Positions 1-64,000 of a stretch of DNA of 64,000 nucleotides are shown piece by piece; position 1 is the stretch's first letter, and every line of letters begins with the position of its first letter. This DNA comes from Candidatus Hydrogenedentota bacterium (GTDB lineage: Bacteria; Hydrogenedentota; Hydrogenedentia; Hydrogenedentales; JAEUWI01). A program made the translations under genes and the position numbers. The notes beneath the pieces were generated by a model. That model saw only the letters and a program-made list of their open reading frames with translations, was not told the origin of the DNA and ran no database searches. The stretch lies in assembly GCA_016791475.1 (NCBI GenBank), contig JAEUWI010000003.1, positions 62,001 to 126,000 on the forward strand. Direction: 5' to 3'.

Positions 1-106
1 GAAATCATTGCAATGGAGTGGTTTTTCGCGTCCTCGCACGACATCATGTGGTGATAGTAGAAAAGCGGCTGGACAGAATAGAAGAAAAAGGGTACAGTGA
101 ACGCGT

Positions 107-238
107 AGTTGTTACGTAAAGGGGTATGCGATGACTAACTATTCCCTAATCCGATTCCTTCCCCTGGCGGGCTTGCTTCTGGGGCTATCCTGCTCCAGGC
201 AACTCGACCCATCCGCAGTCGCTAATGCTGGCGATTCT
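107..238. repeat. 132-bp direct repeat, copy 1 (5' end of lipoprotein gene 1)
   Basis: This segment recurs at 1344-1475 with only two mismatches that I can find. It covers about 24 bp of leader with the presumed ribosome-binding region, the start codon and the codons for the signal peptide and first mature residues. Downstream of 238 the two genes diverge to clearly paralogous but different sequence, so the match marks a tandem duplication whose 5' ends are recent or have been homogenised. Confidence 0.9.
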
Positions 239-1285
239 CCCGCAGTCGCAATATCAGCGGCGCCGGCATCAATCGGAAGTGAGCCGCCACCCTCAGAAAC
301 CGGCGATGGTGAGGAACAGATCAAAGCGATCATGGCGCAGTGTAAGGCCGCGCGTGAGGGAATTCGTTCCTACCGACTGCATATTAAGTGGAGGACTTGG
401 AAGTATGCAGGCAGTTCGTTAGCTCAGCCGCTTCCCGATGGCCAGGTAGTTTCCGAAGGCGAGGGGGTTTGGATCGAGGAAGGCGACAAATGGCGGGTAC
501 ATCACTCCAGGCGTAAGGAGCGGGCGGAATTTCTCCTCTCGCCCGACTTGCCGTCGAGCGCCGCTCCACCGCCAGAGCTGCCGCAAGGCGAGTTCCAGTA
601 TTGGGCGGCCTATGATGGTGAAGACTATGCCAAAAGAACCACCCAGCACGGGTTGGACGAACTTTTGTTTTTTCCTGGGCCGGTAGTAAGAGCCGGAGAG
701 CACGTCATAGTTGGTCCGAGTCTTTTTCCATTTCCACTCAAGTGGGGGTTTGGCAGCGGTAGCGACTATCTGGACGAGTTGTATAGAAAGAGCGTTGAGA
801 AAAAGGTTGAGGCCCGCGGCATTTGGGATGTGGAGTATTTCACCGATGAAACCGGTTCCAAAATAAGACTGAACGCCTATCATTCGCGCGAGAAGAGGGC
901 GGGGCGGATGGTTGAATACGTGCTCGATCCGGAACGGGACTTTCAGGTTGTGTATGTCGCGGGTTGGGATCGGCCTGGGGGAATGAAAACCATGGAGAAG
1001 CGCAAGACCCTGCAACAATTGGCGGATGGGCGTTGGTTTCCGGACAAGGTGAGCCATCGGCACGAAGATCTGTTCAAGGAATGGGAGTACAGCAATGTAG
1101 AGTTCAATATTTCCCTGGATCCCTCGGTATTTACGATGAACGGTTTTGGTCTCGGGCCGTCCGTGACCATGCACAGAAGGAATACGGATGGGAGCACGTC
1201 AAGATTTCTTTTCAGAGACGACCAATGGGTTCCCGAAGCATTTGTGCCACAGTCAGAACGTCCCGAAATGTTGCGCGCACACTAG
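131..1285 (+). CDS. Secreted lipoprotein of unknown function, LolA-like fold suspected (tandem copy 1)
   Basis: 384 residues, starting at an ATG. The N-terminus is a hydrophobic signal ending in the lipobox LLGLSC, so it should be processed by signal peptidase II and lipid-anchored. A Ser/Pro/Gly-rich linker (about residues 22-65) precedes the folded domain. The C-terminal half has a pattern (YVLDPERDF, then DGRWFPDKV, then EYSNVEFN, then SLDPSVFTM) reminiscent of the LolA/LppX lipoprotein-carrier fold; this resemblance is judged by eye only. The gene directly downstream (1368-2482) is a paralogue with an almost identical 5' end. No catalytic motif is visible and no function is assigned. The frame is intact, unlike that of the second copy. 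Confidence 0.85.
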   Translation: MTNYSLIRFLPLAGLLLGLSCSRQLDPSAVANAGDSPAVAISAAPASIGSEPPPSETGDGEEQIKAIMAQCKAAREGIRSYRLHIKWRTWKYAGSSLAQPLPDGQVVSEGEGVWIEEGDKWRVHHSRRKERAEFLLSPDLPSSAAPPPELPQGEFQYWAAYDGEDYAKRTTQHGLDELLFFPGPVVRAGEHVIVGPSLFPFPLKWGFGSGSDYLDELYRKSVEKKVEARGIWDVEYFTDETGSKIRLNAYHSREKRAGRMVEYVLDPERDFQVVYVAGWDRPGGMKTMEKRKTLQQLADGRWFPDKVSHRHEDLFKEWEYSNVEFNISLDPSVFTMNGFGLGPSVTMHRRNTDGSTSRFLFRDDQWVPEAFVPQSERPEMLRAH

Positions 1286-1343
1286 GTCAGTCGTAGTAAC
1301 ACGCTTTAGACAGAAGGTCATCCCACGGATACAGTACTTCGAG

Positions 1344-1475
1344 AGTTGTTACGTAAAGGGGTATGCGATGACTAACTATTCCCTAATCCGATTCCTTCCC
1401 TTGGCGGGCTTGCTTCTGGGACTATCCTGCTCCAGGCAACTCGACCCATCCGCAGTCGCTAATGCTGGCGATTCT
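1344..1475. repeat. 132-bp direct repeat, copy 2 (5' end of lipoprotein gene 2)
   Basis: Second copy of the segment at 107-238, offset 1237 bp. Differences are a C/T and a G/A within the signal-peptide codons. Leader, start codon and lipobox codons are conserved, so both genes should be translated and exported in the same way. Confidence 0.9.
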
Positions 1476-2482
1476 TATCCACCCTCCCAGTCGGCGCCGC
1501 CTTCAATTGGCAGCGAACCGCCGCCCTCGGAGCCAAGCGATAGCGAAGAGATCAAAGCAATCATGGCTCACGTTGCCGCCGCCCGCCAGGGGATCCGTTC
1601 CTACCGGATGCACATCAAATGGCATACCCGCCGATTCGCAAGCACCTCGCTGAATAATCCGCTTCCGACGGGAGTTACTGTATCGGAAGGCGAAGGGATC
1701 TGGATAGAGCAGGGAGAGAAATGGCGCGTGCATCATTCCAGGTGCAACCAGCGAACGGACCTGCTCTTTTCCCCAGGGCTGCCGCTGGATACGCCGCCAC
1801 GGTCGGATTTTCCCCAGGTGGAGTATCAATTTTGGGCCGCCTTCAACGGCGATGAATATGCAATGCGCAGTACGGAGTATGCGACCGATTTCCTGACGTA
1901 TTGTCCCGGAGAAGTCGTAAGGTCGGGCGAACATGTTCAAGTGGGAGCCGCGCTATACCCGTTTCCTCTAAAATGGGGGTTCGGTTTTGGCTCAGAATAT
2001 TTGACGAGTTTTACAAAGAATCCATGTCCAAAGTGAAGGTTCGCCCCATATGGGAAATCGAGCGATTTAAAGTGGAGGGCGAACCGAGAATAAAGCTGAC
2101 CGTATTCCAGACACGGAAAGGGAGAGACGGTCATGCAATAGATTTTATTTTGGACCCAGAGCGGGACTTTCAAGCCGTGCATGTGCTGGTCTGGGAAACT
2201 TTTGGGGTAAAGAAGCTGGAAGAACACCAAAGAACGCTCCAGGAACTTACCGATGGGCGTTGGTTCCCATCGAAAGTGACTGTCAGAAAAGAAGACGAAT
2301 GTATAGAAAGGGAATTTAGCAATGTGGAGTTTAATGTAGATCTCGACCCTTCGATATTTACCTTTCAGTCCTTCGAGGCCGGGGCTTCCACCATTATGCA
2401 GCGTAAGAACTTGAACGGAACTGACACGATATTTCTCTTGAGAGGCGGCCAATGGGTTCCGGCATCAATGGTTCCCCGGTAG
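1368..2482 (+). pseudogene. Lipoprotein paralogue (tandem copy 2), interrupted by a -1 frameshift
   Basis: It starts at the ATG equivalent to that of copy 1 and has the same signal peptide and LLGLSC lipobox. The first frame reads to a TGA at 2034-2036. The homology to copy 1 continues in another frame from about 2004 to the TAG at 2480-2482. Copy 1 has GSDYLDELYRKS here; copy 2 reads GSEYL in the first frame and then DEFYKES in the second. One missing base at 2003/2004 (TTG-ACG where TTG-GAC is expected) accounts for the break. It falls at what would be a GG doublet, so an assembly or sequencing error, a recent inactivating mutation or programmed slippage are all possible. The part after the break keeps the conserved DGRWFP and SNVEFNVDLDPSIFTF motifs, which argues for recent damage or an artefact. 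Confidence 0.75.
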
Positions 2483-2489
2483 AATTGAT

Positions 2490-2676
2490 GAGTCGGAATT
2501 CGTGGGGCTGGTTTCACGCGCGTTACTCCACTCAGCGGCTGAGAGTTTTTCCATCAACACAGTCGCCAATCGCGAGCGCGGGTTTTCTTACCCGCGTATC
2601 GTGCGACGGAGTCGCACGGAAATCACGGATTGGAAAGTCCGTGCTCCCGCTGGCCGACAATTTCACAAGCTCTCAG
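2490..2676. repeat. 187-bp hairpin-rich repeat, copy 1
   Basis: It matches 2936-3122 at offset 446 bp with a few substitutions and small indels. It contains three consecutive short palindromes: GCGGGT/ACCCGC (from about 2578), GTGCGAC/GTCGCAC (from about 2601) and CACGGATT/AGTCCGTG (from about 2624). In copy 2 the last stem is perfect (CACGGACT/AGTCCGTG), so copy 1 keeps it through a G-U pair, which suggests the structure matters at the RNA level. The left end still encodes, on the minus strand, a degenerate version of the HigA N-terminus (RIPTH). Confidence 0.85.
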
Positions 2677-2969
2677 CTTTGAACTGGCACCAAAGACACA
2701 ACATGCGTCTTCGGCCGATGCAAGCTCAGGTCGTGAGTGGTCTGCAAGTTACTCCAGAATTCTGGAGACGTCCCAAAGGCGTCGGCGAGCAGCCAAGCCG
2801 TTTCGGGGGCAATGCCGCGCTTGCCTTTGATGATTTCGTTGACCAGCCGCACCGGTATCTTCAAATGGGTGGCCAGTGCCCGCTGCGTGATTTCGAGCGG
2901 CTCAAGAAACTCCCTCTGGAGGATGATTCCAGGAGGAGTCGGAATTCGTTGGGCTGGTGTTACGCGCAT
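2673..2969 (-). CDS. higA: HigA-type XRE-family antitoxin, orphan
   Basis: 98 residues. The sequence has the HigA/VapI signature: a PPG near residue 13, then REFLEPLEITQRALATHL as the first helices, VNEIIKGKRGI as the recognition-helix region and AFGTSPEFWSNLQ in the last conserved helix. The family acts as the DNA-binding antitoxin and autorepressor of HigBA modules. No HigB-like RNase ORF (about 90 residues, normally immediately upstream) can be found on either side, so this is an orphan or a remnant. The first 11 codons lie inside the downstream-coordinate copy of the 187-bp repeat, and the stop codon lies in the other copy, so gene and repeat form one 446-bp unit. Confidence 0.8.
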   Translation of the reverse strand: MRVTPAQRIPTPPGIILQREFLEPLEITQRALATHLKIPVRLVNEIIKGKRGIAPETAWLLADAFGTSPEFWSNLQTTHDLSLHRPKTHVVSLVPVQS

Positions 2970-3122
2970 CGCTCCACTCAGCGGCTTTGAGTTTTTCCAT
3001 CAACACAGTCGCCAATCGCGAGCGCGGGTTTTCTTACCCGCGTATTGTGCGACGGAGTCGCACGAAAATCACGGACTGGAAAGTCCGTGCTCCCGCTGGC
3101 TGATACTCTCACGAGCACTCAG
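2936..3122. repeat. 187-bp hairpin-rich repeat, copy 2 (carries higA start)
   Basis: Second copy of the repeat at 2490-2676. For the minus-strand higA it supplies the leader, the start codon (ATG at 2967-2969) and the first 11 codons. The equivalent ATG in copy 1 is ACG. All three short palindromes of copy 1 are present. Confidence 0.85.
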
Positions 3123-3476
3123 TGACGGCTCCCGTAAGCCAAGGCGCTGGCGTGGTTCGATTGGGGCACCGATTTCTTGTTCCCCACTGCACCGCCATTC
3201 AAATTTGCGTCCATTTGCGCAAATTTGCGGTTCAGCAGGAAGTCGCCCCCCAAAAAGGAAGGGGGCGGTGGACCTTGGGAATCCACCGCCCTCATGTGCG
3301 GGAGTGTTTGGAACACAGTTCCGTGTTCTAGGCGCAAGAGGGTCACGGTTGCGAATTACATCAGGGCTCTTGGGCTGCGGTATACCCTGAATACGCGTGA
3401 GCTGTTGTGTCAACAGTCTCTTGTTCCAAACACCGAGCGCATACTAACACAACATGTAGGGCTTGTCAACCCCCCC
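3123..3476. other. Gene-free stretch with alternative hairpins
   Basis: No convincing coding sequence. Two overlapping stem-loops use the same G-rich strand: CGCCCCC (3244-3250) can pair with GGGGGCG (3261-3267), while GGGCGGTGGA (3263-3272) pairs with TCCACCGCCC (3282-3291), so only one can form at a time. A 12-bp perfect inverted repeat (GTGTTTGGAACA at 3304-3315, its complement at 3422-3433) brackets a further region. Whether this belongs to the pnt leader or to the upstream repeat cluster cannot be told. Confidence 0.5.
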
Positions 3477-3617
3477 GGTAGAAAAAATGAAAATTTTTTC
3501 TACCATATTTTGCGACGCCCTGGACCCTCGCCGGTAAGAGGCACAAAATATGGTGGTTTCATTGGGAATGGCCCCTTCGGTCCCTTCCTTCAGTGTCCCA
3601 TATGTTGTGCCACAACA
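3477..3617. promoter_or_regulatory. Palindrome cluster upstream of the pnt operon
   Basis: Three perfect inverted repeats lie in 140 bp. GGTAGAAAAAAT (3477-3488) and ATTTTTTCTACC (3493-3504) form a 12-bp stem with a GAAA loop. ACCATATTTTG (3502-3512) and CAAAATATGGT (3544-3554) form an 11-bp inverted repeat overlapping the first. TGTTGTG-C-CACAACA (3603-3617) is a compact 15-bp palindrome of operator size. A related half-site, CACAACATGTAG, occurs near 3448. The cluster ends about 205 bp before the pntAA start. Operator, terminator for upstream transcription or leader structure are all possible. A TTGACA at 3663-3668 lacks a good -10 partner. Confidence 0.55.
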
Positions 3618-3822
3618 GGTAGAAATGCTCCCGCCAGGGTGCCGGGACTTGTGGTTTGTCTCTTGACAGGGGATTAGTTTTTATCAATTGGCGTACGGCG
3701 GGGACCGGGGGAGAACCTGTCGGCGCAATTCGCCCATCTGGTTGAACAGGCTTTTACACGGGGCCTATACTCTCAACCGAGCAAGGTTCGCGTATTGGTT
3801 TGCATCCGGTGGGAGATCGATT

Positions 3823-4935
3823 TTGAATATCTTTGCGTATTCGGGGAAAAGCGAGGGGGAGCCACGTCGTTCGGCGACCCCTCAGTCGGTGCGGCGTCTC
3901 AAGAGTCTAGGGGCGGAAGTGTTCTTCGAGGCCGATTTTGGCCGCGCCTGCGGTTGGTCCGATGAGGAATACGTCGAAGCGGGCGCACAGACCGGTGGCG
4001 ACACTATCGGAGCCGATGTGATTCTGGGGCTGGAACCGCCGGACCTTTCGCTGATTGAGCGCATCCGGCCCGGCGCCCTGTACATCGGCTATCTGGATCC
4101 CTTCAATTCCGGGGCGCTTCTGCGCGCCTTTGCCGCGCGCGGCGTGCACGCCATTGCCATGGAGCTTATTCCGCGCACGACGCTGGCGCAAAAGATGGAC
4201 GCCCTGAGCAGTCAGGCCAATCTCGCGGGCTATGCCGCGGTGTTGATGGGGGCGTCGCGCCTTGCACAGATCCTGCCCATGATGATGACCCCCGCCGGAA
4301 CCATCAAGCCCGCCCGTGTGTTTGTCATCGGCGTGGGCGTGGCGGGGCTGCAGGCCATCGCCACAGCCAAGCGGCTGGGCGCGCGTGTGGATGCCTTCGA
4401 CACCCGGCCGGTGGTGGAAGAGCAAGTGAAGTCCCTCGGGGCCCGATTCGTCAAGGCAAATCTGGGAGAGACGGGCCAGACAAAAGACGGCTACGCCCAG
4501 GCCCTCACCGAGGAGCAGCAGGCCCTCCAGCGGGCGGCCATGGCCGATGTGGTGGCGGAGTCCAACCTGGTTATTACCACAGCCCAGGTGTTCGGCCGAA
4601 AAGCCCCCATCATCGTCACCGACGCCATGATCCAGCGGATGCGCCCCGGCAGCGTGATTGTGGATGTGGCGGTTGACAGCGGCGGCAACGTGGAGGGCAT
4701 CACGCCGGGCGAAGTAACGGAACGGCACGGCGTCACGCTGGTGGCCCGGCCGCACCTGGCTCGGGAAGTTCCTGTGGACGCCAGCGAGATGTACGCGGCG
4801 AACCTCGCCAATCTCATCGAGCATTTCTGGGATCGGGCGAACGCGACCATCCGCCTGGACACGTCGGACGAGATCATGGCGGGTTGCCTGGTCGTCCATA
4901 ACGGGGAAATCCGGGACGAGCGTTTTCGCGGGTAG
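3823..4935 (+). CDS. pntAA: NAD(P) transhydrogenase subunit alpha part 1, NAD(H)-binding domain
   Basis: This is the soluble NAD(H)-binding domain I of proton-translocating transhydrogenase, which moves hydride between NADH and NADP+ driven by the proton gradient. The Rossmann segment GVGVAGLQAIATAKRLGA with DAFDTRP following is diagnostic, and the N-terminal SEGEPRRSATPQSVRRL matches the family start (GE.R.A.TP.SV). The frame is open from 3688, but the region before residue 46 has no family counterpart. The TTG at 3823 is preceded by GGTGGGAG at a sensible distance and yields 370 residues, the usual size for the split alphaproteobacterial-type subunit. It is followed by pntAB and pntB in one operon. 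Confidence 0.93.
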   Translation: MNIFAYSGKSEGEPRRSATPQSVRRLKSLGAEVFFEADFGRACGWSDEEYVEAGAQTGGDTIGADVILGLEPPDLSLIERIRPGALYIGYLDPFNSGALLRAFAARGVHAIAMELIPRTTLAQKMDALSSQANLAGYAAVLMGASRLAQILPMMMTPAGTIKPARVFVIGVGVAGLQAIATAKRLGARVDAFDTRPVVEEQVKSLGARFVKANLGETGQTKDGYAQALTEEQQALQRAAMADVVAESNLVITTAQVFGRKAPIIVTDAMIQRMRPGSVIVDVAVDSGGNVEGITPGEVTERHGVTLVARPHLAREVPVDASEMYAANLANLIEHFWDRANATIRLDTSDEIMAGCLVVHNGEIRDERFRG

Positions 4936-5007
4936 ACCGTGCGCCGGCGCACCGGGGAAAGCCGCAGTCACGCAAACTTTTGCCAACGGAGAGGAGGCCA
5001 TCAGGCC

Positions 5008-5295
5008 ATGATACTGCTATTCTTCACCTTCGTCCTCGCCATCTTTCTCGGCGTTGAACTGATCAACAAGGTTCCATCCCAACTCCACACCCCCCTCATG
5101 TCCGGCTCGAACGCGATATCGGGCATCACCATCGTGGGGGCGCTGCTGGCGGCGGGAAGCATCCAGGGACACGACTGGCTTGCCGCCGGCCTTGGCTTCA
5201 CCGCCGTGGTCATGGCCACGATCAACGTGGTGGGGGGCTACTGGGTGACCCACCGCATGCTCTCCATGTTCAAGTCGAAGGATCAACGCAAGTGA
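5008..5295 (+). CDS. pntAB: NAD(P) transhydrogenase subunit alpha part 2, membrane domain
   Basis: 95 residues with about three transmembrane helices. It corresponds to the first helices of membrane domain II, with the typical Asn/Pro-containing segment VPSQLHTPLMSGSNAISGI. ATG at 5008 follows a strong GAGAGGAGG ribosome-binding site. An in-frame start at 4939 would add 23 residues that do not match the family. Its stop overlaps the pntB start (GTGA at 5292-5295), so the two are translationally coupled. A three-polypeptide transhydrogenase like this is typical of alphaproteobacteria and several other phyla rather than of E. coli. Confidence 0.93.
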   Translation: MILLFFTFVLAIFLGVELINKVPSQLHTPLMSGSNAISGITIVGALLAAGSIQGHDWLAAGLGFTAVVMATINVVGGYWVTHRMLSMFKSKDQRK

Positions 5296-6692
5296 GCACC
5301 ATCATCGAACTCAGCTATATCGCTGCCGCCGTACTCTTCATCGTCGGCCTGAAGATGCTCAGTCACGCCGATACCGCCGTCCGTGGCAATCAAATCTCGG
5401 CCGTCGGCATGCTTGTCGCCATCGTGGCGACGCTGCTGGACCAGCAAATCGTGACCTACCCTTGGATCGTGGCGGGGGTTCTCGTGGGCGGCGTGATCGG
5501 CGCGGTCTCCGCCATGCGCGTTCCCATGACCTCCATGCCCGAGTTTGTCGCGTTGTTCAACGGCACGGGCGGCCTCGCCAGCCTGCTGGTCGGGTGGGCG
5601 GATTACCATGCCCACGCCGGACACTATGGCGAGGTGGGTGCGAACGTTAACGCCGTCACCATTGCAACCTACCTTGCCGTGCTTATCGGCGGCGTCACGT
5701 TTACCGGCAGCGTGCTGGCCTACGCCAAGCTGGCCGAGAAGATTGGCGGCAAGCCCGTACTTTTTCGGGGACAGCAGTGGGTAAACGGTCTGGTGCTCCT
5801 GGCCTTCGCGATTGCCGGCGTTGTTTTCGTCGCGAAACCCGATTCACCGGCGGCGGAGGTGGCCTTCTTTGTGGCTATCGCGCTGTCGTTTCTCTTCGGC
5901 GTGCTGGCGACCATCCCCATCGGCGGTGCGGACATGCCCGTGGTCATATCGCTGCTGAACAGCTATTCCGGTCTGGCGGCCTGCGCGGCGGGCTTCGTCA
6001 TCGAGAATACCGTGCTCATCGTCTCGGGCTCTCTGGTGGGCGCCAGCGGCATCATTCTGACCAATATCATGTGCAAGGCCATGAATCGCTCACTGGCCCA
6101 CGTGCTCTTCAGCGGCTTCGGCAGTGCGACCGGCGCCGCGAGCGCCGCTGGCCAGGAGGGGGAGGTGAAGTCTCTTTCGGCGGAAGACGCCTACTACATC
6201 CTCGAAGCGGCCCGCTCCGTGGTCATCGTTCCCGGCTATGGCATGGCGGTGGCCCAGGCGCAGCATGTGGTGCGGGAACTCTCCGACATTCTGGAGGAAC
6301 GCGGCGCGGAAGTGAAATTCGCCATCCACCCCGTGGCGGGGCGCATGCCCGGCCACATGAACGTGCTCCTGGCGGAGGCGGACGTCCCCTACGAGCAGTT
6401 GGTCGAAATGAACGACATCAACCCGGTAATGCCCACGGTGGACGTCTGTATTGTGATCGGCGCGAACGACGTGGTCAATCCCGCGGCGCGGGAAGATCCC
6501 GCGAGCCCGATTTTCGGCATGCCGGTGATCAACGTGGACTATGCCCGTACGGTATTCGTGCTGAAGCGCAGCATGGCCTCCGGCTTCGCGGGGATACCGA
6601 ACCCATTGTTTTTCAAGGAAAATACCCGAATGCTGTTTGGCGATGCCAAAGCCATGGTGGCGCGCCTCGTGGCGGCCTTCAAAGAGGCCTGA
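5292..6692 (+). CDS. pntB: NAD(P) transhydrogenase subunit beta
   Basis: 466 residues from a GTG overlapping the pntAB stop. Roughly residues 1-260 form the multi-helix part of membrane domain II, including the MRVPMTSMPEFVALFNGTGG segment. The C-terminal NADP(H)-binding domain III shows PGYGMAVAQAQHVVREL, HPVAGRMPGHMNVLLAEA, VCIVIGANDVVNPAA and VLKRSMASGFAGIPNPLF, all canonical. With pntAA and pntAB this gives a complete enzyme, likely a main NADPH supply. NADPH is also the presumed reductant for thiol-disulfide systems such as bacillithiol (see bsh genes). Confidence 0.96.
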   Translation: MSTIIELSYIAAAVLFIVGLKMLSHADTAVRGNQISAVGMLVAIVATLLDQQIVTYPWIVAGVLVGGVIGAVSAMRVPMTSMPEFVALFNGTGGLASLLVGWADYHAHAGHYGEVGANVNAVTIATYLAVLIGGVTFTGSVLAYAKLAEKIGGKPVLFRGQQWVNGLVLLAFAIAGVVFVAKPDSPAAEVAFFVAIALSFLFGVLATIPIGGADMPVVISLLNSYSGLAACAAGFVIENTVLIVSGSLVGASGIILTNIMCKAMNRSLAHVLFSGFGSATGAASAAGQEGEVKSLSAEDAYYILEAARSVVIVPGYGMAVAQAQHVVRELSDILEERGAEVKFAIHPVAGRMPGHMNVLLAEADVPYEQLVEMNDINPVMPTVDVCIVIGANDVVNPAAREDPASPIFGMPVINVDYARTVFVLKRSMASGFAGIPNPLFFKENTRMLFGDAKAMVARLVAAFKEA

Positions 6693-6838
6693 GCGCGACG
6701 GGCCCGACTATTTTCTTGAATACGCCGCAGGATGATACTACACTGCACTTACCCAGCGGCAGCAGCGCCGCAGTGTTTTCAGTGCGATTTCCCCGGCCCG
6801 CCGAGGCAAGAGCGAAGTTTCGTAGATCGGAGTGATGA

Positions 6839-8362
6839 ATGCTTAATCTGGCCCATTTCCTGGACGTTACCGCAGCGGAGTATCCCGACACCACAGCCGT
6901 CATCCTGGATGATTTTCGACTGTCTTATGCGGAGATGGCCGCCGCCGCCAAGCGCGTGGCCAGCGCGCTGAGCGCCAAGGGTATCGGCAAGGGCGACAAA
7001 GTCGCCATGATGATTCCGAACACGCCACACTTCCCGATTATCTATTACGGGATTCTGCACACGGGCGCCACCGTGGTGCCGGTGAATGTGCTCTACACGC
7101 AACACGAAATCGAGCACTATCTCAATGATTCCGAATCCGTGGCCTTTTTCGCCTTCAAACATTTTGAGAATGAGGCCATCAAGGCGTTCCGCACCTGCGA
7201 AGCCTGCCGCCACTATATCTCGGTGAGCGCTCCGACCGATCTCGAGGCCCCGCCCGTCGGCGAAAACTTCATGCAATTGATCATGTCGGCGGAGGCCGAG
7301 TTTGACACGGTTCAAACCATGCCGGACGATACGGCGGTGATCCTTTACACTTCCGGCACCACGGGGGCGCCCAAAGGGGCCGAGCTGACCCACTTCAATC
7401 TGTTTTTCAATGCCTTTTATTCCACGCGCGAAATCACCAAGCCCAAGCCGGGGGACGTCTGCCTGGTGACGCTGCCTTTGTTTCACTCTTTCGGTCAAAC
7501 CTGCCTTCTGAACGCCTCGGTCCTCGCCGGCGCCACCATGTCGCTGCTGCCGCGCTTCGAGACGGAAAAGGCCATGCAGGTCATTGAGCGCGACAAGGTC
7601 CGTTTGCTGGCGCTTGTGCCCACCATGTATTTCTTCATGTTGAACGAAGCGGACAACTGCAAGTACGACCTGTCCTCCATTACCCACGCGGTATCCGGCG
7701 GCGCGGCCCTGCCCGAGGAGGTCCATCGCCGCTTCCAGGAGCGCTTCGGCATCACGATTCTGGAGGGCTATGGCCTTTCCGAGACCAGCCCCGTGGCCAC
7801 CTTCAGCCAGGCGGGTGACAAGCTTAAAGTAGGCTCCATCGGCAAGCCCATCTGGGGTGTGGATGTGGCCATCAAGAAAGATGACGGCAGCTTTGCCGCA
7901 GTGGACGAAGTGGGCGAGGTGGTGATTCGTGGGCACAACATCATGAAGGGCTACTACAACCGCCCCGAAGCCACCCGCGAGGCTATCGTGAATGGCTGGT
8001 TTCATACCGGAGACATGGGCCGGGTCGATGCGGAAGGCTTCTTTTACATCGTGGACCGCAAGAAGGACCTCATCATCCGCGGCGGCATGAATATCTACCC
8101 GCGCGAGATTGAGGAGGTACTCTACGGCCACCCCAAGGTGCTTGAGGCCGCCGTAATCGGTGTCCCATGTCCCATGCGGGGCGAGGAAGTTAAGGTCTAC
8201 GTGTCCGCGCGCGAGGGCCAGTCCCTGGAGCCGGCGGAGATCGAGGCCTATCTCCACGAGCGGACCGCCAAGTTCAAATGGCCCAAGGAAGTGGAAGTGC
8301 TTCCAGAACTCCCCAAAGGCCCCACCGGCAAGATACTGAAGCGCGAGTTGCGCGGCGTGTGA
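6839..8362 (+). CDS. Long-chain fatty acid--CoA ligase (AMP-forming)
   Basis: 507-residue ANL-superfamily adenylating enzyme that activates a carboxylate, probably a fatty acid, to its CoA thioester through an acyl-AMP. Visible motifs are the P-loop YTSGTTGAPKG (about residue 170), GYGLSET (about 310), GWFHTGDMG (about 386) with the following DRKKDLIIRGG hinge, and the C-terminal catalytic lysine in GPTGKILKREL (about 495). The order and spacing are standard. The next gene on the same strand is an acyl-CoA dehydrogenase, so the pair fits fatty-acid beta-oxidation, although a 237-bp gap with its own likely control signals separates them. The substrate chain length cannot be read from sequence. 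Confidence 0.92.
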   Translation: MLNLAHFLDVTAAEYPDTTAVILDDFRLSYAEMAAAAKRVASALSAKGIGKGDKVAMMIPNTPHFPIIYYGILHTGATVVPVNVLYTQHEIEHYLNDSESVAFFAFKHFENEAIKAFRTCEACRHYISVSAPTDLEAPPVGENFMQLIMSAEAEFDTVQTMPDDTAVILYTSGTTGAPKGAELTHFNLFFNAFYSTREITKPKPGDVCLVTLPLFHSFGQTCLLNASVLAGATMSLLPRFETEKAMQVIERDKVRLLALVPTMYFFMLNEADNCKYDLSSITHAVSGGAALPEEVHRRFQERFGITILEGYGLSETSPVATFSQAGDKLKVGSIGKPIWGVDVAIKKDDGSFAAVDEVGEVVIRGHNIMKGYYNRPEATREAIVNGWFHTGDMGRVDAEGFFYIVDRKKDLIIRGGMNIYPREIEEVLYGHPKVLEAAVIGVPCPMRGEEVKVYVSAREGQSLEPAEIEAYLHERTAKFKWPKEVEVLPELPKGPTGKILKRELRGV

Positions 8363-8397
8363 GGCGCGTGCGTAGCCGTTCTTCGTACTGAACCCCG

Positions 8398-8433
8398 TCA
8401 GACCGATCAGTCCGATCCGATTGATCGGTCTGA
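8398..8433. terminator. 12-bp perfect stem-loop after the acyl-CoA ligase
   Basis: TCAGACCGATCA (8398-8409) pairs exactly with TGATCGGTCTGA (8422-8433) around a 12-nt loop. It lies 36 bp after the ligase stop codon. There is no U-run immediately after, so it is either a weak terminator/3' stabilising hairpin or a protein-binding site for the next gene. Confidence 0.5.
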
Positions 8434-8463
8434 TTCGTATTCTGGCCCCCTTCCAATCACTAT

Positions 8464-8523
8464 TCGACACATTTCCATAATTGTGGTATATACTGGTCGG
8501 TAGGTTTGGCCACCCGGTCCAGT
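8464..8523 (+). promoter_or_regulatory. Tentative promoter/operator region of the acyl-CoA dehydrogenase
   Basis: A TATACT (8489-8494) could be a -10 box, but the nearest -35 candidate (TCGACA, 8464-8469) is 19 bp away. An imperfect inverted repeat with ACTGG/CCAGT ends spans about 8492-8523, directly over the presumed start site, which would fit repression by a fatty-acid-responsive TetR/FadR-like regulator. This is inference only. Confidence 0.3.
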
Positions 8524-8599
8524 CCAAATAAAACCCGAACTCGGGCGGTATAGTCACAGAGAGCGGACGTGTCAGACCACAGATCAGGAGAGGCAGCCT

Positions 8600-10558
8600 A
8601 TGCAATTGGACGATAAAGCCAAACAGGCATCCCTGGATGTCGCCGAAGACGCCCGGGAAGCCGGGTGGCAGGCACCGAGTTTCGTGGCAGAGCTATTCAA
8701 AGGCAATTTTGACTGGAAGCATATCCATCCATTTCCGCTTCAGTCTGCCGAAGATCGACAAGTAGGGGACGAGTATATCGAAGTGCTCCGGGGTGTGCTC
8801 GAACAGCACATCGACCCCAGCAGCGTGGACCGGGACGGCGTCATACCGCGAGAAGCCCTGAAGGCGTTGGCCGCCGTCGGTGCGTACGGGATGAAGATCC
8901 CGAAGGAATACGGCGGTCTCGGTCTCAGCCAGACGAATTACAGCCGCGCCTGCGCGTTTATCAGCAGCTATTGCGCCTCCACGGCGGCGGGTATCACAGC
9001 CCATCAGAGTATCGGCGTGCCCCAGCCGCTGAAACTCTTCGGAACGAAGGAACAAAAAGAGAAGTATCTGCCGCGCCTTGCCAAAGGTGCCGTTTCCGCC
9101 TTTGCCCTCACCGAGCCTGGTGTCGGCTCGGATCCGGCTCAGATGACCACCTTCGCCGAACCCACGCCCGACGGCAAGCACTACATCATCAATGGGCGCA
9201 AGCTCTGGATCACCAACGGCACCCAGGCCGAGATCATGGTGGTCATGGCGCGCACGCCCTCCATCACGGTGAAGGGCAAAGAAAAGAAGCAGATCACGGC
9301 CTTTATCGTGGAAACGGACACTCCCGGCTTCGACGTAATTCACCGTTGCGATTTCATGGGCATTCGCGGCATTCAGAATGGCCTGCTTAACTTCGACAAC
9401 GTGAAAGTGCCCGTGGAGAACATCATCGGGAAGCCTGGCGAAGGGCTCAAGATTGCCCTCGTCACCTTGAACACCGGTCGCCTCTCCATCCCCGCTACGG
9501 CCTCGGCCGGAGGCAAGGCCGCCATCCTCGCGGGCAGCAAATGGGCCAAAGAGCGCGAGCAGTGGGGCGCGCCCATCGGCAAGCACCAGAATACCGCCCA
9601 GAAAGTGGCCACTATCGCCGCCGACACCTTCGCCATGGAGGCTGTTACCTGGCTCGGCTGCGCCATGGCCGATAAGGGCGGCAGCGATATCCGCCTGGAA
9701 GCCGCCATGGCGAAATACTTCACCACGGTCCACGGCTGCAAAATAGCCGACGACTTTCTCCAACTGCGTGGCGGACGGGGATACGAAACTGCCGAGTCGC
9801 TGGCCAAGCGCGGCGAAGAACCCATTGCCGCCGAGAAGATGGTGCGAGACGCCCGAATTGCCCGCATCGTCGAAGGTACAGACGAGATCATGCGGCTCTT
9901 CATCGCCCGCGAGGCGATGGACGTGCATGTCAGCCAGATTATGCCCCTCATGATGCCCGGTGGCAACAAGGTGAGCCATTTCTTCAAGAGCTTCCTGCCG
10001 TTCTACGCGAAATGGTATCCGAAGCAGTGGCTGCCAGCTGGCGGGGGATACGCTACCAGCCATCTGGATCATCACAATCAGGCCCACCTTATCTTCATCG
10101 GGCGAAACGCCAAGAAGCTTGCCCGGGCCATGTTCCACACGATGGCGCGCTACCAGCAGAAGTTGGAGCGCGAGCAACTAATTATGGCCAATTTCGTTGA
10201 TATCGGCACAGACCTCTTTGTGATGGCGGCGGTGCTGTCCTACGCCGATGCCCTGCTGCCCACAGTGGAACACAAAGAAGAGCTCCAGCAACTGGTCGAT
10301 CTGTTCTGTACCGACGCCCAGGACCGGGTCAAAACCAACCTGAAGGCGGTCACGAAGAACCACAACAGTAAATACAGCAAACTTTCCAAAGACGCGATGG
10401 ACGGCAAGTTTGACTGGATCTGCAGCGGCATCTATACCGAGGTGCCGCCCGGATACCAGAAATTCATGAACGAGAGCATCCACGCCTTCGAAGCGAAGCG
10501 CGGCAAGCAATCCCCCGCCGACGAAGTCCTGGAGCCGGAAGCCGCGAACCAGGCGTAG
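8600..10558 (+). CDS. Acyl-CoA dehydrogenase, long form with C-terminal extension
   Basis: 652-residue FAD-dependent acyl-CoA dehydrogenase, catalysing the first oxidation of beta-oxidation. The ATG follows CAGGAGAGG. The N-terminal and middle domains carry AFALTEPGVGSD and NGRKLWITNG, which contact FAD and substrate. The C-terminal helical domain holds QLRGGRGYETAESLAKRGEE and the expected catalytic glutamate in EGTDEIMRLFIAREAMD (about residue 426). After about residue 450 a further 200-residue helical extension follows, which makes it similar in layout to VLCAD/ACAD9-like enzymes rather than the 380-residue short and medium chain type. A very long-chain preference is therefore a reasonable guess. 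It is probably monocistronic. Confidence 0.93.
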   Translation: MQLDDKAKQASLDVAEDAREAGWQAPSFVAELFKGNFDWKHIHPFPLQSAEDRQVGDEYIEVLRGVLEQHIDPSSVDRDGVIPREALKALAAVGAYGMKIPKEYGGLGLSQTNYSRACAFISSYCASTAAGITAHQSIGVPQPLKLFGTKEQKEKYLPRLAKGAVSAFALTEPGVGSDPAQMTTFAEPTPDGKHYIINGRKLWITNGTQAEIMVVMARTPSITVKGKEKKQITAFIVETDTPGFDVIHRCDFMGIRGIQNGLLNFDNVKVPVENIIGKPGEGLKIALVTLNTGRLSIPATASAGGKAAILAGSKWAKEREQWGAPIGKHQNTAQKVATIAADTFAMEAVTWLGCAMADKGGSDIRLEAAMAKYFTTVHGCKIADDFLQLRGGRGYETAESLAKRGEEPIAAEKMVRDARIARIVEGTDEIMRLFIAREAMDVHVSQIMPLMMPGGNKVSHFFKSFLPFYAKWYPKQWLPAGGGYATSHLDHHNQAHLIFIGRNAKKLARAMFHTMARYQQKLEREQLIMANFVDIGTDLFVMAAVLSYADALLPTVEHKEELQQLVDLFCTDAQDRVKTNLKAVTKNHNSKYSKLSKDAMDGKFDWICSGIYTEVPPGYQKFMNESIHAFEAKRGKQSPADEVLEPEAANQA

Positions 10559-10603
10559 CCCCAACACTTTCCAAACGAATCCTTGCGCAAGAGGGTTCAC
10601 CGG

Positions 10604-10630
10604 CGCGGACACTTCGGTGTCCGCGTTTTC
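10604..10630 (+). terminator. Rho-independent terminator after acyl-CoA dehydrogenase
   Basis: CGCGGACAC, a TTCG tetraloop and GTGTCCGCG make a 9-bp GC-rich stem followed by TTTTCT, 46 bp after the stop codon. Confidence 0.9.
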
Positions 10631-10650
10631 TATAATGAAGGTTGCGTTCT

Positions 10651-10762
10651 GCGCGGCGGGGACTGCCTCGCCGCTGCCCACCTGGAACGCAAAGGCATCC
10701 GTCCCCTCCAGAGGGAAACCCCACGGGCGCAGTCAACAACAACCGGCGAGGCTGTCCCGTGG
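10651..10762. repeat. Palindromic intergenic repeat element
   Basis: GGGACTGCCTCGCCG (10659-10673) and CGGCGAGGCTGTCCC (10744-10758) are inverted repeats with one mismatch, and CCACGGG (10721-10727) pairs with CCCGTGG (10756-10762). The rest of the 10631-10920 gap holds nothing else that I can identify. It looks like a short non-coding mobile or structural repeat. Confidence 0.55.
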
Positions 10763-10920
10763 TGAGCGAGGTCGTCGAATATGCCGACGTTCCATTCAGA
10801 ATAAGCAGCCGTTTTTTGTCTCAAATCGGGACAAATCGCCCCGCCGCAAGAGAAAAACACGGGCTATTCTGGACTTGATCACAATGCGCCGTCAGCCAGT
10901 GTACTAGATAAAATTCTATC

Positions 10921-10949
10921 TTGACAAGCGCACAGATTTTCTGTAAGGT
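10921..10949 (+). promoter_or_regulatory. Sigma-70-type promoter of the RHS gene
   Basis: A perfect -35 TTGACA (10921-10926) is followed after 17 bp by TAAGGT (10944-10949), a 3/6 match to the -10 box. The next start codon is the RHS ATG at 11026, which gives a leader of about 70 nt. Confidence 0.5.
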
Positions 10950-11025
10950 TGCGACTCAGCGGCACGTGTCGCGGCAACACTTAATAAATATCGGGCAACC
11001 AACAGTAAGGACCAGGGCTTCCCCA

Positions 11026-14000
11026 ATGTATCTCTTTTCGCGTCACCGTGCATTTTTTCGATGCATATCTCTCGTCACCGCATTGAGCTTCCTTCCCACC
11101 TCCGTGCAGGCGTGGTATTTCCTTCCCGCGTTTGCGGCATCTGCGGGGGGGGGGGCAACAGAATCTATTGATTTGGACACCCTGCTCGACATGGAGTCCT
11201 CCCTGCGCACCGCGTCCGAGCCCCGAATGCCGGAATCCCCCGCGCAACCTCTTATGCTGGCCGACGCCGGTCCCACAGGTATTCCCGCAGCCCCCATTCC
11301 CCTCCGTCCCGAATCGCTTACCGAGGGTACTGTCATTCCCGCACAAGCGGGAATCCAGGAAGGTGGCACAGGCGTCCCGCCTGTGGTTTCAGCGCCGCAA
11401 GGCGCGTCTCCGGTGCCCAGTCCCACCTTACCCCAACTCCCGCCCACGCCCGAAGGCCTCGCATCCAAACTCGCCCAATCCGAAGGCGTAGTCCCCAACC
11501 TGAACCTCGCCATCACCCCCGCGACCAATCGCCTCAAAGGCAAACTGGAAGAGCACCCGCAGCCCACCGCCGCCGCGAAGCCCAGCGCGAAAGTCGACTA
11601 CGCGCCCGTGCCCCGCACCGCGAAAGCCCTGCCGAGCGCCGAAGACTTTCTCAAGCGCTTGGACCATCCCGAGCCGCTCCAGGCCAAGGTTAAAGTAGCC
11701 CAGCTAGGTGACGCGCCGCCCGCACCCCGGGTCAGTTCCCACCACTACCTCACCCACCCGGAAGTCTCGCCCGCCGCGCCCGAGCTCATCGCGGCCAACG
11801 AATTGCTCCTCGCGGGCGACTTCCTCGGCGCGCTCTTCAAAACCCTCGACGTGATGGATCAATACACCCACACGCCCCCCGTGCTCGATGCCCAGACCCA
11901 GTTCAACGACATTTTCAACGCCCTGATCCGCAAAGAGGAAGGGGGTGATTCCGCGCCCTTCCAAGTGGTCGAAGCGGGCCTGCCCCAGGGCAACGAGGCC
12001 CTGCTGAATCGCTTCCGCTCCGTGGAAAGCCGCTACGCCCTCATCGAGTTCTTCCAGCACCGCATGCTCCAGGGACAAAAGGCCGATAATGCCGAAAGCG
12101 CCCGCACCTACGCCGACCAGACCATGGATCTGGCGGATCGCACGATGCAGCAGGATAGCGCCCACCCGCTCCAGAGCGACATCATGCACTACTACTACGA
12201 CACGGCGGTATACATGGGCGGCGAGACCTACGACCGCTGCGTGGCCTACCTGCAAAACGTCGTTCGGCAGGGCGAGCCCTCCATCGCCCGGTGGACCGGT
12301 CGCCTCCTGCTGGCCGAGGTCTACACCCTCACCGAAGACAACCCCGCCGAGCGCACCCTCGTCTTTGGCGGCCTGATCGACGAACTGGAAAGCGCGGGCG
12401 TGCAGGCAGCATTGGAAGACTCCGGTGTCTACGTCTGGCTCCAGGCTGCCATCGAATCCGAAGTGGGTCAGGCGTGGTATGCCCTCGCCGACTTTGACCG
12501 CGCCGCGGAACACTTCAACCGCACCCTTCAATACCCCAAAGGCTCGGAGGCCAAGGCCGCTTCCATGTATCTGCTGGCCGATATCGCGGCCCGCCAGAAC
12601 CCCTACGACCCGGAAATCGCCATCGCCAAGTACCAGGAGTTCTTGACGCGCTTCCCGAAGGATGCGAATGCCGACGCGGGCCTGCTGAACATGGCGAGCC
12701 TCTATCACGCCTACGGCGACTATCCCCAGGCCCTCCAGCTCTATGGCGAAGTCCTGGAGCGCTACGGCGACACCCGTTCTGCTCCCGCCGCGCGACAGGC
12801 CATAGAGTACATCCTGGCGAATCAGCAGGATACCGTGGAAGTCGCCTCCACCAGAGCGCCGCAGTCCGAGGGCAAAGGCGAACTCGCCATGCACTGCGGA
12901 CCCCAGGCCCTGCAAAAGTTGCTGGAATTGAAAGGTATCGCGAGCACTGTGGAAGAGCTTGCGACCCTGGCCGGAACCGACGGTACTGGCACCACTATGG
13001 CAGCCCTCTCCCGCGCGGCGGATGCAAAAGGACTCCCCCTCACGGGCATTCAGGCCAACGATCTTGCCGAAGTGTCGATACCCTTCGTCGCGCTGCTGGA
13101 TGGCAACCACTTCGTCCTTGTCTCTCAAGTCGCGGGTGAACAACTGCGCATCTACGATTCCGGACAACCCGAGTCCGCGCTGAATCTCGCCACCTTCGCG
13201 AAGCGCTGGGCGGGCCAGGCCCTGGTGTTGGGCAACAGTGTTCCACCGATTGCGAAGGCGCTCCCACCGGCCGCGATGGAAGAATTGCGAGGAGGCGGGG
13301 GGCCGGTCAGCATCCCACCTGATCTGCCCAAATCTTCCGTTGGAATACCAACGATTGGAGTGAATTCTCCCGGAGTAAATGCCGAGATTGATCCATTTAC
13401 GACGTCGCTGAATCTGAACGAGTTAGACTTGTCGCTCAAAACACGGGGTGCTTCGGGACTCGCCTTTAGTCGCAGCTACCGCGCGGAGAAAGGCTCCCCT
13501 CGTACGGAGACATCGAGTACCGCTAAGTGGTGGGAGAATAATATCGGCCTTGGATGGTCCCACAGTTATAACCTGCATTTGCGCACGTCTGGCGGGGCAA
13601 CGCCGGGTACCGTGCTCTATTGGGACGCTCAGGGTATTTACCGGACCTACACCCTCGATTCCACTGCGGGCGGTTACAATATCTATAAGCGCTCCGCGAC
13701 TGCGAATCCAGATGAGCTAGCCAACGTGCTGAAACGCAATACCACCACGTTGGCCTTCACGCTGGAAACAGGCAGTGGATCAAGAATCGAGTTTAGTCCT
13801 TCCACCACGTCGGGGGACTTCATCGCCCGCGTCGAATCCCTTGTGGACGCGATGGGGAATACTGTTACCTTTACATACGACAATGCCAGCGTGGCCTTGG
13901 GAAAATTGACCAAAGTACAGTCTCCGGCGGGAGATGCCCAACACCTGGCCTTCACCTACAGCGGCAACCTCATCACAAAGGTGGAGTTGAAGAAGAACAG

Positions 14001-17000
14001 CACCGTACTCAATTCGGTATCCTTTGCTTACAACGGATCCAGCGAATTGGTTACCGTCACCGACCACGCCGCAAAGACGGTGGAGTACGAGTACGGCACC
14101 AGCGGTAGTTTGTCTGGATCGCGTTTTATCACCAAAATTACGAACAAGAGGGGCGTGGAAACGGACTTCGCTTGGGCCTTTGGGCTGAACAGTCTTTCGC
14201 TCTACGAGGCCCATAAGATAGAAGTCGACAATGTGGACGGTCTCACCACAGTCTACGACAGAAGCATTACAACAAATGCGTCCACAAACACCAACTGGGA
14301 TGGCGCGACATTACTTGCGAAGCAGGTGAAAACGCCGGTGACCGGAGACACGAGTCTTTCGCGATATTCCGACTACTACATTGATTCTACTACCTATGAA
14401 CGCTGGACCAACACCTACGACGCAGATCGTAATCTAACAGAGGTGACAGCGCCCGGCAGCGTGGACTACGCGGAGTATACCTACAACGCTGTAGGCCAGG
14501 CACTTACGGCAAGCAACGGTACGGGGCCCGTGACGGAATACGAGTACGACCCATCAGGTCTCTGGGTTGAAAGCACCATCGATGGGGCGGGTATCGAAAC
14601 CGTCAATGAGTACGACGCAAACCATAACCTCGAAAAGACGACCCATCCTTCTCTGGACGCTGCGGGCATCCAGCACGAATATGATGCCTATGGTCAGGTT
14701 ACCAAGGACATAAGCCCGACAGGAGTGGAGACTGTCTATACGTACGATACTTTGGGCCGACTGGAGGAAACAGTACAGGATCCCTCTGGACTCGCCATTA
14801 CCACAAGTTATGTGTACGATGATCTCGGCAATATGATTGAAATGACAGATCCGCGCGGGGAGGTGACGGAATACGAATATGGTGGTCCCGGCTGCGGTGG
14901 CTGTGGCGGCGGTTCGAAATTGATAAAGAAGACCGACGCCCTAAGCCATGAGACCGAGTGGATCTACAACGCGGACGGCCTCTTGGAGACCACCATTGAC
15001 GCGGCGGGTATCGAGACCGACTACACTTACGACAGCATGAATCGCCTCACGACGATTACTCGCCCGGCGGGCAGCACCATCACCTCCACCATTGCCTACA
15101 ACGCGTTGGGCCAGGTGGCTTCGCGCACGGATTTCGGCGGTAACATAACAAGCTACGACTATGATCACATGGGCCGGGCAGTCAAAGTGACGGATGCCGT
15201 GGGTGATATTGACTACGCCTACGACAGCCTCGGCCAGTTGGTTACGGTAAGCGATTCGCTCGGCCACGAGACAACCAACACCTATGATTCCGCGTTTCGT
15301 CTGACCAAGGTGACGGACGAAATCGGCAAGGAGATCCACTACTTCTATGATGCGGCTGGTCGCAAGGAATCGGTTGGTGCGGGCACTTCGGGCACGGTAG
15401 ATCCAACGACCTATGCCTACAGCAGCACCACGGGGCAGGTTGAATCCGTGGAGTATGGAACGAGCACCTACACCGCGAACTACGAGTATGACGGCGAAGG
15501 TCGCCTGGTAAAGCTGACGGATTGGCTGGATGCCGTGGACGGGCTTCGCTATGGCTATGACGCCGTGGGCCGTCTTGAGACAATAACGGATTATGATGAC
15601 TCCGTGCTCACTTACACTTACGACAACGCGGGGAATGTGTTGTCCATAGTGGACTACCACGGCAACACCACCGCTTATACCTATAACGACATCGGCCAAC
15701 TGGCGACACTCACCGCGCCGGGCAGCAAGGTTTGGACCTACACCTATGATACGGGAAACCGACTGGCGCAGGTCGACATCCCCAATGGTATGCACACGGA
15801 ATACACCTACGACACGTCGGGCCGACAGAACTCCATCCACCACAAGGACGGGACCACGGTCAAGCAGGGCTTCGACTATACCTTCGATGATGGCGGCAAC
15901 ATCACCCGCATCGACCAGGAGGATGGTTCCTATTGGGAATATGACTACGACGGTCGCGACCGCTTGACCGATGCCATTCGGGGCAACCATGCCACACCCA
16001 CCATCCTGGCGACCTATGAATACACCTATGACGATGCCGACAACATGCTGACGAAAAAAGTCCCGTGGTATGACGACTTCGAGGATGGCAATCACACCGG
16101 CTGGTCGGGGAACACGGCGAACTATACCGTATCGGGCGGGGTATTGAAGAACACCCTTGATACGACGGTGCGCGACCTGTACCTGAGCGAGACGGATGCC
16201 GACCACGATCTGAGCTTCGATTATGTCCGCTACAGTAGCACCGGACGCGTGGATGTTTATCTTCGCACCATCGACGGGAACAACCGTCTCTATTTGGAGT
16301 TGAATCCAGGCAATATCAAATTGCAACAGGTAGACGGAGGCACTTCCTCTACGCTTGCAACTTACACTACAACGGTGGCCCAGAATACCTGGTATAAACT
16401 CCGGGCCAACTTGGACGGAACCTCGGTGAAAATCTACTGGGGTGCGGAAGGGGAGGACTTCAACGAGATCATCTCGACCACCACGACGAAGACCACCACA
16501 GTGCGCGCGGCTTACTTCCGCGCCCAGGCCAACTCCGAGCATGGCTTCGACAACATCCAGCTCATCGCGGGCACCCGAAGCACCACGGAAGCCTTCACCT
16601 ACAACAACGCCAACGAGCAAATCACCCACGCGAAGAACGGCGTTACCACCACCATGACCTATGACGACTGGGGCCGTCTGGCGACCCGAGACGACGGCAC
16701 CCACGACGCTACCTATGCCTATCGCTACGGCGGTAAGCTCTACAGCGTCACGAGCGACTTCCCCGGAGAAGGGAATGTGACCTACGAGACGGGCGGCGAT
16801 GGGAACAGGAGATCGCGCGATGATGGAACTAGCTTTACTTGGTACAATTGGAAAAAAGACCAGGCAATACAAGAGGAAGGGCAAGGAACCGGGCTTGGTG
16901 ATGGTCCATTGCTAAAGACACACATGAAGGGACAAGCCGATATTCTTGGAAGCAGTCCCGCGTCAGGCACGTACAATTATCTAGCGACAGACCACCTAGG

Positions 17001-17820
17001 TTCCACGCGGAGTGCGTACAATGCTTCAAGAATCGAATTGGGCACCGCAGATTTTGTTCCCTTCGGAGCCAGCCACGACAACACTTTGCCAGTAAGTGTT
17101 GATTCAGTATATGGGGGGCATGAATATGATGCGAGGGTAAATCTTTACCATGCTCAATACCGAGATTATTCCATAGATTCTTCACGTTGGCTTGCACGTG
17201 ATCCCCAAGGTATGGTTGATGGACCTAACGTCTATGTCTACGCGGGTGAGAATCCTGTTACGAGAGTAGATATTAGCGGGGGAGAGTGGAGTAGTTATGA
17301 CTTTGTATGGTGGTACTATTTTGGATGGGGTCAAAGCATAAACCTAAAGGATGTCGGGCTGCTGGATAACTATAGAGCTCACCACTTGGTGAAAAAATTT
17401 GTTAATGCACAAAAGCGTGACTTGACAACTCGCGCAACGCAATTTGCCGATAGGCTTGCCTTCAAGTGCTTTGTTACTGAGGGGTTGCGATGGGCTAGCG
17501 GCTCGGTAGGTAATTCTGGGAGCCAGGGGATAGATGTCGCAAGGGGGCCTGGCAGTGTTGATAACCCCTATACAAATCCATTGTGGTCCATTGGTTGGCA
17601 TCGCCTTTATCAAAATGGCAGATGCTCAGTTGTGTTAGACTGCAGAACGAGAAAATATACCTATCAGTGCAGTTCAAATTTTAGCTTTAACGATAGTTTC
17701 CGAGATCCGACAGGATATGGGTTCGAAATGGGTATTGGAATACCCTACGACATACATGCCAATTGGAACGAACAATGGAGTGGAAGTGGAACTGCTTCGC
17801 CGATTATTACTGCCAACTAA
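11026..17820 (+). CDS. Giant secreted RHS/YD-repeat protein with TPR, C39-like and LamG-like domains
   Basis: 2264 residues. ATG 11026 is chosen because it begins a good signal peptide (residues 1-29, ending SVQA); the frame is open back to 10921. Order of regions: a Pro/Ala-rich linker, then TPR-like helices (about 245-590). Next is a C39-peptidase-like domain with Cys624 (MHCGPQAL), His695 (GNHFVLV) and Asp711 (IYDSG), and a DUF6531-like start of the RHS shell (from about 784). Many YD repeats follow, with a LamG/concanavalin-like insertion at about 1681-1852, then an RHS core with DHLGSTRSAYN and SSRWLARDPQG (about 1985-2085). The tip of about 180 residues is unlike anything I recognise. 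From about base 16,810 the DNA is visibly richer in AT, as in the exchangeable tips of RHS polymorphic toxins. A toxin role for the tip is inferred. Confidence 0.9.
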   Translation: MYLFSRHRAFFRCISLVTALSFLPTSVQAWYFLPAFAASAGGGATESIDLDTLLDMESSLRTASEPRMPESPAQPLMLADAGPTGIPAAPIPLRPESLTEGTVIPAQAGIQEGGTGVPPVVSAPQGASPVPSPTLPQLPPTPEGLASKLAQSEGVVPNLNLAITPATNRLKGKLEEHPQPTAAAKPSAKVDYAPVPRTAKALPSAEDFLKRLDHPEPLQAKVKVAQLGDAPPAPRVSSHHYLTHPEVSPAAPELIAANELLLAGDFLGALFKTLDVMDQYTHTPPVLDAQTQFNDIFNALIRKEEGGDSAPFQVVEAGLPQGNEALLNRFRSVESRYALIEFFQHRMLQGQKADNAESARTYADQTMDLADRTMQQDSAHPLQSDIMHYYYDTAVYMGGETYDRCVAYLQNVVRQGEPSIARWTGRLLLAEVYTLTEDNPAERTLVFGGLIDELESAGVQAALEDSGVYVWLQAAIESEVGQAWYALADFDRAAEHFNRTLQYPKGSEAKAASMYLLADIAARQNPYDPEIAIAKYQEFLTRFPKDANADAGLLNMASLYHAYGDYPQALQLYGEVLERYGDTRSAPAARQAIEYILANQQDTVEVASTRAPQSEGKGELAMHCGPQALQKLLELKGIASTVEELATLAGTDGTGTTMAALSRAADAKGLPLTGIQANDLAEVSIPFVALLDGNHFVLVSQVAGEQLRIYDSGQPESALNLATFAKRWAGQALVLGNSVPPIAKALPPAAMEELRGGGGPVSIPPDLPKSSVGIPTIGVNSPGVNAEIDPFTTSLNLNELDLSLKTRGASGLAFSRSYRAEKGSPRTETSSTAKWWENNIGLGWSHSYNLHLRTSGGATPGTVLYWDAQGIYRTYTLDSTAGGYNIYKRSATANPDELANVLKRNTTTLAFTLETGSGSRIEFSPSTTSGDFIARVESLVDAMGNTVTFTYDNASVALGKLTKVQSPAGDAQHLAFTYSGNLITKVELKKNSTVLNSVSFAYNGSSELVTVTDHAAKTVEYEYGTSGSLSGSRFITKITNKRGVETDFAWAFGLNSLSLYEAHKIEVDNVDGLTTVYDRSITTNASTNTNWDGATLLAKQVKTPVTGDTSLSRYSDYYIDSTTYERWTNTYDADRNLTEVTAPGSVDYAEYTYNAVGQALTASNGTGPVTEYEYDPSGLWVESTIDGAGIETVNEYDANHNLEKTTHPSLDAAGIQHEYDAYGQVTKDISPTGVETVYTYDTLGRLEETVQDPSGLAITTSYVYDDLGNMIEMTDPRGEVTEYEYGGPGCGGCGGGSKLIKKTDALSHETEWIYNADGLLETTIDAAGIETDYTYDSMNRLTTITRPAGSTITSTIAYNALGQVASRTDFGGNITSYDYDHMGRAVKVTDAVGDIDYAYDSLGQLVTVSDSLGHETTNTYDSAFRLTKVTDEIGKEIHYFYDAAGRKESVGAGTSGTVDPTTYAYSSTTGQVESVEYGTSTYTANYEYDGEGRLVKLTDWLDAVDGLRYGYDAVGRLETITDYDDSVLTYTYDNAGNVLSIVDYHGNTTAYTYNDIGQLATLTAPGSKVWTYTYDTGNRLAQVDIPNGMHTEYTYDTSGRQNSIHHKDGTTVKQGFDYTFDDGGNITRIDQEDGSYWEYDYDGRDRLTDAIRGNHATPTILATYEYTYDDADNMLTKKVPWYDDFEDGNHTGWSGNTANYTVSGGVLKNTLDTTVRDLYLSETDADHDLSFDYVRYSSTGRVDVYLRTIDGNNRLYLELNPGNIKLQQVDGGTSSTLATYTTTVAQNTWYKLRANLDGTSVKIYWGAEGEDFNEIISTTTTKTTTVRAAYFRAQANSEHGFDNIQLIAGTRSTTEAFTYNNANEQITHAKNGVTTTMTYDDWGRLATRDDGTHDATYAYRYGGKLYSVTSDFPGEGNVTYETGGDGNRRSRDDGTSFTWYNWKKDQAIQEEGQGTGLGDGPLLKTHMKGQADILGSSPASGTYNYLATDHLGSTRSAYNASRIELGTADFVPFGASHDNTLPVSVDSVYGGHEYDARVNLYHAQYRDYSIDSSRWLARDPQGMVDGPNVYVYAGENPVTRVDISGGEWSSYDFVWWYYFGWGQSINLKDVGLLDNYRAHHLVKKFVNAQKRDLTTRATQFADRLAFKCFVTEGLRWASGSVGNSGSQGIDVARGPGSVDNPYTNPLWSIGWHRLYQNGRCSVVLDCRTRKYTYQCSSNFSFNDSFRDPTGYGFEMGIGIPYDIHANWNEQWSGSGTASPIITAN
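11335..11405. repeat. Three REP-like palindromes inside the RHS coding sequence
   Basis: ATTCCCGC-ACAA-GCGGGAAT (11335-11354), CACAGGCG-TCC-CGCCTGTG (11367-11385) and GCGCC-GCAA-GGCGC (11392-11405) follow one another in 71 bp. The first is the well-known type of extragenic palindrome that reads VIPAQAGIQ when translated. Here it is in frame and lies in the low-complexity linker after the signal peptide, so the gene tolerated insertion of intergenic repeats. Confidence 0.75.
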
Positions 17821-18091
17821 TGAATTGGCCTAGATTTACGGGGCGATATATTCTTAAAGTGTTTCCAACATCTCAGGAAGTGTGCCTCCTTCTTACCTGT
17901 CGGGCAGGGACGAATTCGATTTCGTCGTCACTGCGATTAAAAACTCATCAACCTGATCTGACCACTAGTATGATATATCTCAATGATCGACGCTAATTGC
18001 ATTGCGAGATTTCGTGTTTCTTCAGGTCGTGATGTAGTGAAACTCTCATTGCTGATTGACTAGCTCAACAGCGAGTTCTAGGATAGTCAAA
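17821..18091. other. AT-richer spacer between RHS tip and small membrane protein
   Basis: Nothing convincing is found: no ORF with a start signal and no repeat. Base composition is like that of the RHS tip, which suggests tip, spacer and the following gene were acquired together. Confidence 0.4.
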
Positions 18092-18514
18092 ATGAAACTC
18101 AGCAAATATCTCGCCATTACGATTGCGGTGGGCGTGCTCCTGCTAGTTGGAATCCACCTTACGCGCAGGGATGCAAATCTCCTTGGGTTGCGACCTAGTG
18201 CCGCAGTGGCGGGGTACTGGTTGAGTATTCCCATGCTAGCCTTAGTGTTAGCTCTCGTATCTTCCAATGTGCGACGGCTTCAGCAGGGAATCGCTGTGTT
18301 GGGATACTACTTCGTATTTATGCTCTTTTGGGTTTTAGGAAAGCCTACGAATGACGTCTCGGGAGCCCAACATTTTCACGTTATTGTTGTTCCGGTGATA
18401 ATGTTGCTTCTTCTGCCCATTGTGCTCTATGTTCAGTGGTGCGTATGGAGATTCCTTGATTGGAGGGCCGCCAGACACAATAAACATGGGGGAAACGGGG
18501 ACAGTGACCTATAA
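18092..18514 (+). CDS. Small four-helix membrane protein, candidate immunity protein of the RHS tip
   Basis: 140 residues from ATG 18092, preceded by an AGGA at 18080-18083. A longer in-frame start at 18056 lacks support. There are four predicted membrane segments (YLAITIAVGVLLLVGI, YWLSIPMLALVLALV, GIAVLGYYFVFMLFWVLG and HVIVVPVIMLLLLPIVLYV) and a charged C-terminal tail (RAARHNKHGGNGDSDL). I recognise no family. It lies immediately downstream of the RHS tip, on the same strand and with similar lower GC, where RHS/polymorphic toxin loci keep their immunity gene, so that role is proposed from context only. Confidence 0.6.
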   Translation: MKLSKYLAITIAVGVLLLVGIHLTRRDANLLGLRPSAAVAGYWLSIPMLALVLALVSSNVRRLQQGIAVLGYYFVFMLFWVLGKPTNDVSGAQHFHVIVVPVIMLLLLPIVLYVQWCVWRFLDWRAARHNKHGGNGDSDL

Positions 18515-18521
18515 AAGCCCT

Positions 18522-18815
18522 AGTCTGTCCCGAATGGCACTTACTTAACGGGAGTAATCGCAGATTATCGAGGGCCACGCCGGGTGCCACCCTCAAGCGG
18601 AGGAGCGCAGCGGGGGAAGCTTGTGGGTGTGGTGGGTTCAGAAAGCTAAACTTTGGACGATACTTTGTGCTGGTTTTTACTGGCTTTGAAGCAGTTTCTG
18701 TCGGCGTGAAGTCTCATCACCCACAAGCTCCCGCAGCGAAGCTGCCCCACTTGAGGGTGGCACCCGTGGAGTCTTTTTCTTCGCACCAGTCCTTAAGTAA
18801 GTGCCATTCAGGACT
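18522..18815. repeat. MITE-like nested inverted repeat
   Basis: Three pairs of arms are nested around one centre. Outer: GAATGGCACTTACTTAA (18532-18548) with its exact complement at 18793-18809. Middle: GGGTGCCACCCTCAAG (18582-18597) with 18750-18765. Inner: AGCTTGTGGGTG (18618-18629) with 18718-18729. All are perfect over 17, 16 and 12 bp. No transposase is encoded within. This is the form of a non-autonomous element or a folded repeat unit. Confidence 0.8.
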
Positions 18816-18822
18816 GTCCCCC

Positions 18823-19336
18823 GTTTTTAAAATCGCGGGACGGTCCCGCGAATTGTGGGGGCCTTCGTTCGGACAGTTGTTCCTGTTGGCGCGGGGGAGC
18901 CTGCGCTGTGCCCCTCTGCCTTGTCCGCAGGACGGTCCCGTCGGCTGCCCCATGGGGACTGCATCCTCCTGGCACGTGTCGTTCGATTGAAGTCGTGTCG
19001 CAGGGCCAGGTGGGCGTCGAAACTCCGGAGCCGGAGGACTGTTCCCCTGCGAAGCGTCCACACTACCGCGCCGCTGGCGCCGCCGTCGTTCGTGCACTCG
19101 CACGAAATCCTTCGAGCACGTCCATCCCCGCTACGTACAACTCTGTCTTGACCCCCAGCAATTCCAGCAAGGTATCGGTACTAAGGTCGCGACGGCGTGT
19201 CGTGCGGGTCTCCCCGCTAACGCCCGCTCGGGACAGGCTCCCGCCTCACGGTGCTCCTGTGCCGAGGCTCGGTGTGGTGAAGGGCCTCGGTCTGCCTTGC
19301 CCCAGCCGAAGTGCGCGCGCGGGTCCGTCCCCGGAA
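18823..19336. other. Gene-free stretch, probably decayed sequence
   Basis: Several ORFs are open but none has a recognisable protein or plausible start. A 19-bp palindrome, TCGCGGGAC-G-GTCCCGCGA (18833-18851), sits at the left. The stretch joins the MITE-like element to a fragment of RHS coding sequence and is best read as debris of earlier rearrangements. Confidence 0.5.
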
Positions 19337-19381
19337 ACCGCCTACCCAGGTGGACATACCGAATGGAATGCATACGGCGAC
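19337..19381 (+). pseudogene. Scrap of an RHS repeat gene
   Basis: The bases correspond to the RHS gene near 15,752-15,797. Both encode GNRL-xQVDIPNGMHT; here a one-base deletion after GNRL changes frame. Conservation ends abruptly after the MHT codons. About 45 bp are left. Confidence 0.65.
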
Positions 19382-19446
19382 TTTTCTATGGGTACAGTTT
19401 CCGATTGGGCTTTCGACGCTAGACGAGCCGGTCGTCGTGCAAAGAA

Positions 19447-19470
19447 AGAGGCGGCCCGAAGGCCGCCTCT
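19447..19470 (-). terminator. Terminator of the DUF1080 gene
   Basis: AGAGGCGGCC-CGAA-GGCCGCCTCT is a perfect 10-bp stem. On the minus strand it is followed by TTTCTTT and lies 26 bp after the DUF1080 stop codon. Confidence 0.85.
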
Positions 19471-19495
19471 GGCATTGTGTCTGTACACCCAGGGA

Positions 19496-20602
19496 CTAGT
19501 ATTCCTGGATGTTGATGTTCTTGAAGGACAGGTCGGTTGTCGGATCGTGGCCCTGGAGGTGGATCGTGCCGGGGCCGGGGACGTAGCCGTTCTTGCCGTC
19601 GTTTTCGGGGCTGAGGGGACGAGCGTCGTAGAAGTCGCTCACAAGGTAACCGTTGATCCACACGGCGGTATGGTTGCCGTCGGCCACGATGGTCTTCTGG
19701 AACCATTCGTGATCGGTGGAAACGACCTTGCGGGTCTCCTGGTTGCCGTAGTTGCCACCGGTACCGAAGTCGTTGGGGGCACTGCGATCATCGCCCTTCC
19801 AGTCGTTGCGGACCTGGGACTCGTAGCCCTTCCAGAACACACCCACGGGACCGCGGAAGAATACGCCGCTGTTAAGGCGTTCGCCGTTGGAGATAATGTC
19901 GAGCTGGAGGACGAAGTCCTTGTAGAGCCCGGCGGTCTCGATCTGGCCGTTGCCATTCTTAATGTTGATGGCGCCTTCGACGACGGAGAATTCAGACTTC
20001 TTCTCGGGGATGATGTTCCAGCCGTCGAGGTTCTGTCCGTTGAAGATGGGGGAGAGTCCCAGGGGGCGCAGCTTCACGTTCTGTACCGACAGGCTGAAGG
20101 GGTGAGCCCGGAAGCGGTGATAGCGGTGGTACTGGATGATGATATAGCCTTTGTCGCGGCTGGCCTTGACTTCAACGGGGGCGCCGTCGATGTTGGCTTC
20201 GATGGCATCGCCGACGGCCTTCACATGGATGGTGTGCCACTGGTTGTCGTTATTTTCATTGCCGTAGAAGATGGTGCCGCCGCCGTTTTCATTGGCGTGG
20301 CCTTCGAGACCGGCGCGGACTGCCAGGCCCATGGTGCCGGGGCCTTCCATTTTCACTTCGGCGCTCAGCTCAAAATTCTTGAACTGGCTCGTGGTGGCCA
20401 CCCAGCCGCCGTCGCCGGTGCTGGCGGAAAGAACGCCGTTGCCGGCTTCCCAGCCGACATTGCCGAACTGGGTCCAGCCGAACAGGCTTTCTCCGTCGAA
20501 CAGGTTGATCCAGTTGCCCTCGGCCACGTCGGCGGCCTGGACAGCCAGCGGCATCGCGGCGACGGCCGCGGCGAGCGCCAGCTTGCGTACTGTGCGAAAC
20601 AT
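19496..20602 (-). CDS. Secreted protein with two DUF1080 (3-keto-disaccharide hydrolase-type) domains
   Basis: 368 residues from ATG 20602, which follows a GGAGAGGAG ribosome-binding site. A longer frame to 20689 adds no family residues. The signal peptide ends AVQAADV (about residue 24). Domain 1 (about 28-185) has NWINLFDGESLFGWTQFG and domain 2 (about 192-368) has LSPIFNGQNLDGWNIIPE, with SGVFFRGPVG and NDFGTGGNYG following. Both are concanavalin-like jelly rolls of the DUF1080 family, which binds or hydrolyses sugars; some members act on 3-keto-glycosides. The second domain ends with the usual LQGHDPTTDLSFKNINI. Its own terminator follows. It is transcribed divergently from the BNR_4 gene. 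Confidence 0.88.
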   Translation of the reverse strand: MFRTVRKLALAAAVAAMPLAVQAADVAEGNWINLFDGESLFGWTQFGNVGWEAGNGVLSASTGDGGWVATTSQFKNFELSAEVKMEGPGTMGLAVRAGLEGHANENGGGTIFYGNENNDNQWHTIHVKAVGDAIEANIDGAPVEVKASRDKGYIIIQYHRYHRFRAHPFSLSVQNVKLRPLGLSPIFNGQNLDGWNIIPEKKSEFSVVEGAINIKNGNGQIETAGLYKDFVLQLDIISNGERLNSGVFFRGPVGVFWKGYESQVRNDWKGDDRSAPNDFGTGGNYGNQETRKVVSTDHEWFQKTIVADGNHTAVWINGYLVSDFYDARPLSPENDGKNGYVPGPGTIHLQGHDPTTDLSFKNINIQEY

Positions 20603-20742
20603 GATATTCTCCTCTCCGTTAACTACTTTGGGTAAGAACTTGCGGGATTGCCACGGACGGGAAATATTCCCTACAATGACAGCCCACAAACTTACTAAAC
20701 TGCGGCCCGAAATGCAATGAAGACCTGAGAGCGAACCAAACG

Positions 20743-22137
20743 ATGTCTAAAATCACGGCTTTTCTCGTTGCCCTCATTTTCCTTCTGCCCGCCATGGCCG
20801 ACGCTCCCCAGCCTCCCATCGGCGAGCCGGTGACGGGCTACCGGGGTATCTGGTACGCCAACCAGAAGACGAATAACGAGTATGTCTACAAATACAGCGG
20901 GGGCCTGGGCACCTATTGCGCCAACCACATCCCCATGGCGATATACGCCCCGGCGGTGAACAAGACCTTTTTTGTCTACGGCGGCACCTCCGAGACGGGC
21001 GATTCCCTCTGGGAAATGGTCTCCTGGTACGACCATGCAACCGGGGAAGTGCCCCAACCGGTCAAAATCATCGACAAGAAGACGACCGACGCCCACGACA
21101 ACCCGGTGCTCTCCATCGACGCCGAGGGTTACCTCTTCGTCTTTGCCAGTGCCCACGGCAATGAGCCGCCCTCCTGGATCTTCAGGAGCCTGAAGCCCTA
21201 TGACATCACGGCCTTCGAGCAGGTGGCGGATTTTAATTATTCCTATCCCCAGCCGTGGTACATCGAGGGGCAGGGCTTTTTCTTCCTCCATACCTGGTAC
21301 AAGGACGGACGGGGCCTATATTTCCGCACGAGTCCGGATGGACGCACCTGGAGCGACCGGGTGGCCATGGCCCACATCGAAGAAGGGCACTACCAGGTAA
21401 GCTGGCCGTGGAAAGGGCGCGTGGGGAGCTTTTTCAACTACCACCCGGCCGGAAAAGGACTCAATTTCCGCACCAATCTGTACTACATGCACACGCCTGA
21501 CCTCGGCAAGACCTGGTCGGCTGCGGACGGCGCGTCGGTATCCATACCCCTTACCGAAATTCAGAATCCGGCCCTCGTGCGGGACTACGCGGCCGAGGGA
21601 CTGCTGGTGTATACGATGGATTTGAACTATGACGAAGCGGGGAATCCCCATCTGCTCTACATGACCGCGAAAAGCTGGGTTTCGGGCCCTGAGGGCGGTC
21701 CGCGCCTCTGGACGCTGGCCCGCTGGAATGGCACGGCCTGGGAATTCCACGAAATCACCGAGTCGGACAACAACTACGACTTCGGCTCGCTCTATATTGG
21801 GGAAAAGGGCCTGATCAGGGTTATCGGGGCTACCGAAACCGGGCCCCAGGCCTATAATCCCGGCGGGGAAATGGCCCTCTGGCAGAGCGAGGACTATGGC
21901 CAGACCTGGTCGCGGGTGCGGCAGTTGACCGGCGGCAGTGCGATGAATCACACTTACGCCCGGCGGCCTCTGGGCGCGCAGGACGGCTTTTTGTCCTTCT
22001 GGGCCGACGGACATGGGCGAGAGTCCTCAACGTCTCGCCTGTACTTCTATGACGCGCAGGCGTCGGAAGTGAGACAGTTGCCTTTTGAGATGGTCAACGA
22101 ACGGGAAAAGCCGGTCGTTATAGCATTCCCGAGATAA
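20743..22137 (+). CDS. Secreted BNR_4 repeat protein (possible polysaccharide lyase/sialidase-like propeller)
   Basis: 464 residues, signal peptide about 1-20 (FLLPAMADA). The protein is a predicted beta-propeller with Asp-box-like motifs SPDGRTWS, TPDLGKTWS and SEDYGQTWS. The start GYRGIWYANQ and the HDNPVLSID, WIFRS and QNPALVRDY segments are typical of the BNR_4 family, which includes ulvan lyases (PL24/PL25) as well as uncharacterised proteins. An extracellular role in polysaccharide recognition or cleavage is likely, but the lyase residues cannot be assigned by eye. It is followed at 66 bp by a DUF1573 gene. Confidence 0.82.
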   Translation: MSKITAFLVALIFLLPAMADAPQPPIGEPVTGYRGIWYANQKTNNEYVYKYSGGLGTYCANHIPMAIYAPAVNKTFFVYGGTSETGDSLWEMVSWYDHATGEVPQPVKIIDKKTTDAHDNPVLSIDAEGYLFVFASAHGNEPPSWIFRSLKPYDITAFEQVADFNYSYPQPWYIEGQGFFFLHTWYKDGRGLYFRTSPDGRTWSDRVAMAHIEEGHYQVSWPWKGRVGSFFNYHPAGKGLNFRTNLYYMHTPDLGKTWSAADGASVSIPLTEIQNPALVRDYAAEGLLVYTMDLNYDEAGNPHLLYMTAKSWVSGPEGGPRLWTLARWNGTAWEFHEITESDNNYDFGSLYIGEKGLIRVIGATETGPQAYNPGGEMALWQSEDYGQTWSRVRQLTGGSAMNHTYARRPLGAQDGFLSFWADGHGRESSTSRLYFYDAQASEVRQLPFEMVNEREKPVVIAFPR

Positions 22138-22162
22138 GATGCAGCGTGGGGCACTGAACCAA

Positions 22163-22195
22163 GGCACACCGATAAATCCGGGTGCCACACAGGAG
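22163..22195 (+). promoter_or_regulatory. Hairpin just before a GTG-start ribosome-binding site
   Basis: GGCAC-A-CCG (22163-22171) pairs with CGG-GTGCC (22179-22186) with one bulged A. The AGGAG of the DUF1573 gene (22191-22195) follows 4 nt later. It could tune translation, or stem the 3' end of the upstream message. Confidence 0.35.
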
Positions 22196-22203
22196 TAAAG
22201 AAC

Positions 22204-23334
22204 GTGAAATCTAGTATGTGCAGGGCCCTTGCCACCATCGTGGCCGTTGTCGGCCTGGGAGTTTTTGGTTCCGCAAGTCAGGCGGCCCCTATCATCATGA
22301 GTCCGGCGCCGGTTTACGAGTTTGGCGAACAGGACAACGAGGGCAAGGTCACCCACGATTTTGTGATCAAAAATGCGGGCGACGAGCCCCTCCAGATCAC
22401 GGAAGTAAAGACGACCTGCGGGTGCACCGTCGCCAAACCGGAAGTCAACACGCTGGCGCCGGGCGAAGAAACCAAGGTCGGGGTAACCTTCAACCTCAAG
22501 GGCAAGCAGGGCCCGCAGACCAAGAAGATTACGGTGCTTACCAACGATCCGGAAACGCCTCAGTACTACCTTGAGCTCAAGGGTACGGCCCTGGCCCTGA
22601 TCATGATGGAACCGGGCATGCTCAACTTCGGCAAGATTATCGACAACGAGCCCCACGTCCTTCCGATTAAACTGCACACCACAAAGGAGGGTTACTCCTT
22701 TGAAGTGAAAGAAGTGACGGTCGAAGGCGCGGCCCCGATACAGACGGTCGTGGAAACGGTTACCCCCGGCAAGGAATACAAGATCATCGCCACCACGAAT
22801 CCCAATCTCATGCCCGGCAACATCAGCGGGACCATCAAGATTACCACCAGCGAGACCACCCGTCCGCAACTGGAAGCACGGGTCTTCGGTCATGTCATCG
22901 GGGCGCTGACGGTTCAGCCGAATTTCGTCACGATCCAGTCCAGCACCGATCCAAACGCTGCCCGTTCGACCCAGTACCTCCAGGTGGTCGCCGGTCGGAC
23001 CAAATCATTCGAATTGCTGGAAGTCATCGCGCCGATCGAAGGCATGAAAGCCGAACTGATCAAACGCAAGGAGAATGACTACCACATCAAGCTGAGCGAG
23101 ATGCCGCTGGACAACTCTCTGAAGGACAAAGAGCTCATCGTGCGGACCAATCTGCCCGACACGCCCGAAATTCGCATCCCCTTCAAAGTCCGGCCGGCCC
23201 GGGTGACCCAGGTGGGGAGGACGCCATCGCGCATTCCCAAGGGAACGGTCACGGAGCCCACGCCCGTGGTAAGCACGGCGGTTCCGCCCCAGCTTCCGGG
23301 CGCAGCGGCACCCGCGAAAGAAAGCGAAAACTGA
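22204..23334 (+). CDS. Exported DUF1573-domain protein
   Basis: 376 residues starting at GTG 22204, selected because AGGAG lies 8 nt upstream; the ATG at 22216 is too far from it. The signal peptide ends ASQAAP. Residues about 30-135 are a DUF1573/HYDIN-like immunoglobulin-fold domain with YEFGEQDNEGKVTHDFVIKN, TTCGCTVAKPE and LAPGEETKVGVTF; the CGC dicysteine motif is the family hallmark. Two further beta-sandwich repeats of weaker similarity follow, then a Pro/Ala-rich C-terminus. Such proteins are periplasmic or surface structural components; no enzymatic role is known. A terminator follows. Confidence 0.88.
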   Translation: MKSSMCRALATIVAVVGLGVFGSASQAAPIIMSPAPVYEFGEQDNEGKVTHDFVIKNAGDEPLQITEVKTTCGCTVAKPEVNTLAPGEETKVGVTFNLKGKQGPQTKKITVLTNDPETPQYYLELKGTALALIMMEPGMLNFGKIIDNEPHVLPIKLHTTKEGYSFEVKEVTVEGAAPIQTVVETVTPGKEYKIIATTNPNLMPGNISGTIKITTSETTRPQLEARVFGHVIGALTVQPNFVTIQSSTDPNAARSTQYLQVVAGRTKSFELLEVIAPIEGMKAELIKRKENDYHIKLSEMPLDNSLKDKELIVRTNLPDTPEIRIPFKVRPARVTQVGRTPSRIPKGTVTEPTPVVSTAVPPQLPGAAAPAKESEN

Positions 23335-23348
23335 AGTTCCGAGAATCC

Positions 23349-23388
23349 GGCCCCGGTAGTAATCAGGTCTGCTGCCGGGGCCTTTTCG
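23349..23388 (+). terminator. Rho-independent terminator after the DUF1573 gene
   Basis: GGCCCCGGTAG and CTGCCGGGGCC form an 11-bp stem with one G-U pair, followed by TTTTCGTT, 14 bp after the stop codon. Confidence 0.88.
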
Positions 23389-23461
23389 TTGAAACCGCTG
23401 GTCGAGGGGCCCAGTCTAGTCCAATCAGCATCCGGATAGCGTTCCGGCAAAGGAGAGCAGC

Positions 23462-24895
23462 TTGAAAGTCCGCCCGATCTCAAAAATACTGGTACCCCTC
23501 TTTCTGGGTCTCGCACTGGCCGATACCGGCGTTGTAGCGGAGTCCCAGGCGCCCAAGGCCGCGGCGGAAACCGCCCTGGACCGCTACGTGCACGCGCCCG
23601 ATCCCAGCTTTTCCTGGAAAGTCGAGGGTTCATTGAGCAAAGAAGGGGTCACCCAGTATGTCCTGAACATGGTCTCCCAGAACTGGCGCACCCCTGAAGA
23701 GGTCGACCGGACCGAATGGCGACACTGGGTTACGGTTACCGTCCCGGACGAAGTGAAATATGACACGGCCCTGCTTTTCATCGGCGGCGGCAACAATGGA
23801 AACGAAGCGCCCGACGAAATCAACAAAGAGTTCGCCCAGATGGCCAAGCTGACCAGTTCGGTCGTTGTCGAATTATCCATGGTGCCCAACCAGCCCCTTG
23901 AATTCGCGAAGGATGGCAAGAAGCGCACCGAGGACGATCTCATCGCCTACACGTGGGACAAATTCCTCCGCACCGGCGACGAATCCTGGCCCGCGCGCCT
24001 GCCCATGACCAAGAGCGCGGTCCGGGCGATGGACGCGGTGCAAGCCTTTGCCGCGACGGACGAAGCCGGCAAACATACCATCAACAATTTTGTGGTGGCC
24101 GGCGGATCGAAGCGTGGCTGGACCACGTGGACGACGGCGGCGGTGGACAAGCGGGTCGTGGCCATTGTGCCCTTTGTGATCGACCTGCTCAATATCAAGG
24201 AGTCTTTCAAGCACCACTGGGAAGCCTATGGCTTCTGGGCGCCGGCCGTGGGTGACTACCAGAATGCCGGTCTCATGGACTGGATGGGTACGCCGGAATA
24301 CGACGCCCTGCTTCAATTGGTAGAACCTTACAGCTACATTGACCGCTACACCATGCCCAAGTTTATCGTGAACGCCTGCGGCGACCAATTTTTTCTGCCC
24401 GATTCTTCGCAGTTCTATTGGGATGATCTGAAAGGGGAGAAGTACCTCCGCTATGTGCCCAACGCCGGTCACGGCCTTGATGGTTCGGATGCGCTGTACT
24501 CCCTCGTGTCTTTTTATCACTGCATTATCAGCAAGACCCCGCTGCCGCAATACAGTTGGGCCTTCGAGGGCGATAGCCTGGTCGTAAAGTCGGCGACGAA
24601 GCCCAAGTCCGTGCGCTATTGGTCCGCCACCAACAGCGAGACCCGCGACTTTCGTGTGGACGTCGTCGGCAAGATCTGGAAGGACAAGAAGGTCAAGGCC
24701 GAGGCCGACGGCACCTATCGCGTGAAACTTCAGACCCCCGAAAAGGGGTGGACCGCGCAGATGGTCGAGTTGACCTTTGAAGGCCCGGGAGGGACCGCAC
24801 TGAAGTACACCACGCCGGTGAAGGTGCTCCCCGAGACGATGCCCTTCACCTACACCCCGCCGGCGGTATTGCCGAAGGGCTACCTGTCCAAGTAA
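23462..24895 (+). CDS. PhoPQ-activated pathogenicity-related protein-like alpha/beta hydrolase (exported)
   Basis: 477 residues from TTG 23462, with AAAGGAGAG 4 nt upstream. The signal peptide ends GVVAES. The body matches the PqaA/PhoPQ-regulated family: ALDRYVHAPDPSFSW at the start, then TALLFIGGGNN, LIAYTWDKFLRT and the nucleophile motif GGSKRGWTTW. The acid is in NACGDQFFLPDSS and the histidine in VPNAGHGLDG. Family members are secreted or periplasmic alpha/beta hydrolases of uncertain substrate. It occupies its own transcription unit between two terminators. Confidence 0.9.
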   Translation: MKVRPISKILVPLFLGLALADTGVVAESQAPKAAAETALDRYVHAPDPSFSWKVEGSLSKEGVTQYVLNMVSQNWRTPEEVDRTEWRHWVTVTVPDEVKYDTALLFIGGGNNGNEAPDEINKEFAQMAKLTSSVVVELSMVPNQPLEFAKDGKKRTEDDLIAYTWDKFLRTGDESWPARLPMTKSAVRAMDAVQAFAATDEAGKHTINNFVVAGGSKRGWTTWTTAAVDKRVVAIVPFVIDLLNIKESFKHHWEAYGFWAPAVGDYQNAGLMDWMGTPEYDALLQLVEPYSYIDRYTMPKFIVNACGDQFFLPDSSQFYWDDLKGEKYLRYVPNAGHGLDGSDALYSLVSFYHCIISKTPLPQYSWAFEGDSLVVKSATKPKSVRYWSATNSETRDFRVDVVGKIWKDKKVKAEADGTYRVKLQTPEKGWTAQMVELTFEGPGGTALKYTTPVKVLPETMPFTYTPPAVLPKGYLSK

Positions 24896-24906
24896 GCAGT
24901 AAGAAA

Positions 24907-24946
24907 AATGCCGCCCGATATGAATCTATCGGGCGGCATTGATTTT
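24907..24946. terminator. Bidirectional terminator between convergent genes
   Basis: AATGCCGCCCGAT and ATCGGGCGGCATT form a 13-bp stem with an 8-nt loop. The plus strand continues GATTTT and the minus strand continues TTTCTT, so it can end both the hydrolase gene and manC. Confidence 0.9.
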
Positions 24947-24949
24947 GGA

Positions 24950-26074
24950 CTACAACTGCTTCGCGTTTCGGGCCTGCAAGGCCTGAACAGCCCGTTTCAC
25001 ATCTTCCGTCTGGTCTTTAGGCACCACGAGCACAGCATCTTTCGTCACCACCACCACCAGATCCGTCACGCCTATCACCGCCACCGCCCGGGCGTCCGCA
25101 CCTTCATCGTTATACACGATACAGCCTTCGCTGTCGATAAGCACCGGGTCACCCTGGGTTACATTGCCCTGTTCGTCCGCTTCGCGCGAACGTTCGAGTG
25201 CCGACCACGTGCCGATATCGTCCCAGGCGAAGGTGGCGTTCACCATGGCCACTTTGTTGGCTTTTTCCATCAGGGCGTAGTCGATGGAAATGCTGATGAG
25301 CCCTTCAAAAATCTTGACGACCTTATCATTGTCGCCATCAGCCTTGGCCGCCGCCATCGCGCGAATCGCCTGGCCATAGGCCGGATCCGCCGCGTCGAAT
25401 TCCTTTACAAAGGTCGCGATGTTCCAGAAGAACATGCCGCTGTTCCAGAAATAGTCGCCGCTGGCCACATAAGACTTGGCCACGTCCAACGGGGGCTTTT
25501 CGCGGAAGGCCTGCACCGTAAACGACTGAGGTACGGAGCCGAGGTCCTGCGGCTTCTCATCGAGAATCGCCTGAATGTAGCCGAAACCCGTTGATGGCCG
25601 AGTCGGCGGAATGCCGATGGTGCCGAGTACGGGTTCGGACTCCACGACACTCAGAATCTTTGAAACCGTTTCCGCGAAAGCCTTATTGTCGCCGATACGG
25701 TGGTCGGCCGTGACCACGGCCATGCTCAGGTTGCTTCCATCGCCGCCATAGCGCGCAAGCATGTGGGCCGCGGCATAGGCCAGACAACCCGCCGTATTGC
25801 GTCGGCAGGGTTCCGCAATCACATTCTCATCGGGAATGCCAAGTTTGGCGGCCCGAATTGCCGGAACCAGCTCTTCGCTGGTCTGCACGTAGATGTGCTC
25901 CGGTGAGATAAGGGGCGTAAGGCGGTTTACGGACTCATGGAGCATGGTGTCCGTCGGGCTGGTAAGCCGAAGCAATTGCTTCGGGTGAAGTCGCCTGGAA
26001 ACCGGCCAGAATCGCTCGCCGGAACCGCCCGCCATAATGACCGCTATGCGTTGTTGTGTATCGGTGGAACTCAC
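24950..26074 (-). CDS. manC: Mannose-1-phosphate guanylyltransferase
   Basis: 374 residues from GTG 26074, preceded by GAAGGAGA. The nucleotidyltransferase signature GGSGERFWPVSR opens the protein and is followed by PKQLL, PCRRNT, FREKP and YFWNSGMFFW, all typical of GDP-mannose pyrophosphorylases. It makes GDP-mannose from mannose 1-phosphate and GTP. The C-terminal phosphomannose isomerase domain of the bifunctional type II enzymes is absent; this is the short form. GDP-mannose would feed glycan, LPS or exopolysaccharide synthesis. The divergent neighbour is an ArnT-like glycosyltransferase. Confidence 0.93.
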   Translation of the reverse strand: MSSTDTQQRIAVIMAGGSGERFWPVSRRLHPKQLLRLTSPTDTMLHESVNRLTPLISPEHIYVQTSEELVPAIRAAKLGIPDENVIAEPCRRNTAGCLAYAAAHMLARYGGDGSNLSMAVVTADHRIGDNKAFAETVSKILSVVESEPVLGTIGIPPTRPSTGFGYIQAILDEKPQDLGSVPQSFTVQAFREKPPLDVAKSYVASGDYFWNSGMFFWNIATFVKEFDAADPAYGQAIRAMAAAKADGDNDKVVKIFEGLISISIDYALMEKANKVAMVNATFAWDDIGTWSALERSREADEQGNVTQGDPVLIDSEGCIVYNDEGADARAVAVIGVTDLVVVVTKDAVLVVPKDQTEDVKRAVQALQARNAKQL

Positions 26075-26267
26075 CCGAATCTCCTTCTATGAAAAAATGG
26101 TCTGGTGCCGAACGTACTGCAACCCCGACGGGGCTTATCATAGCGGTTTCCGTCCTTCGATGTGAACTGGATGACGTCGCCCGTTGTAGTTGCCGCGCGG
26201 CGGATGATACGATCAGGGCTCCCTTCCAACCCCGTGACAGGCGCGGCCTGTACTCTGGAATCTCGAC

Positions 26268-28121
26268 ATGACCCGCGACACGAAGATCCTTCTGGGCCTG
26301 CTCGCCCTGGCCGCCCTGGTATTCAGTCTCAACGCCGGCGGCTACGACCTGTGGCCGCCCGACGAGCCACGCTACGCCGAAGTGGCCAGGGAAATGGGGG
26401 AGACCGGCTATCTCGTTCCCCGCGTCAATGGCGAGGTGTACACCGAGAAACCGCCGCTCCTGTTCTGGTCCATGGCGGCCTTCGGAGCGCTCCTGGATGA
26501 GACAAACGAGTGGGCGGCGCGCCTTCCCTCGATTCTCTCGGGCATATACGTCGTGGGACTTGTCTTTCTGCTCGCACGACGCATGTTCAACGCGGAAGTG
26601 GCCTTCTGGGCCGCCATCGTGCTGATCACGTGTTTCCGTTTCTGGTATCAGGCCCGAAGAGGCCAGATCGATGTACTGCTGACCGCCTCCATGATCACGG
26701 CCCTCTACGCCTTCTGGCGATGGGATGACGAACGAAAGAGCGCCTGGCTCGCCCTCGCCTACACCGCGATTGGCGCGGGCATGCTCGCCAAGGGGCCGCC
26801 CGCCCTCGTATTCCCGCTCCTCTTCCTCGTCGGATTCTACTGGAAGAAACCCGAGCCCCGTAAGCAGACCCACTGGGTCCTGGGTTCGCTCTTTGCCATC
26901 GGCGTTACCCTCCTGTGGTACGTGCCGGCCCGTATGTATGGTGCGGATACTGCCGCGGAAGCCGTGCAATCGGGCATGGGGGAGAATCTCTTTCGAAACA
27001 CCCTCGGGCGCTTCCTGTTGGGCGTGAGCAAGGCCCAGCCCCCCTGGTATTACCTTGAAACCCTGCCGGTGGACTTGATTCCCTGGACCTTCATCGCGCC
27101 GCCGGTGCTCTATTGGGCCTGGAAGAGCCGAAAGTCCTCCAAGGCCATGTGGGCCATCCATTCGTGGCTCGTGCCCGCACTGATCTTCTTTTCCATATCC
27201 ATCGGAAAGCGGGAGCTCTATCTCCTGCCCCTGCTTCCCGTTTTCGCCATGCTCTTCGGTGCCGCCATAGTCCATCTGCGCAAAACAGGAAACCTGAAGT
27301 GGCTGCTGCGCGGCGGCGTCGCCTGGTCCGTCTTGCTGACGCTCTTTGCCGTGGCGCCGGTGGCCCTGGCCTTCAGCCCGATCGAGGCGCAGGCGATCTG
27401 GCGCGTATACCTGCTTGCCGGCGCGGGGGCCGTCACCGGGCTGGCGGGAATGCTGTTGCTCCTGAAACGCGGGGGCGCTATGACGCCGCCGGTCATGGCG
27501 GTTCAGACGCTCTTGATCTATAGTCTGGCGGTTTTCACCGCTTATCCCGAGATCAACCATTTCAAGTCCGCCCGGCCCATCTGTGAACCCGTGCGGGCCC
27601 TGGCCGAGGCCGGTGTGGACTTCAAGCTGTATTCCGTCGGCTTTTCCCGCGAGGAGTACGTCTACTACGCCCGACACTTCCACACCCCCGTGCTCACCGG
27701 GCTCGTGGGCGAGATTACACCCGATACGATCATGGAGCAGGCCAAACTTCAAAAGGACGCCAGAAAGACCATTGCCAAAGCGGTGGACGAGGTCCCGGTT
27801 GCAAACCTTCAACACGTGACCCCGGAAGAGCGGCAGGCCCTTTTTGACGCCATTGAGTCGGCCGTCGCCGGGCACGAAGATGAGGCGGCCATCCGCGCCT
27901 TTGAAGCCGATCTCCAGAAGGCCATCGCGGATTTTATTAACCTGCTCAAAGAACCAGCGCCCGCCTTCGCCTTTATACAGGAAGAGGACTGGCGCTGGCT
28001 GTTACCGCTCTATCCGGGCGAGATTCCCGCCACGATTCTGGTGGACCGCCCCGTGGGGAGCCGACACGTACTGTTGCTGGCCAATGATGCAGCTACGGCG
28101 CTTCTCAACCCACCCAGGTGA
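26268..28121 (+). CDS. ArnT/PMT-like membrane glycosyltransferase (GT-C)
   Basis: 617 residues with about 11-12 membrane helices in the first 430 residues and a soluble C-terminal domain of about 160 residues. The conserved DE motif of ArnT-type GT83/GT39 enzymes is in LWPPDEPRYAEVAREM (Asp32-Glu33), and TEKPPLLFW follows as in the family. Such enzymes transfer a lipid-phosphate-linked sugar to lipid A or protein in the periplasm. The donor cannot be predicted; undecaprenyl-phosphate-linked aminoarabinose is only the archetype. The last 17 bp overlap the 3' end of the convergent DASS transporter gene. Confidence 0.85.
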   Translation: MTRDTKILLGLLALAALVFSLNAGGYDLWPPDEPRYAEVAREMGETGYLVPRVNGEVYTEKPPLLFWSMAAFGALLDETNEWAARLPSILSGIYVVGLVFLLARRMFNAEVAFWAAIVLITCFRFWYQARRGQIDVLLTASMITALYAFWRWDDERKSAWLALAYTAIGAGMLAKGPPALVFPLLFLVGFYWKKPEPRKQTHWVLGSLFAIGVTLLWYVPARMYGADTAAEAVQSGMGENLFRNTLGRFLLGVSKAQPPWYYLETLPVDLIPWTFIAPPVLYWAWKSRKSSKAMWAIHSWLVPALIFFSISIGKRELYLLPLLPVFAMLFGAAIVHLRKTGNLKWLLRGGVAWSVLLTLFAVAPVALAFSPIEAQAIWRVYLLAGAGAVTGLAGMLLLLKRGGAMTPPVMAVQTLLIYSLAVFTAYPEINHFKSARPICEPVRALAEAGVDFKLYSVGFSREEYVYYARHFHTPVLTGLVGEITPDTIMEQAKLQKDARKTIAKAVDEVPVANLQHVTPEERQALFDAIESAVAGHEDEAAIRAFEADLQKAIADFINLLKEPAPAFAFIQEEDWRWLLPLYPGEIPATILVDRPVGSRHVLLLANDAATALLNPPR

Positions 28122-29541
28122 GGATGTGTTCGATGACGAAGGGCCCGGTCAAAATCACCACCACGCTGGCGACCACGCCAATGATACCGCCGGAGATCAT
28201 CATGTCGCGATTTCGAACTTCGCCCGTGCCGTAGGCTATGGCGTTGGGCGGTGTCGAGATGGGCAGGCTCATGGCGAAGCTGGTCATGATGGCGCACATG
28301 GCCGCCAGTACCTGAAGCTGAATCGTGGAGCTGCCAATACCGGCAGCCATGGCCAGGCCAATGGGGACTAGAATCAGGGCGGCCACACTGTTGCTGATAA
28401 CCGTGCTCAGGCCGATGGCGATGAGACCTACGAGGCCGGTCAACATGAAGAAGTTCAGCCCCTGCGATGGCAGCGCCGCGACGACCCACTTGTCCAGGCC
28501 GGTGCTGGTGATGCCGTCACCCAGGGCGACACCACCCGCGATCAGCATGAGGATGTTCCACTCGAGGCGGTTAAAGTCCTTTTCCGAAATGACGCGGGTC
28601 ATGGTCAGGACCGCGGCGGGAAGCACGGCCACTACTTCCGTCGGAATTCCGTGCCAGGAACCGGTCACCCAAAGAATCACCGTGATGGCAAAGGTCAGAT
28701 AGACCGTCATGGCTTCCGGGGTGGCCTTGAAATTGCTCTCGACCTTGACCTCAAAGCGATCGGTGCGGGGTTTGAAGAGGACCACGAGCAGGAACCAAAC
28801 CAGCACGAGAGAAATCAGCATCAAGGGGACGGCGAAGGCCATCCAGCTCACAAAGGAAATATGCAGCCCGGCGGTCTGCAACTGGGCAAGGGCAATGGCA
28901 TTGGGCGGCGTGCCGATGGGGGTGCCGATACCGCCGATGTTCGCCGCAAAGGGCACCGCCAGGACCAGGGCCTTCCGGAAGCGATCACGTTCCTGCAAGC
29001 GATCCACAAAGGGTTGCACCATGATGAGCATCATGGCCGTCGTCGCCGTGTTGCTCATCCACATGCTGAAGATCGCCGTGATGAGCATGATGCCCGCCAG
29101 TACGGCCAGGGGGCGCGATCCGAAGGCGCGGAGCATCAGGGCCGCCATCTGCACGTCGATTCGATGCTTCTGAACCGACTTCGCCATGATGAAGCCGCCG
29201 AGGAACAAAAAGATGACAGGGTTGCTCAGGCTGTTGAACACTACCTGATATTTCATGTGCGCCCCGACATCCGTCGGCAGGGCCACCCACCAGGACTCCA
29301 GGGCAATCACGCCGAGGCTGGTGGCGAAAAGGGGAATGGCCTCTGTGATCCACAGGACCACCGCAAGGGCGAAGATGGTCGCCATGCGCCGCGCCCCCTC
29401 TTCCATCGTCGCGGGCATAATGAAATACACCCCGGCGGCCACAAGCAGCGCAGCAAAAGCCAGAACCGTGTTCTTGAATACACTGCGACCGATGTTCTCT
29501 TTCTGTGCCGAACCGTGTTCAGCATTCGCTTTACTCGACAT
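28105..29541 (-). CDS. DASS (SLC13) family sodium/anion symporter
   Basis: 478 residues with about 11-12 membrane helices. Two inverted-repeat SNT motifs mark the family: WMSNTATTAMMLIM in the first half and TVISNSVAALILVPI in the second, each with a nearby TPPNA loop (GTPIGTPPNAIALA, SLPISTPPNAIAYG). These form the sodium and carboxylate or sulfate sites. The likely substrates are di- or tricarboxylates or sulfate. Sulfate would be of interest given the sulfatases in the window, but the specificity cannot be read from sequence. It is convergent with the ArnT-like gene, overlapping by 17 bp, and divergent from the two-component pair. Confidence 0.9.
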   Translation of the reverse strand: MSSKANAEHGSAQKENIGRSVFKNTVLAFAALLVAAGVYFIMPATMEEGARRMATIFALAVVLWITEAIPLFATSLGVIALESWWVALPTDVGAHMKYQVVFNSLSNPVIFLFLGGFIMAKSVQKHRIDVQMAALMLRAFGSRPLAVLAGIMLITAIFSMWMSNTATTAMMLIMVQPFVDRLQERDRFRKALVLAVPFAANIGGIGTPIGTPPNAIALAQLQTAGLHISFVSWMAFAVPLMLISLVLVWFLLVVLFKPRTDRFEVKVESNFKATPEAMTVYLTFAITVILWVTGSWHGIPTEVVAVLPAAVLTMTRVISEKDFNRLEWNILMLIAGGVALGDGITSTGLDKWVVAALPSQGLNFFMLTGLVGLIAIGLSTVISNSVAALILVPIGLAMAAGIGSSTIQLQVLAAMCAIMTSFAMSLPISTPPNAIAYGTGEVRNRDMMISGGIIGVVASVVVILTGPFVIEHILTWVG

Positions 29542-29733
29542 GGCGAGTCAACTCCTTCGCGTGTCTGACTACTTCAAATTCCCGCCCCGGCGAGTTCAGA
29601 CGTACTCTGCGGGCGGTGCCCGTCGAAGTTATAGGAGCATTTTCCGTGCCGCAGCACCGCTTCCGCCAGACGGCGTGATCTCACCGAAATCGTGACTTCC
29701 TGGAGCCCTTTGATATAGTTGGTCGGGTCAACA

Positions 29734-29869
29734 TTGTTCAATTTGACCATAGTTGCGCAATTTGTCTATGCTTGTTCCGCGAGTTTGAACTTCGCGACTT
29801 GCTAACGTGTTCATTTTGAACACCTTTGAGCGGCTGCTTATTGAATCGTCGCATGGCATGAAACATGCT
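29734..29869 (+). promoter_or_regulatory. Sigma-54 promoter with two operator-like palindromes
   Basis: TGGCAT-GAAAC-ATGCT (29854-29869) keeps the GG-N10-GC spacing of a -24/-12 promoter. Upstream, GTGTTCA-TTT-TGAACAC (29807-29823) is a perfect 17-bp palindrome, and TTGTTCA-ATT-TGACCAT (29734-29750) is a near copy. The centres are 73 bp apart, close to seven helical turns, in the range where NtrC-family activators bind. The next gene is the sensor kinase at 29977, followed by a sigma-54 activator, so autoregulation is likely. Confidence 0.6.
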
Positions 29870-29976
29870 CCATGTCTTCCAGATTTAGTGACGCGAATCC
29901 AATTCCGCAGCCGAAGCTGCGGCGATGAGGATGGATTGCCGAGGACCGGCCACCCACACCCTGAAGGTTTGATCGA

Positions 29977-31551
29977 ATGGTACATGACCCATTGGCCGAC
30001 AAAGTCGAAGAGGTCGTCAACAAGTGGGACGACGATGCCTGGTTTCGTGGTCTGGTTGAAAGTGCGGTAGATGGAATTCTGACCATCAACGACAAGGGCA
30101 TCATTCAGCACGTAAACTCGGCGGCCCTGCGTATGTTCGGGTTCACGCGCGAGGAACTCGTCGGCAACAATATCAATATGATTATGCCGACCACCTACGC
30201 GCGCCACCACGACGCCTATCTGGCGCGGTATCTGGAAACGGGAGAACAGCGCATCATCGGGATTGGCCGGGAAGTCGTCGCGCAGCGCAAGGACCGCAGT
30301 ACGATACCGGTGTACCTCACAATCAGCGAGGTAGCCTTCGGGACCGAGCGCTACTTCTCCGGGTTGCTTCGGGATATTTCGGTTGAGTACGAAGCCCGCC
30401 GCGAGCAGGAGCGCCTTCTGGGCGAATTGAAAGAGCGCAACAAGAAAATCACATGCCTTTACAGCGTTGGGGAAGTCATCCGAGGCCAGGCGGTGGAAAC
30501 CGATATCTTTCGCTCCGTCGCCCAGCTTATCCGGCCCGCCTGTTCTCATCCGGAGCGCACCCGAACCCGGATCGTGTTTGACGGCCACGTCTACGAAGAG
30601 TTGGCCGTTTCCACCACCCCCTGGACCTTCAGCGCCCCGATTATTGTCGGCGGGCGCTGCCGGGGCAAGTTGGAACTCGTATATCGCGAATCCATTGACG
30701 CCTCCATTCCGGGCATCATGACCCAGGAAGACTGCACCATGGTGGAGGCGATAGCCCGGACGCTGGGCGAGGCGGTGGAGCGCCGGGAGGCCGAGGCGAA
30801 GGTGATCCAGGCCTCGAAGCTGGCGTCGATTGGCGAGCTTGCGGCGGGGGTGGGCCACGAGATCAACAATCCGATCAACGGCGTGATCAACTGCGCCGAC
30901 ATTCTCCTCGAAAACATGCCCGCCACGTCGCCCGACCGGCAGTTTGCGGAGTTGATCCGTTCCGAGGCCGAGCGCGTTGCGACTATTGTGAAGAAACTGT
31001 TGACCTTTTCGCGTCAGCAGCAGGAGCAATACTCCCAGGCCAGCATGACCGAAGTGCTGGATTCGGTACTTTCGCTGAGCGCCAAGAAGATAGAAAAATC
31101 GCTGATCGAGCTGCGACTCAATATCCCCGAGTCGCTCCCGCGCATACGGTGCCGGGGGGAGCAACTTCAACAGGTGCTCATGAACTTGATTATCAATGCG
31201 ATCCACGCGCTGGACGAGCGCTACCCCGGGGGTTCGCCGAACAAGATCATGACGATCGGGATCGACCAGGCCCAGATCCGGGGACGGGCGTACCTGGAGG
31301 TCAAGGTGGAAGACCATGGCATCGGCATGACCGAGGCCACCCGACTGCGCCTTTTCGATCCTTTTTTCACCACCAAGGGCCGCGATAAAGGAACGGGACT
31401 GGGCCTTTCCGTGTCCGATGGCATTGTCAAAGATCACGGTGGTTTCTTCGAAGTCGAGAGTGTGCCGGGCGAATTCGCGCGATTCAAAGTGTACCTTCCC
31501 GTGGACGGCCCGTCATCGACGGGGCATGGCAACCGTGGGTTGCTGGAGTAA
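29977..31551 (+). CDS. PAS-domain sensor histidine kinase
   Basis: 524 residues, no membrane segment, so a cytoplasmic sensor. A PAS domain (about 22-140) has the EESAVDGILTINDKG-like start and HVNSAALRMFGFTREELVG. A GAF-like or linker region (about 150-265) follows. The H-box GVGHEINNPINGVIN carries the phospho-acceptor His294. The catalytic ATPase domain shows QVLMNLIINAIHALD (N box), VEDHGIGM (G1), LFDPFFTTKG (F) and GTGLGLS (G2). This is an NtrB-like family kinase. The partner regulator starts 6 bp downstream. The ligand of the PAS domain is unknown. Confidence 0.93.
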   Translation: MVHDPLADKVEEVVNKWDDDAWFRGLVESAVDGILTINDKGIIQHVNSAALRMFGFTREELVGNNINMIMPTTYARHHDAYLARYLETGEQRIIGIGREVVAQRKDRSTIPVYLTISEVAFGTERYFSGLLRDISVEYEARREQERLLGELKERNKKITCLYSVGEVIRGQAVETDIFRSVAQLIRPACSHPERTRTRIVFDGHVYEELAVSTTPWTFSAPIIVGGRCRGKLELVYRESIDASIPGIMTQEDCTMVEAIARTLGEAVERREAEAKVIQASKLASIGELAAGVGHEINNPINGVINCADILLENMPATSPDRQFAELIRSEAERVATIVKKLLTFSRQQQEQYSQASMTEVLDSVLSLSAKKIEKSLIELRLNIPESLPRIRCRGEQLQQVLMNLIINAIHALDERYPGGSPNKIMTIGIDQAQIRGRAYLEVKVEDHGIGMTEATRLRLFDPFFTTKGRDKGTGLGLSVSDGIVKDHGGFFEVESVPGEFARFKVYLPVDGPSSTGHGNRGLLE

Positions 31552-31557
31552 GGGCAA

Positions 31558-33297
31558 ATGAACAGTGTGCTGATAGTCGAAGACGAGGACGTACTGCGCC
31601 TCACCTTTGCGCGGTTCCTGGAAGCGGATCGCTACCACGTGGAAACCGCCTCGTCGTATGAGAGCGCCCGGGCGCTGCTGGATCGGCGCACCTTTGATGT
31701 CGTGGTGACGGACATCATTCTCGGCGGCGATACGGGCGTGGATCTCCTCCGATTTGTGCGCCAGGCCACTTCCCGCACGGAAGTGATCATGATTACGGGC
31801 GAGCCGAGCGTGGAAACCGCCGCGGAAGCCGTGCGCCTCGGCGCCTTCGACTACCTGGCAAAGCCCGTCACGGGGGATGCCCTCAAGCGGGTGGTCCGCC
31901 TGGCCTTCGAGCACAACCGCCTCGTCGCCGAACGGGACGAGTACGCGGCGCGGACTGACGCCTACCGCCGGGAGTTGGAGGCCATTTTCCATGCCGTTCG
32001 CGAGGGTATCGTCACGGTGGACGATCAGGGGATCATCCGCCAGGTCAACGCGGCGGCGGCCCACATGCTCGGCGAAGATCTGAGCGAACTAACCGGCCGC
32101 CTGGCGCGCGATGTGTTCACCGGCAGCCTTGACCGTGCGGCCGAGGCCCTGCGAAAAACCCTGGCGACCCGGGGCGAAGTGGGCGAGTTCCGTGTCGAAG
32201 CCACGCTCGCGCGAAGCGGCGAGAAGGTTCTGGTGATGTCCACCACGCCGTTGGGCAACGGGGGAGTCTCACCGGGCGGTGCGGTGCTGGTCCTTCGCGA
32301 TCTCACCCACATTACACGTCTCGAAAAGCAGCTCGCCTCTTCGCACCAGTACCAGGACATGATCGGCAAGTCCGCCCCCATGACGGAAGTGTTCAATCTC
32401 ATCGAGAACGTCGCCGAGACGGACTCGACGGTGCTCATCTACGGTGAAAGCGGTACGGGTAAAGAACTGGTCGCGGCGGCCCTCCACTACAAGAGCCACC
32501 GGGCCAACGGACCCTTCGTGAAGGTCAATTGCGCCGCACTGGCGGAGGATATTCTTGAGAGCGAACTCTTTGGCCACGTCAAAGGGGCCTTCACCGGGGC
32601 GATCAAAGACCGTGTTGGCCGCTTTGAAGCGGCCAATGGCGGCACGATTCTTCTGGATGAAGTGGGGGACATTTCCCCGCGTCTGCAGCTTCGTCTGTTG
32701 CGGGTTCTCCAGGAGCGAGAATTCGAGCGGGTGGGGGATACACGTCCGATCAAAGTGGATGTCCGTATTATCGCTTCGACGAATAAGAATCTGGCGCAGC
32801 GCATAGTCGAGGGCGCCTTCCGAGAGGATCTCTACTACCGCCTCAACGTCGTGCGTATCGAATTGCCGCCGCTGCGGGATCGGCGCGTGGATATTCCCCT
32901 GCTGATCGACCATCTCTGCAAGAAATTCAATCAGACCTTCCGAAAGGAGATCGCGGGCTTGTCCTCGGAAGCCCTCGAGCTCATGCTGCGCCATACCTGG
33001 TCGGGAAATATCCGGGAACTGGAGAACTGTCTGGAACGGGCTTTCATCGTCTGTCACGACACGGTGATACGACCCGACCATCTTCCCAGAGAAGTGGGGC
33101 AGCGACCGAACCATAGTTCCGGAATCGCGCCCTCCGCGCCCGATGTGCCCGGTGCGCGGGAACTGGACCGGAATCAGGTGCTGGATGCGCTCGTGAAGAC
33201 GGACTGGAACGTGGCCAAGAGCGCGCGGCTCCTCGGTATCGCGCGGAACACCCTCTATCAGCGCATCCGCGCGTACAAGCTGGATCGGCCCGACTGA
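31558..33297 (+). CDS. Sigma-54-dependent response regulator with an inserted PAS domain
   Basis: 579 residues. The receiver domain (1-120) has the acidic pocket in VEDED, phospho-acceptor Asp52 (VVVTDIILGG) and the conserved Lys in YLAKPV. A PAS-like domain (about 140-270) is unusual for this class and may add a second sensory input. The AAA+ domain contains Walker A GESGTGKE (296-303), the sigma-54 contact loop GAFTGA (343-348) and Walker B TILLDEVGD. A Fis-type helix-turn-helix ends the protein (DWNVAKSARLLGIARNTLYQRI). It activates sigma-54 promoters after phosphorylation by the adjacent kinase. Confidence 0.94.
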   Translation: MNSVLIVEDEDVLRLTFARFLEADRYHVETASSYESARALLDRRTFDVVVTDIILGGDTGVDLLRFVRQATSRTEVIMITGEPSVETAAEAVRLGAFDYLAKPVTGDALKRVVRLAFEHNRLVAERDEYAARTDAYRRELEAIFHAVREGIVTVDDQGIIRQVNAAAAHMLGEDLSELTGRLARDVFTGSLDRAAEALRKTLATRGEVGEFRVEATLARSGEKVLVMSTTPLGNGGVSPGGAVLVLRDLTHITRLEKQLASSHQYQDMIGKSAPMTEVFNLIENVAETDSTVLIYGESGTGKELVAAALHYKSHRANGPFVKVNCAALAEDILESELFGHVKGAFTGAIKDRVGRFEAANGGTILLDEVGDISPRLQLRLLRVLQEREFERVGDTRPIKVDVRIIASTNKNLAQRIVEGAFREDLYYRLNVVRIELPPLRDRRVDIPLLIDHLCKKFNQTFRKEIAGLSSEALELMLRHTWSGNIRELENCLERAFIVCHDTVIRPDHLPREVGQRPNHSSGIAPSAPDVPGARELDRNQVLDALVKTDWNVAKSARLLGIARNTLYQRIRAYKLDRPD

Positions 33298-33387
33298 GTG
33301 AGGGCGCTTTGCGGCCTGTGCGTTTCCTGTGATACGGTTCGGGCGAGCAGTATCTGACCCGAACCCACCCCATGGGAGAGCACCGTA

Positions 33388-34347
33388 ATGTTTCGTTTCC
33401 CCGCATTCTTCTTGGCGCTGGCCTGCCTCTTGTCCTGCGCCCCCGAGGTTCACGCCGCGCCGGCGAGGGAAAAACCGAATCCCCGGCAGGAAAGTGCCGG
33501 GGGAATACGGCACAGTCTGCTCATCACGGGCTCCACGGGCACCTATCTCTACGACGAGGACTCCAGGCTCATTTGGGAAACGCCCGGCGCTTCACATGAC
33601 GGCTATATCCTGGAGAATGGCAACGTCCTCGTTTCCGTGGACAATGAAGCCCGTGAGTTCAAAGCGGGCACCCAGGAGATTGTCTGGTCCTACAAATTGG
33701 ACCCGGTGAACGCCGAACTCGGAACGGTCCTCCGCCTGGAGGATGGCCAAACCATGATCGTGGAGCGGGGGACTCGCCCGCGCATTCTGGAGCTCTCTCC
33801 AGAGGGCAAGACTACCCGTGAAGTGCCCCTGCAGCCGGAAGCCGATGATATCCACATGCAGACGCGCATGGCCCGCAAACTGCCCAATGGCAACTATCTC
33901 GTGCCCCATCTCCACGCCTTTAAGGTGAAGGAATACACACCGGCGGGCGAGGTCGTGCGCAGCATACCCACAGACCTGCCTGCTTTCGGCGGGCGGGAGG
34001 AGCATAGTTGGCCTTTCACGGCTATTCTGCTTCCGGATGGCAATATCCATGTCAACCTGACCCACGGAAATCGCGTGGCGGAGTTTGCGCCGGACAACAG
34101 CGTGGCCTGGTCCCTCGACAACGGCGATGTGGGCGGGCGACTCAGCGACCCCTGCGGCGCGCAGCGGCTCCCCAATGGAAACGCGGTCATCTGCAGCTAT
34201 GCCCAACAGGATCCGGAGAAGCCCCGCATTTTCGAAGTAACGCGGGAGAAGAAGGTCGTCTGGGAATTCTTCCACCCGAAGGCGCGCGCCCATGAAGTAC
34301 ACATCGTGACCACCAACGGAGAGCGCGTCGCCCCGGTCATGCGCTGA
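33388..34347 (+). CDS. Exported beta-propeller protein (PQQ/arylsulfotransferase-like)
   Basis: 319 residues with an N-terminal signal; ACLLSCAPEV could be a lipobox (Cys17) or the end of a plain signal peptide. The remainder repeats short beta-strands with DG/NG turns such as LLITGSTGTYLYDED, GYILENGNVLVS, ARKLPNGNYLVPH, AILLPDGNIHVN and AQRLPNGNAVIC, as in PQQ-binding-like or arylsulfotransferase propellers. Likely an extracytoplasmic binding or structural protein; no active-site residues can be named. Confidence 0.75.
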   Translation: MFRFPAFFLALACLLSCAPEVHAAPAREKPNPRQESAGGIRHSLLITGSTGTYLYDEDSRLIWETPGASHDGYILENGNVLVSVDNEAREFKAGTQEIVWSYKLDPVNAELGTVLRLEDGQTMIVERGTRPRILELSPEGKTTREVPLQPEADDIHMQTRMARKLPNGNYLVPHLHAFKVKEYTPAGEVVRSIPTDLPAFGGREEHSWPFTAILLPDGNIHVNLTHGNRVAEFAPDNSVAWSLDNGDVGGRLSDPCGAQRLPNGNAVICSYAQQDPEKPRIFEVTREKKVVWEFFHPKARAHEVHIVTTNGERVAPVMR

Positions 34348-34356
34348 AAAGAAAAA

Positions 34357-34396
34357 GCGCGCCGGATTCTTCCGCGTTTCCGGCGCGCCGTTCTTA
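34357..34396. terminator. Bidirectional terminator between convergent genes
   Basis: GCGCGCCGGA (34357-34366) pairs with TCCGGCGCGC (34379-34388) over 10 bp, flanked by an A-rich run on the left and TTCTTAAATT on the right, so it can serve both the propeller gene and the acyl-CoA synthetase gene. Confidence 0.85.
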
Positions 34397-34404
34397 AATT
34401 CGTA

Positions 34405-37122
34405 TCAGGGCTTGGTCAAATCCCGGACCACGAGCGTGGGTTCGCCGGGGATGCGGGTCGCCTCAAACCCGAGTTTCTGGCAGACATGAAGCATACCGCG
34501 ATTCTCGGGCAGCACGGAACCTGTAATTCGGTTCAGGCCCTCCTTGCGCCCGATGTTCACCAGGCGCTGGAGCAGTTCCGAACCGATGCCGTGACCCTGA
34601 ATGTGGTCGCTCACCACGATCGCGAACTCGCCTTCGCCGTAACGGTGCTCCTTGACGATCCGGCCCACCGCGATAATCTCTTCCACCCCGGTGGATGGAT
34701 TCTTCCAGACGCCGACGAGGGCAATCTGGCGATCATAGTCGATAAAGCAGAGGCGGGTCAGGCGCTCGTGACTGACGCGCTGGTCCAGCGAGATCAAACC
34801 AAGATAGCGGTAATAGACCGTATCGCTTGAGAGCGTCTTGTGGAAGGCGACCATGAGCGGTTCATCTTCGGGACGGATGGCGCGAATGTGAATTGTCTCG
34901 CCTTTCTTGCTCGTCCAATCTTCGGAATACTCCAGGGGATAGGGACGAATAGCGAGTTTGGGCAGCTTGTCCTCGGTGACGTCCAAGCCATGCAGCACGA
35001 CCCGACCATCCAGCGCGATGAGGCCATCGGGCGAAACGAGCAGGGGATTGATGTCGATTTCGGCAATCCAGGGCTGTTCCACGACCAGCTTGGAGAAGCG
35101 GACAAGGAGGTGTTCCAGCGCCACCAAATCCACAGGCTTGCGGCCGCGCACACCCTTGAGCGCGGCGTAGATGCGGGTCTGTTCCATCATGCGCCGGGCG
35201 AGAGTGGTATTGAGAGGCGGCAGGCCCAGGGCGCTGTCCTTGAACACCTCCACCAATTGGCCGCCGGAGCCAAAGAGCAGTACGGGTCCGAACTGGGGAT
35301 CGATACTGCTGCCGATGATTATTTCATAGCCCTCGTTCTGCACCATGGGCTGAACAACGACGCCCTCGAAGTGCTCGGCTCCCGCCTTTTCGGTGACCGA
35401 CTTCAGAATGGTGTCGAAGGCCCCGGCCACGGATACCGCGGACTTCAGGTTCAACTGAACGCCGCCCACGTCCGTCTTGTGGGTGATGGTATTGGAGTAC
35501 AGCTTGAGCACCACGGGATAGCCCATGGCATCGGCCGCAGCCACCGCCTCTTCCGAGGTGCGCGCGACTTCCGTCGGCACTACGGGAATACCATAGGCCG
35601 CGAGAATCTTCTTGGATTCATGCTCGGGGAGGATGGTCCTGCCGGCCTGGCGCGCATCCGTGATGAGTTTATCCACAAGACCGCGATCCGGCCCCTGGGC
35701 CGTTTCGTCCGGCGGCAGCATGGGCGTCTCGTAAAGACCGCGAATGTTGTAGTTATAGCGCCACATCAGGTTGAACACCTTCGTGGCGGTGTCGGGATAG
35801 TCGAAGCAGGGGATATCGTGACTGTTTAGAATGTCCCGTCCCGCCTGAACGCCGTCGCCGCCCATCCAGCTTGCCAATAGCGGCTTCTTGGAGGCCATTT
35901 TCACCTTGGCAAGTTCTTCCGCCGTCTTTGTGGGGTCGGTCATGGCCTGAGGGGTCAACACGACCAGCAGGCCATCGCTGTTGGGGTCCCGCGAGGCTAT
36001 CTCAAGGGCTTTGGCATAACGATCCGGGCCGGCATCGCCGAGAATATCCACCGGGTTGCTGTGGCTCCAGGCCTGTGGCAACACGCCGTTCAATTGCGTG
36101 ATCGTCTCTTCCGAAAGCTCGGCCAGCTCGCCGCCATCGCCGATCACGGCGTCCGTTGCGAGCACACCGGGACCACCGGCGTTGGTCAGAATGGTCAAAC
36201 GGGGTCCACGGGGCCGCGGCTGCTTCTCCAGCACGTCGGCCATCTGGAAGAGGCTTGCTATGGTGTATACGCGCGATACCCCCGTCCGGCGGAATGCCGC
36301 CGAAAGTACGCCATCGCTGCCTGCGAGTGAGCCGGTGTGGGAGGCCGCCGCCTGAGCCGCAGCCTGGGTCTGACCGGCCTTGATCACGATAATGGGCTTG
36401 CTCAGGGCCACTTCCCGGGCCGCCGAGAGGAAGGAACGGGCATTGCCGATGGATTCCATGTAGAGCACAATGCTCTTGGTGTTGGGATCGTCGCCCAGAT
36501 AGTAGATCAGGTCACCCCAGTCCACATCCAGCATGGAACCGATGGAGATGAAGGCGCTGAAGCCCACGTTGACGCTGTAGCTCCAGTCGAGAATCGACGT
36601 ACAGAGGGCACCGCTCTGACTGATAAAGCCCACACTGCCGGGCCGGGCGATGCTGCTGGCGAAGGTGGCGTTCATTCCCTTGATGGGGTTCATGACGCCC
36701 AGACAGTTCGGGCCGATGATGCGCATGCGCCCGTTGCCGGCCGCCGCCAGCACTTCCGCCTCCAGGGCGGCCCCTTTTTCGCCGACTTCCTTGAAACCCG
36801 CCGAGATGATGATGGCGCCTTTCACGCCGCAGGCCACACATTCGCGTACGATCTCGGGGATCGATGAGGCGGGCGTGACGAGAATGGCCAGGTCGACCGG
36901 CTCGGGAATGGAAGTGACGTTTGGATAGGCCTTGATGCCGAGCACGTTGTGGCGCTTGGGGTTGACGGCATACACCGTGCCCCCGAAGGGACTGCTGATC
37001 AGGTTCCACAGCATGGTCCTGCCCACGCTGCCGGGCTGCTCTGTGGCGCCTATGACGGCAACAGTCTTGGGATTAAAGATCGCCTCCAGGCAACCCTGTT
37101 TACCGGCGTCGGCTATGTTCAT
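34405..37122 (-). CDS. ADP-forming acetyl/acyl-CoA synthetase fused to a GNAT acetyltransferase domain
   Basis: 905 residues. About 1-460 is the CoA-binding and ligase alpha part ([15 protein letters not shown] at the start, [11 protein letters not shown]). About 480-700 is the ATP-grasp beta part ([39 protein letters not shown]). About 740-905 is a GNAT domain ([13 protein letters not shown], with the acetyl-CoA loop [12 protein letters not shown]). The layout is that of Pat/YfiQ-type protein acetyltransferases, but the phospho-histidine of true ADP-forming ligases is retained as His262 in [11 protein letters not shown]. It may therefore both make acyl-CoA and ATP/ADP-couple, and acetylate proteins. 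The gene stands alone, between a terminator and a divergent promoter region. Confidence 0.9.
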
Positions 37123-37450
37123 TCGAAAAGGCCTCCTCTATGCATTCAAAATCGTGTACTATCACTACAATGCCCCCGCGCCCGATTGCCTTGAGTTGGA
37201 GGTCAATCCTGGGTGGGTACGCTTTACTCACCGAGTGTTCAGCGTGTGCAAGTAAATTTGACAAGCAAGTTCGATGCCTGAATGATTACACAGTAATCGG
37301 GCGTGGCACAAGGCGTTAGAAGCGACCGCGTCGAGCAGTAGTGTAATGTGATCTGTTCAATGCGCTAAACTGTAGCGTTCATGGTGACACATGTGCGCAA
37401 TTTGTTGTTGCCGCTCAAGAAAATGACCGGCTGGAAAGACCACGAGGACC
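37123..37450. promoter_or_regulatory. Divergent promoter region
   Basis: Rightward, TTGACA (37258-37263), 17 bp and AATGAT (37281-37286) form a plausible sigma-70 promoter for the histidine phosphatase gene at 37451. A TGCGCAATTTGT (37394-37405) recurs exactly in the two-component promoter region (29754-29765). A good leftward promoter for the synthetase gene is not evident. No ORF. Confidence 0.4.
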
Positions 37451-38062
37451 ATGAGACTCTACATCGTCCGCCACGGCGAAACAGACTTCAACCGCAACCG
37501 AATGATGCAGGGCTATCATGAAATTCCCTTGAATGGGCGCGGCATTCGGCAGGCCACGCTGCTGGCTCATCGCCTGAAAGAGGAGCGGCTGGACCGAATC
37601 ATCTGCAGCGACCTGCGCCGCGCCGTCATGACCGGCTGCATCGTTGCTTCGCACACGGGAGCCCCGATGGATTACGACCCGGCACTTCGGGAGCGGAATC
37701 CCGGACTCCTGACCGGAAAGTCCTATGACGACGAACCCCGCTTCTTTACGGATATCGACTTCATACCGCCGGAGGGCGAGGGGGTTCGGGATTTCCGCTT
37801 GCGCGTACGAAAGGCCTTTGAACATTTTGCGAGTCAGGCACACCTCGCGACCGAGCGGGTGGCAGTTATCACGCATGGCCTTGTGTGCCATGCATTTGTA
37901 AGCGAGTTCTTCGGGGACGACGCGGCGGAGGGCATTGGCTCACGTAACGCCGCGCTCACCCTGGCGGAGTATGACGGGGGGCGGTGGACCCTTGTGGCCC
38001 GGGACTGTGCCACCCATCTCTCCGGCGAGGAGCCACCGCGAATTGTCGTCGCCGGAGCTTGA
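37451..38062 (+). CDS. Histidine phosphatase family protein (phosphoglycerate mutase-like)
   Basis: 203 residues. The phospho-acceptor motif IVRHGETDFN (His8) opens the protein; LNGRGIRQA, the second arginine region CSDLRRAVMT and ITHGLVCHAF with the second histidine follow in the family order. These enzymes transfer or hydrolyse phosphate through phospho-histidine. Whether this is a cofactor-dependent mutase or a broad phosphatase (for example of the CobC or GpmB type) is not settled; the short length favours the phosphatase branch. Confidence 0.9.
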   Translation: MRLYIVRHGETDFNRNRMMQGYHEIPLNGRGIRQATLLAHRLKEERLDRIICSDLRRAVMTGCIVASHTGAPMDYDPALRERNPGLLTGKSYDDEPRFFTDIDFIPPEGEGVRDFRLRVRKAFEHFASQAHLATERVAVITHGLVCHAFVSEFFGDDAAEGIGSRNAALTLAEYDGGRWTLVARDCATHLSGEEPPRIVVAGA

Positions 38063-38163
38063 ACCGGGTCAGGTCTTCAATGCGATGCCCTGTGCTAAGA
38101 TAGGCCGGAGGTGGGAGCACGTGGGGTGCTTCGCAGACAAAGAAACAACGCCGGGTGATGTTT

Positions 38164-38433
38164 ATGGGATCGGAAGACGCAGAACGCAGGATTATGGAAG
38201 CAATGTCGGAGGTCAAGCCGCACCGTCTTGATTCCTACACCCTCAAGACCAAGCAGTTGAAATTTCGAATGCATGACGAGGAGTTCGAGGAGATTCGGGA
38301 GACGGCGGAGCATCTCGGCCTCTCCATATCCGAATACTTCTGCGCTCTCCATCGTTACGCCCGTCCGCGGCTTACGCCAGACCCCCAGGCGGGGCAGTGG
38401 CTCCATCCAGTTCGCAAGCCGCGCCGGGACTGA
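38164..38433 (+). CDS. Small ribbon-helix-helix-like DNA-binding protein
   Basis: 89 residues from ATG 38164, with GGTGA (38152-38156) as a fitting ribosome-binding site; ATG 38158 and GTG 38155 are alternatives. The centre, KQLKFRMHDEEFEEIRETA followed by EHLGLSISEYFCAL, has the strand-helix-helix pattern of CopG/MobC-like RHH proteins. A partner gene such as a toxin or relaxase is not visible, so a stand-alone transcriptional regulator is the simplest reading. It is 38 bp upstream of the OPT transporter and may control it. Confidence 0.55.
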   Translation: MGSEDAERRIMEAMSEVKPHRLDSYTLKTKQLKFRMHDEEFEEIRETAEHLGLSISEYFCALHRYARPRLTPDPQAGQWLHPVRKPRRD

Positions 38434-38471
38434 TACTTCCGAGCACTCTTAGACGATTACAGGAGATTTCC

Positions 38472-40367
38472 ATGAGTCACGAGCAGGGGCGGGGCAACGA
38501 CGGCAACGAAATGGCCGAATGCACCGGTCTGTCGCTGGGGCTGGGTACGCTGCTGGCCATCATTATGGGTGCGGCCAATGTGTACCTGGGGCTCAAGGTG
38601 GGCATGACGGTAAGCGCGTCCATACCTGCTGCCGTCATCAGCATGGCCGTAATGCGCGGGATTTTCAAACGCGGCTCCATTTTGGAGAACAATATCTCGC
38701 AGACGATCGCCTCCACGGGGGAAAGTCTGGCCGCCGGAGCGATTTTCACCCTGCCCGCCCTGTTGATCGCGGGCGTGTGGGACTCCTTCAACTTCTGGAT
38801 CAGCACGGGCATCATTCTCACCGGCGGGCTTCTGGGCATCGTGTTCATGGTGCCCCTGCGCAAGACCCTGATCGTTGATCGCAAGGACCTCCGCTATCCG
38901 GAGGGCGTAGCCTGTGCGGAAGTGCTTCAGGCCGGTCAGGGTGGCGGCGTGGGTATTCGGGGTATCATCGTTGGTCTGGGGCTGGGCGCGTGCTTCAAGC
39001 TGCTCGGCACCGGGCTGGGCGTCGTCCGCGGCACGGTGGAAGGGGCTACCGCCATCGGTCAGCGTGTGTTCTACCTCGGTGCGGACTTGAGTCCGGCCCT
39101 GCTCGCCGTGGGTTATATCGTCGGCCTGGGCATCGCGTCCCAGATCTTTCTTGGCGGTGTCATTGGCTGGCTCGTTGCCATTCCAATCGTGGGGCCTTTC
39201 GTCGAGACCGAAGCCACCGCGCCTGTGGCCATGGCGTGGGAGCTTTCGAGTTCCCAGGTGCGCTATCTCGGCGTCGGCGCCATGCTCGTGGGCGGCTTGT
39301 ACTCCATCTGGAAGGTTCGTGGCGGTCTCGTTGCCGGTGTGCGCAGTCTCTATACGGTGTCCGCCGATCACGCCGGGCAGCGGTCGGCTATTCCGAGGGC
39401 CGAGCGAAATATGACGTTTCGCGCGCTTATGATCATCTTTGTTCTGGCGACCGCCTGCACGCTGCTTCTGTATGTGAATCTTATAGGCTCCGTGGGTCTT
39501 GCCCTGGCGGCCACTGCGGTCATGGTTCCAGCCGCGTTTCTCTTTACCGCCGTCGCCACTTACATTGTGGGCCTCGTGGGATCGTCCAATTCTCCAGTGT
39601 CGGGGATGACCATCTGCGCCCTTCTTCTCGCTGTGTTCATCATCTGGCTCGCCGGCGGCGAAGGTAAGTCCGCCATCCTGGCCACCCTCGGCGTTGCCGG
39701 TGTAGTCTGCTGTGTGGCGTGCAGCGCGGGCGACGTGGCCCAGGACTTGAAAACCGGTCAGCTCGTGGGCTCTACGCCCGAGCGCCAGCAGTGGGCGGAG
39801 GTGCTCGGGGTTGTCGTGCCCGCTTTCTTTCTGACGCCCGTTCTGGGTTTGCTTCATTCCGCTTATGGTATCGGCGATGGATTGAAAGCGCCCCAGGCCA
39901 CGTTATTTGCCAGTCTTGCCAAGGGTTTCTTCGGAGACGGGGGGCTTCCCTATGCAATGATCGAGGCAGGGCTCGGCGTCGGTGTGGCCATCATCGTGCT
40001 GGACATGATTCTGGAGCGCGCGAAGTCGCCAGTACGGCTCCATATCATGCCCATTGCCGTGGGGATTTACCTGCCGTGGTCGTTGTCGGTGCCCATCATG
40101 GCTGGCGGGCTCCTGCACTATGCTATCGCGCGGACGCGCACAGACTCCGACGACGCGAGCAGCAGCGGGATACTCTTCGGGTCGGGATTAATCGCAGGAG
40201 AGGCGCTGATGGGAATCGCACTCGCCATACCACTGGCCCTGGGCGTAAAGTTGGCCCTGAACGTGGAGGCTATCCCGTCGGGGCTGTTGGATCTTCTGTC
40301 GCTACTCTTGTTTTCCGGTCTTGTGGGCTATTTCGGCTGGTACTCCCGGCGGAATTCACCCTCCTGA
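38472..40367 (+). CDS. OPT family oligopeptide transporter
   Basis: 631 residues from ATG 38472, 7 nt after AGGAG. About 14-16 membrane helices cover most of the protein. MGAANVYLGLKVGMTVSASIPAAVISM and NISQTIASTGESLAAGAIFTLPAL are the OPT signature near the N-terminus, and CVACSAGDVAQDLKTGQLVG lies in the conserved second half. OPT proteins import small peptides or metal-chelate complexes. The gene is convergent with the sulfatase gene; their ends overlap by 12 bp. Confidence 0.93.
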   Translation: MSHEQGRGNDGNEMAECTGLSLGLGTLLAIIMGAANVYLGLKVGMTVSASIPAAVISMAVMRGIFKRGSILENNISQTIASTGESLAAGAIFTLPALLIAGVWDSFNFWISTGIILTGGLLGIVFMVPLRKTLIVDRKDLRYPEGVACAEVLQAGQGGGVGIRGIIVGLGLGACFKLLGTGLGVVRGTVEGATAIGQRVFYLGADLSPALLAVGYIVGLGIASQIFLGGVIGWLVAIPIVGPFVETEATAPVAMAWELSSSQVRYLGVGAMLVGGLYSIWKVRGGLVAGVRSLYTVSADHAGQRSAIPRAERNMTFRALMIIFVLATACTLLLYVNLIGSVGLALAATAVMVPAAFLFTAVATYIVGLVGSSNSPVSGMTICALLLAVFIIWLAGGEGKSAILATLGVAGVVCCVACSAGDVAQDLKTGQLVGSTPERQQWAEVLGVVVPAFFLTPVLGLLHSAYGIGDGLKAPQATLFASLAKGFFGDGGLPYAMIEAGLGVGVAIIVLDMILERAKSPVRLHIMPIAVGIYLPWSLSVPIMAGGLLHYAIARTRTDSDDASSSGILFGSGLIAGEALMGIALAIPLALGVKLALNVEAIPSGLLDLLSLLLFSGLVGYFGWYSRRNSPS

Positions 40368-41789
40368 GGGGACCGGTTCATCCGCGGCGGCGACCGGGGA
40401 TTCATGAAGCCCCGCAGGCCGGGCTTCCAGCGCCATGGCGGCCTTGAATGTCTCGGCGGCTGCCTGAAGTTCTTCCACCACAAAGCGAGAGCCAGCCGCC
40501 TGATTATGTTTTTCAGCGATGTCTTCCGTTAAATTGTACAGGGCGAGGGGGGTGTCCCGCTGCACGTAGGGCGCGGGTAGGCCGTCTGTGCCCGCAGGTA
40601 CTTCCAGAGTGCGGTACGAATGGGGGAGGTGGAGTTTCCAGGGGCCCTTCCGGACCGCCTGGAGTTCATCTCGTCCGTAGAAGTAGAAGTATTCGTGGGG
40701 CGTGCCCGCACCGGGTCTGCCTTCAAGCAGGGGCCACAGGCTCTTGCCATCGATGATGCGGTCTGTCGGGAGGACCGCCCCCGTTGCTTCGGCGATCGTG
40801 GGGTAGAAATCGAAATTGGCTATCATCTTGTCGCAGACTTGATTTGCGGGAATCCGGCCCGGCCAGCGCACGATACAGGGTACGCGATGGCCCCCTTCCC
40901 AGGTGGTTCCTTTCGCTTCGCGCAGGGGGCCGGCGGATCCGGCGTGGTTGCCGTAGCTGATCCAGGGGCCGTTGTCTGAAGTGAATATGACCATCGTACT
41001 TTGTTCCAGTCCCGCCTCCCGCAACGTGCGCATGATCTCACCGACGGACCAGTCAATCTCCATAATGACATCGCCGTAAAGGCCCTGGGCGGATTTTCCA
41101 CGGAACTTGTCCGATACCCCGAGGGGTACATGGGGCATGCTGTGGGCAAGATAGAGGAAGAAGGGCCTGTCTTTGTGCTCGGTGATAAAGCTGACCGCGT
41201 ACTCCGTGTATCGCGTCGTCAACTGATTCATGTCCGGGTTGGTCTCAATAACCTTGTTGCCCTCCATGAGCGGGAGTGGCGGAAAATCTTTTGAGGTGGG
41301 ATGGTTGGGCCACATGTCGTTGGAGTAGGGAAGTCCAAAATACGCGTCGAAGCCCTGATTCAGAGGAAGAAAATCGGGGATATCGCCCAGATGCCATTTG
41401 CCCACGCACGCGGTGGCATAACCAAGGGGCTTGAGCAATTCCGCCACCGTCACCTCATTGGGATGGAGGCCAACCGCGCGGCCATTATTTCGCTGGCTGG
41501 GTCCCAGCACATCGGGCAGGCCCACACGCACGGGATAGCACCCCGTCAGCAACGCGGCGCGGGATGGACTGCAGGCGTTTGCGACAGCGTAGGCCGAGGT
41601 GAAACGAATGCCCTCGGCGGCGAGTTGGTCGAGGTTGGGTGTCTGAAAGCCCGTCGCGCCATAGGCCCCGGTGTCGGCATAGCCCTGGTCGTCCGTATGG
41701 ACGATAACCACATTTGGAAGCCGCTCTCCATGGGTGCTTGACGTCAAGAGCGCCAGCGCCAGAGCAATCAATGGGGCAACCCGGAGCAT
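40356..41789 (-). CDS. Secreted formylglycine-dependent sulfatase
   Basis: 477 residues from ATG 41789; the longer frame to 41897 adds unlikely residues. Signal peptide about 1-21 (ends STHGER). HTDDQGYAD gives the calcium ligands Asp33-Asp34, and NACSPSRAALLTG carries Cys73 in the CxPxR motif that is oxidised to formylglycine. CVGKWHLG is the second family signature. It hydrolyses sulfate esters, probably of polysaccharide units, in the periplasm or outside. It starts one base after the stop of the acidic-protein gene, so the two form an operon. No formylglycine-generating enzyme is in the window. Confidence 0.92.
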   Translation of the reverse strand: MLRVAPLIALALALLTSSTHGERLPNVVIVHTDDQGYADTGAYGATGFQTPNLDQLAAEGIRFTSAYAVANACSPSRAALLTGCYPVRVGLPDVLGPSQRNNGRAVGLHPNEVTVAELLKPLGYATACVGKWHLGDIPDFLPLNQGFDAYFGLPYSNDMWPNHPTSKDFPPLPLMEGNKVIETNPDMNQLTTRYTEYAVSFITEHKDRPFFLYLAHSMPHVPLGVSDKFRGKSAQGLYGDVIMEIDWSVGEIMRTLREAGLEQSTMVIFTSDNGPWISYGNHAGSAGPLREAKGTTWEGGHRVPCIVRWPGRIPANQVCDKMIANFDFYPTIAEATGAVLPTDRIIDGKSLWPLLEGRPGAGTPHEYFYFYGRDELQAVRKGPWKLHLPHSYRTLEVPAGTDGLPAPYVQRDTPLALYNLTEDIAEKHNQAAGSRFVVEELQAAAETFKAAMALEARPAGLHESPVAAADEPVPSGG

Positions 41790-41790
41790 T

Positions 41791-42105
41791 TCATTCCTCC
41801 TCGTCGGCGTCGGTTCCTTCGTCATCCTCTTCCCACGCCTCGATGAGCAGGCTGTGGCCAAACTCCCTCGCCTCCACGATGAACTCCCACATTTCATCGT
41901 CTTCGGTCATGGCCTCCTCGGCCAGTTCGAAACTGCTCATCGTGTCACCGGGCGTCCAGCCGGCCTCCCGGATGTAAAAACGGGCCAGTTCTTCCGCCCC
42001 GTGGAGCTCCTGGAAATTGATCCAGGCGGAGACATCGGCGTGGGTATACTCGCCGTGCTCCTCGTTTTCGGGGTCCGGCTCGGCAGATATCGTGAATAGA
42101 AACAT
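41791..42105 (-). CDS. Small acidic protein of unknown function, co-transcribed with sulfatase
   Basis: 104 residues from ATG 42105, 8 nt after AAGGA; an in-frame ATG at 42126 is less well placed. No signal peptide or membrane segment. It is strongly acidic, with DPENEEHGEYTH near the start, AEEAMTEDDEMWEF in the middle and a C-terminal tail EEDDEGTDADEEE. Sulfatase translation begins one base after its stop codon, so the two are coupled. I do not recognise the family. Confidence 0.7.
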   Translation of the reverse strand: MFLFTISAEPDPENEEHGEYTHADVSAWINFQELHGAEELARFYIREAGWTPGDTMSSFELAEEAMTEDDEMWEFIVEAREFGHSLLIEAWEEDDEGTDADEEE

Positions 42106-42248
42106 AGAGGGTATCCTTGCAGACATAAACTCGTTCGGCGAGCGCTGATGGGCTTCAACCCGGCCTGGTTGCAACAGTGGTATTATTCACGCCCACCGTC
42201 GTGATGGCAAACGGGCTGATGTTCGCCCGAGCGCAGGTTCGAAACACA

Positions 42249-43034
42249 CTACAACCGCCGGACACCAAATCCGCCGCCGACCTCAATCTTCGCACCCGTC
42301 GCATAGCCGAAATAGCCTTCCGCCAGCGCGGCGCAGGCCTTGCCGATGTCTTCCGGGGTGCCCCAACGCTTCTGAAGCAGGAGTCCCCCCTCGATCAAGG
42401 CGTCGTACTTCTCGGTCACGCCGGCGGTCATGTCCGAACGAATTACGCCGGGTTGAATCTCATAAACATTGATGCCATGCTCCGCAAGCCGCACGGCAAA
42501 GAGCTGAGAGGCCATGCTGCCGCCCATTTTGCTGATACAGTACTCGGCGCGATTTACGCTCGCGGCCGTCGCTGAAATACTGGTGATGAAGATGATCGAC
42601 GGAGCAACGGCGGCGTTGTCCCTGGGGTGGGCCACCATGTGATTGGCCACGGTCTGCGTGAGGAAAAATGGACCGCGCAGGTTAATACCCATCACCCGGT
42701 CATAACTTTCCGGCGTCGTTTCGAGGATATCGTAGCGCTTCGCGAGGGAAACGCCGGCATTATTCACGAGGACATCCACGTGTCCAAAAGCATCCACCGT
42801 TTCCGCAAGGATACGCGGGTGATCTTCCAGACTGGACACATCACCACGGATAGGGTGGAGCCGGCGTCCGAGTTTTTCGACCTCCGCCTTCACCTCGTAC
42901 AGCCCTGATTCGGTGTTCTCGGGATCGGGGTTGGTGGCCACACCGGCAATGTCATAGCCATGCCGGGCGAGCGTCAGGGCAATGCCCCGACCGATGCCAC
43001 GGCTGGCGCCGGTGATAAGTGCAACTTTCTTCAT
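42249..43034 (-). CDS. SDR-family oxidoreductase (3-ketoacyl-ACP reductase-like)
   Basis: 261 residues. ITGASRGIGRG is the nucleotide-binding glycine motif, NNAG follows, and Ser and YCISK provide the catalytic triad (SISATAASVNRAEYCISKMG). The end, GTPEDIGKACAALAEGYFGYATGAKIEVGGGF, is typical of classical short-chain dehydrogenases. Its place between the sulfatase, Gfo/Idh/MocA and GH88-type genes suggests a sugar or sugar-acid oxidation or reduction rather than fatty-acid synthesis. It is preceded by the Gfo/Idh/MocA gene on the same strand, with a 90-bp gap. Confidence 0.88.
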   Translation of the reverse strand: MKKVALITGASRGIGRGIALTLARHGYDIAGVATNPDPENTESGLYEVKAEVEKLGRRLHPIRGDVSSLEDHPRILAETVDAFGHVDVLVNNAGVSLAKRYDILETTPESYDRVMGINLRGPFFLTQTVANHMVAHPRDNAAVAPSIIFITSISATAASVNRAEYCISKMGGSMASQLFAVRLAEHGINVYEIQPGVIRSDMTAGVTEKYDALIEGGLLLQKRWGTPEDIGKACAALAEGYFGYATGAKIEVGGGFGVRRL

Positions 43035-43124
43035 GTGATCGGGTTCCCTTCGCGTTTCATAGGACGGACAAGACGGAAATGACCGACTGAATCAATCCGT
43101 CGTACTCGCCGTATCGGTCCTATT

Positions 43125-44270
43125 CTACAGCGGCGTCACATCCAGCCAGCGGCGCTCTTCCCAGCTCTTCAGGCCGAGCTCGGCCAATTGAACGCCCTTC
43201 GCGCCCTCCTTCAGCCCCCAGGGGAAGGGCTCGCCCAATACCACGTGGCGCAGGAAAAGCTCCCACTGGGCTTTGAAGGCGTTGTCAAAGACGCGGTTGG
43301 TGGGGACGGTCGTCCAGCCCGCGTTAAAGTCGATGGGACTTGGGATATCCGGATTCCATACGGGCTTGGGGGTGTTGGCCTGATGCTGGGTCACGCATTC
43401 GCGCAGGCCGGCCACCGCCGAACCGTGGGTGCCGTCCACCTGCAGGGTCACAAGATCGTCGCGGCGCACCCGCACGCACCACGAGGAATTGAAGTGGCAG
43501 ACAATGTTTCGATCCGTCACGAACGTCGCATAGGCCGCGTCATCGGAGGTGCAGGTGTAGGGTTTGCCCTGTTCGTCGATTCGCGTGGGGATATGGGTTG
43601 CGCCCAGGCAGGAAACCGACGTCACATTGCCGAAAAGGTTGTCCACCAGATAGCGCCAGTGGCACAGCATGTCCACGATAATACCGCCGCCGTCTTCTTT
43701 GCGATAGTTCCAGGACGGGCGCTGCGCGGGCTGGTCTTCGCCGGTAAACACCCAGTAGCCGAATTCGCCACGCACGGAGAGAATCCTGCCGAAGAAGCCG
43801 GTATCGATGAGATACTTCAGTTTGAGGAAGCCGGGAAGCCAGAGTTTGTCCTGCACCACGCCATGCTTGACGCCCGCAGTCTCCGCCAGACGAAACAGTT
43901 CCAGCGCCTGCTCGGTGTTTTCGGCGCAGGGCTTCTCGCAATAGACATGCTTTCCGGCCGCAATCGCCGCCTTAACATCGGGAAAACGGCGCTGGGTTAC
44001 TTGAGCGTCAAAATAGAGGGGATAGGCGGGGTCCGCAAGCAGTCCAGCCAGGTCGGTAGAATACTTCAATCCACCATGGGCCGCCGCCAGCGCCGCAAGC
44101 TTGCTCTCGTTGCGTCCGGTCAGAATCGGTTCCGGGAGAATACGGCTGGTATCGTCAATCTTTACGCCGCCCTGTTCCCGGATCGCGAGAATGGATCGAA
44201 CCAGGTGCTGGTTGGTGCCCATGCGTCCCGTGACGCCGTTCATGATGATGCCGATGTTGTGGGTGGTCAT
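43125..44270 (-). CDS. Gfo/Idh/MocA family oxidoreductase
   Basis: 381 residues. The N-terminal Rossmann domain runs from IGIIMNGVTGRMG to the family motif YCEKPCAENTEQA. The C-terminal alpha/beta domain shows GGGIIVDMLCHWRYLVDNLFG, in which the catalytic-type histidine is placed. Members oxidise or reduce sugars or polyols, often through 3-keto sugar intermediates, and use NAD(P). The gene sits between the GH88-like hydrolase (33 bp) and the SDR gene in one minus-strand cluster, which suggests processing of uronate or other hydrolysis products. Confidence 0.9.
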   Translation of the reverse strand: MTTHNIGIIMNGVTGRMGTNQHLVRSILAIREQGGVKIDDTSRILPEPILTGRNESKLAALAAAHGGLKYSTDLAGLLADPAYPLYFDAQVTQRRFPDVKAAIAAGKHVYCEKPCAENTEQALELFRLAETAGVKHGVVQDKLWLPGFLKLKYLIDTGFFGRILSVRGEFGYWVFTGEDQPAQRPSWNYRKEDGGGIIVDMLCHWRYLVDNLFGNVTSVSCLGATHIPTRIDEQGKPYTCTSDDAAYATFVTDRNIVCHFNSSWCVRVRRDDLVTLQVDGTHGSAVAGLRECVTQHQANTPKPVWNPDIPSPIDFNAGWTTVPTNRVFDNAFKAQWELFLRHVVLGEPFPWGLKEGAKGVQLAELGLKSWEERRWLDVTPL

Positions 44271-44303
44271 GAAATGATCCTTATCGTGATTGCACGTTGA
44301 TTA

Positions 44304-45686
44304 TCAAATGGACTGTGTCGGCTCGAAAAAGGTGAGGTACGGACCCTCCGCTATGAACCGCTTCAAATAGACCGCCAGCTCCATCGCGTGGTAGTCACCC
44401 CACATGGAGGACTCGCCGCAAGGGATCGACCGGCCTTCGGGCACGTGATCCCAGCCGTTGGGGCGGTGGTAGACCGAGTGGAGCAGTAAGCCCTGGTGCG
44501 CGGGATCCTCCGAGAGATAGGGCGCGGCAAGCAGCGTCTTCGCGACTTGTAGCCCGGCCCGGAAGTATCGCGCCCCTTCTTGGGTATCCAATCCCAGATA
44601 CCGTCCAAGCCGCAGCAGGCCCTGGGCCGAAATTGCCGCCGCCGAACTGTCCAGCGGCTCGTGGGCGTTATACGGGTCGCCGGGCTCGTCGCGATAATTG
44701 GGAAAGTGAACCACCCCCGGCGCGCCCGTGTCCCAGAAGGGGATACCGTCGGCGGTTGTATTCTCGATGTAAAAATCACTGGTCGCGCGGGCCATGGCAA
44801 GCAGCATTTCTTCCACGTTGGCACGTCCCCCCTGACACGCGAGATCGTTGTCGTCCAACAAGGGAAGAAACTCCAACTCTTCCGCCGCGCCGAGCAATAC
44901 CCACGCCAGCCCGCGCGTCCAGGTGGAGAAGGGAGTGTAGCCCTGCTGCGTACTGGGGCAGCGATACTGGCCGTCCGTCATGTTGAAGATGCTTTCATGC
45001 ACGACGCGACCGTACACGTCGTAATGGTCGCGCCCCGTCCCATAGTAAACGTTGAATCGGTGCGTGTTCCGCATGTGCTCCAGCGCCCGCTGGCAGAGGG
45101 ATATCTTCTTGTCGCCTTCGCCCATAAGCACGTGGCCCAACTGGTGCGCCCGCATCAAAATACGGCAGGAGCGTATGGTGTCGCTGAACAGGGAGTGGGG
45201 GCCGTTGAAGCTGTGGATATAACCCGTGCCGTCGGCGATCCTCGACCAACGCGCGGCCTGTACGGCGCCTGAAACCTTGACGGCGAGCTCGTAAAAGGCC
45301 CGGGCGTCGTCCGCCATGGGTATCCGGCCTTCCTTGGCCAGGCGCAACACATTGCCATAGGTGGACAGGTTGTTGAAGCCATGATCGTGCACGCCCACAT
45401 GGCTGATGTGCGGCGCCATGTAATCATGTATCCGCCGCACACCCCGATCCAGATACTCGCTGTCGTCCGACGCGTCGAATTGCAGCACCAGACAACCGTA
45501 CTGAAAGCCCTGGGTCCACTCCGTCCAGCCCCGGCTCGTGTAATTGCCCGCGACGGTAAACACGGGCGAACCCTTCGCCGGATCCCATGCATTGTCGAGG
45601 TTGAGGAGTTTCGGGCCCGCCAGCGAAAAGAACTGATCGAGTTGAGTGGACAGACTGGAAGCGTTCAAAGTGTCAGGAAGGTGCAT
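44304..45686 (-). CDS. GH88-type unsaturated glucuronyl hydrolase
   Basis: 460 residues, no signal peptide, so probably cytoplasmic. It matches the (alpha/alpha)6 barrel hydrolases that remove delta-4,5-unsaturated uronates from lyase products. Asp101 in VHDHGF and Asp169 in LFSDTIRSCR correspond to the two catalytic-type aspartates. TRGLAWVLLGAAEEL, DSSAAAISAQGLLRLG and WGDYHAMELAVYLKRF are family motifs. This implies that a polysaccharide lyase acts upstream. Substrate class: glucuronate- or iduronate-containing glycans. Confidence 0.85.
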   Translation of the reverse strand: MHLPDTLNASSLSTQLDQFFSLAGPKLLNLDNAWDPAKGSPVFTVAGNYTSRGWTEWTQGFQYGCLVLQFDASDDSEYLDRGVRRIHDYMAPHISHVGVHDHGFNNLSTYGNVLRLAKEGRIPMADDARAFYELAVKVSGAVQAARWSRIADGTGYIHSFNGPHSLFSDTIRSCRILMRAHQLGHVLMGEGDKKISLCQRALEHMRNTHRFNVYYGTGRDHYDVYGRVVHESIFNMTDGQYRCPSTQQGYTPFSTWTRGLAWVLLGAAEELEFLPLLDDNDLACQGGRANVEEMLLAMARATSDFYIENTTADGIPFWDTGAPGVVHFPNYRDEPGDPYNAHEPLDSSAAAISAQGLLRLGRYLGLDTQEGARYFRAGLQVAKTLLAAPYLSEDPAHQGLLLHSVYHRPNGWDHVPEGRSIPCGESSMWGDYHAMELAVYLKRFIAEGPYLTFFEPTQSI

Positions 45687-46024
45687 GGGGCCCTCTCGGT
45701 GTTGGATACGAAATCAAAGGCGTTATTGTAGCAGTCGCCCGCCCAGCCTTCCACCCACCGGGGACGTGGCATCTTGGGAACGTACCGCCGCACGGGCGCC
45801 CGAACGGGGCAATGCGGCCACCGGACACTTGAGCTTGCTCCGGGCCGGTGAATCCCATGCCGGTGCGGCGTGTCCGCGCGGAATTCCGCAACGTTGTTGG
45901 AGTTCCATTACCTTTGCTTGTGTACCGTCCGCCACCACTTTTGTCTCTCTACGCCACCATGGTGTAACCTATTATTACCAATCGGTGACGCCATCGGCGC
46001 CCCAGACTTATGGAGTACCCCCTC
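45687..46024. other. Divergent intergenic region, no gene
   Basis: It separates the GH88-like gene (leftward) from the beta-helix gene (rightward). TATTAT at 45970-45975 could be a -10 box for the latter, without a good -35. No ORF with a plausible start and no repeat. Confidence 0.3.
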
Positions 46025-47749
46025 ATGTTTCTGTCCATGCTCATCCTCTCCCTCTCCACCCTTGGCGCCGATGTCCCCGCCACCACTACTTTCCATGTCG
46101 CTCCGAACGGAAGTGATTCGGCGGCTGGCAGCCAGGAGGCCCCTTTCGCCTCCCTTGATCGCGTGCAAGCCGCTGTGCGGGACACGATTGCCGCAGGCCT
46201 GACCCAACCGATTTCCGTGGAACTCCGCGCGGGCACTTACAGCCTTACCGAGGCGTTGGAATTTGGTCCGGAAGATGGTGGTACAGAGGCCTTCAGCGTC
46301 ACTTACCGCGCCTTCGAAGGCGAGCACGTTACGATCTCCGGCGGACGCGCCATCACAGGCTGGAAAAAGGCCAAGAGCAATCAGTGGACCGTGGAAATCC
46401 CCGAAGCCGCCAACGGCGCATGGTCCTTTCGCGAGCTCTTCAGGGATGGCGAGCGCTTGCCCCGTGGACGCTTCCCGAATGCCCCGGAACTCCTGCGCGT
46501 CTCCGGGGTTTCGGAGGATCTCACCGGGATCGTTCTGAGCAACGCACCGGGCGTCGACAACCTCTCGGGCAGTAATGCGGAGCTCGTGATGTTTCAGAAC
46601 TGGTCCATCTCCCGGGTGCTTGTGGATTCCTCGGCCGACCAGACCCTCAAGCTCAAGAACCCGATGGGATGGGTCGGTCATGGCGATATGACCAGCGCCA
46701 GTACGAACAAGCCCACGTATCTCGAAAACGCACTCGCGTTTGTCGATGTACCGGGCGAGTGGTACCTGCACTATGATACCGGACTGTTGACCTATCAGGC
46801 GGAAGAAGGGGAAGACCCGAACACGCGCGCCTTCGTCGCACCGGTCGCGGAACAACTACTGTCCGTCAAGGGCACGCCCGAGCAACCTGTGCGCAATCTA
46901 CATTTCGAGGGGATCACCTTCGAACACACCTACTGGCCGCTGCCCGACTTTGGCTATCTGGGCATTCAGGCGGGCCACTACGGCACCACGGTGAAAGATC
47001 CCACCTATGTGCTGCCGCTGGCGCTCGAATTCATCTACGCCGAGGCTTGCGGCCTTACCCGCTGCCACCTCGCGCGGATGGGCGCCTGTGCCGTCGGGTT
47101 TGGCGCCGGCACGCGGCGCAATCGTGTGGAAGAATGCACCATTGAAGATATTGGCGGCAACGGCATCATGGTCGGGTGGCGCGGTCATGGTGAGATGGCC
47201 CGCCAGTCCAGCGATGAGGACGGTTATCTGGCCGCGGACTGGGCCAATCCCGGCGATGTGCCGATTGAGAATGTTGTCAACGGCAATCTGGTGCAACGTT
47301 GTGGTGCGGTAAACCATGGTTGCGTGGGAATCTTCGACGCCTTCGCCCAGAGCACGGCCATCACGCACAATGTAGTGCGGGATCTACCCTACACCGGCAT
47401 CTCCGTCGGTTTTCGCTGGAATGAATCGGGTACCAGCCAGCGCGGCGGACGAATCGCCTACAACCACGTTTACGACACGATGAAGATGCTGGCCGACGGC
47501 GGCTGCCTCTACACCTTGGGCAGCCAGCCGGGAGCGGTAATCCTGGGCAATGTTTTTCATACCGTGCACCGCAGCGCCTACGCCCACGGGGGCGCGCCCA
47601 ACAACGGTATTTTCTTCGACCAGGGCAGCAAGGGCTTTCACGTCGAGGGCAACACGATCTACGACACCAGCGGCGATCCCATCCGTTTCAACCAGTGTGG
47701 TGAAGATTCCATGACCTGGAAAGACAACCAGTTTGGCGTGGGGCGCTGA
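46025..47749 (+). CDS. Secreted right-handed parallel beta-helix protein (GH141/pectate-lyase-like)
   Basis: 574 residues from ATG 46025, with GGAG (46012-46015) 9 nt before; an upstream in-frame ATG at 46010 has no ribosome-binding site. The signal peptide ends LSTLGADV. The family look is FHVAPNGSDSAAGSQEAPFASLDRVQ at the start, then GEHVTISGGRAITGWKK and SFRELFRDGERLPRGRFPN, resembling GH141-like glycosidases. Parallel beta-helix coils with NGIMVGW, NLVQRCG, TGISVGF and NGIFFDQGSKG follow. A sugar-active role is likely, but the exact family and substrate are unproven. Confidence 0.8.
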   Translation: MFLSMLILSLSTLGADVPATTTFHVAPNGSDSAAGSQEAPFASLDRVQAAVRDTIAAGLTQPISVELRAGTYSLTEALEFGPEDGGTEAFSVTYRAFEGEHVTISGGRAITGWKKAKSNQWTVEIPEAANGAWSFRELFRDGERLPRGRFPNAPELLRVSGVSEDLTGIVLSNAPGVDNLSGSNAELVMFQNWSISRVLVDSSADQTLKLKNPMGWVGHGDMTSASTNKPTYLENALAFVDVPGEWYLHYDTGLLTYQAEEGEDPNTRAFVAPVAEQLLSVKGTPEQPVRNLHFEGITFEHTYWPLPDFGYLGIQAGHYGTTVKDPTYVLPLALEFIYAEACGLTRCHLARMGACAVGFGAGTRRNRVEECTIEDIGGNGIMVGWRGHGEMARQSSDEDGYLAADWANPGDVPIENVVNGNLVQRCGAVNHGCVGIFDAFAQSTAITHNVVRDLPYTGISVGFRWNESGTSQRGGRIAYNHVYDTMKMLADGGCLYTLGSQPGAVILGNVFHTVHRSAYAHGGAPNNGIFFDQGSKGFHVEGNTIYDTSGDPIRFNQCGEDSMTWKDNQFGVGR

Positions 47750-48004
47750 AAATAATTCCGGAAGGCAATGTTTGAAAATGCTCGCGAACCGTCATTTTGG
47801 ATGGGCAAGCCGGATCGGGGACCTCGTTATTGTTTGAAGGCGCTATTCCTGATGGCGTCCAGACGAGCGTTGCTTGATTGAGGTGGCACTTCGTGGACTG
47901 CGAACATTCTCGTCCAGTCTACTTCAGCAAGGCCAATTCTTTGTGCTTTTTGCGCACGCTTGCAAAACAATAGGGGTAGGGCCTTCTCAACCGAATCCGC
48001 ATCC
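47750..48004. other. Convergent intergenic region
   Basis: No ORF of interest, no clear terminator and no repeat that I can see between the beta-helix gene and the sulfatase-fold lipoprotein gene. Confidence 0.3.
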
Positions 48005-49585
48005 TCACAAATACCCCATCGTCTCCAGCCCCTCAATCACCTCGGGGTCGATGCGCTCGATCCCTTCCGTCGGCTCCGCCCCTTCGCTCGCCCCTTCGGC
48101 AAGCGTCTTCAACCCCTTCGTCACATATTCCGGCCCAAAAGGATCGCTGTCAACGCCCGCAGGCAGCGCGGAGCGAAAGGGAACTGAGGCCCTCTGATAC
48201 GCCTTCATCAACGCCCGACCCCGTTCCAGCACTTCGGGCATCTCACGCGCCACATCATGCTTTTCATCCGGGTCCGCCTTTAAATCATAGAGCGCCTCCC
48301 GTTCCGGCGGGGCCCAGGGGTTCATTGGCAGGAAATCCGCCGTGCGCGCCTCGGCCGCCATGACATTCTGCAACATCCAGAATTGCGCGTATTCCTGTCC
48401 CTCAAGCCAGCGAGGTCCAGCAATGTATTTGTATTGTTCGAAAACTACCGAATGAAGCTGCGCACGGCTCTCGGGAAAGAGGCTGGCATAGATGGGCCCC
48501 CTTCTCGGCACATAGCCCCACGCCTCGTCCCGCGCCTGGAAGAGATACTGCCCCGCTTCCGGCGCTCCATAGGCCTCATGGGGTACGTGCAGGCAACGGA
48601 GCAGCGTGGGCATGATGTCCACAATGGACACAGGATCTCTCACGCGCCGCGGTGCGAATAGGGAAGGGGCCCAGAGAATCATGGGAATGCGCAAAGTCTC
48701 CTCATGAAGATTCCAGGCATGATCCGCGAAGCCGTGCTCCATGAATTCCTCGCCATGATCAGAAACCAGAACAATTACGGTCCTGGAGAGGGTGCCCAGC
48801 TTCTCCAGCCCCTCCACATATCGACGAATCGATCCATCGATAAAGGCGATCTCGGCGTCATAGTGTTTTCTTAACTCCGCGAGGCGCGGATCGTCCGCCT
48901 TCATTCCGCGGGCCACCAGCGCCGCGGGGTGCACCTCGCTGGCGGGGTCCATGAGCTCCCGGTCGATATCAAATGGCCTGAGAAAGGCCTCCGGCGGATT
49001 GTAAGGGGCGTGGGGCGCATAATAGTGCAGATACTGGAACGTGGGTACGTCCCGGTGGCGCTCGGCAAAGGCCAGGGCCGCGTCCGTCAACTTGTCATCC
49101 AGGGCGGATGTATTGGGAACGCTGGGAAATAGCTCCGACTCCTGAAAGCTGTCATAGAAGCCTTTAAAGCGCATAACAAAGGAGGTGGAGAAGATACCGG
49201 TCCGATATCCCGCCCGCTGGAAGAGACCGGGCAAGTTTTCCTCCATCGGCGCGGGCCGTGCGGTCCAGCCGAGTCCCGATTCGCTCATGGCCGGTGGACG
49301 TCCGGTGAGCAGCGCGGCTACGGCCTCGCCGGTAAAGGTGGACGCGGAACGGGCCTCTTCGAAAAGAACACCTTCCTTCGCAAGGCCGTCGATGAAGGGC
49401 GAGGTTGGCTTGTCATGGCCAAAGCACCCCAGGTGATCGGGGCGCAGGGTGTCGACGAGTATCACAGCGACGTTGTAACCCGCGCCGGGCGCGGCCGCCT
49501 CTTTCTCCTCCGCAGGCCGACAGGCGGTCAGCATGGCCGTACATACGAGCAGGAGCAATAAAGACGAGACTGAGAAGGTGCGCAT
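48005..49585 (-). CDS. Sulfatase-fold lipoprotein with Thr in place of the formylglycine Cys
   Basis: 526 residues. The lipobox LTAC (Cys22) predicts a lipid anchor. The metal-binding start LVDTLRPDHLG and VLVSDHGEEFMEHGF place it in the alkaline phosphatase/sulfatase superfamily. Aligned with true sulfatases, the CxPxR nucleophile motif reads TGEAV, in the stretch STFTGEAVAALLTGRPP, so Thr85 occupies the nucleophile position. That matches phosphoglycerol or phosphoethanolamine transferase-like members rather than formylglycine sulfatases. The C-terminal segment has a long Glu-rich tail. The gene is last in the bsh run, 18 nt downstream of the GT-C membrane glycosyltransferase. Confidence 0.8.
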   Translation of the reverse strand: MRTFSVSSLLLLLVCTAMLTACRPAEEKEAAAPGAGYNVAVILVDTLRPDHLGCFGHDKPTSPFIDGLAKEGVLFEEARSASTFTGEAVAALLTGRPPAMSESGLGWTARPAPMEENLPGLFQRAGYRTGIFSTSFVMRFKGFYDSFQESELFPSVPNTSALDDKLTDAALAFAERHRDVPTFQYLHYYAPHAPYNPPEAFLRPFDIDRELMDPASEVHPAALVARGMKADDPRLAELRKHYDAEIAFIDGSIRRYVEGLEKLGTLSRTVIVLVSDHGEEFMEHGFADHAWNLHEETLRIPMILWAPSLFAPRRVRDPVSIVDIMPTLLRCLHVPHEAYGAPEAGQYLFQARDEAWGYVPRRGPIYASLFPESRAQLHSVVFEQYKYIAGPRWLEGQEYAQFWMLQNVMAAEARTADFLPMNPWAPPEREALYDLKADPDEKHDVAREMPEVLERGRALMKAYQRASVPFRSALPAGVDSDPFGPEYVTKGLKTLAEGASEGAEPTEGIERIDPEVIEGLETMGYL

Positions 49586-49603
49586 GAAATGGCCTGCGGG
49601 CTG

Positions 49604-51235
49604 CTAGGGAGTATTGGATGCCTTCGAGGTGAATTCAGCGAGAACAACCGCCTGTACACCCCCAGCATCATAGTAAAAGACCTCGACACCGCGCAATGGC
49701 TCGTGAAAGACGAATACGGCGCTGTTCGATTGTTTCTCCACAACCTTGATCCGGTCTTCGCGATCTTCCTCACTAAATCCCGAACGGGCATCGAGGCTCC
49801 GAAGCTCCATGGCGCCCGGTGGACCTTCCGGCGCCGGGCCGAAAGAAAAGCGGTAGTCGCGCTGGTACATTCCCGTCGCGAAGAGCGCCTCGGCCACGGG
49901 AGTGTCGATGGGATGAGGACCGAAATGCTCCAGCGCCTCAGGCAGACCGGTCCGAAACACCAGGGCCCCCCCGAAGGTGTCGGGCTTATTCACGAGCAGA
50001 ATCCCGCCGCCTTTGTGTTGCTCCTGGATGCCCGCCACTATCACGCGCGCGATTGTGGCGGCTCCGCGCCAATACAGGACGCCGGAAACAAGCACGGCGG
50101 ATTGAAAGAGGACGATGGCGCAAAGCGATACCACCCGGGTGCGCCGGACGCACAGACGGGCCAAGCCAAGGCCGAGCCCCATGGCGGCAAAGACAGAGGC
50201 CAGATAGAGGTAACGCTCGCCTTCAATCTCACTCAGGTAGATTCGAACGTTGAAAACAGGAACAAGGGCCGCCAAGAAGGCCATTGCACAGAACACACCC
50301 GCGGTCGGACGACGCCAGCCGCGCCAGGCCAGCACAAGCAGAAGGGCGATAAAACACCCAAGCCACGCGATGGCCAGCGTGCCTTGCAGGGCGGGCATGG
50401 CGTCCAGCAAGCGGGCTGGGAGGGGCGGCAGCAATGCCCGCCACAGGAAATGGCCCAGCGACTGGGCTACAAGATCCGGCTGGGCCCGCAGGTGGCCGTG
50501 GGCGCCATAACCGCCGACAAGACTTCCCAACACCGCCCGGCGAAAAAAGAAGTAAAGGACCACGAGGAGAATGTGGGAGAGAAACGCCACGACCTGGGAC
50601 CGCGGCAAGGCGCTTGCCCTCGATCGGTGCCACATCAACATCAGACACAACATCAAGAGCAGGGGCGCCGAAAAGGCAGACTCCTTCGAGAGCAACGCCA
50701 GGCCCAGGCCGGTCACACTGAACACCCAGGCGCGGGAAAGGAAAGAAATCAACATGAGAAGAATGAAAAAGGCCCCCAGGAGGTCGCCCCGGCACGCAAT
50801 CCACGATACCGCCTCGGCATGACAGCCCAGCACGAGGAACAGGAGCCCCGCAGCCATCGGACCAAAGCGCGAGGCGCGCGCCTGGTCGCCCTGAACGACA
50901 AGTGCAAGTTTGATTACCAGCAGGCTGTTTGCGACGTGGAGCGCGATGTTGACGAAGTGGGCGGGAAGGGGGTTGAGCCCCCAGAGTTGATAATCCAGCC
51001 AGAAACTCAGCCCTGTAAGCGGGCGAAGGAAGCCCCCGCCTTCCGGCCCCGGCCAGAAGGGCAGCCCGCCCTCAATTACCCTGGCATAATGAAGAAAGTC
51101 GTCGCTTGCATACCAGGAAAACAGCGCCGGGGCGTAGAGAAGGCCTCCCACGGCCGAGTACACCGCCACCAACCCCGACCAGTCGCGAAGAGACAGTTCC
51201 GGCCCTTCTCCGTCTGGCTGTTCGGCGCCCGACAT
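49604..51235 (-). CDS. Polytopic GT-C-type membrane glycosyltransferase
   Basis: 543 residues from ATG 51235, 2 nt after the bshA stop; GTG 51259 is an alternative that would overlap bshA. Ten or more membrane helices are predicted. The N-terminal loop WYASDDFLHYAR carries an acidic pair in the position of the GT-C catalytic motif, and TGLSFWLDYQLWGLNPLPAHFVNIALHVANSLLV is characteristic of a bacterial family of TPR-less oligosaccharide or mannosyl-type transferases. A soluble C-terminal domain of about 150 residues follows. No role in thiol synthesis is expected; it may simply share the transcript. Confidence 0.7.
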   Translation of the reverse strand: MSGAEQPDGEGPELSLRDWSGLVAVYSAVGGLLYAPALFSWYASDDFLHYARVIEGGLPFWPGPEGGGFLRPLTGLSFWLDYQLWGLNPLPAHFVNIALHVANSLLVIKLALVVQGDQARASRFGPMAAGLLFLVLGCHAEAVSWIACRGDLLGAFFILLMLISFLSRAWVFSVTGLGLALLSKESAFSAPLLLMLCLMLMWHRSRASALPRSQVVAFLSHILLVVLYFFFRRAVLGSLVGGYGAHGHLRAQPDLVAQSLGHFLWRALLPPLPARLLDAMPALQGTLAIAWLGCFIALLLVLAWRGWRRPTAGVFCAMAFLAALVPVFNVRIYLSEIEGERYLYLASVFAAMGLGLGLARLCVRRTRVVSLCAIVLFQSAVLVSGVLYWRGAATIARVIVAGIQEQHKGGGILLVNKPDTFGGALVFRTGLPEALEHFGPHPIDTPVAEALFATGMYQRDYRFSFGPAPEGPPGAMELRSLDARSGFSEEDREDRIKVVEKQSNSAVFVFHEPLRGVEVFYYDAGGVQAVVLAEFTSKASNTP

Positions 51236-51237
51236 CG

Positions 51238-52389
51238 CTATGCCATCAGCGGAGCACACGTGCCCGCGCGACGCATGGCGATGACTTCCCGGTACACGTC
51301 CTCGTACTGGTTCACCGCATCATCCCGGCGAAATCCCGTCAAGGCCCGCTCCTGACCTTTGAGCCCCATGTCCCGCGCGAGAGCGTCATTGGTTAAGAGT
51401 TCGATCGCGCACTGGGCCATGTGTTCAATATCGCCCACTTCGCACAGGTAGCCCGATACGCCGTGCTCGATCACCTCGGTAATGCCTCCGCTCGCCGTTG
51501 CAATAACCGGCACCTTGCACGCCATAGCCTCCAGGGGAACCAATCCGAAGCTCTCGTGCTCGCTGGGCTGGATCACCAGATCCGCACAGGGGATAATCGT
51601 TTCCACGTTCTCGTAGTTGCCCAGATACTTTATCCGGTCCGAGATGCCGAGCTGTTTGGCCACACCCACCGCCGCCATGCGCTCCGGCCCTTCTCCGACC
51701 ATGACCAGCGTGGCGTCGACCTTTTCCAGCACCCGCTTGAACACACGCACCACGTCGGTGACGCGCTTCACGGGGCGGAAGTTGGATATGTGCATGATGA
51801 TCTTCGAGCCATCACAACCCAGCTCGCAGCGATTGGTCACGCTCCCGTTGAATTTCTCGTGGTCCAGAAAATTGTAGACCGTGCGCACGGGCCGTTCCAG
51901 CTTGAACTCCCGCATGGTTTCGTCGTTGAGCCACTGGGAAACCGCCGTGACCGCGCAGCTTCGCTCCATCGCGAATTTCGTCACACGAAAAAAGGACGGA
52001 TCGCTGCCCACCAGCGTGATGTCCGTACCGTGGAGCGTGGTTACAATGCCGAATCGCTTCTCTTCGGGAAGCATCTCGTTGGCAAAAATTGCCGCGGCCG
52101 CATTGGGAATCGCGTAGTGGGCGTGCCAGATATCGATGTCATATTCTTCCGCCACATCGGCGATTTTGGTGGCCAGCGCCAGGGAATAGGGCGGCGTACG
52201 GAACAGGGGATACGATACCGCGTCGACCACGTGAAAGAGGAGGTTGGAGCGGTACTCTTTGTGGCGAAAAGGCGGCTCGGACGTGACAAAGTGCACCGTA
52301 TGGCCGCGGTCGGCCAGCGCAAAGCCCAGTTCGGTCGCCATGATGCCGCTGCCGCCGGCGGAGGGATGGCATGTAATGCCGATTTTCAT
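51238..52389 (-). CDS. bshA: N-acetyl-alpha-D-glucosaminyl L-malate synthase
   Basis: 383 residues, GT4 retaining glycosyltransferase that joins GlcNAc from UDP-GlcNAc to L-malate, step 1 of bacillithiol synthesis. The start MKIGITCHPSAGGSGIMATE, the sugar-binding loop HGTDITLVGSDPSF, NFRPVKRV and the EX7E-type segment EHESFGLVPLEAMAC are the diagnostic BshA traits. The start ATG overlaps the bshB1 stop (ATGA at 52386-52389), which shows translational coupling. Adjacent bshB1 and bshC remove the ambiguity of a lone GT4 gene. Confidence 0.95.
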   Translation of the reverse strand: MKIGITCHPSAGGSGIMATELGFALADRGHTVHFVTSEPPFRHKEYRSNLLFHVVDAVSYPLFRTPPYSLALATKIADVAEEYDIDIWHAHYAIPNAAAAIFANEMLPEEKRFGIVTTLHGTDITLVGSDPSFFRVTKFAMERSCAVTAVSQWLNDETMREFKLERPVRTVYNFLDHEKFNGSVTNRCELGCDGSKIIMHISNFRPVKRVTDVVRVFKRVLEKVDATLVMVGEGPERMAAVGVAKQLGISDRIKYLGNYENVETIIPCADLVIQPSEHESFGLVPLEAMACKVPVIATASGGITEVIEHGVSGYLCEVGDIEHMAQCAIELLTNDALARDMGLKGQERALTGFRRDDAVNQYEDVYREVIAMRRAGTCAPLMA

Positions 52390-53102
52390 GTGTGCTTCTC
52401 CAGTTCCGGCGGCAGGTCCATGGCCACCGGTAGTGTGCCATAGAGCGGCTCGCCGTAGCGAACGCCGATGCGGGCCCCCCAGTATTCGGCTCGGGTCGTA
52501 ATACCCTCCCAGAATGCGGACGAGGCGATCAGGGTCTCGGGCCCGGTATAGTCGGGGTTGTAAAATTGGGATCGGAAAGCGCGCAGCGCAGTCAGCTTAT
52601 GCTCAAAGACGGCGGAAATATCAACCACGTGCGTCGGGGATTCTTCGTCTGATTCGTACGCGCGATAATAGTAAACTGTGCCCGCGCGATGAGGGGCTTG
52701 TCCCGTATCCACGCCATGGACACCGGCAAAAAAGTTGGCGTCCCGCACCAGCGAATGGGCCGCGCTATGATCCGGATGGCGATCGGGCGCCATCGGGGCC
52801 AACAGCAAGGCCGGTTTCAATTCACGCAGTATACGTATCAATACGAGACGCTGCTCCGGCGTATTCATGATGCCACCGTCTGGAAGTCCCGCATTGCGCC
52901 GCCCCAGAATGCCCAGCAGTCTCGCGGACTCCAGGGCCTCGACTTTACGCTCGGCCGCGGTGCCCCGTGAACCCAGCTCGCCTTTGGTCAGATCGAGCAC
53001 CACCGCGGACTTCCCAGCCCGGCCGAGCTTGCACAGCAGGCCGCCCACGCCCAGGTCGGCGTCGTCCGGGTGAGCGCCTATCGCCAACACGTCTATACTC
53101 AC
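52386..53102 (-). CDS. bshB1: Bacillithiol biosynthesis deacetylase BshB1
   Basis: 238 residues of the LmbE/PIG-L zinc-dependent deacetylase family. The metal ligands are in IGAHPDDADLG (His11, Asp14) and in the downstream HPDHSAAH. It deacetylates GlcNAc-malate to glucosaminyl-malate. GTG start overlaps the bshC stop by 4 bases (GTGA, 53099-53102). Position between bshA and bshC makes the assignment firm; without that context an LmbE-family enzyme could serve mycothiol or antibiotic pathways. Confidence 0.93.
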   Translation of the reverse strand: MSIDVLAIGAHPDDADLGVGGLLCKLGRAGKSAVVLDLTKGELGSRGTAAERKVEALESARLLGILGRRNAGLPDGGIMNTPEQRLVLIRILRELKPALLLAPMAPDRHPDHSAAHSLVRDANFFAGVHGVDTGQAPHRAGTVYYYRAYESDEESPTHVVDISAVFEHKLTALRAFRSQFYNPDYTGPETLIASSAFWEGITTRAEYWGARIGVRYGEPLYGTLPVAMDLPPELEKHT

Positions 53103-54658
53103 AACTCCACCTCCTGCAGGGAAAAATCATTATGATCCAGGGTGGCGGTCAATCTCGGCACGAGTTCCCAACCATACTGAAACAGCCAGGAGAAGATCGT
53201 ATAGTGCCGTTCCTGGGGCTTGCGTCCGGGGGCCAGTTCCGTACCCAGGCGCGCGAGCTGGCTGCGCACGGTGGCGGTGCGGCCTTCATCGGCCCGGAGC
53301 AGCGAGCGCTCCAGATAGTCCAGACCCTGGCGTACCTGCGCCTGAAATTGCCTGCCGAGCGGCAGCGCCTGTCGGCCCGCCTTGCCGAGCGCGTCGAAGT
53401 CCCGCTCCATCCCTTCGAGCTCACGGATGATGGCATCCGCGCGGCCGGTCAATACGGCCAACGACGGATCCTGTGCGGCGCTGCGCAGTGCACGCTCTTC
53501 CAATGATTCCGCTGGGGCGTAAAGATCCCCAATCCGCAATTTGTACTTCTCCAGAAGCTTGTTGGATTTCAGGCTGGTGAGGGCCGCGCGCATGCGTGGA
53601 TAAACGATCGGCATCGGACGTTCGAAGAACTCGAAGACTTCCTTTAGCTGGCCCCAATAGGCCACTTCGCCGGGACCGGCCACATAGGAACGCACTGGAA
53701 ACAAGGTCTGTTGCACGATACAACGAAGCCCCACATTGGCCGTGAACACTCCCGGCTCCCGATGGAGCAATTCGAGCAATTCCGCCTCGCTGAATCGCTC
53801 ACCCGTATCCGGAAGTATGAAAAGACCTTCCCCATGGCGAACTCTACAGCGCACGCCCGCGCGTTCGAGGAAGAAATTGCAGGTATCGTCACCCTTCACG
53901 ACCTGAGCGCCATAGCCCGCGGATTCCAGGCGCGCGCCGCCTTCGTTCAGGAGCCGCGTGCTCGCCAGCGGATGGCGTATTTCGCGCTCAAAGACCGGAA
54001 TGGCAAGCTCGCGGGCTTCGGGGAGTTCGGGCGTGAAGATGACCAGGGGCGTGTCGCGAAAAAGACGCGCCATGAGCCGGGCATGCCATTCCGAGAGATT
54101 TGCCGAGGCCTGAAGGCTCTCGTGGAGAAAACCCAGGATTTCGCCGGAAAATTCCGAACCCGGAGCCTGGGCCGCGGCCAACTCGGCCAGATCATGCAGT
54201 TCATCGCGCACGGGCAGCCGGTAGATGGAGCTCGCCACTTGTCCAGGCGCGGGCAACAGGGCTAAGGAAACATCCACATGGTTCCTGCTCAGCAGGTGGG
54301 CTTCACGAATCTCATCAAAATCATGATCATCGCCGCCGACCCAATATATGGGAAGGAATGCGTGGCCCGACGTTTCCGAGGCGGCTTGAGCGAGCTTTAT
54401 CGCGGTGATGGCCTTGTAAATCGTGTACAGGGGACCGGTAAAAATGCCCGGCTGTTGCCCGGTGATAAACACCCCCTCGTCACCGCGCAGCGTGCCGTTG
54501 CTTCCGATGTGAGCCTGGTAGCGCCGGATCCCGTCCACGAGCGAAGCGTTCCAGGGGGCGGGGGAGAGGTCCGCACCCGTCACGCCACGGGGTACACCCG
54601 CGTAGAACTTCATGAGCTCCGGATGGCCCGCCAGGTAATCCTCGATCAGGGAAGCCAT
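53099..54658 (-). CDS. bshC: Bacillithiol biosynthesis cysteine-adding enzyme BshC
   Basis: 519 residues, near the usual 540 of the family. The nucleotide-binding segment TGQQPGIFTGPLYTIYKA (from residue 66) and the Rossmann-type PIYWVGGDDHDFDEI motif are diagnostic. BshC ligates cysteine to glucosaminyl-malate and completes bacillithiol. ATG lies 2 nt after the stop of the upstream methyltransferase gene and the end overlaps bshB1, so the four genes are one translational unit. Confidence 0.95.
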   Translation of the reverse strand: MASLIEDYLAGHPELMKFYAGVPRGVTGADLSPAPWNASLVDGIRRYQAHIGSNGTLRGDEGVFITGQQPGIFTGPLYTIYKAITAIKLAQAASETSGHAFLPIYWVGGDDHDFDEIREAHLLSRNHVDVSLALLPAPGQVASSIYRLPVRDELHDLAELAAAQAPGSEFSGEILGFLHESLQASANLSEWHARLMARLFRDTPLVIFTPELPEARELAIPVFEREIRHPLASTRLLNEGGARLESAGYGAQVVKGDDTCNFFLERAGVRCRVRHGEGLFILPDTGERFSEAELLELLHREPGVFTANVGLRCIVQQTLFPVRSYVAGPGEVAYWGQLKEVFEFFERPMPIVYPRMRAALTSLKSNKLLEKYKLRIGDLYAPAESLEERALRSAAQDPSLAVLTGRADAIIRELEGMERDFDALGKAGRQALPLGRQFQAQVRQGLDYLERSLLRADEGRTATVRSQLARLGTELAPGRKPQERHYTIFSWLFQYGWELVPRLTATLDHNDFSLQEVEL

Positions 54659-54660
54659 GG

Positions 54661-55431
54661 TTAGAGCCGCGTTCCGACGACGATCTGTCGCGGTGTGTCT
54701 TCCCGCACGGGATCACCGTCGTAGTTGCCATAGCATGACTCCATGCGAAGGCCCGCACGCTCCAGCAAGGCCAGCAACTCTGAGCGTTCATAGAGGCGTA
54801 CCGACTCTGAGCTACGGTTAATGATGGCGCCGTCACGTTCGACCTCGGTGATTTTGTTCACGCGCCTGGTGGTCTCGTCAATCCAGCGGCGTTCACGAAT
54901 CTCAAATCTCCCTGAAACGCGAAGAGATTCCGGATCCAGGTGAGCCCGCAAGTAGGCGGGGTTCAAGTAGTCCACAAAGAAGCGGCCACCCGGCTTGAGC
55001 GCCCGGGCAATGCCCTGGGCCACGGCGAGATTCTCAGACTCGCTGCAGAAATATCCGAAGCTAGTGAAGAAATTGGCCAGCGCATCGAAAGCGCCCCTGA
55101 AGGGAATGGCCCGCATATCGCCACGCAGCAAATGGCCGGTCGTACCCAATTGCTTCCGCGCAATCTCCAGCAGGTCGGGGGAGTAGTCGAGCCCGACCAC
55201 GTGGGGCGTATGCTTAAGCAGGTGGACCATGTGTCGACCGTTTCCGCAACACAAATCCAGCACGGAACAGGACTTGCAGAGGCGAAGCTGCTCGATCGCA
55301 AAGGCGGATTCCGCCGTGGCGGCCTCCACGGTCCGGTGGGCGTAGACAACCGGATACAGGGCGTCAAAGGCATGGGCAAACCAGTCCTTTTCCACCGTGC
55401 GCTCGGTCGACTTCGTGTTCAATACAACCAT
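54661..55431 (-). CDS. Class I SAM-dependent methyltransferase, candidate bacillithiol N-methyltransferase
   Basis: 256 residues from ATG 55431; a TTG at 55506 would extend it by 25 unconserved residues over a stem-loop. The SAM-binding motif I is VLDLCCGNGRH (about 57-67), with GLDYSPDLLEIARKQL and GDMRAIPF following, and ARALKPGGRFFVDYL as the post-strand motif. The gene is 2 nt upstream of bshC. In green sulfur bacteria a class I methyltransferase, NmbA, forms N-methyl-bacillithiol; this protein is a positional candidate for that step. The similarity to NmbA was not checked. Other small-molecule substrates remain possible. Confidence 0.75.
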   Translation of the reverse strand: MVVLNTKSTERTVEKDWFAHAFDALYPVVYAHRTVEAATAESAFAIEQLRLCKSCSVLDLCCGNGRHMVHLLKHTPHVVGLDYSPDLLEIARKQLGTTGHLLRGDMRAIPFRGAFDALANFFTSFGYFCSESENLAVAQGIARALKPGGRFFVDYLNPAYLRAHLDPESLRVSGRFEIRERRWIDETTRRVNKITEVERDGAIINRSSESVRLYERSELLALLERAGLRMESCYGNYDGDPVREDTPRQIVVGTRL

Positions 55432-55481
55432 CCTGATGGCGTTCTCCGGGCTCCGGTGCCGTGTGGAGCCTCGAATAGATT

Positions 55482-55502
55482 CACGGAAATTTTGTTTCCG
55501 TG
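55482..55502 (-). other. Stem-loop between pyk and the methyltransferase gene
   Basis: CACGGAAA and TTTCCGTG form an 8-bp perfect stem with a 5-nt loop, 20 bp after the pyk stop codon. Without a U-run it is not a clear terminator; it may be an mRNA-processing or attenuation site that separates the metabolic genes from the thiol genes. Confidence 0.5.
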
Positions 55503-55522
55503 TCAATCATTGGGAACAACAA

Positions 55523-57007
55523 TTAAATATCGTCCCCGGAATCGCCCACCGTGTGGAGCTTCAACATATTGGTCCGCCCGCCCTCCGCCAGAGGGGTGCC
55601 GGCAACAATAATGATCGTGTCGCCCTCCGCAGCCGCCTTGTGTCGAAGCAATTGCTCTTCCACTTCATGCACCATGACTTCGATAAGATCGAAATCCTTG
55701 GTCAGTACGGCGGAAACGCCCCACATGATGGCGCACTTGCGGCAGGTAGACTCACGATTGGTGATCGCCGTAATGCGAACACGAGGGCGATAACGGGCGA
55801 TGGCGCCGGCCGTGTATCCGGTCTTGGTGAAGCAGACAATCCGGGTGATATCCAGGCTCTCGCACATGCGAAAGACCGCCTGGCCGATAGCGTCGGCATA
55901 GGAGTTCAGGTGAACGCCACGCATGCCCTCGCGCCGCTTCTTCAGTTCGTCCCGGCGCAATTCGCGCATGCGTCGGTCCGTCGAGGTCCGCTGTGTCTCC
56001 GCATCGGTTTTCGCGGCCACGCGGGCCATCACGGTGCAGGCCTCCACGGGATACTTGCCCGATGCCGTCTCCGCGGAGAGCATGACCGCGTCCGTGCCGT
56101 CATAGATGGCATTGGCCACATCGGTAACTTCGGCCCGGGTGGGTCTCCCGGCATAGACCATGGACTCAAGCATCTGCGTCGCCGTAATAACCGGCACGCC
56201 GAGCTCGTTGCAGGAGTTGATTAGCGTCTTCTGGATACTGGGGACGTCTTCAAAGTTCACTTCGACACCCAGATCACCCCGGGCGACCATGACGGCATCG
56301 CTGAGTGCGGCAATCTCTTTGATATGGACCAGCGCTTCCGGGCGCTCGATTTTTGCGACGATCCCGATATCGGAATTGGATTCCCGGAGGAGCTCCCGCA
56401 GCCCTCGGATATCGTCGGGTGAGCGGACGAAGGAAAGGGCGACAAAATCTACCTTTTCGGCGATACTGAGGGCTACGTCGATGCGATCTTTGTCCGTCAG
56501 GGAGGGTTCGGCAATGGACACGCCCGGAAGATTGATTCCCTTGCTCTCGCCCAGTTCTCCGCCGCGCACCACCGTGCAATGGACTTCGGGAGGAGCGACG
56601 CTCTCCACGCAAAGTTCCAGGGTGCCGTCGGAAAGCAGAATGCGGTCTCCCGGTTTGACGTCGTGGGGGAGATTGGCGTAGGTCGTGGAGATGCGATTCA
56701 CATCGCCGACGATCTTATCGGTGGTAACCGTGATGCTGGCGCCGGGCTCCAGATTGACCACGTGGGGAGGGATGAGCTTCCCGGTCCGTATTTTCGGCCC
56801 CTGCAGATCCATAAGAATCGCCACATTGGCATTTTTTCGCGCGGACACTTCGCGGATGATTTTGATCCGCTCCTTGTGCGATTCGTGGCTGCCGTGGGAG
56901 AAATTGAGGCGGGCCACGTCCATGCCCGCATCAATCAGCCTCTCGATCATTTCGGGACTACACGACGCGGGCCCGATGGTACACACTATTTTGGTTTGAC
57001 GGCGCAT
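55523..57007 (-). CDS. pyk: Pyruvate kinase
   Basis: 494 residues. KIVCTIGPASCSPEMIERLIDAGMDVARLNFSHG is the start of the A domain, MDLQGPKIRTG follows, the catalytic lysine is in VAKIERPEAL and the signature MVARGDLGVEV follows. The C domain runs to the end (EGDTIIIVAGTPLAEGG). It converts PEP and ADP to pyruvate and ATP. ATG starts 2 nt after the lysC stop, so the genes are coupled. The neighbouring enzyme I and HPr genes also use the PEP pool. Confidence 0.97.
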   Translation of the reverse strand: MRRQTKIVCTIGPASCSPEMIERLIDAGMDVARLNFSHGSHESHKERIKIIREVSARKNANVAILMDLQGPKIRTGKLIPPHVVNLEPGASITVTTDKIVGDVNRISTTYANLPHDVKPGDRILLSDGTLELCVESVAPPEVHCTVVRGGELGESKGINLPGVSIAEPSLTDKDRIDVALSIAEKVDFVALSFVRSPDDIRGLRELLRESNSDIGIVAKIERPEALVHIKEIAALSDAVMVARGDLGVEVNFEDVPSIQKTLINSCNELGVPVITATQMLESMVYAGRPTRAEVTDVANAIYDGTDAVMLSAETASGKYPVEACTVMARVAAKTDAETQRTSTDRRMRELRRDELKKRREGMRGVHLNSYADAIGQAVFRMCESLDITRIVCFTKTGYTAGAIARYRPRVRITAITNRESTCRKCAIMWGVSAVLTKDFDLIEVMVHEVEEQLLRHKAAAEGDTIIIVAGTPLAEGGRTNMLKLHTVGDSGDDI

Positions 57008-57009
57008 GG

Positions 57010-58320
57010 TTATTCCCAGGACTCGAAGGCGCGATAAATTGCGGTTACCGCCCGCTCCAGAGACTCTTCCTCTACCCCGACGATAATGTTCATCTCCGAC
57101 GATCCCTGATCGATAACGCGAACATTCACGTTAGCCTCCGCCAGAGCCGTAAATAGACGTGCGGCCACCCCGATATGATGGTTCATTCCCAGACCCACCG
57201 TGGCGACCATAGCCAGACCCGACACCAGCCCTATGCTATCGGGTTGGCAGCGCCGTTGCAAGTCGTCGACCAGCTTATCGCCCAGACCGCCAATTTCTTC
57301 GTCCCGGAGAATGATGGACATGGTGTCGATGCCGGTGGGCATGTGTTCCCAACCAATGCCGTGCTCTTCAAGCACGGTAAGCGCCCTTCGGCCGAAACCC
57401 CGCTCGCGGTTCATCAGCGTCTTCTCAATATTGATCATGCTGAAGCCCCGGCGTCCTGCGATACCGCAGAGGGGGTGCTTGCTTTCCCGGCTGGCTACAA
57501 TCAGGGTGCCGGGGTTTTCGGGTTCCCGGGTGCTTCGTATCTGAATCGGGATTCCAGGTTCGCGCACGGGATAAATCGCTTCGTCGTGCAGTACCGTGGC
57601 GCCCATGTACGACAATTCGCGCAGTTCCTGATAGGTGACCTCGTCGATGCGGCGCGGCTTGTCCACAATGCGCGGATCGGCCATGAGGAAGCCAGGCACG
57701 TCGGTCCAGTTCTCGTAGAGATCCGAGCCCGTTGCGCGCGCCACGATAGACCCCGTAACGTCGCTGCCCCCTCGTGAAAAAGTCTTGATGCGACCATCGG
57801 GCATGGCGCCATAAAAACCGGGCACTACATACAGACCGTCGCCCGAGAGCCGCTCACCGAGCAATCCGTAGGTCGCGGAATCGAAGTCGCCGCTGTTGGT
57901 GAAGCGGATACATTCTGCGGGGTCCACAAATTCAGCCCCAAGCAGGGCCGCAACCAGGCGACCGTTAAGGTATTCGCCGCGGGAAGCCATGAAGTCGGGC
58001 GTCGATTCGCGGGGAGCCCGGGCCTCAATCTCGTCGAGCAGCGCGGCTAAATCGATGCCGACATTAAGCTCCCGGGCCAGTTCTTCAAAGCGCTGCCGGA
58101 TGATACGTTTTGGCTCGGACGGGTCCAGCCCCTGGGCGGCAATACCGTGCCAGGCATAGAGGAGGTCCGTGACCTTCTTGTCGGAGTCAAAACGCTTTCC
58201 GGGGGCCGAAGGAACCACGAAACGGCGGGCGGGGTCGGCCTTGACGATGGATTCCATGATACGAATGTTGGTAGCGTCGGCCAGCGAGGTGCCGCCAAAT
58301 TTGCAGGTGATTTTCTTCAA
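57010..58320 (-). CDS. lysC: Aspartate kinase
   Basis: 436 residues. CKFGGTSLAD at the start and the FSRGGSDVTGSIVARA segment are typical of aspartokinases; two ACT domains follow (about 300-436, with INIEKTLMNRERGFGRRALTVLEE and the final NVNVRVIDQGSSEMNIIVGVE). It starts the lysine, threonine, methionine and diaminopimelate pathway. A leader of about 109 bp separates it from rseP and contains a stem-loop. No lysine riboswitch can be recognised. Confidence 0.95.
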   Translation of the reverse strand: MKKITCKFGGTSLADATNIRIMESIVKADPARRFVVPSAPGKRFDSDKKVTDLLYAWHGIAAQGLDPSEPKRIIRQRFEELARELNVGIDLAALLDEIEARAPRESTPDFMASRGEYLNGRLVAALLGAEFVDPAECIRFTNSGDFDSATYGLLGERLSGDGLYVVPGFYGAMPDGRIKTFSRGGSDVTGSIVARATGSDLYENWTDVPGFLMADPRIVDKPRRIDEVTYQELRELSYMGATVLHDEAIYPVREPGIPIQIRSTREPENPGTLIVASRESKHPLCGIAGRRGFSMINIEKTLMNRERGFGRRALTVLEEHGIGWEHMPTGIDTMSIILRDEEIGGLGDKLVDDLQRRCQPDSIGLVSGLAMVATVGLGMNHHIGVAARLFTALAEANVNVRVIDQGSSEMNIIVGVEEESLERAVTAIYRAFESWE

Positions 58321-58363
58321 TTCCGGGGACTCCAGAGCTTGGGGGAAACAGGTTGGAACCTCG

Positions 58364-58391
58364 CTCCCGGCACGTGAAGTGAGTGCGGGAG
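58364..58391 (-). other. Stem-loop in the lysC leader
   Basis: CTCCCGCAC and GTGCCGGGAG (read on the minus strand) form a stem with one bulge, 43 bp before the lysC ATG. It could be part of an attenuator, but a competing structure or leader peptide was not found. Confidence 0.35.
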
Positions 58392-58429
58392 TCAGGTGTT
58401 GAATCCGGGCGACGGACCTTGGCCGGCGA

Positions 58430-60127
58430 TCAGGGCAACATGTCCGTGATCAGACGGCCCACATCGTTCCAGGTCACGAATAGCATGAGGCCGATGATCA
58501 GAACCAGACCGACGGTCTGGTATCGCTCCAGCACCACCATGCTGACGGGTTTTCGCCGGATTCCTTCTATTCCATTGATGAGAATCTGGCCGCCGTCGAG
58601 CACAGGCAGAGGCAGGAGATTAAATACGAACAGATTGATGCTGATGAGGGCCGTGATGTCCAGCAGTCGCCCCCAGCCCATCTGGGCTGCGTCGCGTGTG
58701 ACCTGGAAGATCATGACCGGTCCCCCGAGATCCTTCGGGCTCACATCCCGCATGGCGAGGGCCTTAAGCGTAAGCAGGGTCTGCGCAACCGCCGTATAGC
58801 TCTTGTTGAGGGCCGCCGGAATGATCTGTGAAACCGATACGCGGTGAAACACCGTCTTCGGCGCCATGGAAATACCAATCGCACGCACCGAGTCCACCGG
58901 GAGATCGAGTTTCAATTCCTTGCCGCGCTGAAGAAGGCCGAAAAGGATCGCGGGACGTTCCACGCTGACCGAAAGGGTCTGGCCGGGGCTGGCCATCAAT
59001 TTGTCCTGAAGAGATTTCAAGGTAACCGCTTCGCCATTGACCGCCGTAATCTTGTCTTTCCGCTGAAGCCCGGTGCTCTTTTCGAATGCCTCTTCCACAA
59101 ACGATACCACGGGAACGGCCTTCTCCGGCTCTTCCGAGCCGCGGGGAGCGCCCCAGGCGACGGCCTTCAGGCGTCCAACGGTTTTGGGAGCCAGCGAGAG
59201 ATGAATCTTTTCACCGGCCCGATCAACCAGCAGATCGAGGCTCTGCCCCTCCGGCATGTCCTGGGTCAATTCGAGAAAGGTGGAGGTATCCACCGCCGCC
59301 CCATTGGCACGGAGGATGATGTCGTCCGCCTGCAACCCGGCCGCCTCCGCGGGGGTTTCGGGAAGAATGCTCGCTATCAGCACCGCCGAAAAGGGCTCCA
59401 CGCCAAAGCGGGGATAGCGCTCCTCGTCCTTCCGCGCAGGCATCACTTCACAGCGATAGTAGGTCTTGGAATCATCCGCGCCGGTGCGTTCGATTACGAA
59501 GTCGTGGGACATTTCGTCCCCATGCAAGAGGGCATTCACCGCCAGCGCCGGCACGATATTCTCTATCGGCGCCCCGTTCATCGACACAATCAGGTCGCCG
59601 GGTTGCCAGCCCACCGCGTCCGGCTCGCCCGTCATGTCCGGCGTGTCCGTCGCACTGGCCATCTTGTACAGCTTCGCCGTGGCCGCCGGATAGTCCTTCT
59701 CCACCTTGCCGATGCGCGGGGAAAGAACGGATTCGGGCACTTGCTCGCCGACGCCGACCAGCACGCCGTAGAGCACCACCGCGAGCAGGAGGTTCGCCAC
59801 CGGCCCGGCCAGCAGCACAATCATGCGCTGCCACACGGGCTTGTTGTTAAACCAGCGATCCGGCGGAATGCTGCCGTACTCGCGCTCACGTTCCTCCTCG
59901 GAGAGCGGCGCGTCTTCCTGGCCCGCCATCTTAACGAAACCGCCGATGGGGAGAGCGCCGATACAATAGTCCGTCTCGCCCCACTTGAAGCCGATCACGC
60001 GGGGCGGCATGCCCACGCTGAAGCGGTCGACATAAATGTTGCAGGCTTTCGCTGCCAGAAAGTGCCCCATCTCGTGAAAGAACACCAGAAAACTCAGCAC
60101 CAGCAGGAAAATTAAAACACTCGTCAT
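58430..60127 (-). CDS. rseP: RseP-type site-2 protease (RIP metalloprotease)
   Basis: 565 residues. FHEMGHF (His18, Glu19, His22) in the first membrane helix and PVLDGGQ near the C-terminus give the zinc site of M50 intramembrane proteases. The region between (about 115-450) is longer than in E. coli RseP and seems to contain two to three PDZ-like domains (VGWQPGDLIVSMNGAPI, AGLQADDIILRANGAAV, STGLQRKDKITAVNGEAV). It cleaves membrane-anchored anti-sigma factors and signal peptides. It follows dxr at 4 nt, the standard dxr-rseP order. Confidence 0.93.
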   Translation of the reverse strand: MTSVLIFLLVLSFLVFFHEMGHFLAAKACNIYVDRFSVGMPPRVIGFKWGETDYCIGALPIGGFVKMAGQEDAPLSEEEREREYGSIPPDRWFNNKPVWQRMIVLLAGPVANLLLAVVLYGVLVGVGEQVPESVLSPRIGKVEKDYPAATAKLYKMASATDTPDMTGEPDAVGWQPGDLIVSMNGAPIENIVPALAVNALLHGDEMSHDFVIERTGADDSKTYYRCEVMPARKDEERYPRFGVEPFSAVLIASILPETPAEAAGLQADDIILRANGAAVDTSTFLELTQDMPEGQSLDLLVDRAGEKIHLSLAPKTVGRLKAVAWGAPRGSEEPEKAVPVVSFVEEAFEKSTGLQRKDKITAVNGEAVTLKSLQDKLMASPGQTLSVSVERPAILFGLLQRGKELKLDLPVDSVRAIGISMAPKTVFHRVSVSQIIPAALNKSYTAVAQTLLTLKALAMRDVSPKDLGGPVMIFQVTRDAAQMGWGRLLDITALISINLFVFNLLPLPVLDGGQILINGIEGIRRKPVSMVVLERYQTVGLVLIIGLMLFVTWNDVGRLITDMLP

Positions 60128-60131
60128 TTCG

Positions 60132-61286
60132 TCATGATCCTAGTAGTTTGACCATTTCCCGCGCTCGGGCGCGAGCCTCGCCATCCGCAGCCATGATCGA
60201 CTCAAGACTGTAATCCTGAGCGGGAGTTATCCCGTCACAAACACGACCGACCACGTCGCTTATCCCGAGAAAGGGCAAGCGATGGTTGCAAAAAGCCTCC
60301 ACCGCTATCTCGTTGGCGGCATTCAACACTGCGGGCGCCGTGCCACCAACTGCCGCCGCCTGGCGCGCATACGCGAGGCAAGGAAACGCGCTGAAATCGG
60401 GCGTGTCAAAGGTAAGGGCCTTCAACCCGGCCAGATTGAGCCGTTCCATGGGTAATTCTACCCGTTCCGGGTAGGTAAGTGCGAACAGGATGGGGAATTT
60501 CATATCCGTAACCCCCATATGGGCGAGGATATTACCGTCCGTAAACTCCACCAGACTGTGAATAATGCTCTGGGGGTGAATCACCACGTCGATCTGATCG
60601 GGGCGCAAATCAAAAAGCCACATCGCCTCCACGATCTCCAGCCCCTTGTTCATCAAGGTCGCCGAATCCACACTAATCTTCGCGCCCATATCCCAGGTGG
60701 GGTGACGGGTCGCTTCTTCCGGGCGGACCTGGGCGAGACTTTCCCGGGGGCGACCATAGAAGGGCCCGCCCGACGCCGTCAAGTGAACCGTAAGTATATC
60801 GCCATGGGCATGGCCCATGGAGCACTGAAAAATCGCACTGTGCTCGCTGTCCACCGGAAGCACTTCCACGCCCCGGGCCGCGGCGCGCTCCATGATCAGC
60901 TTGCCCGCCATCACGAAGGGCTCTTTGTTGGCGACCGCCACCCGGTTTCCGGCGTCTATGGCGGCCAGCAGCGGATCCAGTCCGGCCGCGCCCACCATGG
61001 CGCAGAGGACGGTATCCACGGGAAGGGCGGCAAGCCGGGTAAGCGGAGCGGGGCCGTCCAGCACGATGGGACCGAGATCCATTTCCGCAAGCACGCCTCC
61101 GGCACAGGAATCGGACATGGCGGCGTAGCGGGGAGTAAATTCGCGAATCTGCGCGGCGAGCAGGTCCACATTGCGGTGAGCGCCAAGTCCAACCACGTTG
61201 AAGTGCTCGGGATATCGGCGGACCACTTCGAGGGCACTCTTGCCGATCGAGCCTGTGGAGCCCAGAATGATAATGTCTTTTTTCAT
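60132..61286 (-). CDS. dxr: 1-deoxy-D-xylulose 5-phosphate reductoisomerase
   Basis: 384 residues from ATG 61286, after the ptsI stop; the frame continues into ptsI. IILGSTGSIGKSALEVVRRYP is the NADPH site, and ANKEPFVMAG, DSEHSAIFQ and TASGGPF with STLMNKGLEIVEA are the catalytic and metal motifs. It makes MEP in the non-mevalonate isoprenoid pathway. dxr is usually with cdsA and uppS; here enzyme I takes that place upstream. Confidence 0.97.
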   Translation of the reverse strand: MKKDIIILGSTGSIGKSALEVVRRYPEHFNVVGLGAHRNVDLLAAQIREFTPRYAAMSDSCAGGVLAEMDLGPIVLDGPAPLTRLAALPVDTVLCAMVGAAGLDPLLAAIDAGNRVAVANKEPFVMAGKLIMERAAARGVEVLPVDSEHSAIFQCSMGHAHGDILTVHLTASGGPFYGRPRESLAQVRPEEATRHPTWDMGAKISVDSATLMNKGLEIVEAMWLFDLRPDQIDVVIHPQSIIHSLVEFTDGNILAHMGVTDMKFPILFALTYPERVELPMERLNLAGLKALTFDTPDFSAFPCLAYARQAAAVGGTAPAVLNAANEIAVEAFCNHRLPFLGISDVVGRVCDGITPAQDYSLESIMAADGEARARAREMVKLLGS

Positions 61287-61296
61287 CGAGGGACCG

Positions 61297-63084
61297 TTAT
61301 TCCTGCACGGTCCGAGCGGCATTCCGTGCCCGGACCGAGGCCAAGTACTGCGCCATGGACTGTCGGCGCAGGTAACGCTCCTTGAGCAGGGCCTTGATCT
61401 CGTCCGCCGTCCCCATCTTCATGATTTCCACCGCGAGGGACTTGGCCTCCTTGTAGTTGATTTCGGCGATTTCGGCGCGCACCTGAGGCAGAGAAACCGA
61501 GGACATGCTCAGCGAGGTTACCCCGAGACCGATCAGCACTTCGGTGTACAGAGGATCGCCCGCCATCTCGCCGCAGATAGAGCAGGGGATACCCGAGCGG
61601 GTCGCGGCGTTGCAGGTCCACTTGATCATCCGGAGTACCGCGGGATGGGCCGGCTCGTAGAGGTGGGCGATCTTTTCATTGACGCGGTCCACCGCCAGAG
61701 AATACTGGATGAGGTCATTGGTGCCGATACTGAAGAAATCACATTCCTGCGAGAGGACATCCGTGAGTGTTACGGCGGAGGGCACCTCGATCATGGATCC
61801 AATCTTGATATCCCGGTCGTACTCGATTCCTTCCGCTTCCAGCTCCAGGGCGACATCCTCCACCACCTGCTTCACGCGGCGCAATTCTTCGAGACCGCTG
61901 ATCATCGGAAACATGACTTGAATATTGCCCAGCGCCGAGGCGCGCAACATGGCGCGCAACTGGGGGCGAAACACATCGAGTCGCTCCAGGCAGAAGCGAA
62001 CGGCGCGCCAGCCAAGTTGGGGGTTGTCTTCTTTCGAAATCTGGAGGTGGGAGACCAGTTTGTCTCCCCCGATGTCCATCGTTCGCAGGGTAACCTGCGC
62101 GGGATGCATCGTCTCAGCCGCTTTGCGATAAGCCTGGTACTGTTCCTCCTCGCTCGGCAGCGTGTTCCGGTTGAGGAAGAGGTATTCCGTCCGAAACAGC
62201 CCGATGCCCTCGGCACTGGAACGCAACTCGGGAACCAACTCGAAGGGAAGCTCGATATTGGCCAGCGTCGGTATGGAAACACCGTCCCGGGTCACGGAGG
62301 GACCCAGATGGAGCACACTCCGGAGCGCCTCGCGCATCTCCGTCTGCTTGCGCCGCTCTTCCTCGTAGTGGGCGAGGGTCTCCGCGGACGGATTGGCCAC
62401 GAAAACGCCCTCGTTCCCGTCGACGATGACCGGGGTGCTCTGCGATACCAGAAGCGAGGCGTGCCGAAGGCCCATGACGGCGGGGATCTCCAGGGCACGG
62501 GCGAGAATCGCGGTGTGGGAGGTGGCGCTTCCGGAGTCCAGGGCCATGCCCAGCACTTTGGCCCGGTCCATGGTGGCCGTATCCGATGGCGGTATATCGT
62601 GCGCCAGCAATACGCCGGGGGCGGGAAGTTCGTGGAGGTGTGGCCGTTCTTCGTCCAGCAGGTTGCGCAGCAGGCGGTCCATTACGTCCAGCAGATCGGC
62701 GGTCCGCGCCTGGAAACGGGCATCATCCACCGCCGAGAGGATGGCCGCATAGTGGCGACTCAACTCATCCAGGATGGATTCCGCATTAACTTTTTCCTCC
62801 ACGATGCGGTTCTTGACCTCGTCGAGAATCGCAACATCTTCGAGCACCAGCAGGTGGGCCTTGAAAATGTCCGCATGCCCCTCGCCAAGATCCTGAATGG
62901 TCTTCCGGTGAAGGTTCTGCAGATAGGCGCGGGTCTTCGATACGGCCAACTCGAATCGCTTCAGTTCCGCCGCCGGGTCCTCGACCTCGTACTTGGGAAC
63001 TTCGAAGCGATCCTGGCCAAACAGGATCGCGGATCCTATCGCGATGCCCGGAGACACGCCTATGCCGCGGAGAACAGACTCCAC
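61297..63084 (-). CDS. ptsI: Phosphoenolpyruvate-protein phosphotransferase (enzyme I)
   Basis: 595 residues from GTG 63084, directly after the HPr stop codon. The phospho-histidine His190 is in SATSHTAILAR, and PCSICGEMAGD holds the active-site Cys. GLFRTEYLFLNR and EVPSAVTLTD complete the PEP-utilising barrel. With HPr it forms the general part of the phosphotransferase system. No enzyme II gene is in the window, so it could serve a sugar system elsewhere or a purely regulatory one. It is followed by dxr. Confidence 0.97.
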   Translation of the reverse strand: MESVLRGIGVSPGIAIGSAILFGQDRFEVPKYEVEDPAAELKRFELAVSKTRAYLQNLHRKTIQDLGEGHADIFKAHLLVLEDVAILDEVKNRIVEEKVNAESILDELSRHYAAILSAVDDARFQARTADLLDVMDRLLRNLLDEERPHLHELPAPGVLLAHDIPPSDTATMDRAKVLGMALDSGSATSHTAILARALEIPAVMGLRHASLLVSQSTPVIVDGNEGVFVANPSAETLAHYEEERRKQTEMREALRSVLHLGPSVTRDGVSIPTLANIELPFELVPELRSSAEGIGLFRTEYLFLNRNTLPSEEEQYQAYRKAAETMHPAQVTLRTMDIGGDKLVSHLQISKEDNPQLGWRAVRFCLERLDVFRPQLRAMLRASALGNIQVMFPMISGLEELRRVKQVVEDVALELEAEGIEYDRDIKIGSMIEVPSAVTLTDVLSQECDFFSIGTNDLIQYSLAVDRVNEKIAHLYEPAHPAVLRMIKWTCNAATRSGIPCSICGEMAGDPLYTEVLIGLGVTSLSMSSVSLPQVRAEIAEINYKEAKSLAVEIMKMGTADEIKALLKERYLRRQSMAQYLASVRARNAARTVQE

Positions 63085-63357
63085 TTAGTTTTCTCCAAAC
63101 CCCGAAGCAAAAAGCGCGCGAATGGCATCCATCGTCGCTTCAGCGTCGTTGCCTTTGCATGTAATCGTGAGCCGGCTGCCCTGGGTCGCCGCCAGGGTCA
63201 AGAGACCCATGATACTCTTGGCGTTCACCCGGCTGCCATTGAAGGAAATGAAGACGTCGGACTGGAAAACCAGTACGCATTGCACCAGAGCCGCCGCCGG
63301 GCGCGCATGAATGCCCAGCTTGTTGACCACGGTAAGCTCTTCGGAAATGTCCTGCAT
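63085..63357 (-). CDS. ptsH: Phosphocarrier protein HPr
   Basis: 90 residues from ATG 63357, the normal HPr size; a GTG at 63420 would add 21 unconserved residues. The phospho-acceptor His17 is in LGIHARPAA and the regulatory Ser48 in VNAKSIMGLL, the site of HPr kinase/phosphorylase in organisms that have it. The stop codon abuts the ptsI start, so the two are coupled. Confidence 0.95.
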   Translation of the reverse strand: MQDISEELTVVNKLGIHARPAAALVQCVLVFQSDVFISFNGSRVNAKSIMGLLTLAATQGSRLTITCKGNDAEATMDAIRALFASGFGEN

Positions 63358-63420
63358 AGTTACTGCACCAATCTCTATATCTATCGCTGCCCAGGCCTCC
63401 GCCGCCACGGCGGAAGCCAC

Positions 63421-64000
63421 CTACTCGATGGAATCCATTCGATTTACGTAAAAAACGAACTCGCGGTGTACCGTCGCACCCGGCTCCAGCCGAAGCGCCC
63501 AGGAAGTAAGCACCACACTGCCCTGATGAACGCGCTCCTGCCCGCACTCGGACTGGCTCACCGTTTCCAGGGGGAAAAAGTAGAAGGAGCCGGCCTCGGC
63601 AAGGGAAAAACCAGCCTCCAACTGTTGCCACTCGTCCCGGAGGGCGAAGGCCTTCAATCCGCTTTCCACACCGCGCACCCCGAGCATGGGCCGGTCAAGC
63701 GCACGCTCCGCGGAATGGTAATACCGGTCGCTCGCGCTGCCGGTCAAGAAATTGATTGAGAATTCGACGCCGAAGAGCGATTCGAAAGCCGCCTCTCCGA
63801 GGTTGGTGATATCATAGCGAATTTTCAGCTCGGATGCACCGGAATCCAGCAGAATCTGCTTCTGAACTCGCACCGGGTGTTCACCACCTTCATACACGAC
63901 GCCATCGGCGCTGAGGGCCAGCGCATTGCCCCGCGCCTCGCAGTGATACGTCTTCAATGGAAAGTCGGATCGTTCGCCCGCTTCATTGCGATAGAGGGTT
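63421..64000 (-). CDS. C-terminal part of a GH57-type alpha-amylase/4-alpha-glucanotransferase (runs off the window)
   Basis: 193 residues are present; the frame stays open to base 64000 and the start lies outside. The segment resembles the C-terminal DUF1926-type domain of GH57 amylases and glucanotransferases: LYRNEAGERSDFPLKTYHC, then VRVQKQILLDSGASELKIRYDITN, LFGVEFSINFLTG and SVVLTSWALRLEPG. The catalytic barrel is not in view, so the assignment rests on this domain alone. The downstream HPr gene follows on the same strand. Confidence 0.7.
   Translation of the reverse strand, partial: TLYRNEAGERSDFPLKTYHCEARGNALALSADGVVYEGGEHPVRVQKQILLDSGASELKIRYDITNLGEAAFESLFGVEFSINFLTGSASDRYYHSAERALDRPMLGVRGVESGLKAFALRDEWQQLEAGFSLAEAGSFYFFPLETVSQSECGQERVHQGSVVLTSWALRLEPGATVHREFVFYVNRMDSIE

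Follow-up and report, generated by a model that had tools for sequence, protein, structure and literature searches.

Four adjacent genes in a 64,000-nucleotide stretch of DNA from Candidatus Hydrogenedentota bacterium (the window) very probably form an operon for the biosynthesis of N-methyl-bacillithiol in this organism. Open reading frame calls place the genes on the minus strand in the order class I SAM methyltransferase (MT), bshC, bshB1 and bshA. In the proposed pathway, BshA would join GlcNAc and malate into GlcNAc-malate, BshB1 would remove the acetyl group from this intermediate and BshC would add cysteine to yield bacillithiol (BSH), a sulfur compound with a protective role. The product of the first gene of the cluster, a predicted orthologue of the methyltransferase NmbA, would then carry out SAM-dependent N-methylation of the cysteine amine of bacillithiol. 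We base the three Bsh steps on equivalog-level family assignment. For the methylation step the evidence is similarity to a biochemically characterized enzyme, signature residues common to both proteins and the repeated linkage of the genes.

The coordinates of these genes (Table 1) agree exactly with the first-pass annotation of this DNA, which had described an MT gene 2 nt upstream of bshC and contiguous bsh genes with 4-nt overlaps, both between bshC and bshB1 and between bshB1 and bshA. That annotation had also considered the three Bsh steps recognizable by family. All three proteins scored over the cut-offs of their NCBIfam equivalog models, with 364.9 bits for BshC (TIGR03998, cut-off 265.8), 233.4 bits for BshB1 (TIGR04001, cut-off 182.5) and 490.9 bits for BshA (TIGR03999, cut-off 273.7). 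The pyruvate kinase gene lies on the same strand 91 nt upstream of nmbA, and the aspartokinase-like gene is 2 nt upstream of pyruvate kinase. The gene spacing suggests that nmbA-bshCBA is transcribed as one unit, to which pyruvate kinase may also belong. Scans of the region for promoters and terminators were uninformative. The gene for the 551-aa probable membrane protein is possibly co-transcribed with bshA. This protein has no Pfam or NCBIfam match, and its homologues were found only at loci of the same genus (L074 and L076/L003).

Table 1. Coordinates of the predicted nmbA-bshCBA operon and neighboring genes in the window.
Feature	Coordinates	Strand	Remarks
nmbA-like class I SAM-dependent MT, predicted bacillithiol N-methyltransferase	54661..55431	-	256 aa; ATG at 55431; best PDB relative 9RI2
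bshC, cysteine-adding enzyme	53099..54658	-	519 aa; TIGR03998; PF10079 and PF24850
bshB1, GlcNAc-malate deacetylase	52386..53102	-	238 aa; TIGR04001; PF02585
bshA, GlcNAc-malate synthase (GT4)	51238..52389	-	383 aa; TIGR03999
Pyruvate kinase, context gene outside the pathway	55523..57007	-	TIGR01064, 535 bits
Aspartokinase-like gene, conserved context	57010..58320	-	Named from reading of the sequence alone
Probable membrane protein	49604..51259	-	551 aa; overlaps the 3' end of bshA

The window MT matches the Pfam family PF13649 (E 1e-17), and no curated NCBIfam model reaches its cut-off with this protein. The first-pass annotation had proposed that the MT coupled to the bsh genes performs the step of NmbA or an analogous one and had named a search against NmbA, a tree and synteny with bshC as ways to check this. 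Using phmmer on PDB sequences, we found that its nearest characterized relative is NmbA itself, the enzyme from Chlorobaculum tepidum (CtNmbA, 9RI2; E 5.4e-36), followed by DesVI (E 1e-16). The match to 9RI2 covers residues 40-276 of the 281-aa MT open reading frame. In this comparison, 85 of 235 aligned residues are identical (36%), and the proteins are 256 aa (window MT) and 266 aa (CtNmbA) long. The main text of PMC12719100 defines an NmbA orthologue by E < 1e-20, similar length, coverage > 80% and identity > 25% to CtNmbA. The window MT falls within this definition, with an E value from phmmer on PDB sequences where the paper used RefSeq BLAST, and it co-occurs with complete bshA, bshB and bshC genes that are all adjacent and over equivalog cut-offs. 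Motif I is intact (VLDLCCGNGRH), and Y127 and F128 align with Y134 and F135 of CtNmbA, an aromatic pair near the SAM adenine.

The fold does not discriminate NmbA from other enzymes, since the AlphaFold2 model of the window MT (pLDDT 87.9) matches many small-molecule methyltransferases in Foldseek and 9RI2 ranks only eighth, behind CypM, 3D2L, 1WZN and YunM, among others. According to the main text of PMC12719100, NmbA has a narrow, basket-like cap domain with an unusual strand order, and this cap is mispredicted by AlphaFold.

Overall similarity alone is also not decisive because the scores against CtNmbA of Hydrogenedentota paralogues that are not linked to bsh genes (81-124 bits) come close to those of the linked MTs (mean 125 bits; window MT 133 bits). 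We therefore dropped similarity to CtNmbA as the sole evidence. The unlinked relatives are either stand-alone or, as judged from sequence, fused to an ATP-grasp-like domain. Paralogues of approximately 650 aa (L132, L133, L135, L136, L137, L141 and L142) combine a class I SAM MT with an apparent D-Ala-D-Ala-ligase-type ATP-grasp domain.

A 46-row tree, in which the bootstrap had not settled, separated the unlinked paralogues with 98/96 support from all linked MTs, which fell on one side together with CtNmbA, a Paenibacillus MT and a flavobacterial MT. With a root among the paralogues, NmbA and the linked MTs are thus monophyletic at 98/96. The exclusion of CtNmbA from the paralogues did not hold as firmly; forcing it among them cost only 1.6 log units and was not rejected (AU p 0.42). 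A tree that included partial DesVI and CypM was set aside for its extreme branch lengths. A match on a Paenibacillus polymyxa plasmid (L246) was rejected as an NmbA because its gene context is an acyl-carrier-protein cluster and the tree places it among the paralogues.

Independently of the tree, we defined nine signature columns from linked versus unlinked MTs only, leaving CtNmbA out. CtNmbA matched eight of the nine residues, the Paenibacillus MT nine and the flavobacterial MT seven; DesVI matched five, CypM two and the unlinked paralogues zero to five. The window MT carries the NmbA-side residues Y30, H32, R33, K193, E209 and V211. CtNmbA and 59/59 linked sequences of the alignment all have K198 and E214 (CtNmbA numbering), which the unlinked Hydrogenedentota paralogues lack. 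In window numbering, K193 and E209 show no variation across the 59 linked sequences.

The MT could belong to bacillithiol metabolism and act on a different acceptor, such as the thiol sulfur, a conjugate of BSH, the malate carboxylates or the GlcN-malate on which BshC has yet to act, given that linkage ties it to the pathway and not to an acceptor atom, and that CypM/DesVI-type N-methyltransferases and some C-methyltransferases share the fold. However, the closest characterized relative, CtNmbA, N-methylates bacillithiol at the cysteine amine in vitro (PMC12719100, main text), genetic evidence indicates that NmbA is needed for N-methyl-bacillithiol in vivo (PMC6282198), and the window MT and CtNmbA have group-specific residues in common. 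We consider a different acceptor unlikely. Based on similarity, signature residues and linkage to bshC, which together support the proposal that the coupled MT is NmbA-type, we call the window MT an NmbA orthologue with a predicted role in N-methylation of bacillithiol.

We examined the linkage in 68 genomes of the uncultured phylum Hydrogenedentota, with a threshold of E < 1e-40 for nmbA orthologues. An nmbA orthologue was found in 57/68 genomes and BshC in 58/68; 56 genomes had both, nine had neither and three had one. In each of the three, G066 (nmbA only) and G025 and G048 (bshC only), the gene that is present lies at a contig end. Fisher's test gave p 1e-8 for co-occurrence, a value that is only indicative because related genomes are not independent. 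The nmbA gene is directly before bshC in 53 of the 56 genomes with both, nearly always within approximately 20 nt, and the two genes are on different contigs in G016 and G017, which are from one genus, and in G060. The widespread order is RseP-like, aspartokinase-like, (pyruvate kinase), nmbA, bshC, bshB and bshA, with bshA elsewhere in some families. An aspartokinase-like homologue is beside 42 of the 53 nmbA-bshC loci and a pyruvate kinase homologue beside 26. The recurrence of the four-gene arrangement across the phylum indicates that it is not due to chance.

A 657-aa open reading frame in G049 (L113, 5962-7917) fuses NmbA to BshC. We rejected it as evidence of a functional fusion. With approximately 14 NmbA residues and 103 BshC residues missing at the junction, its origin seems to be either a deletion or an error in assembly. 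A record titled Nitrospiraceae (L005, JAACEL010000174.1) has the cassette of Hydrogenedentota G045:C346 and is probably a mislabelled MAG.

The arrangement also occurs in Planctomycetota, where the gene order of the window, nmbA-bshC-bshB-bshA, is repeated in a Phycisphaera record (L011). In 392 sampled genomes of this phylum, using an MT threshold of 1e-30 and scoring up to six MT candidates per genome, the matches listed included an MT in 146 genomes, BshC in 157 and both in 119, where the MT counts may include paralogues. Because of these two limits on the MT counts, the firm figure is the 59/392 genomes in which nmbA and bshC are adjacent. Of the 31 adjacent loci that we read, nearly all continue with bshB and bshA. 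Synteny with bshC, a further check proposed in the first-pass annotation, is thus recurrent in both phyla.

A generic class I MT with an unrelated substrate might be beside bshC by coincidence or shared regulation, and the same genomes do contain similar-scoring paralogues with no bsh linkage. This is very improbable, since the two genes are adjacent in 53 of the 56 Hydrogenedentota genomes that have both, their order recurs in a second phylum and MT and pathway are absent together from nine genomes. It is barely credible that the lineage makes plain BSH by ordinary synthesis with an MT that has drifted to inactivity, given the intact SAM-binding motif, the aromatic Y127/F128 pair and the invariant K193 and E209. 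Linkage to bsh genes marks NmbA off from look-alike methyltransferases more strongly than similarity alone does.

The genome of the window also encodes candidate redox partners. These are a bacilliredoxin (TIGR04191, 172 bits, over the cut-off) and a YpdA-like protein that, at 338.6 bits, is 1.3 bits under the TIGR04018 cut-off of 339.9. Such proteins are what a BSH-type redox system would be expected to have, and their presence is supporting evidence, with an imperfect fit. In four families (f2, f3, f4 and f6), 23 nmbA-positive genomes have no YpdA match. G001-G021 and G028-G030 of these families have nmbA-bshC but no YpdA and, for the most part, no bacilliredoxin. The bsh-less genomes G027, G032, G033 and G038 have YpdA. 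Tentatively, and with more doubt than confidence, we suggest that nmbA-bshC-bshB-bshA is an old unit of Hydrogenedentota and Planctomycetota, so that N-methyl-bacillithiol might be the usual thiol of Hydrogenedentota and common in Planctomycetota. Those Hydrogenedentota families that have the operon and no recognizable YpdA, and mostly no bacilliredoxin, would then need a different reductase for the oxidized thiol.

The N-methyl-bacillithiol pathway and the NmbA enzyme are known, the pathway from green sulfur bacteria. We found no report of the pathway in Hydrogenedentota or of the nmbA-bshCBA operon arrangement, and our literature search returned no work linking Hydrogenedentota with bacillithiol. 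In a 2018 study, Planctomycetes were among the lineages for which no low-molecular-weight thiol had been documented or predicted (PMC6282198). A 2025 survey was limited to validly published phyla, and its main text, supplements aside, has no mention of Planctomycetota, Hydrogenedentota or an operon (PMC12719100). With the recurrent nmbA-bshCBA operon, the thiol of Hydrogenedentota and of many Planctomycetota can be predicted directly and in a testable way, and the operon is a compact cassette for expressing all four steps in a laboratory host.

Bacillithiol synthesis in Bacilli uses the same three enzymes, BshA, BshB1 and BshC, from the same families. However, in Bacilli bshC is apart from bshA-bshB1 and the BSH of B. 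subtilis is unmethylated, whereas the window has a bshCBA cluster with nmbA. In Paenibacillus, where PpNmbA has been assayed (PMC12719100, main text), the P. cellulosilyticus homologue L245, which is not PpNmbA itself, has nine of nine signature residues and is on the NmbA side of the tree; unlike in the window, no bshC lies within 6 kb of its gene. C. tepidum has all four enzymes, an MT that is 36% identical over 235 residues to that of the window, shared signature residues and the same predicted product. By contrast, its genes are scattered (CT0548, CT1419, CT1558 and CT1040, the last being nmbA; PMC12719100, main text), whereas those in the window are in one cluster with nmbA first.
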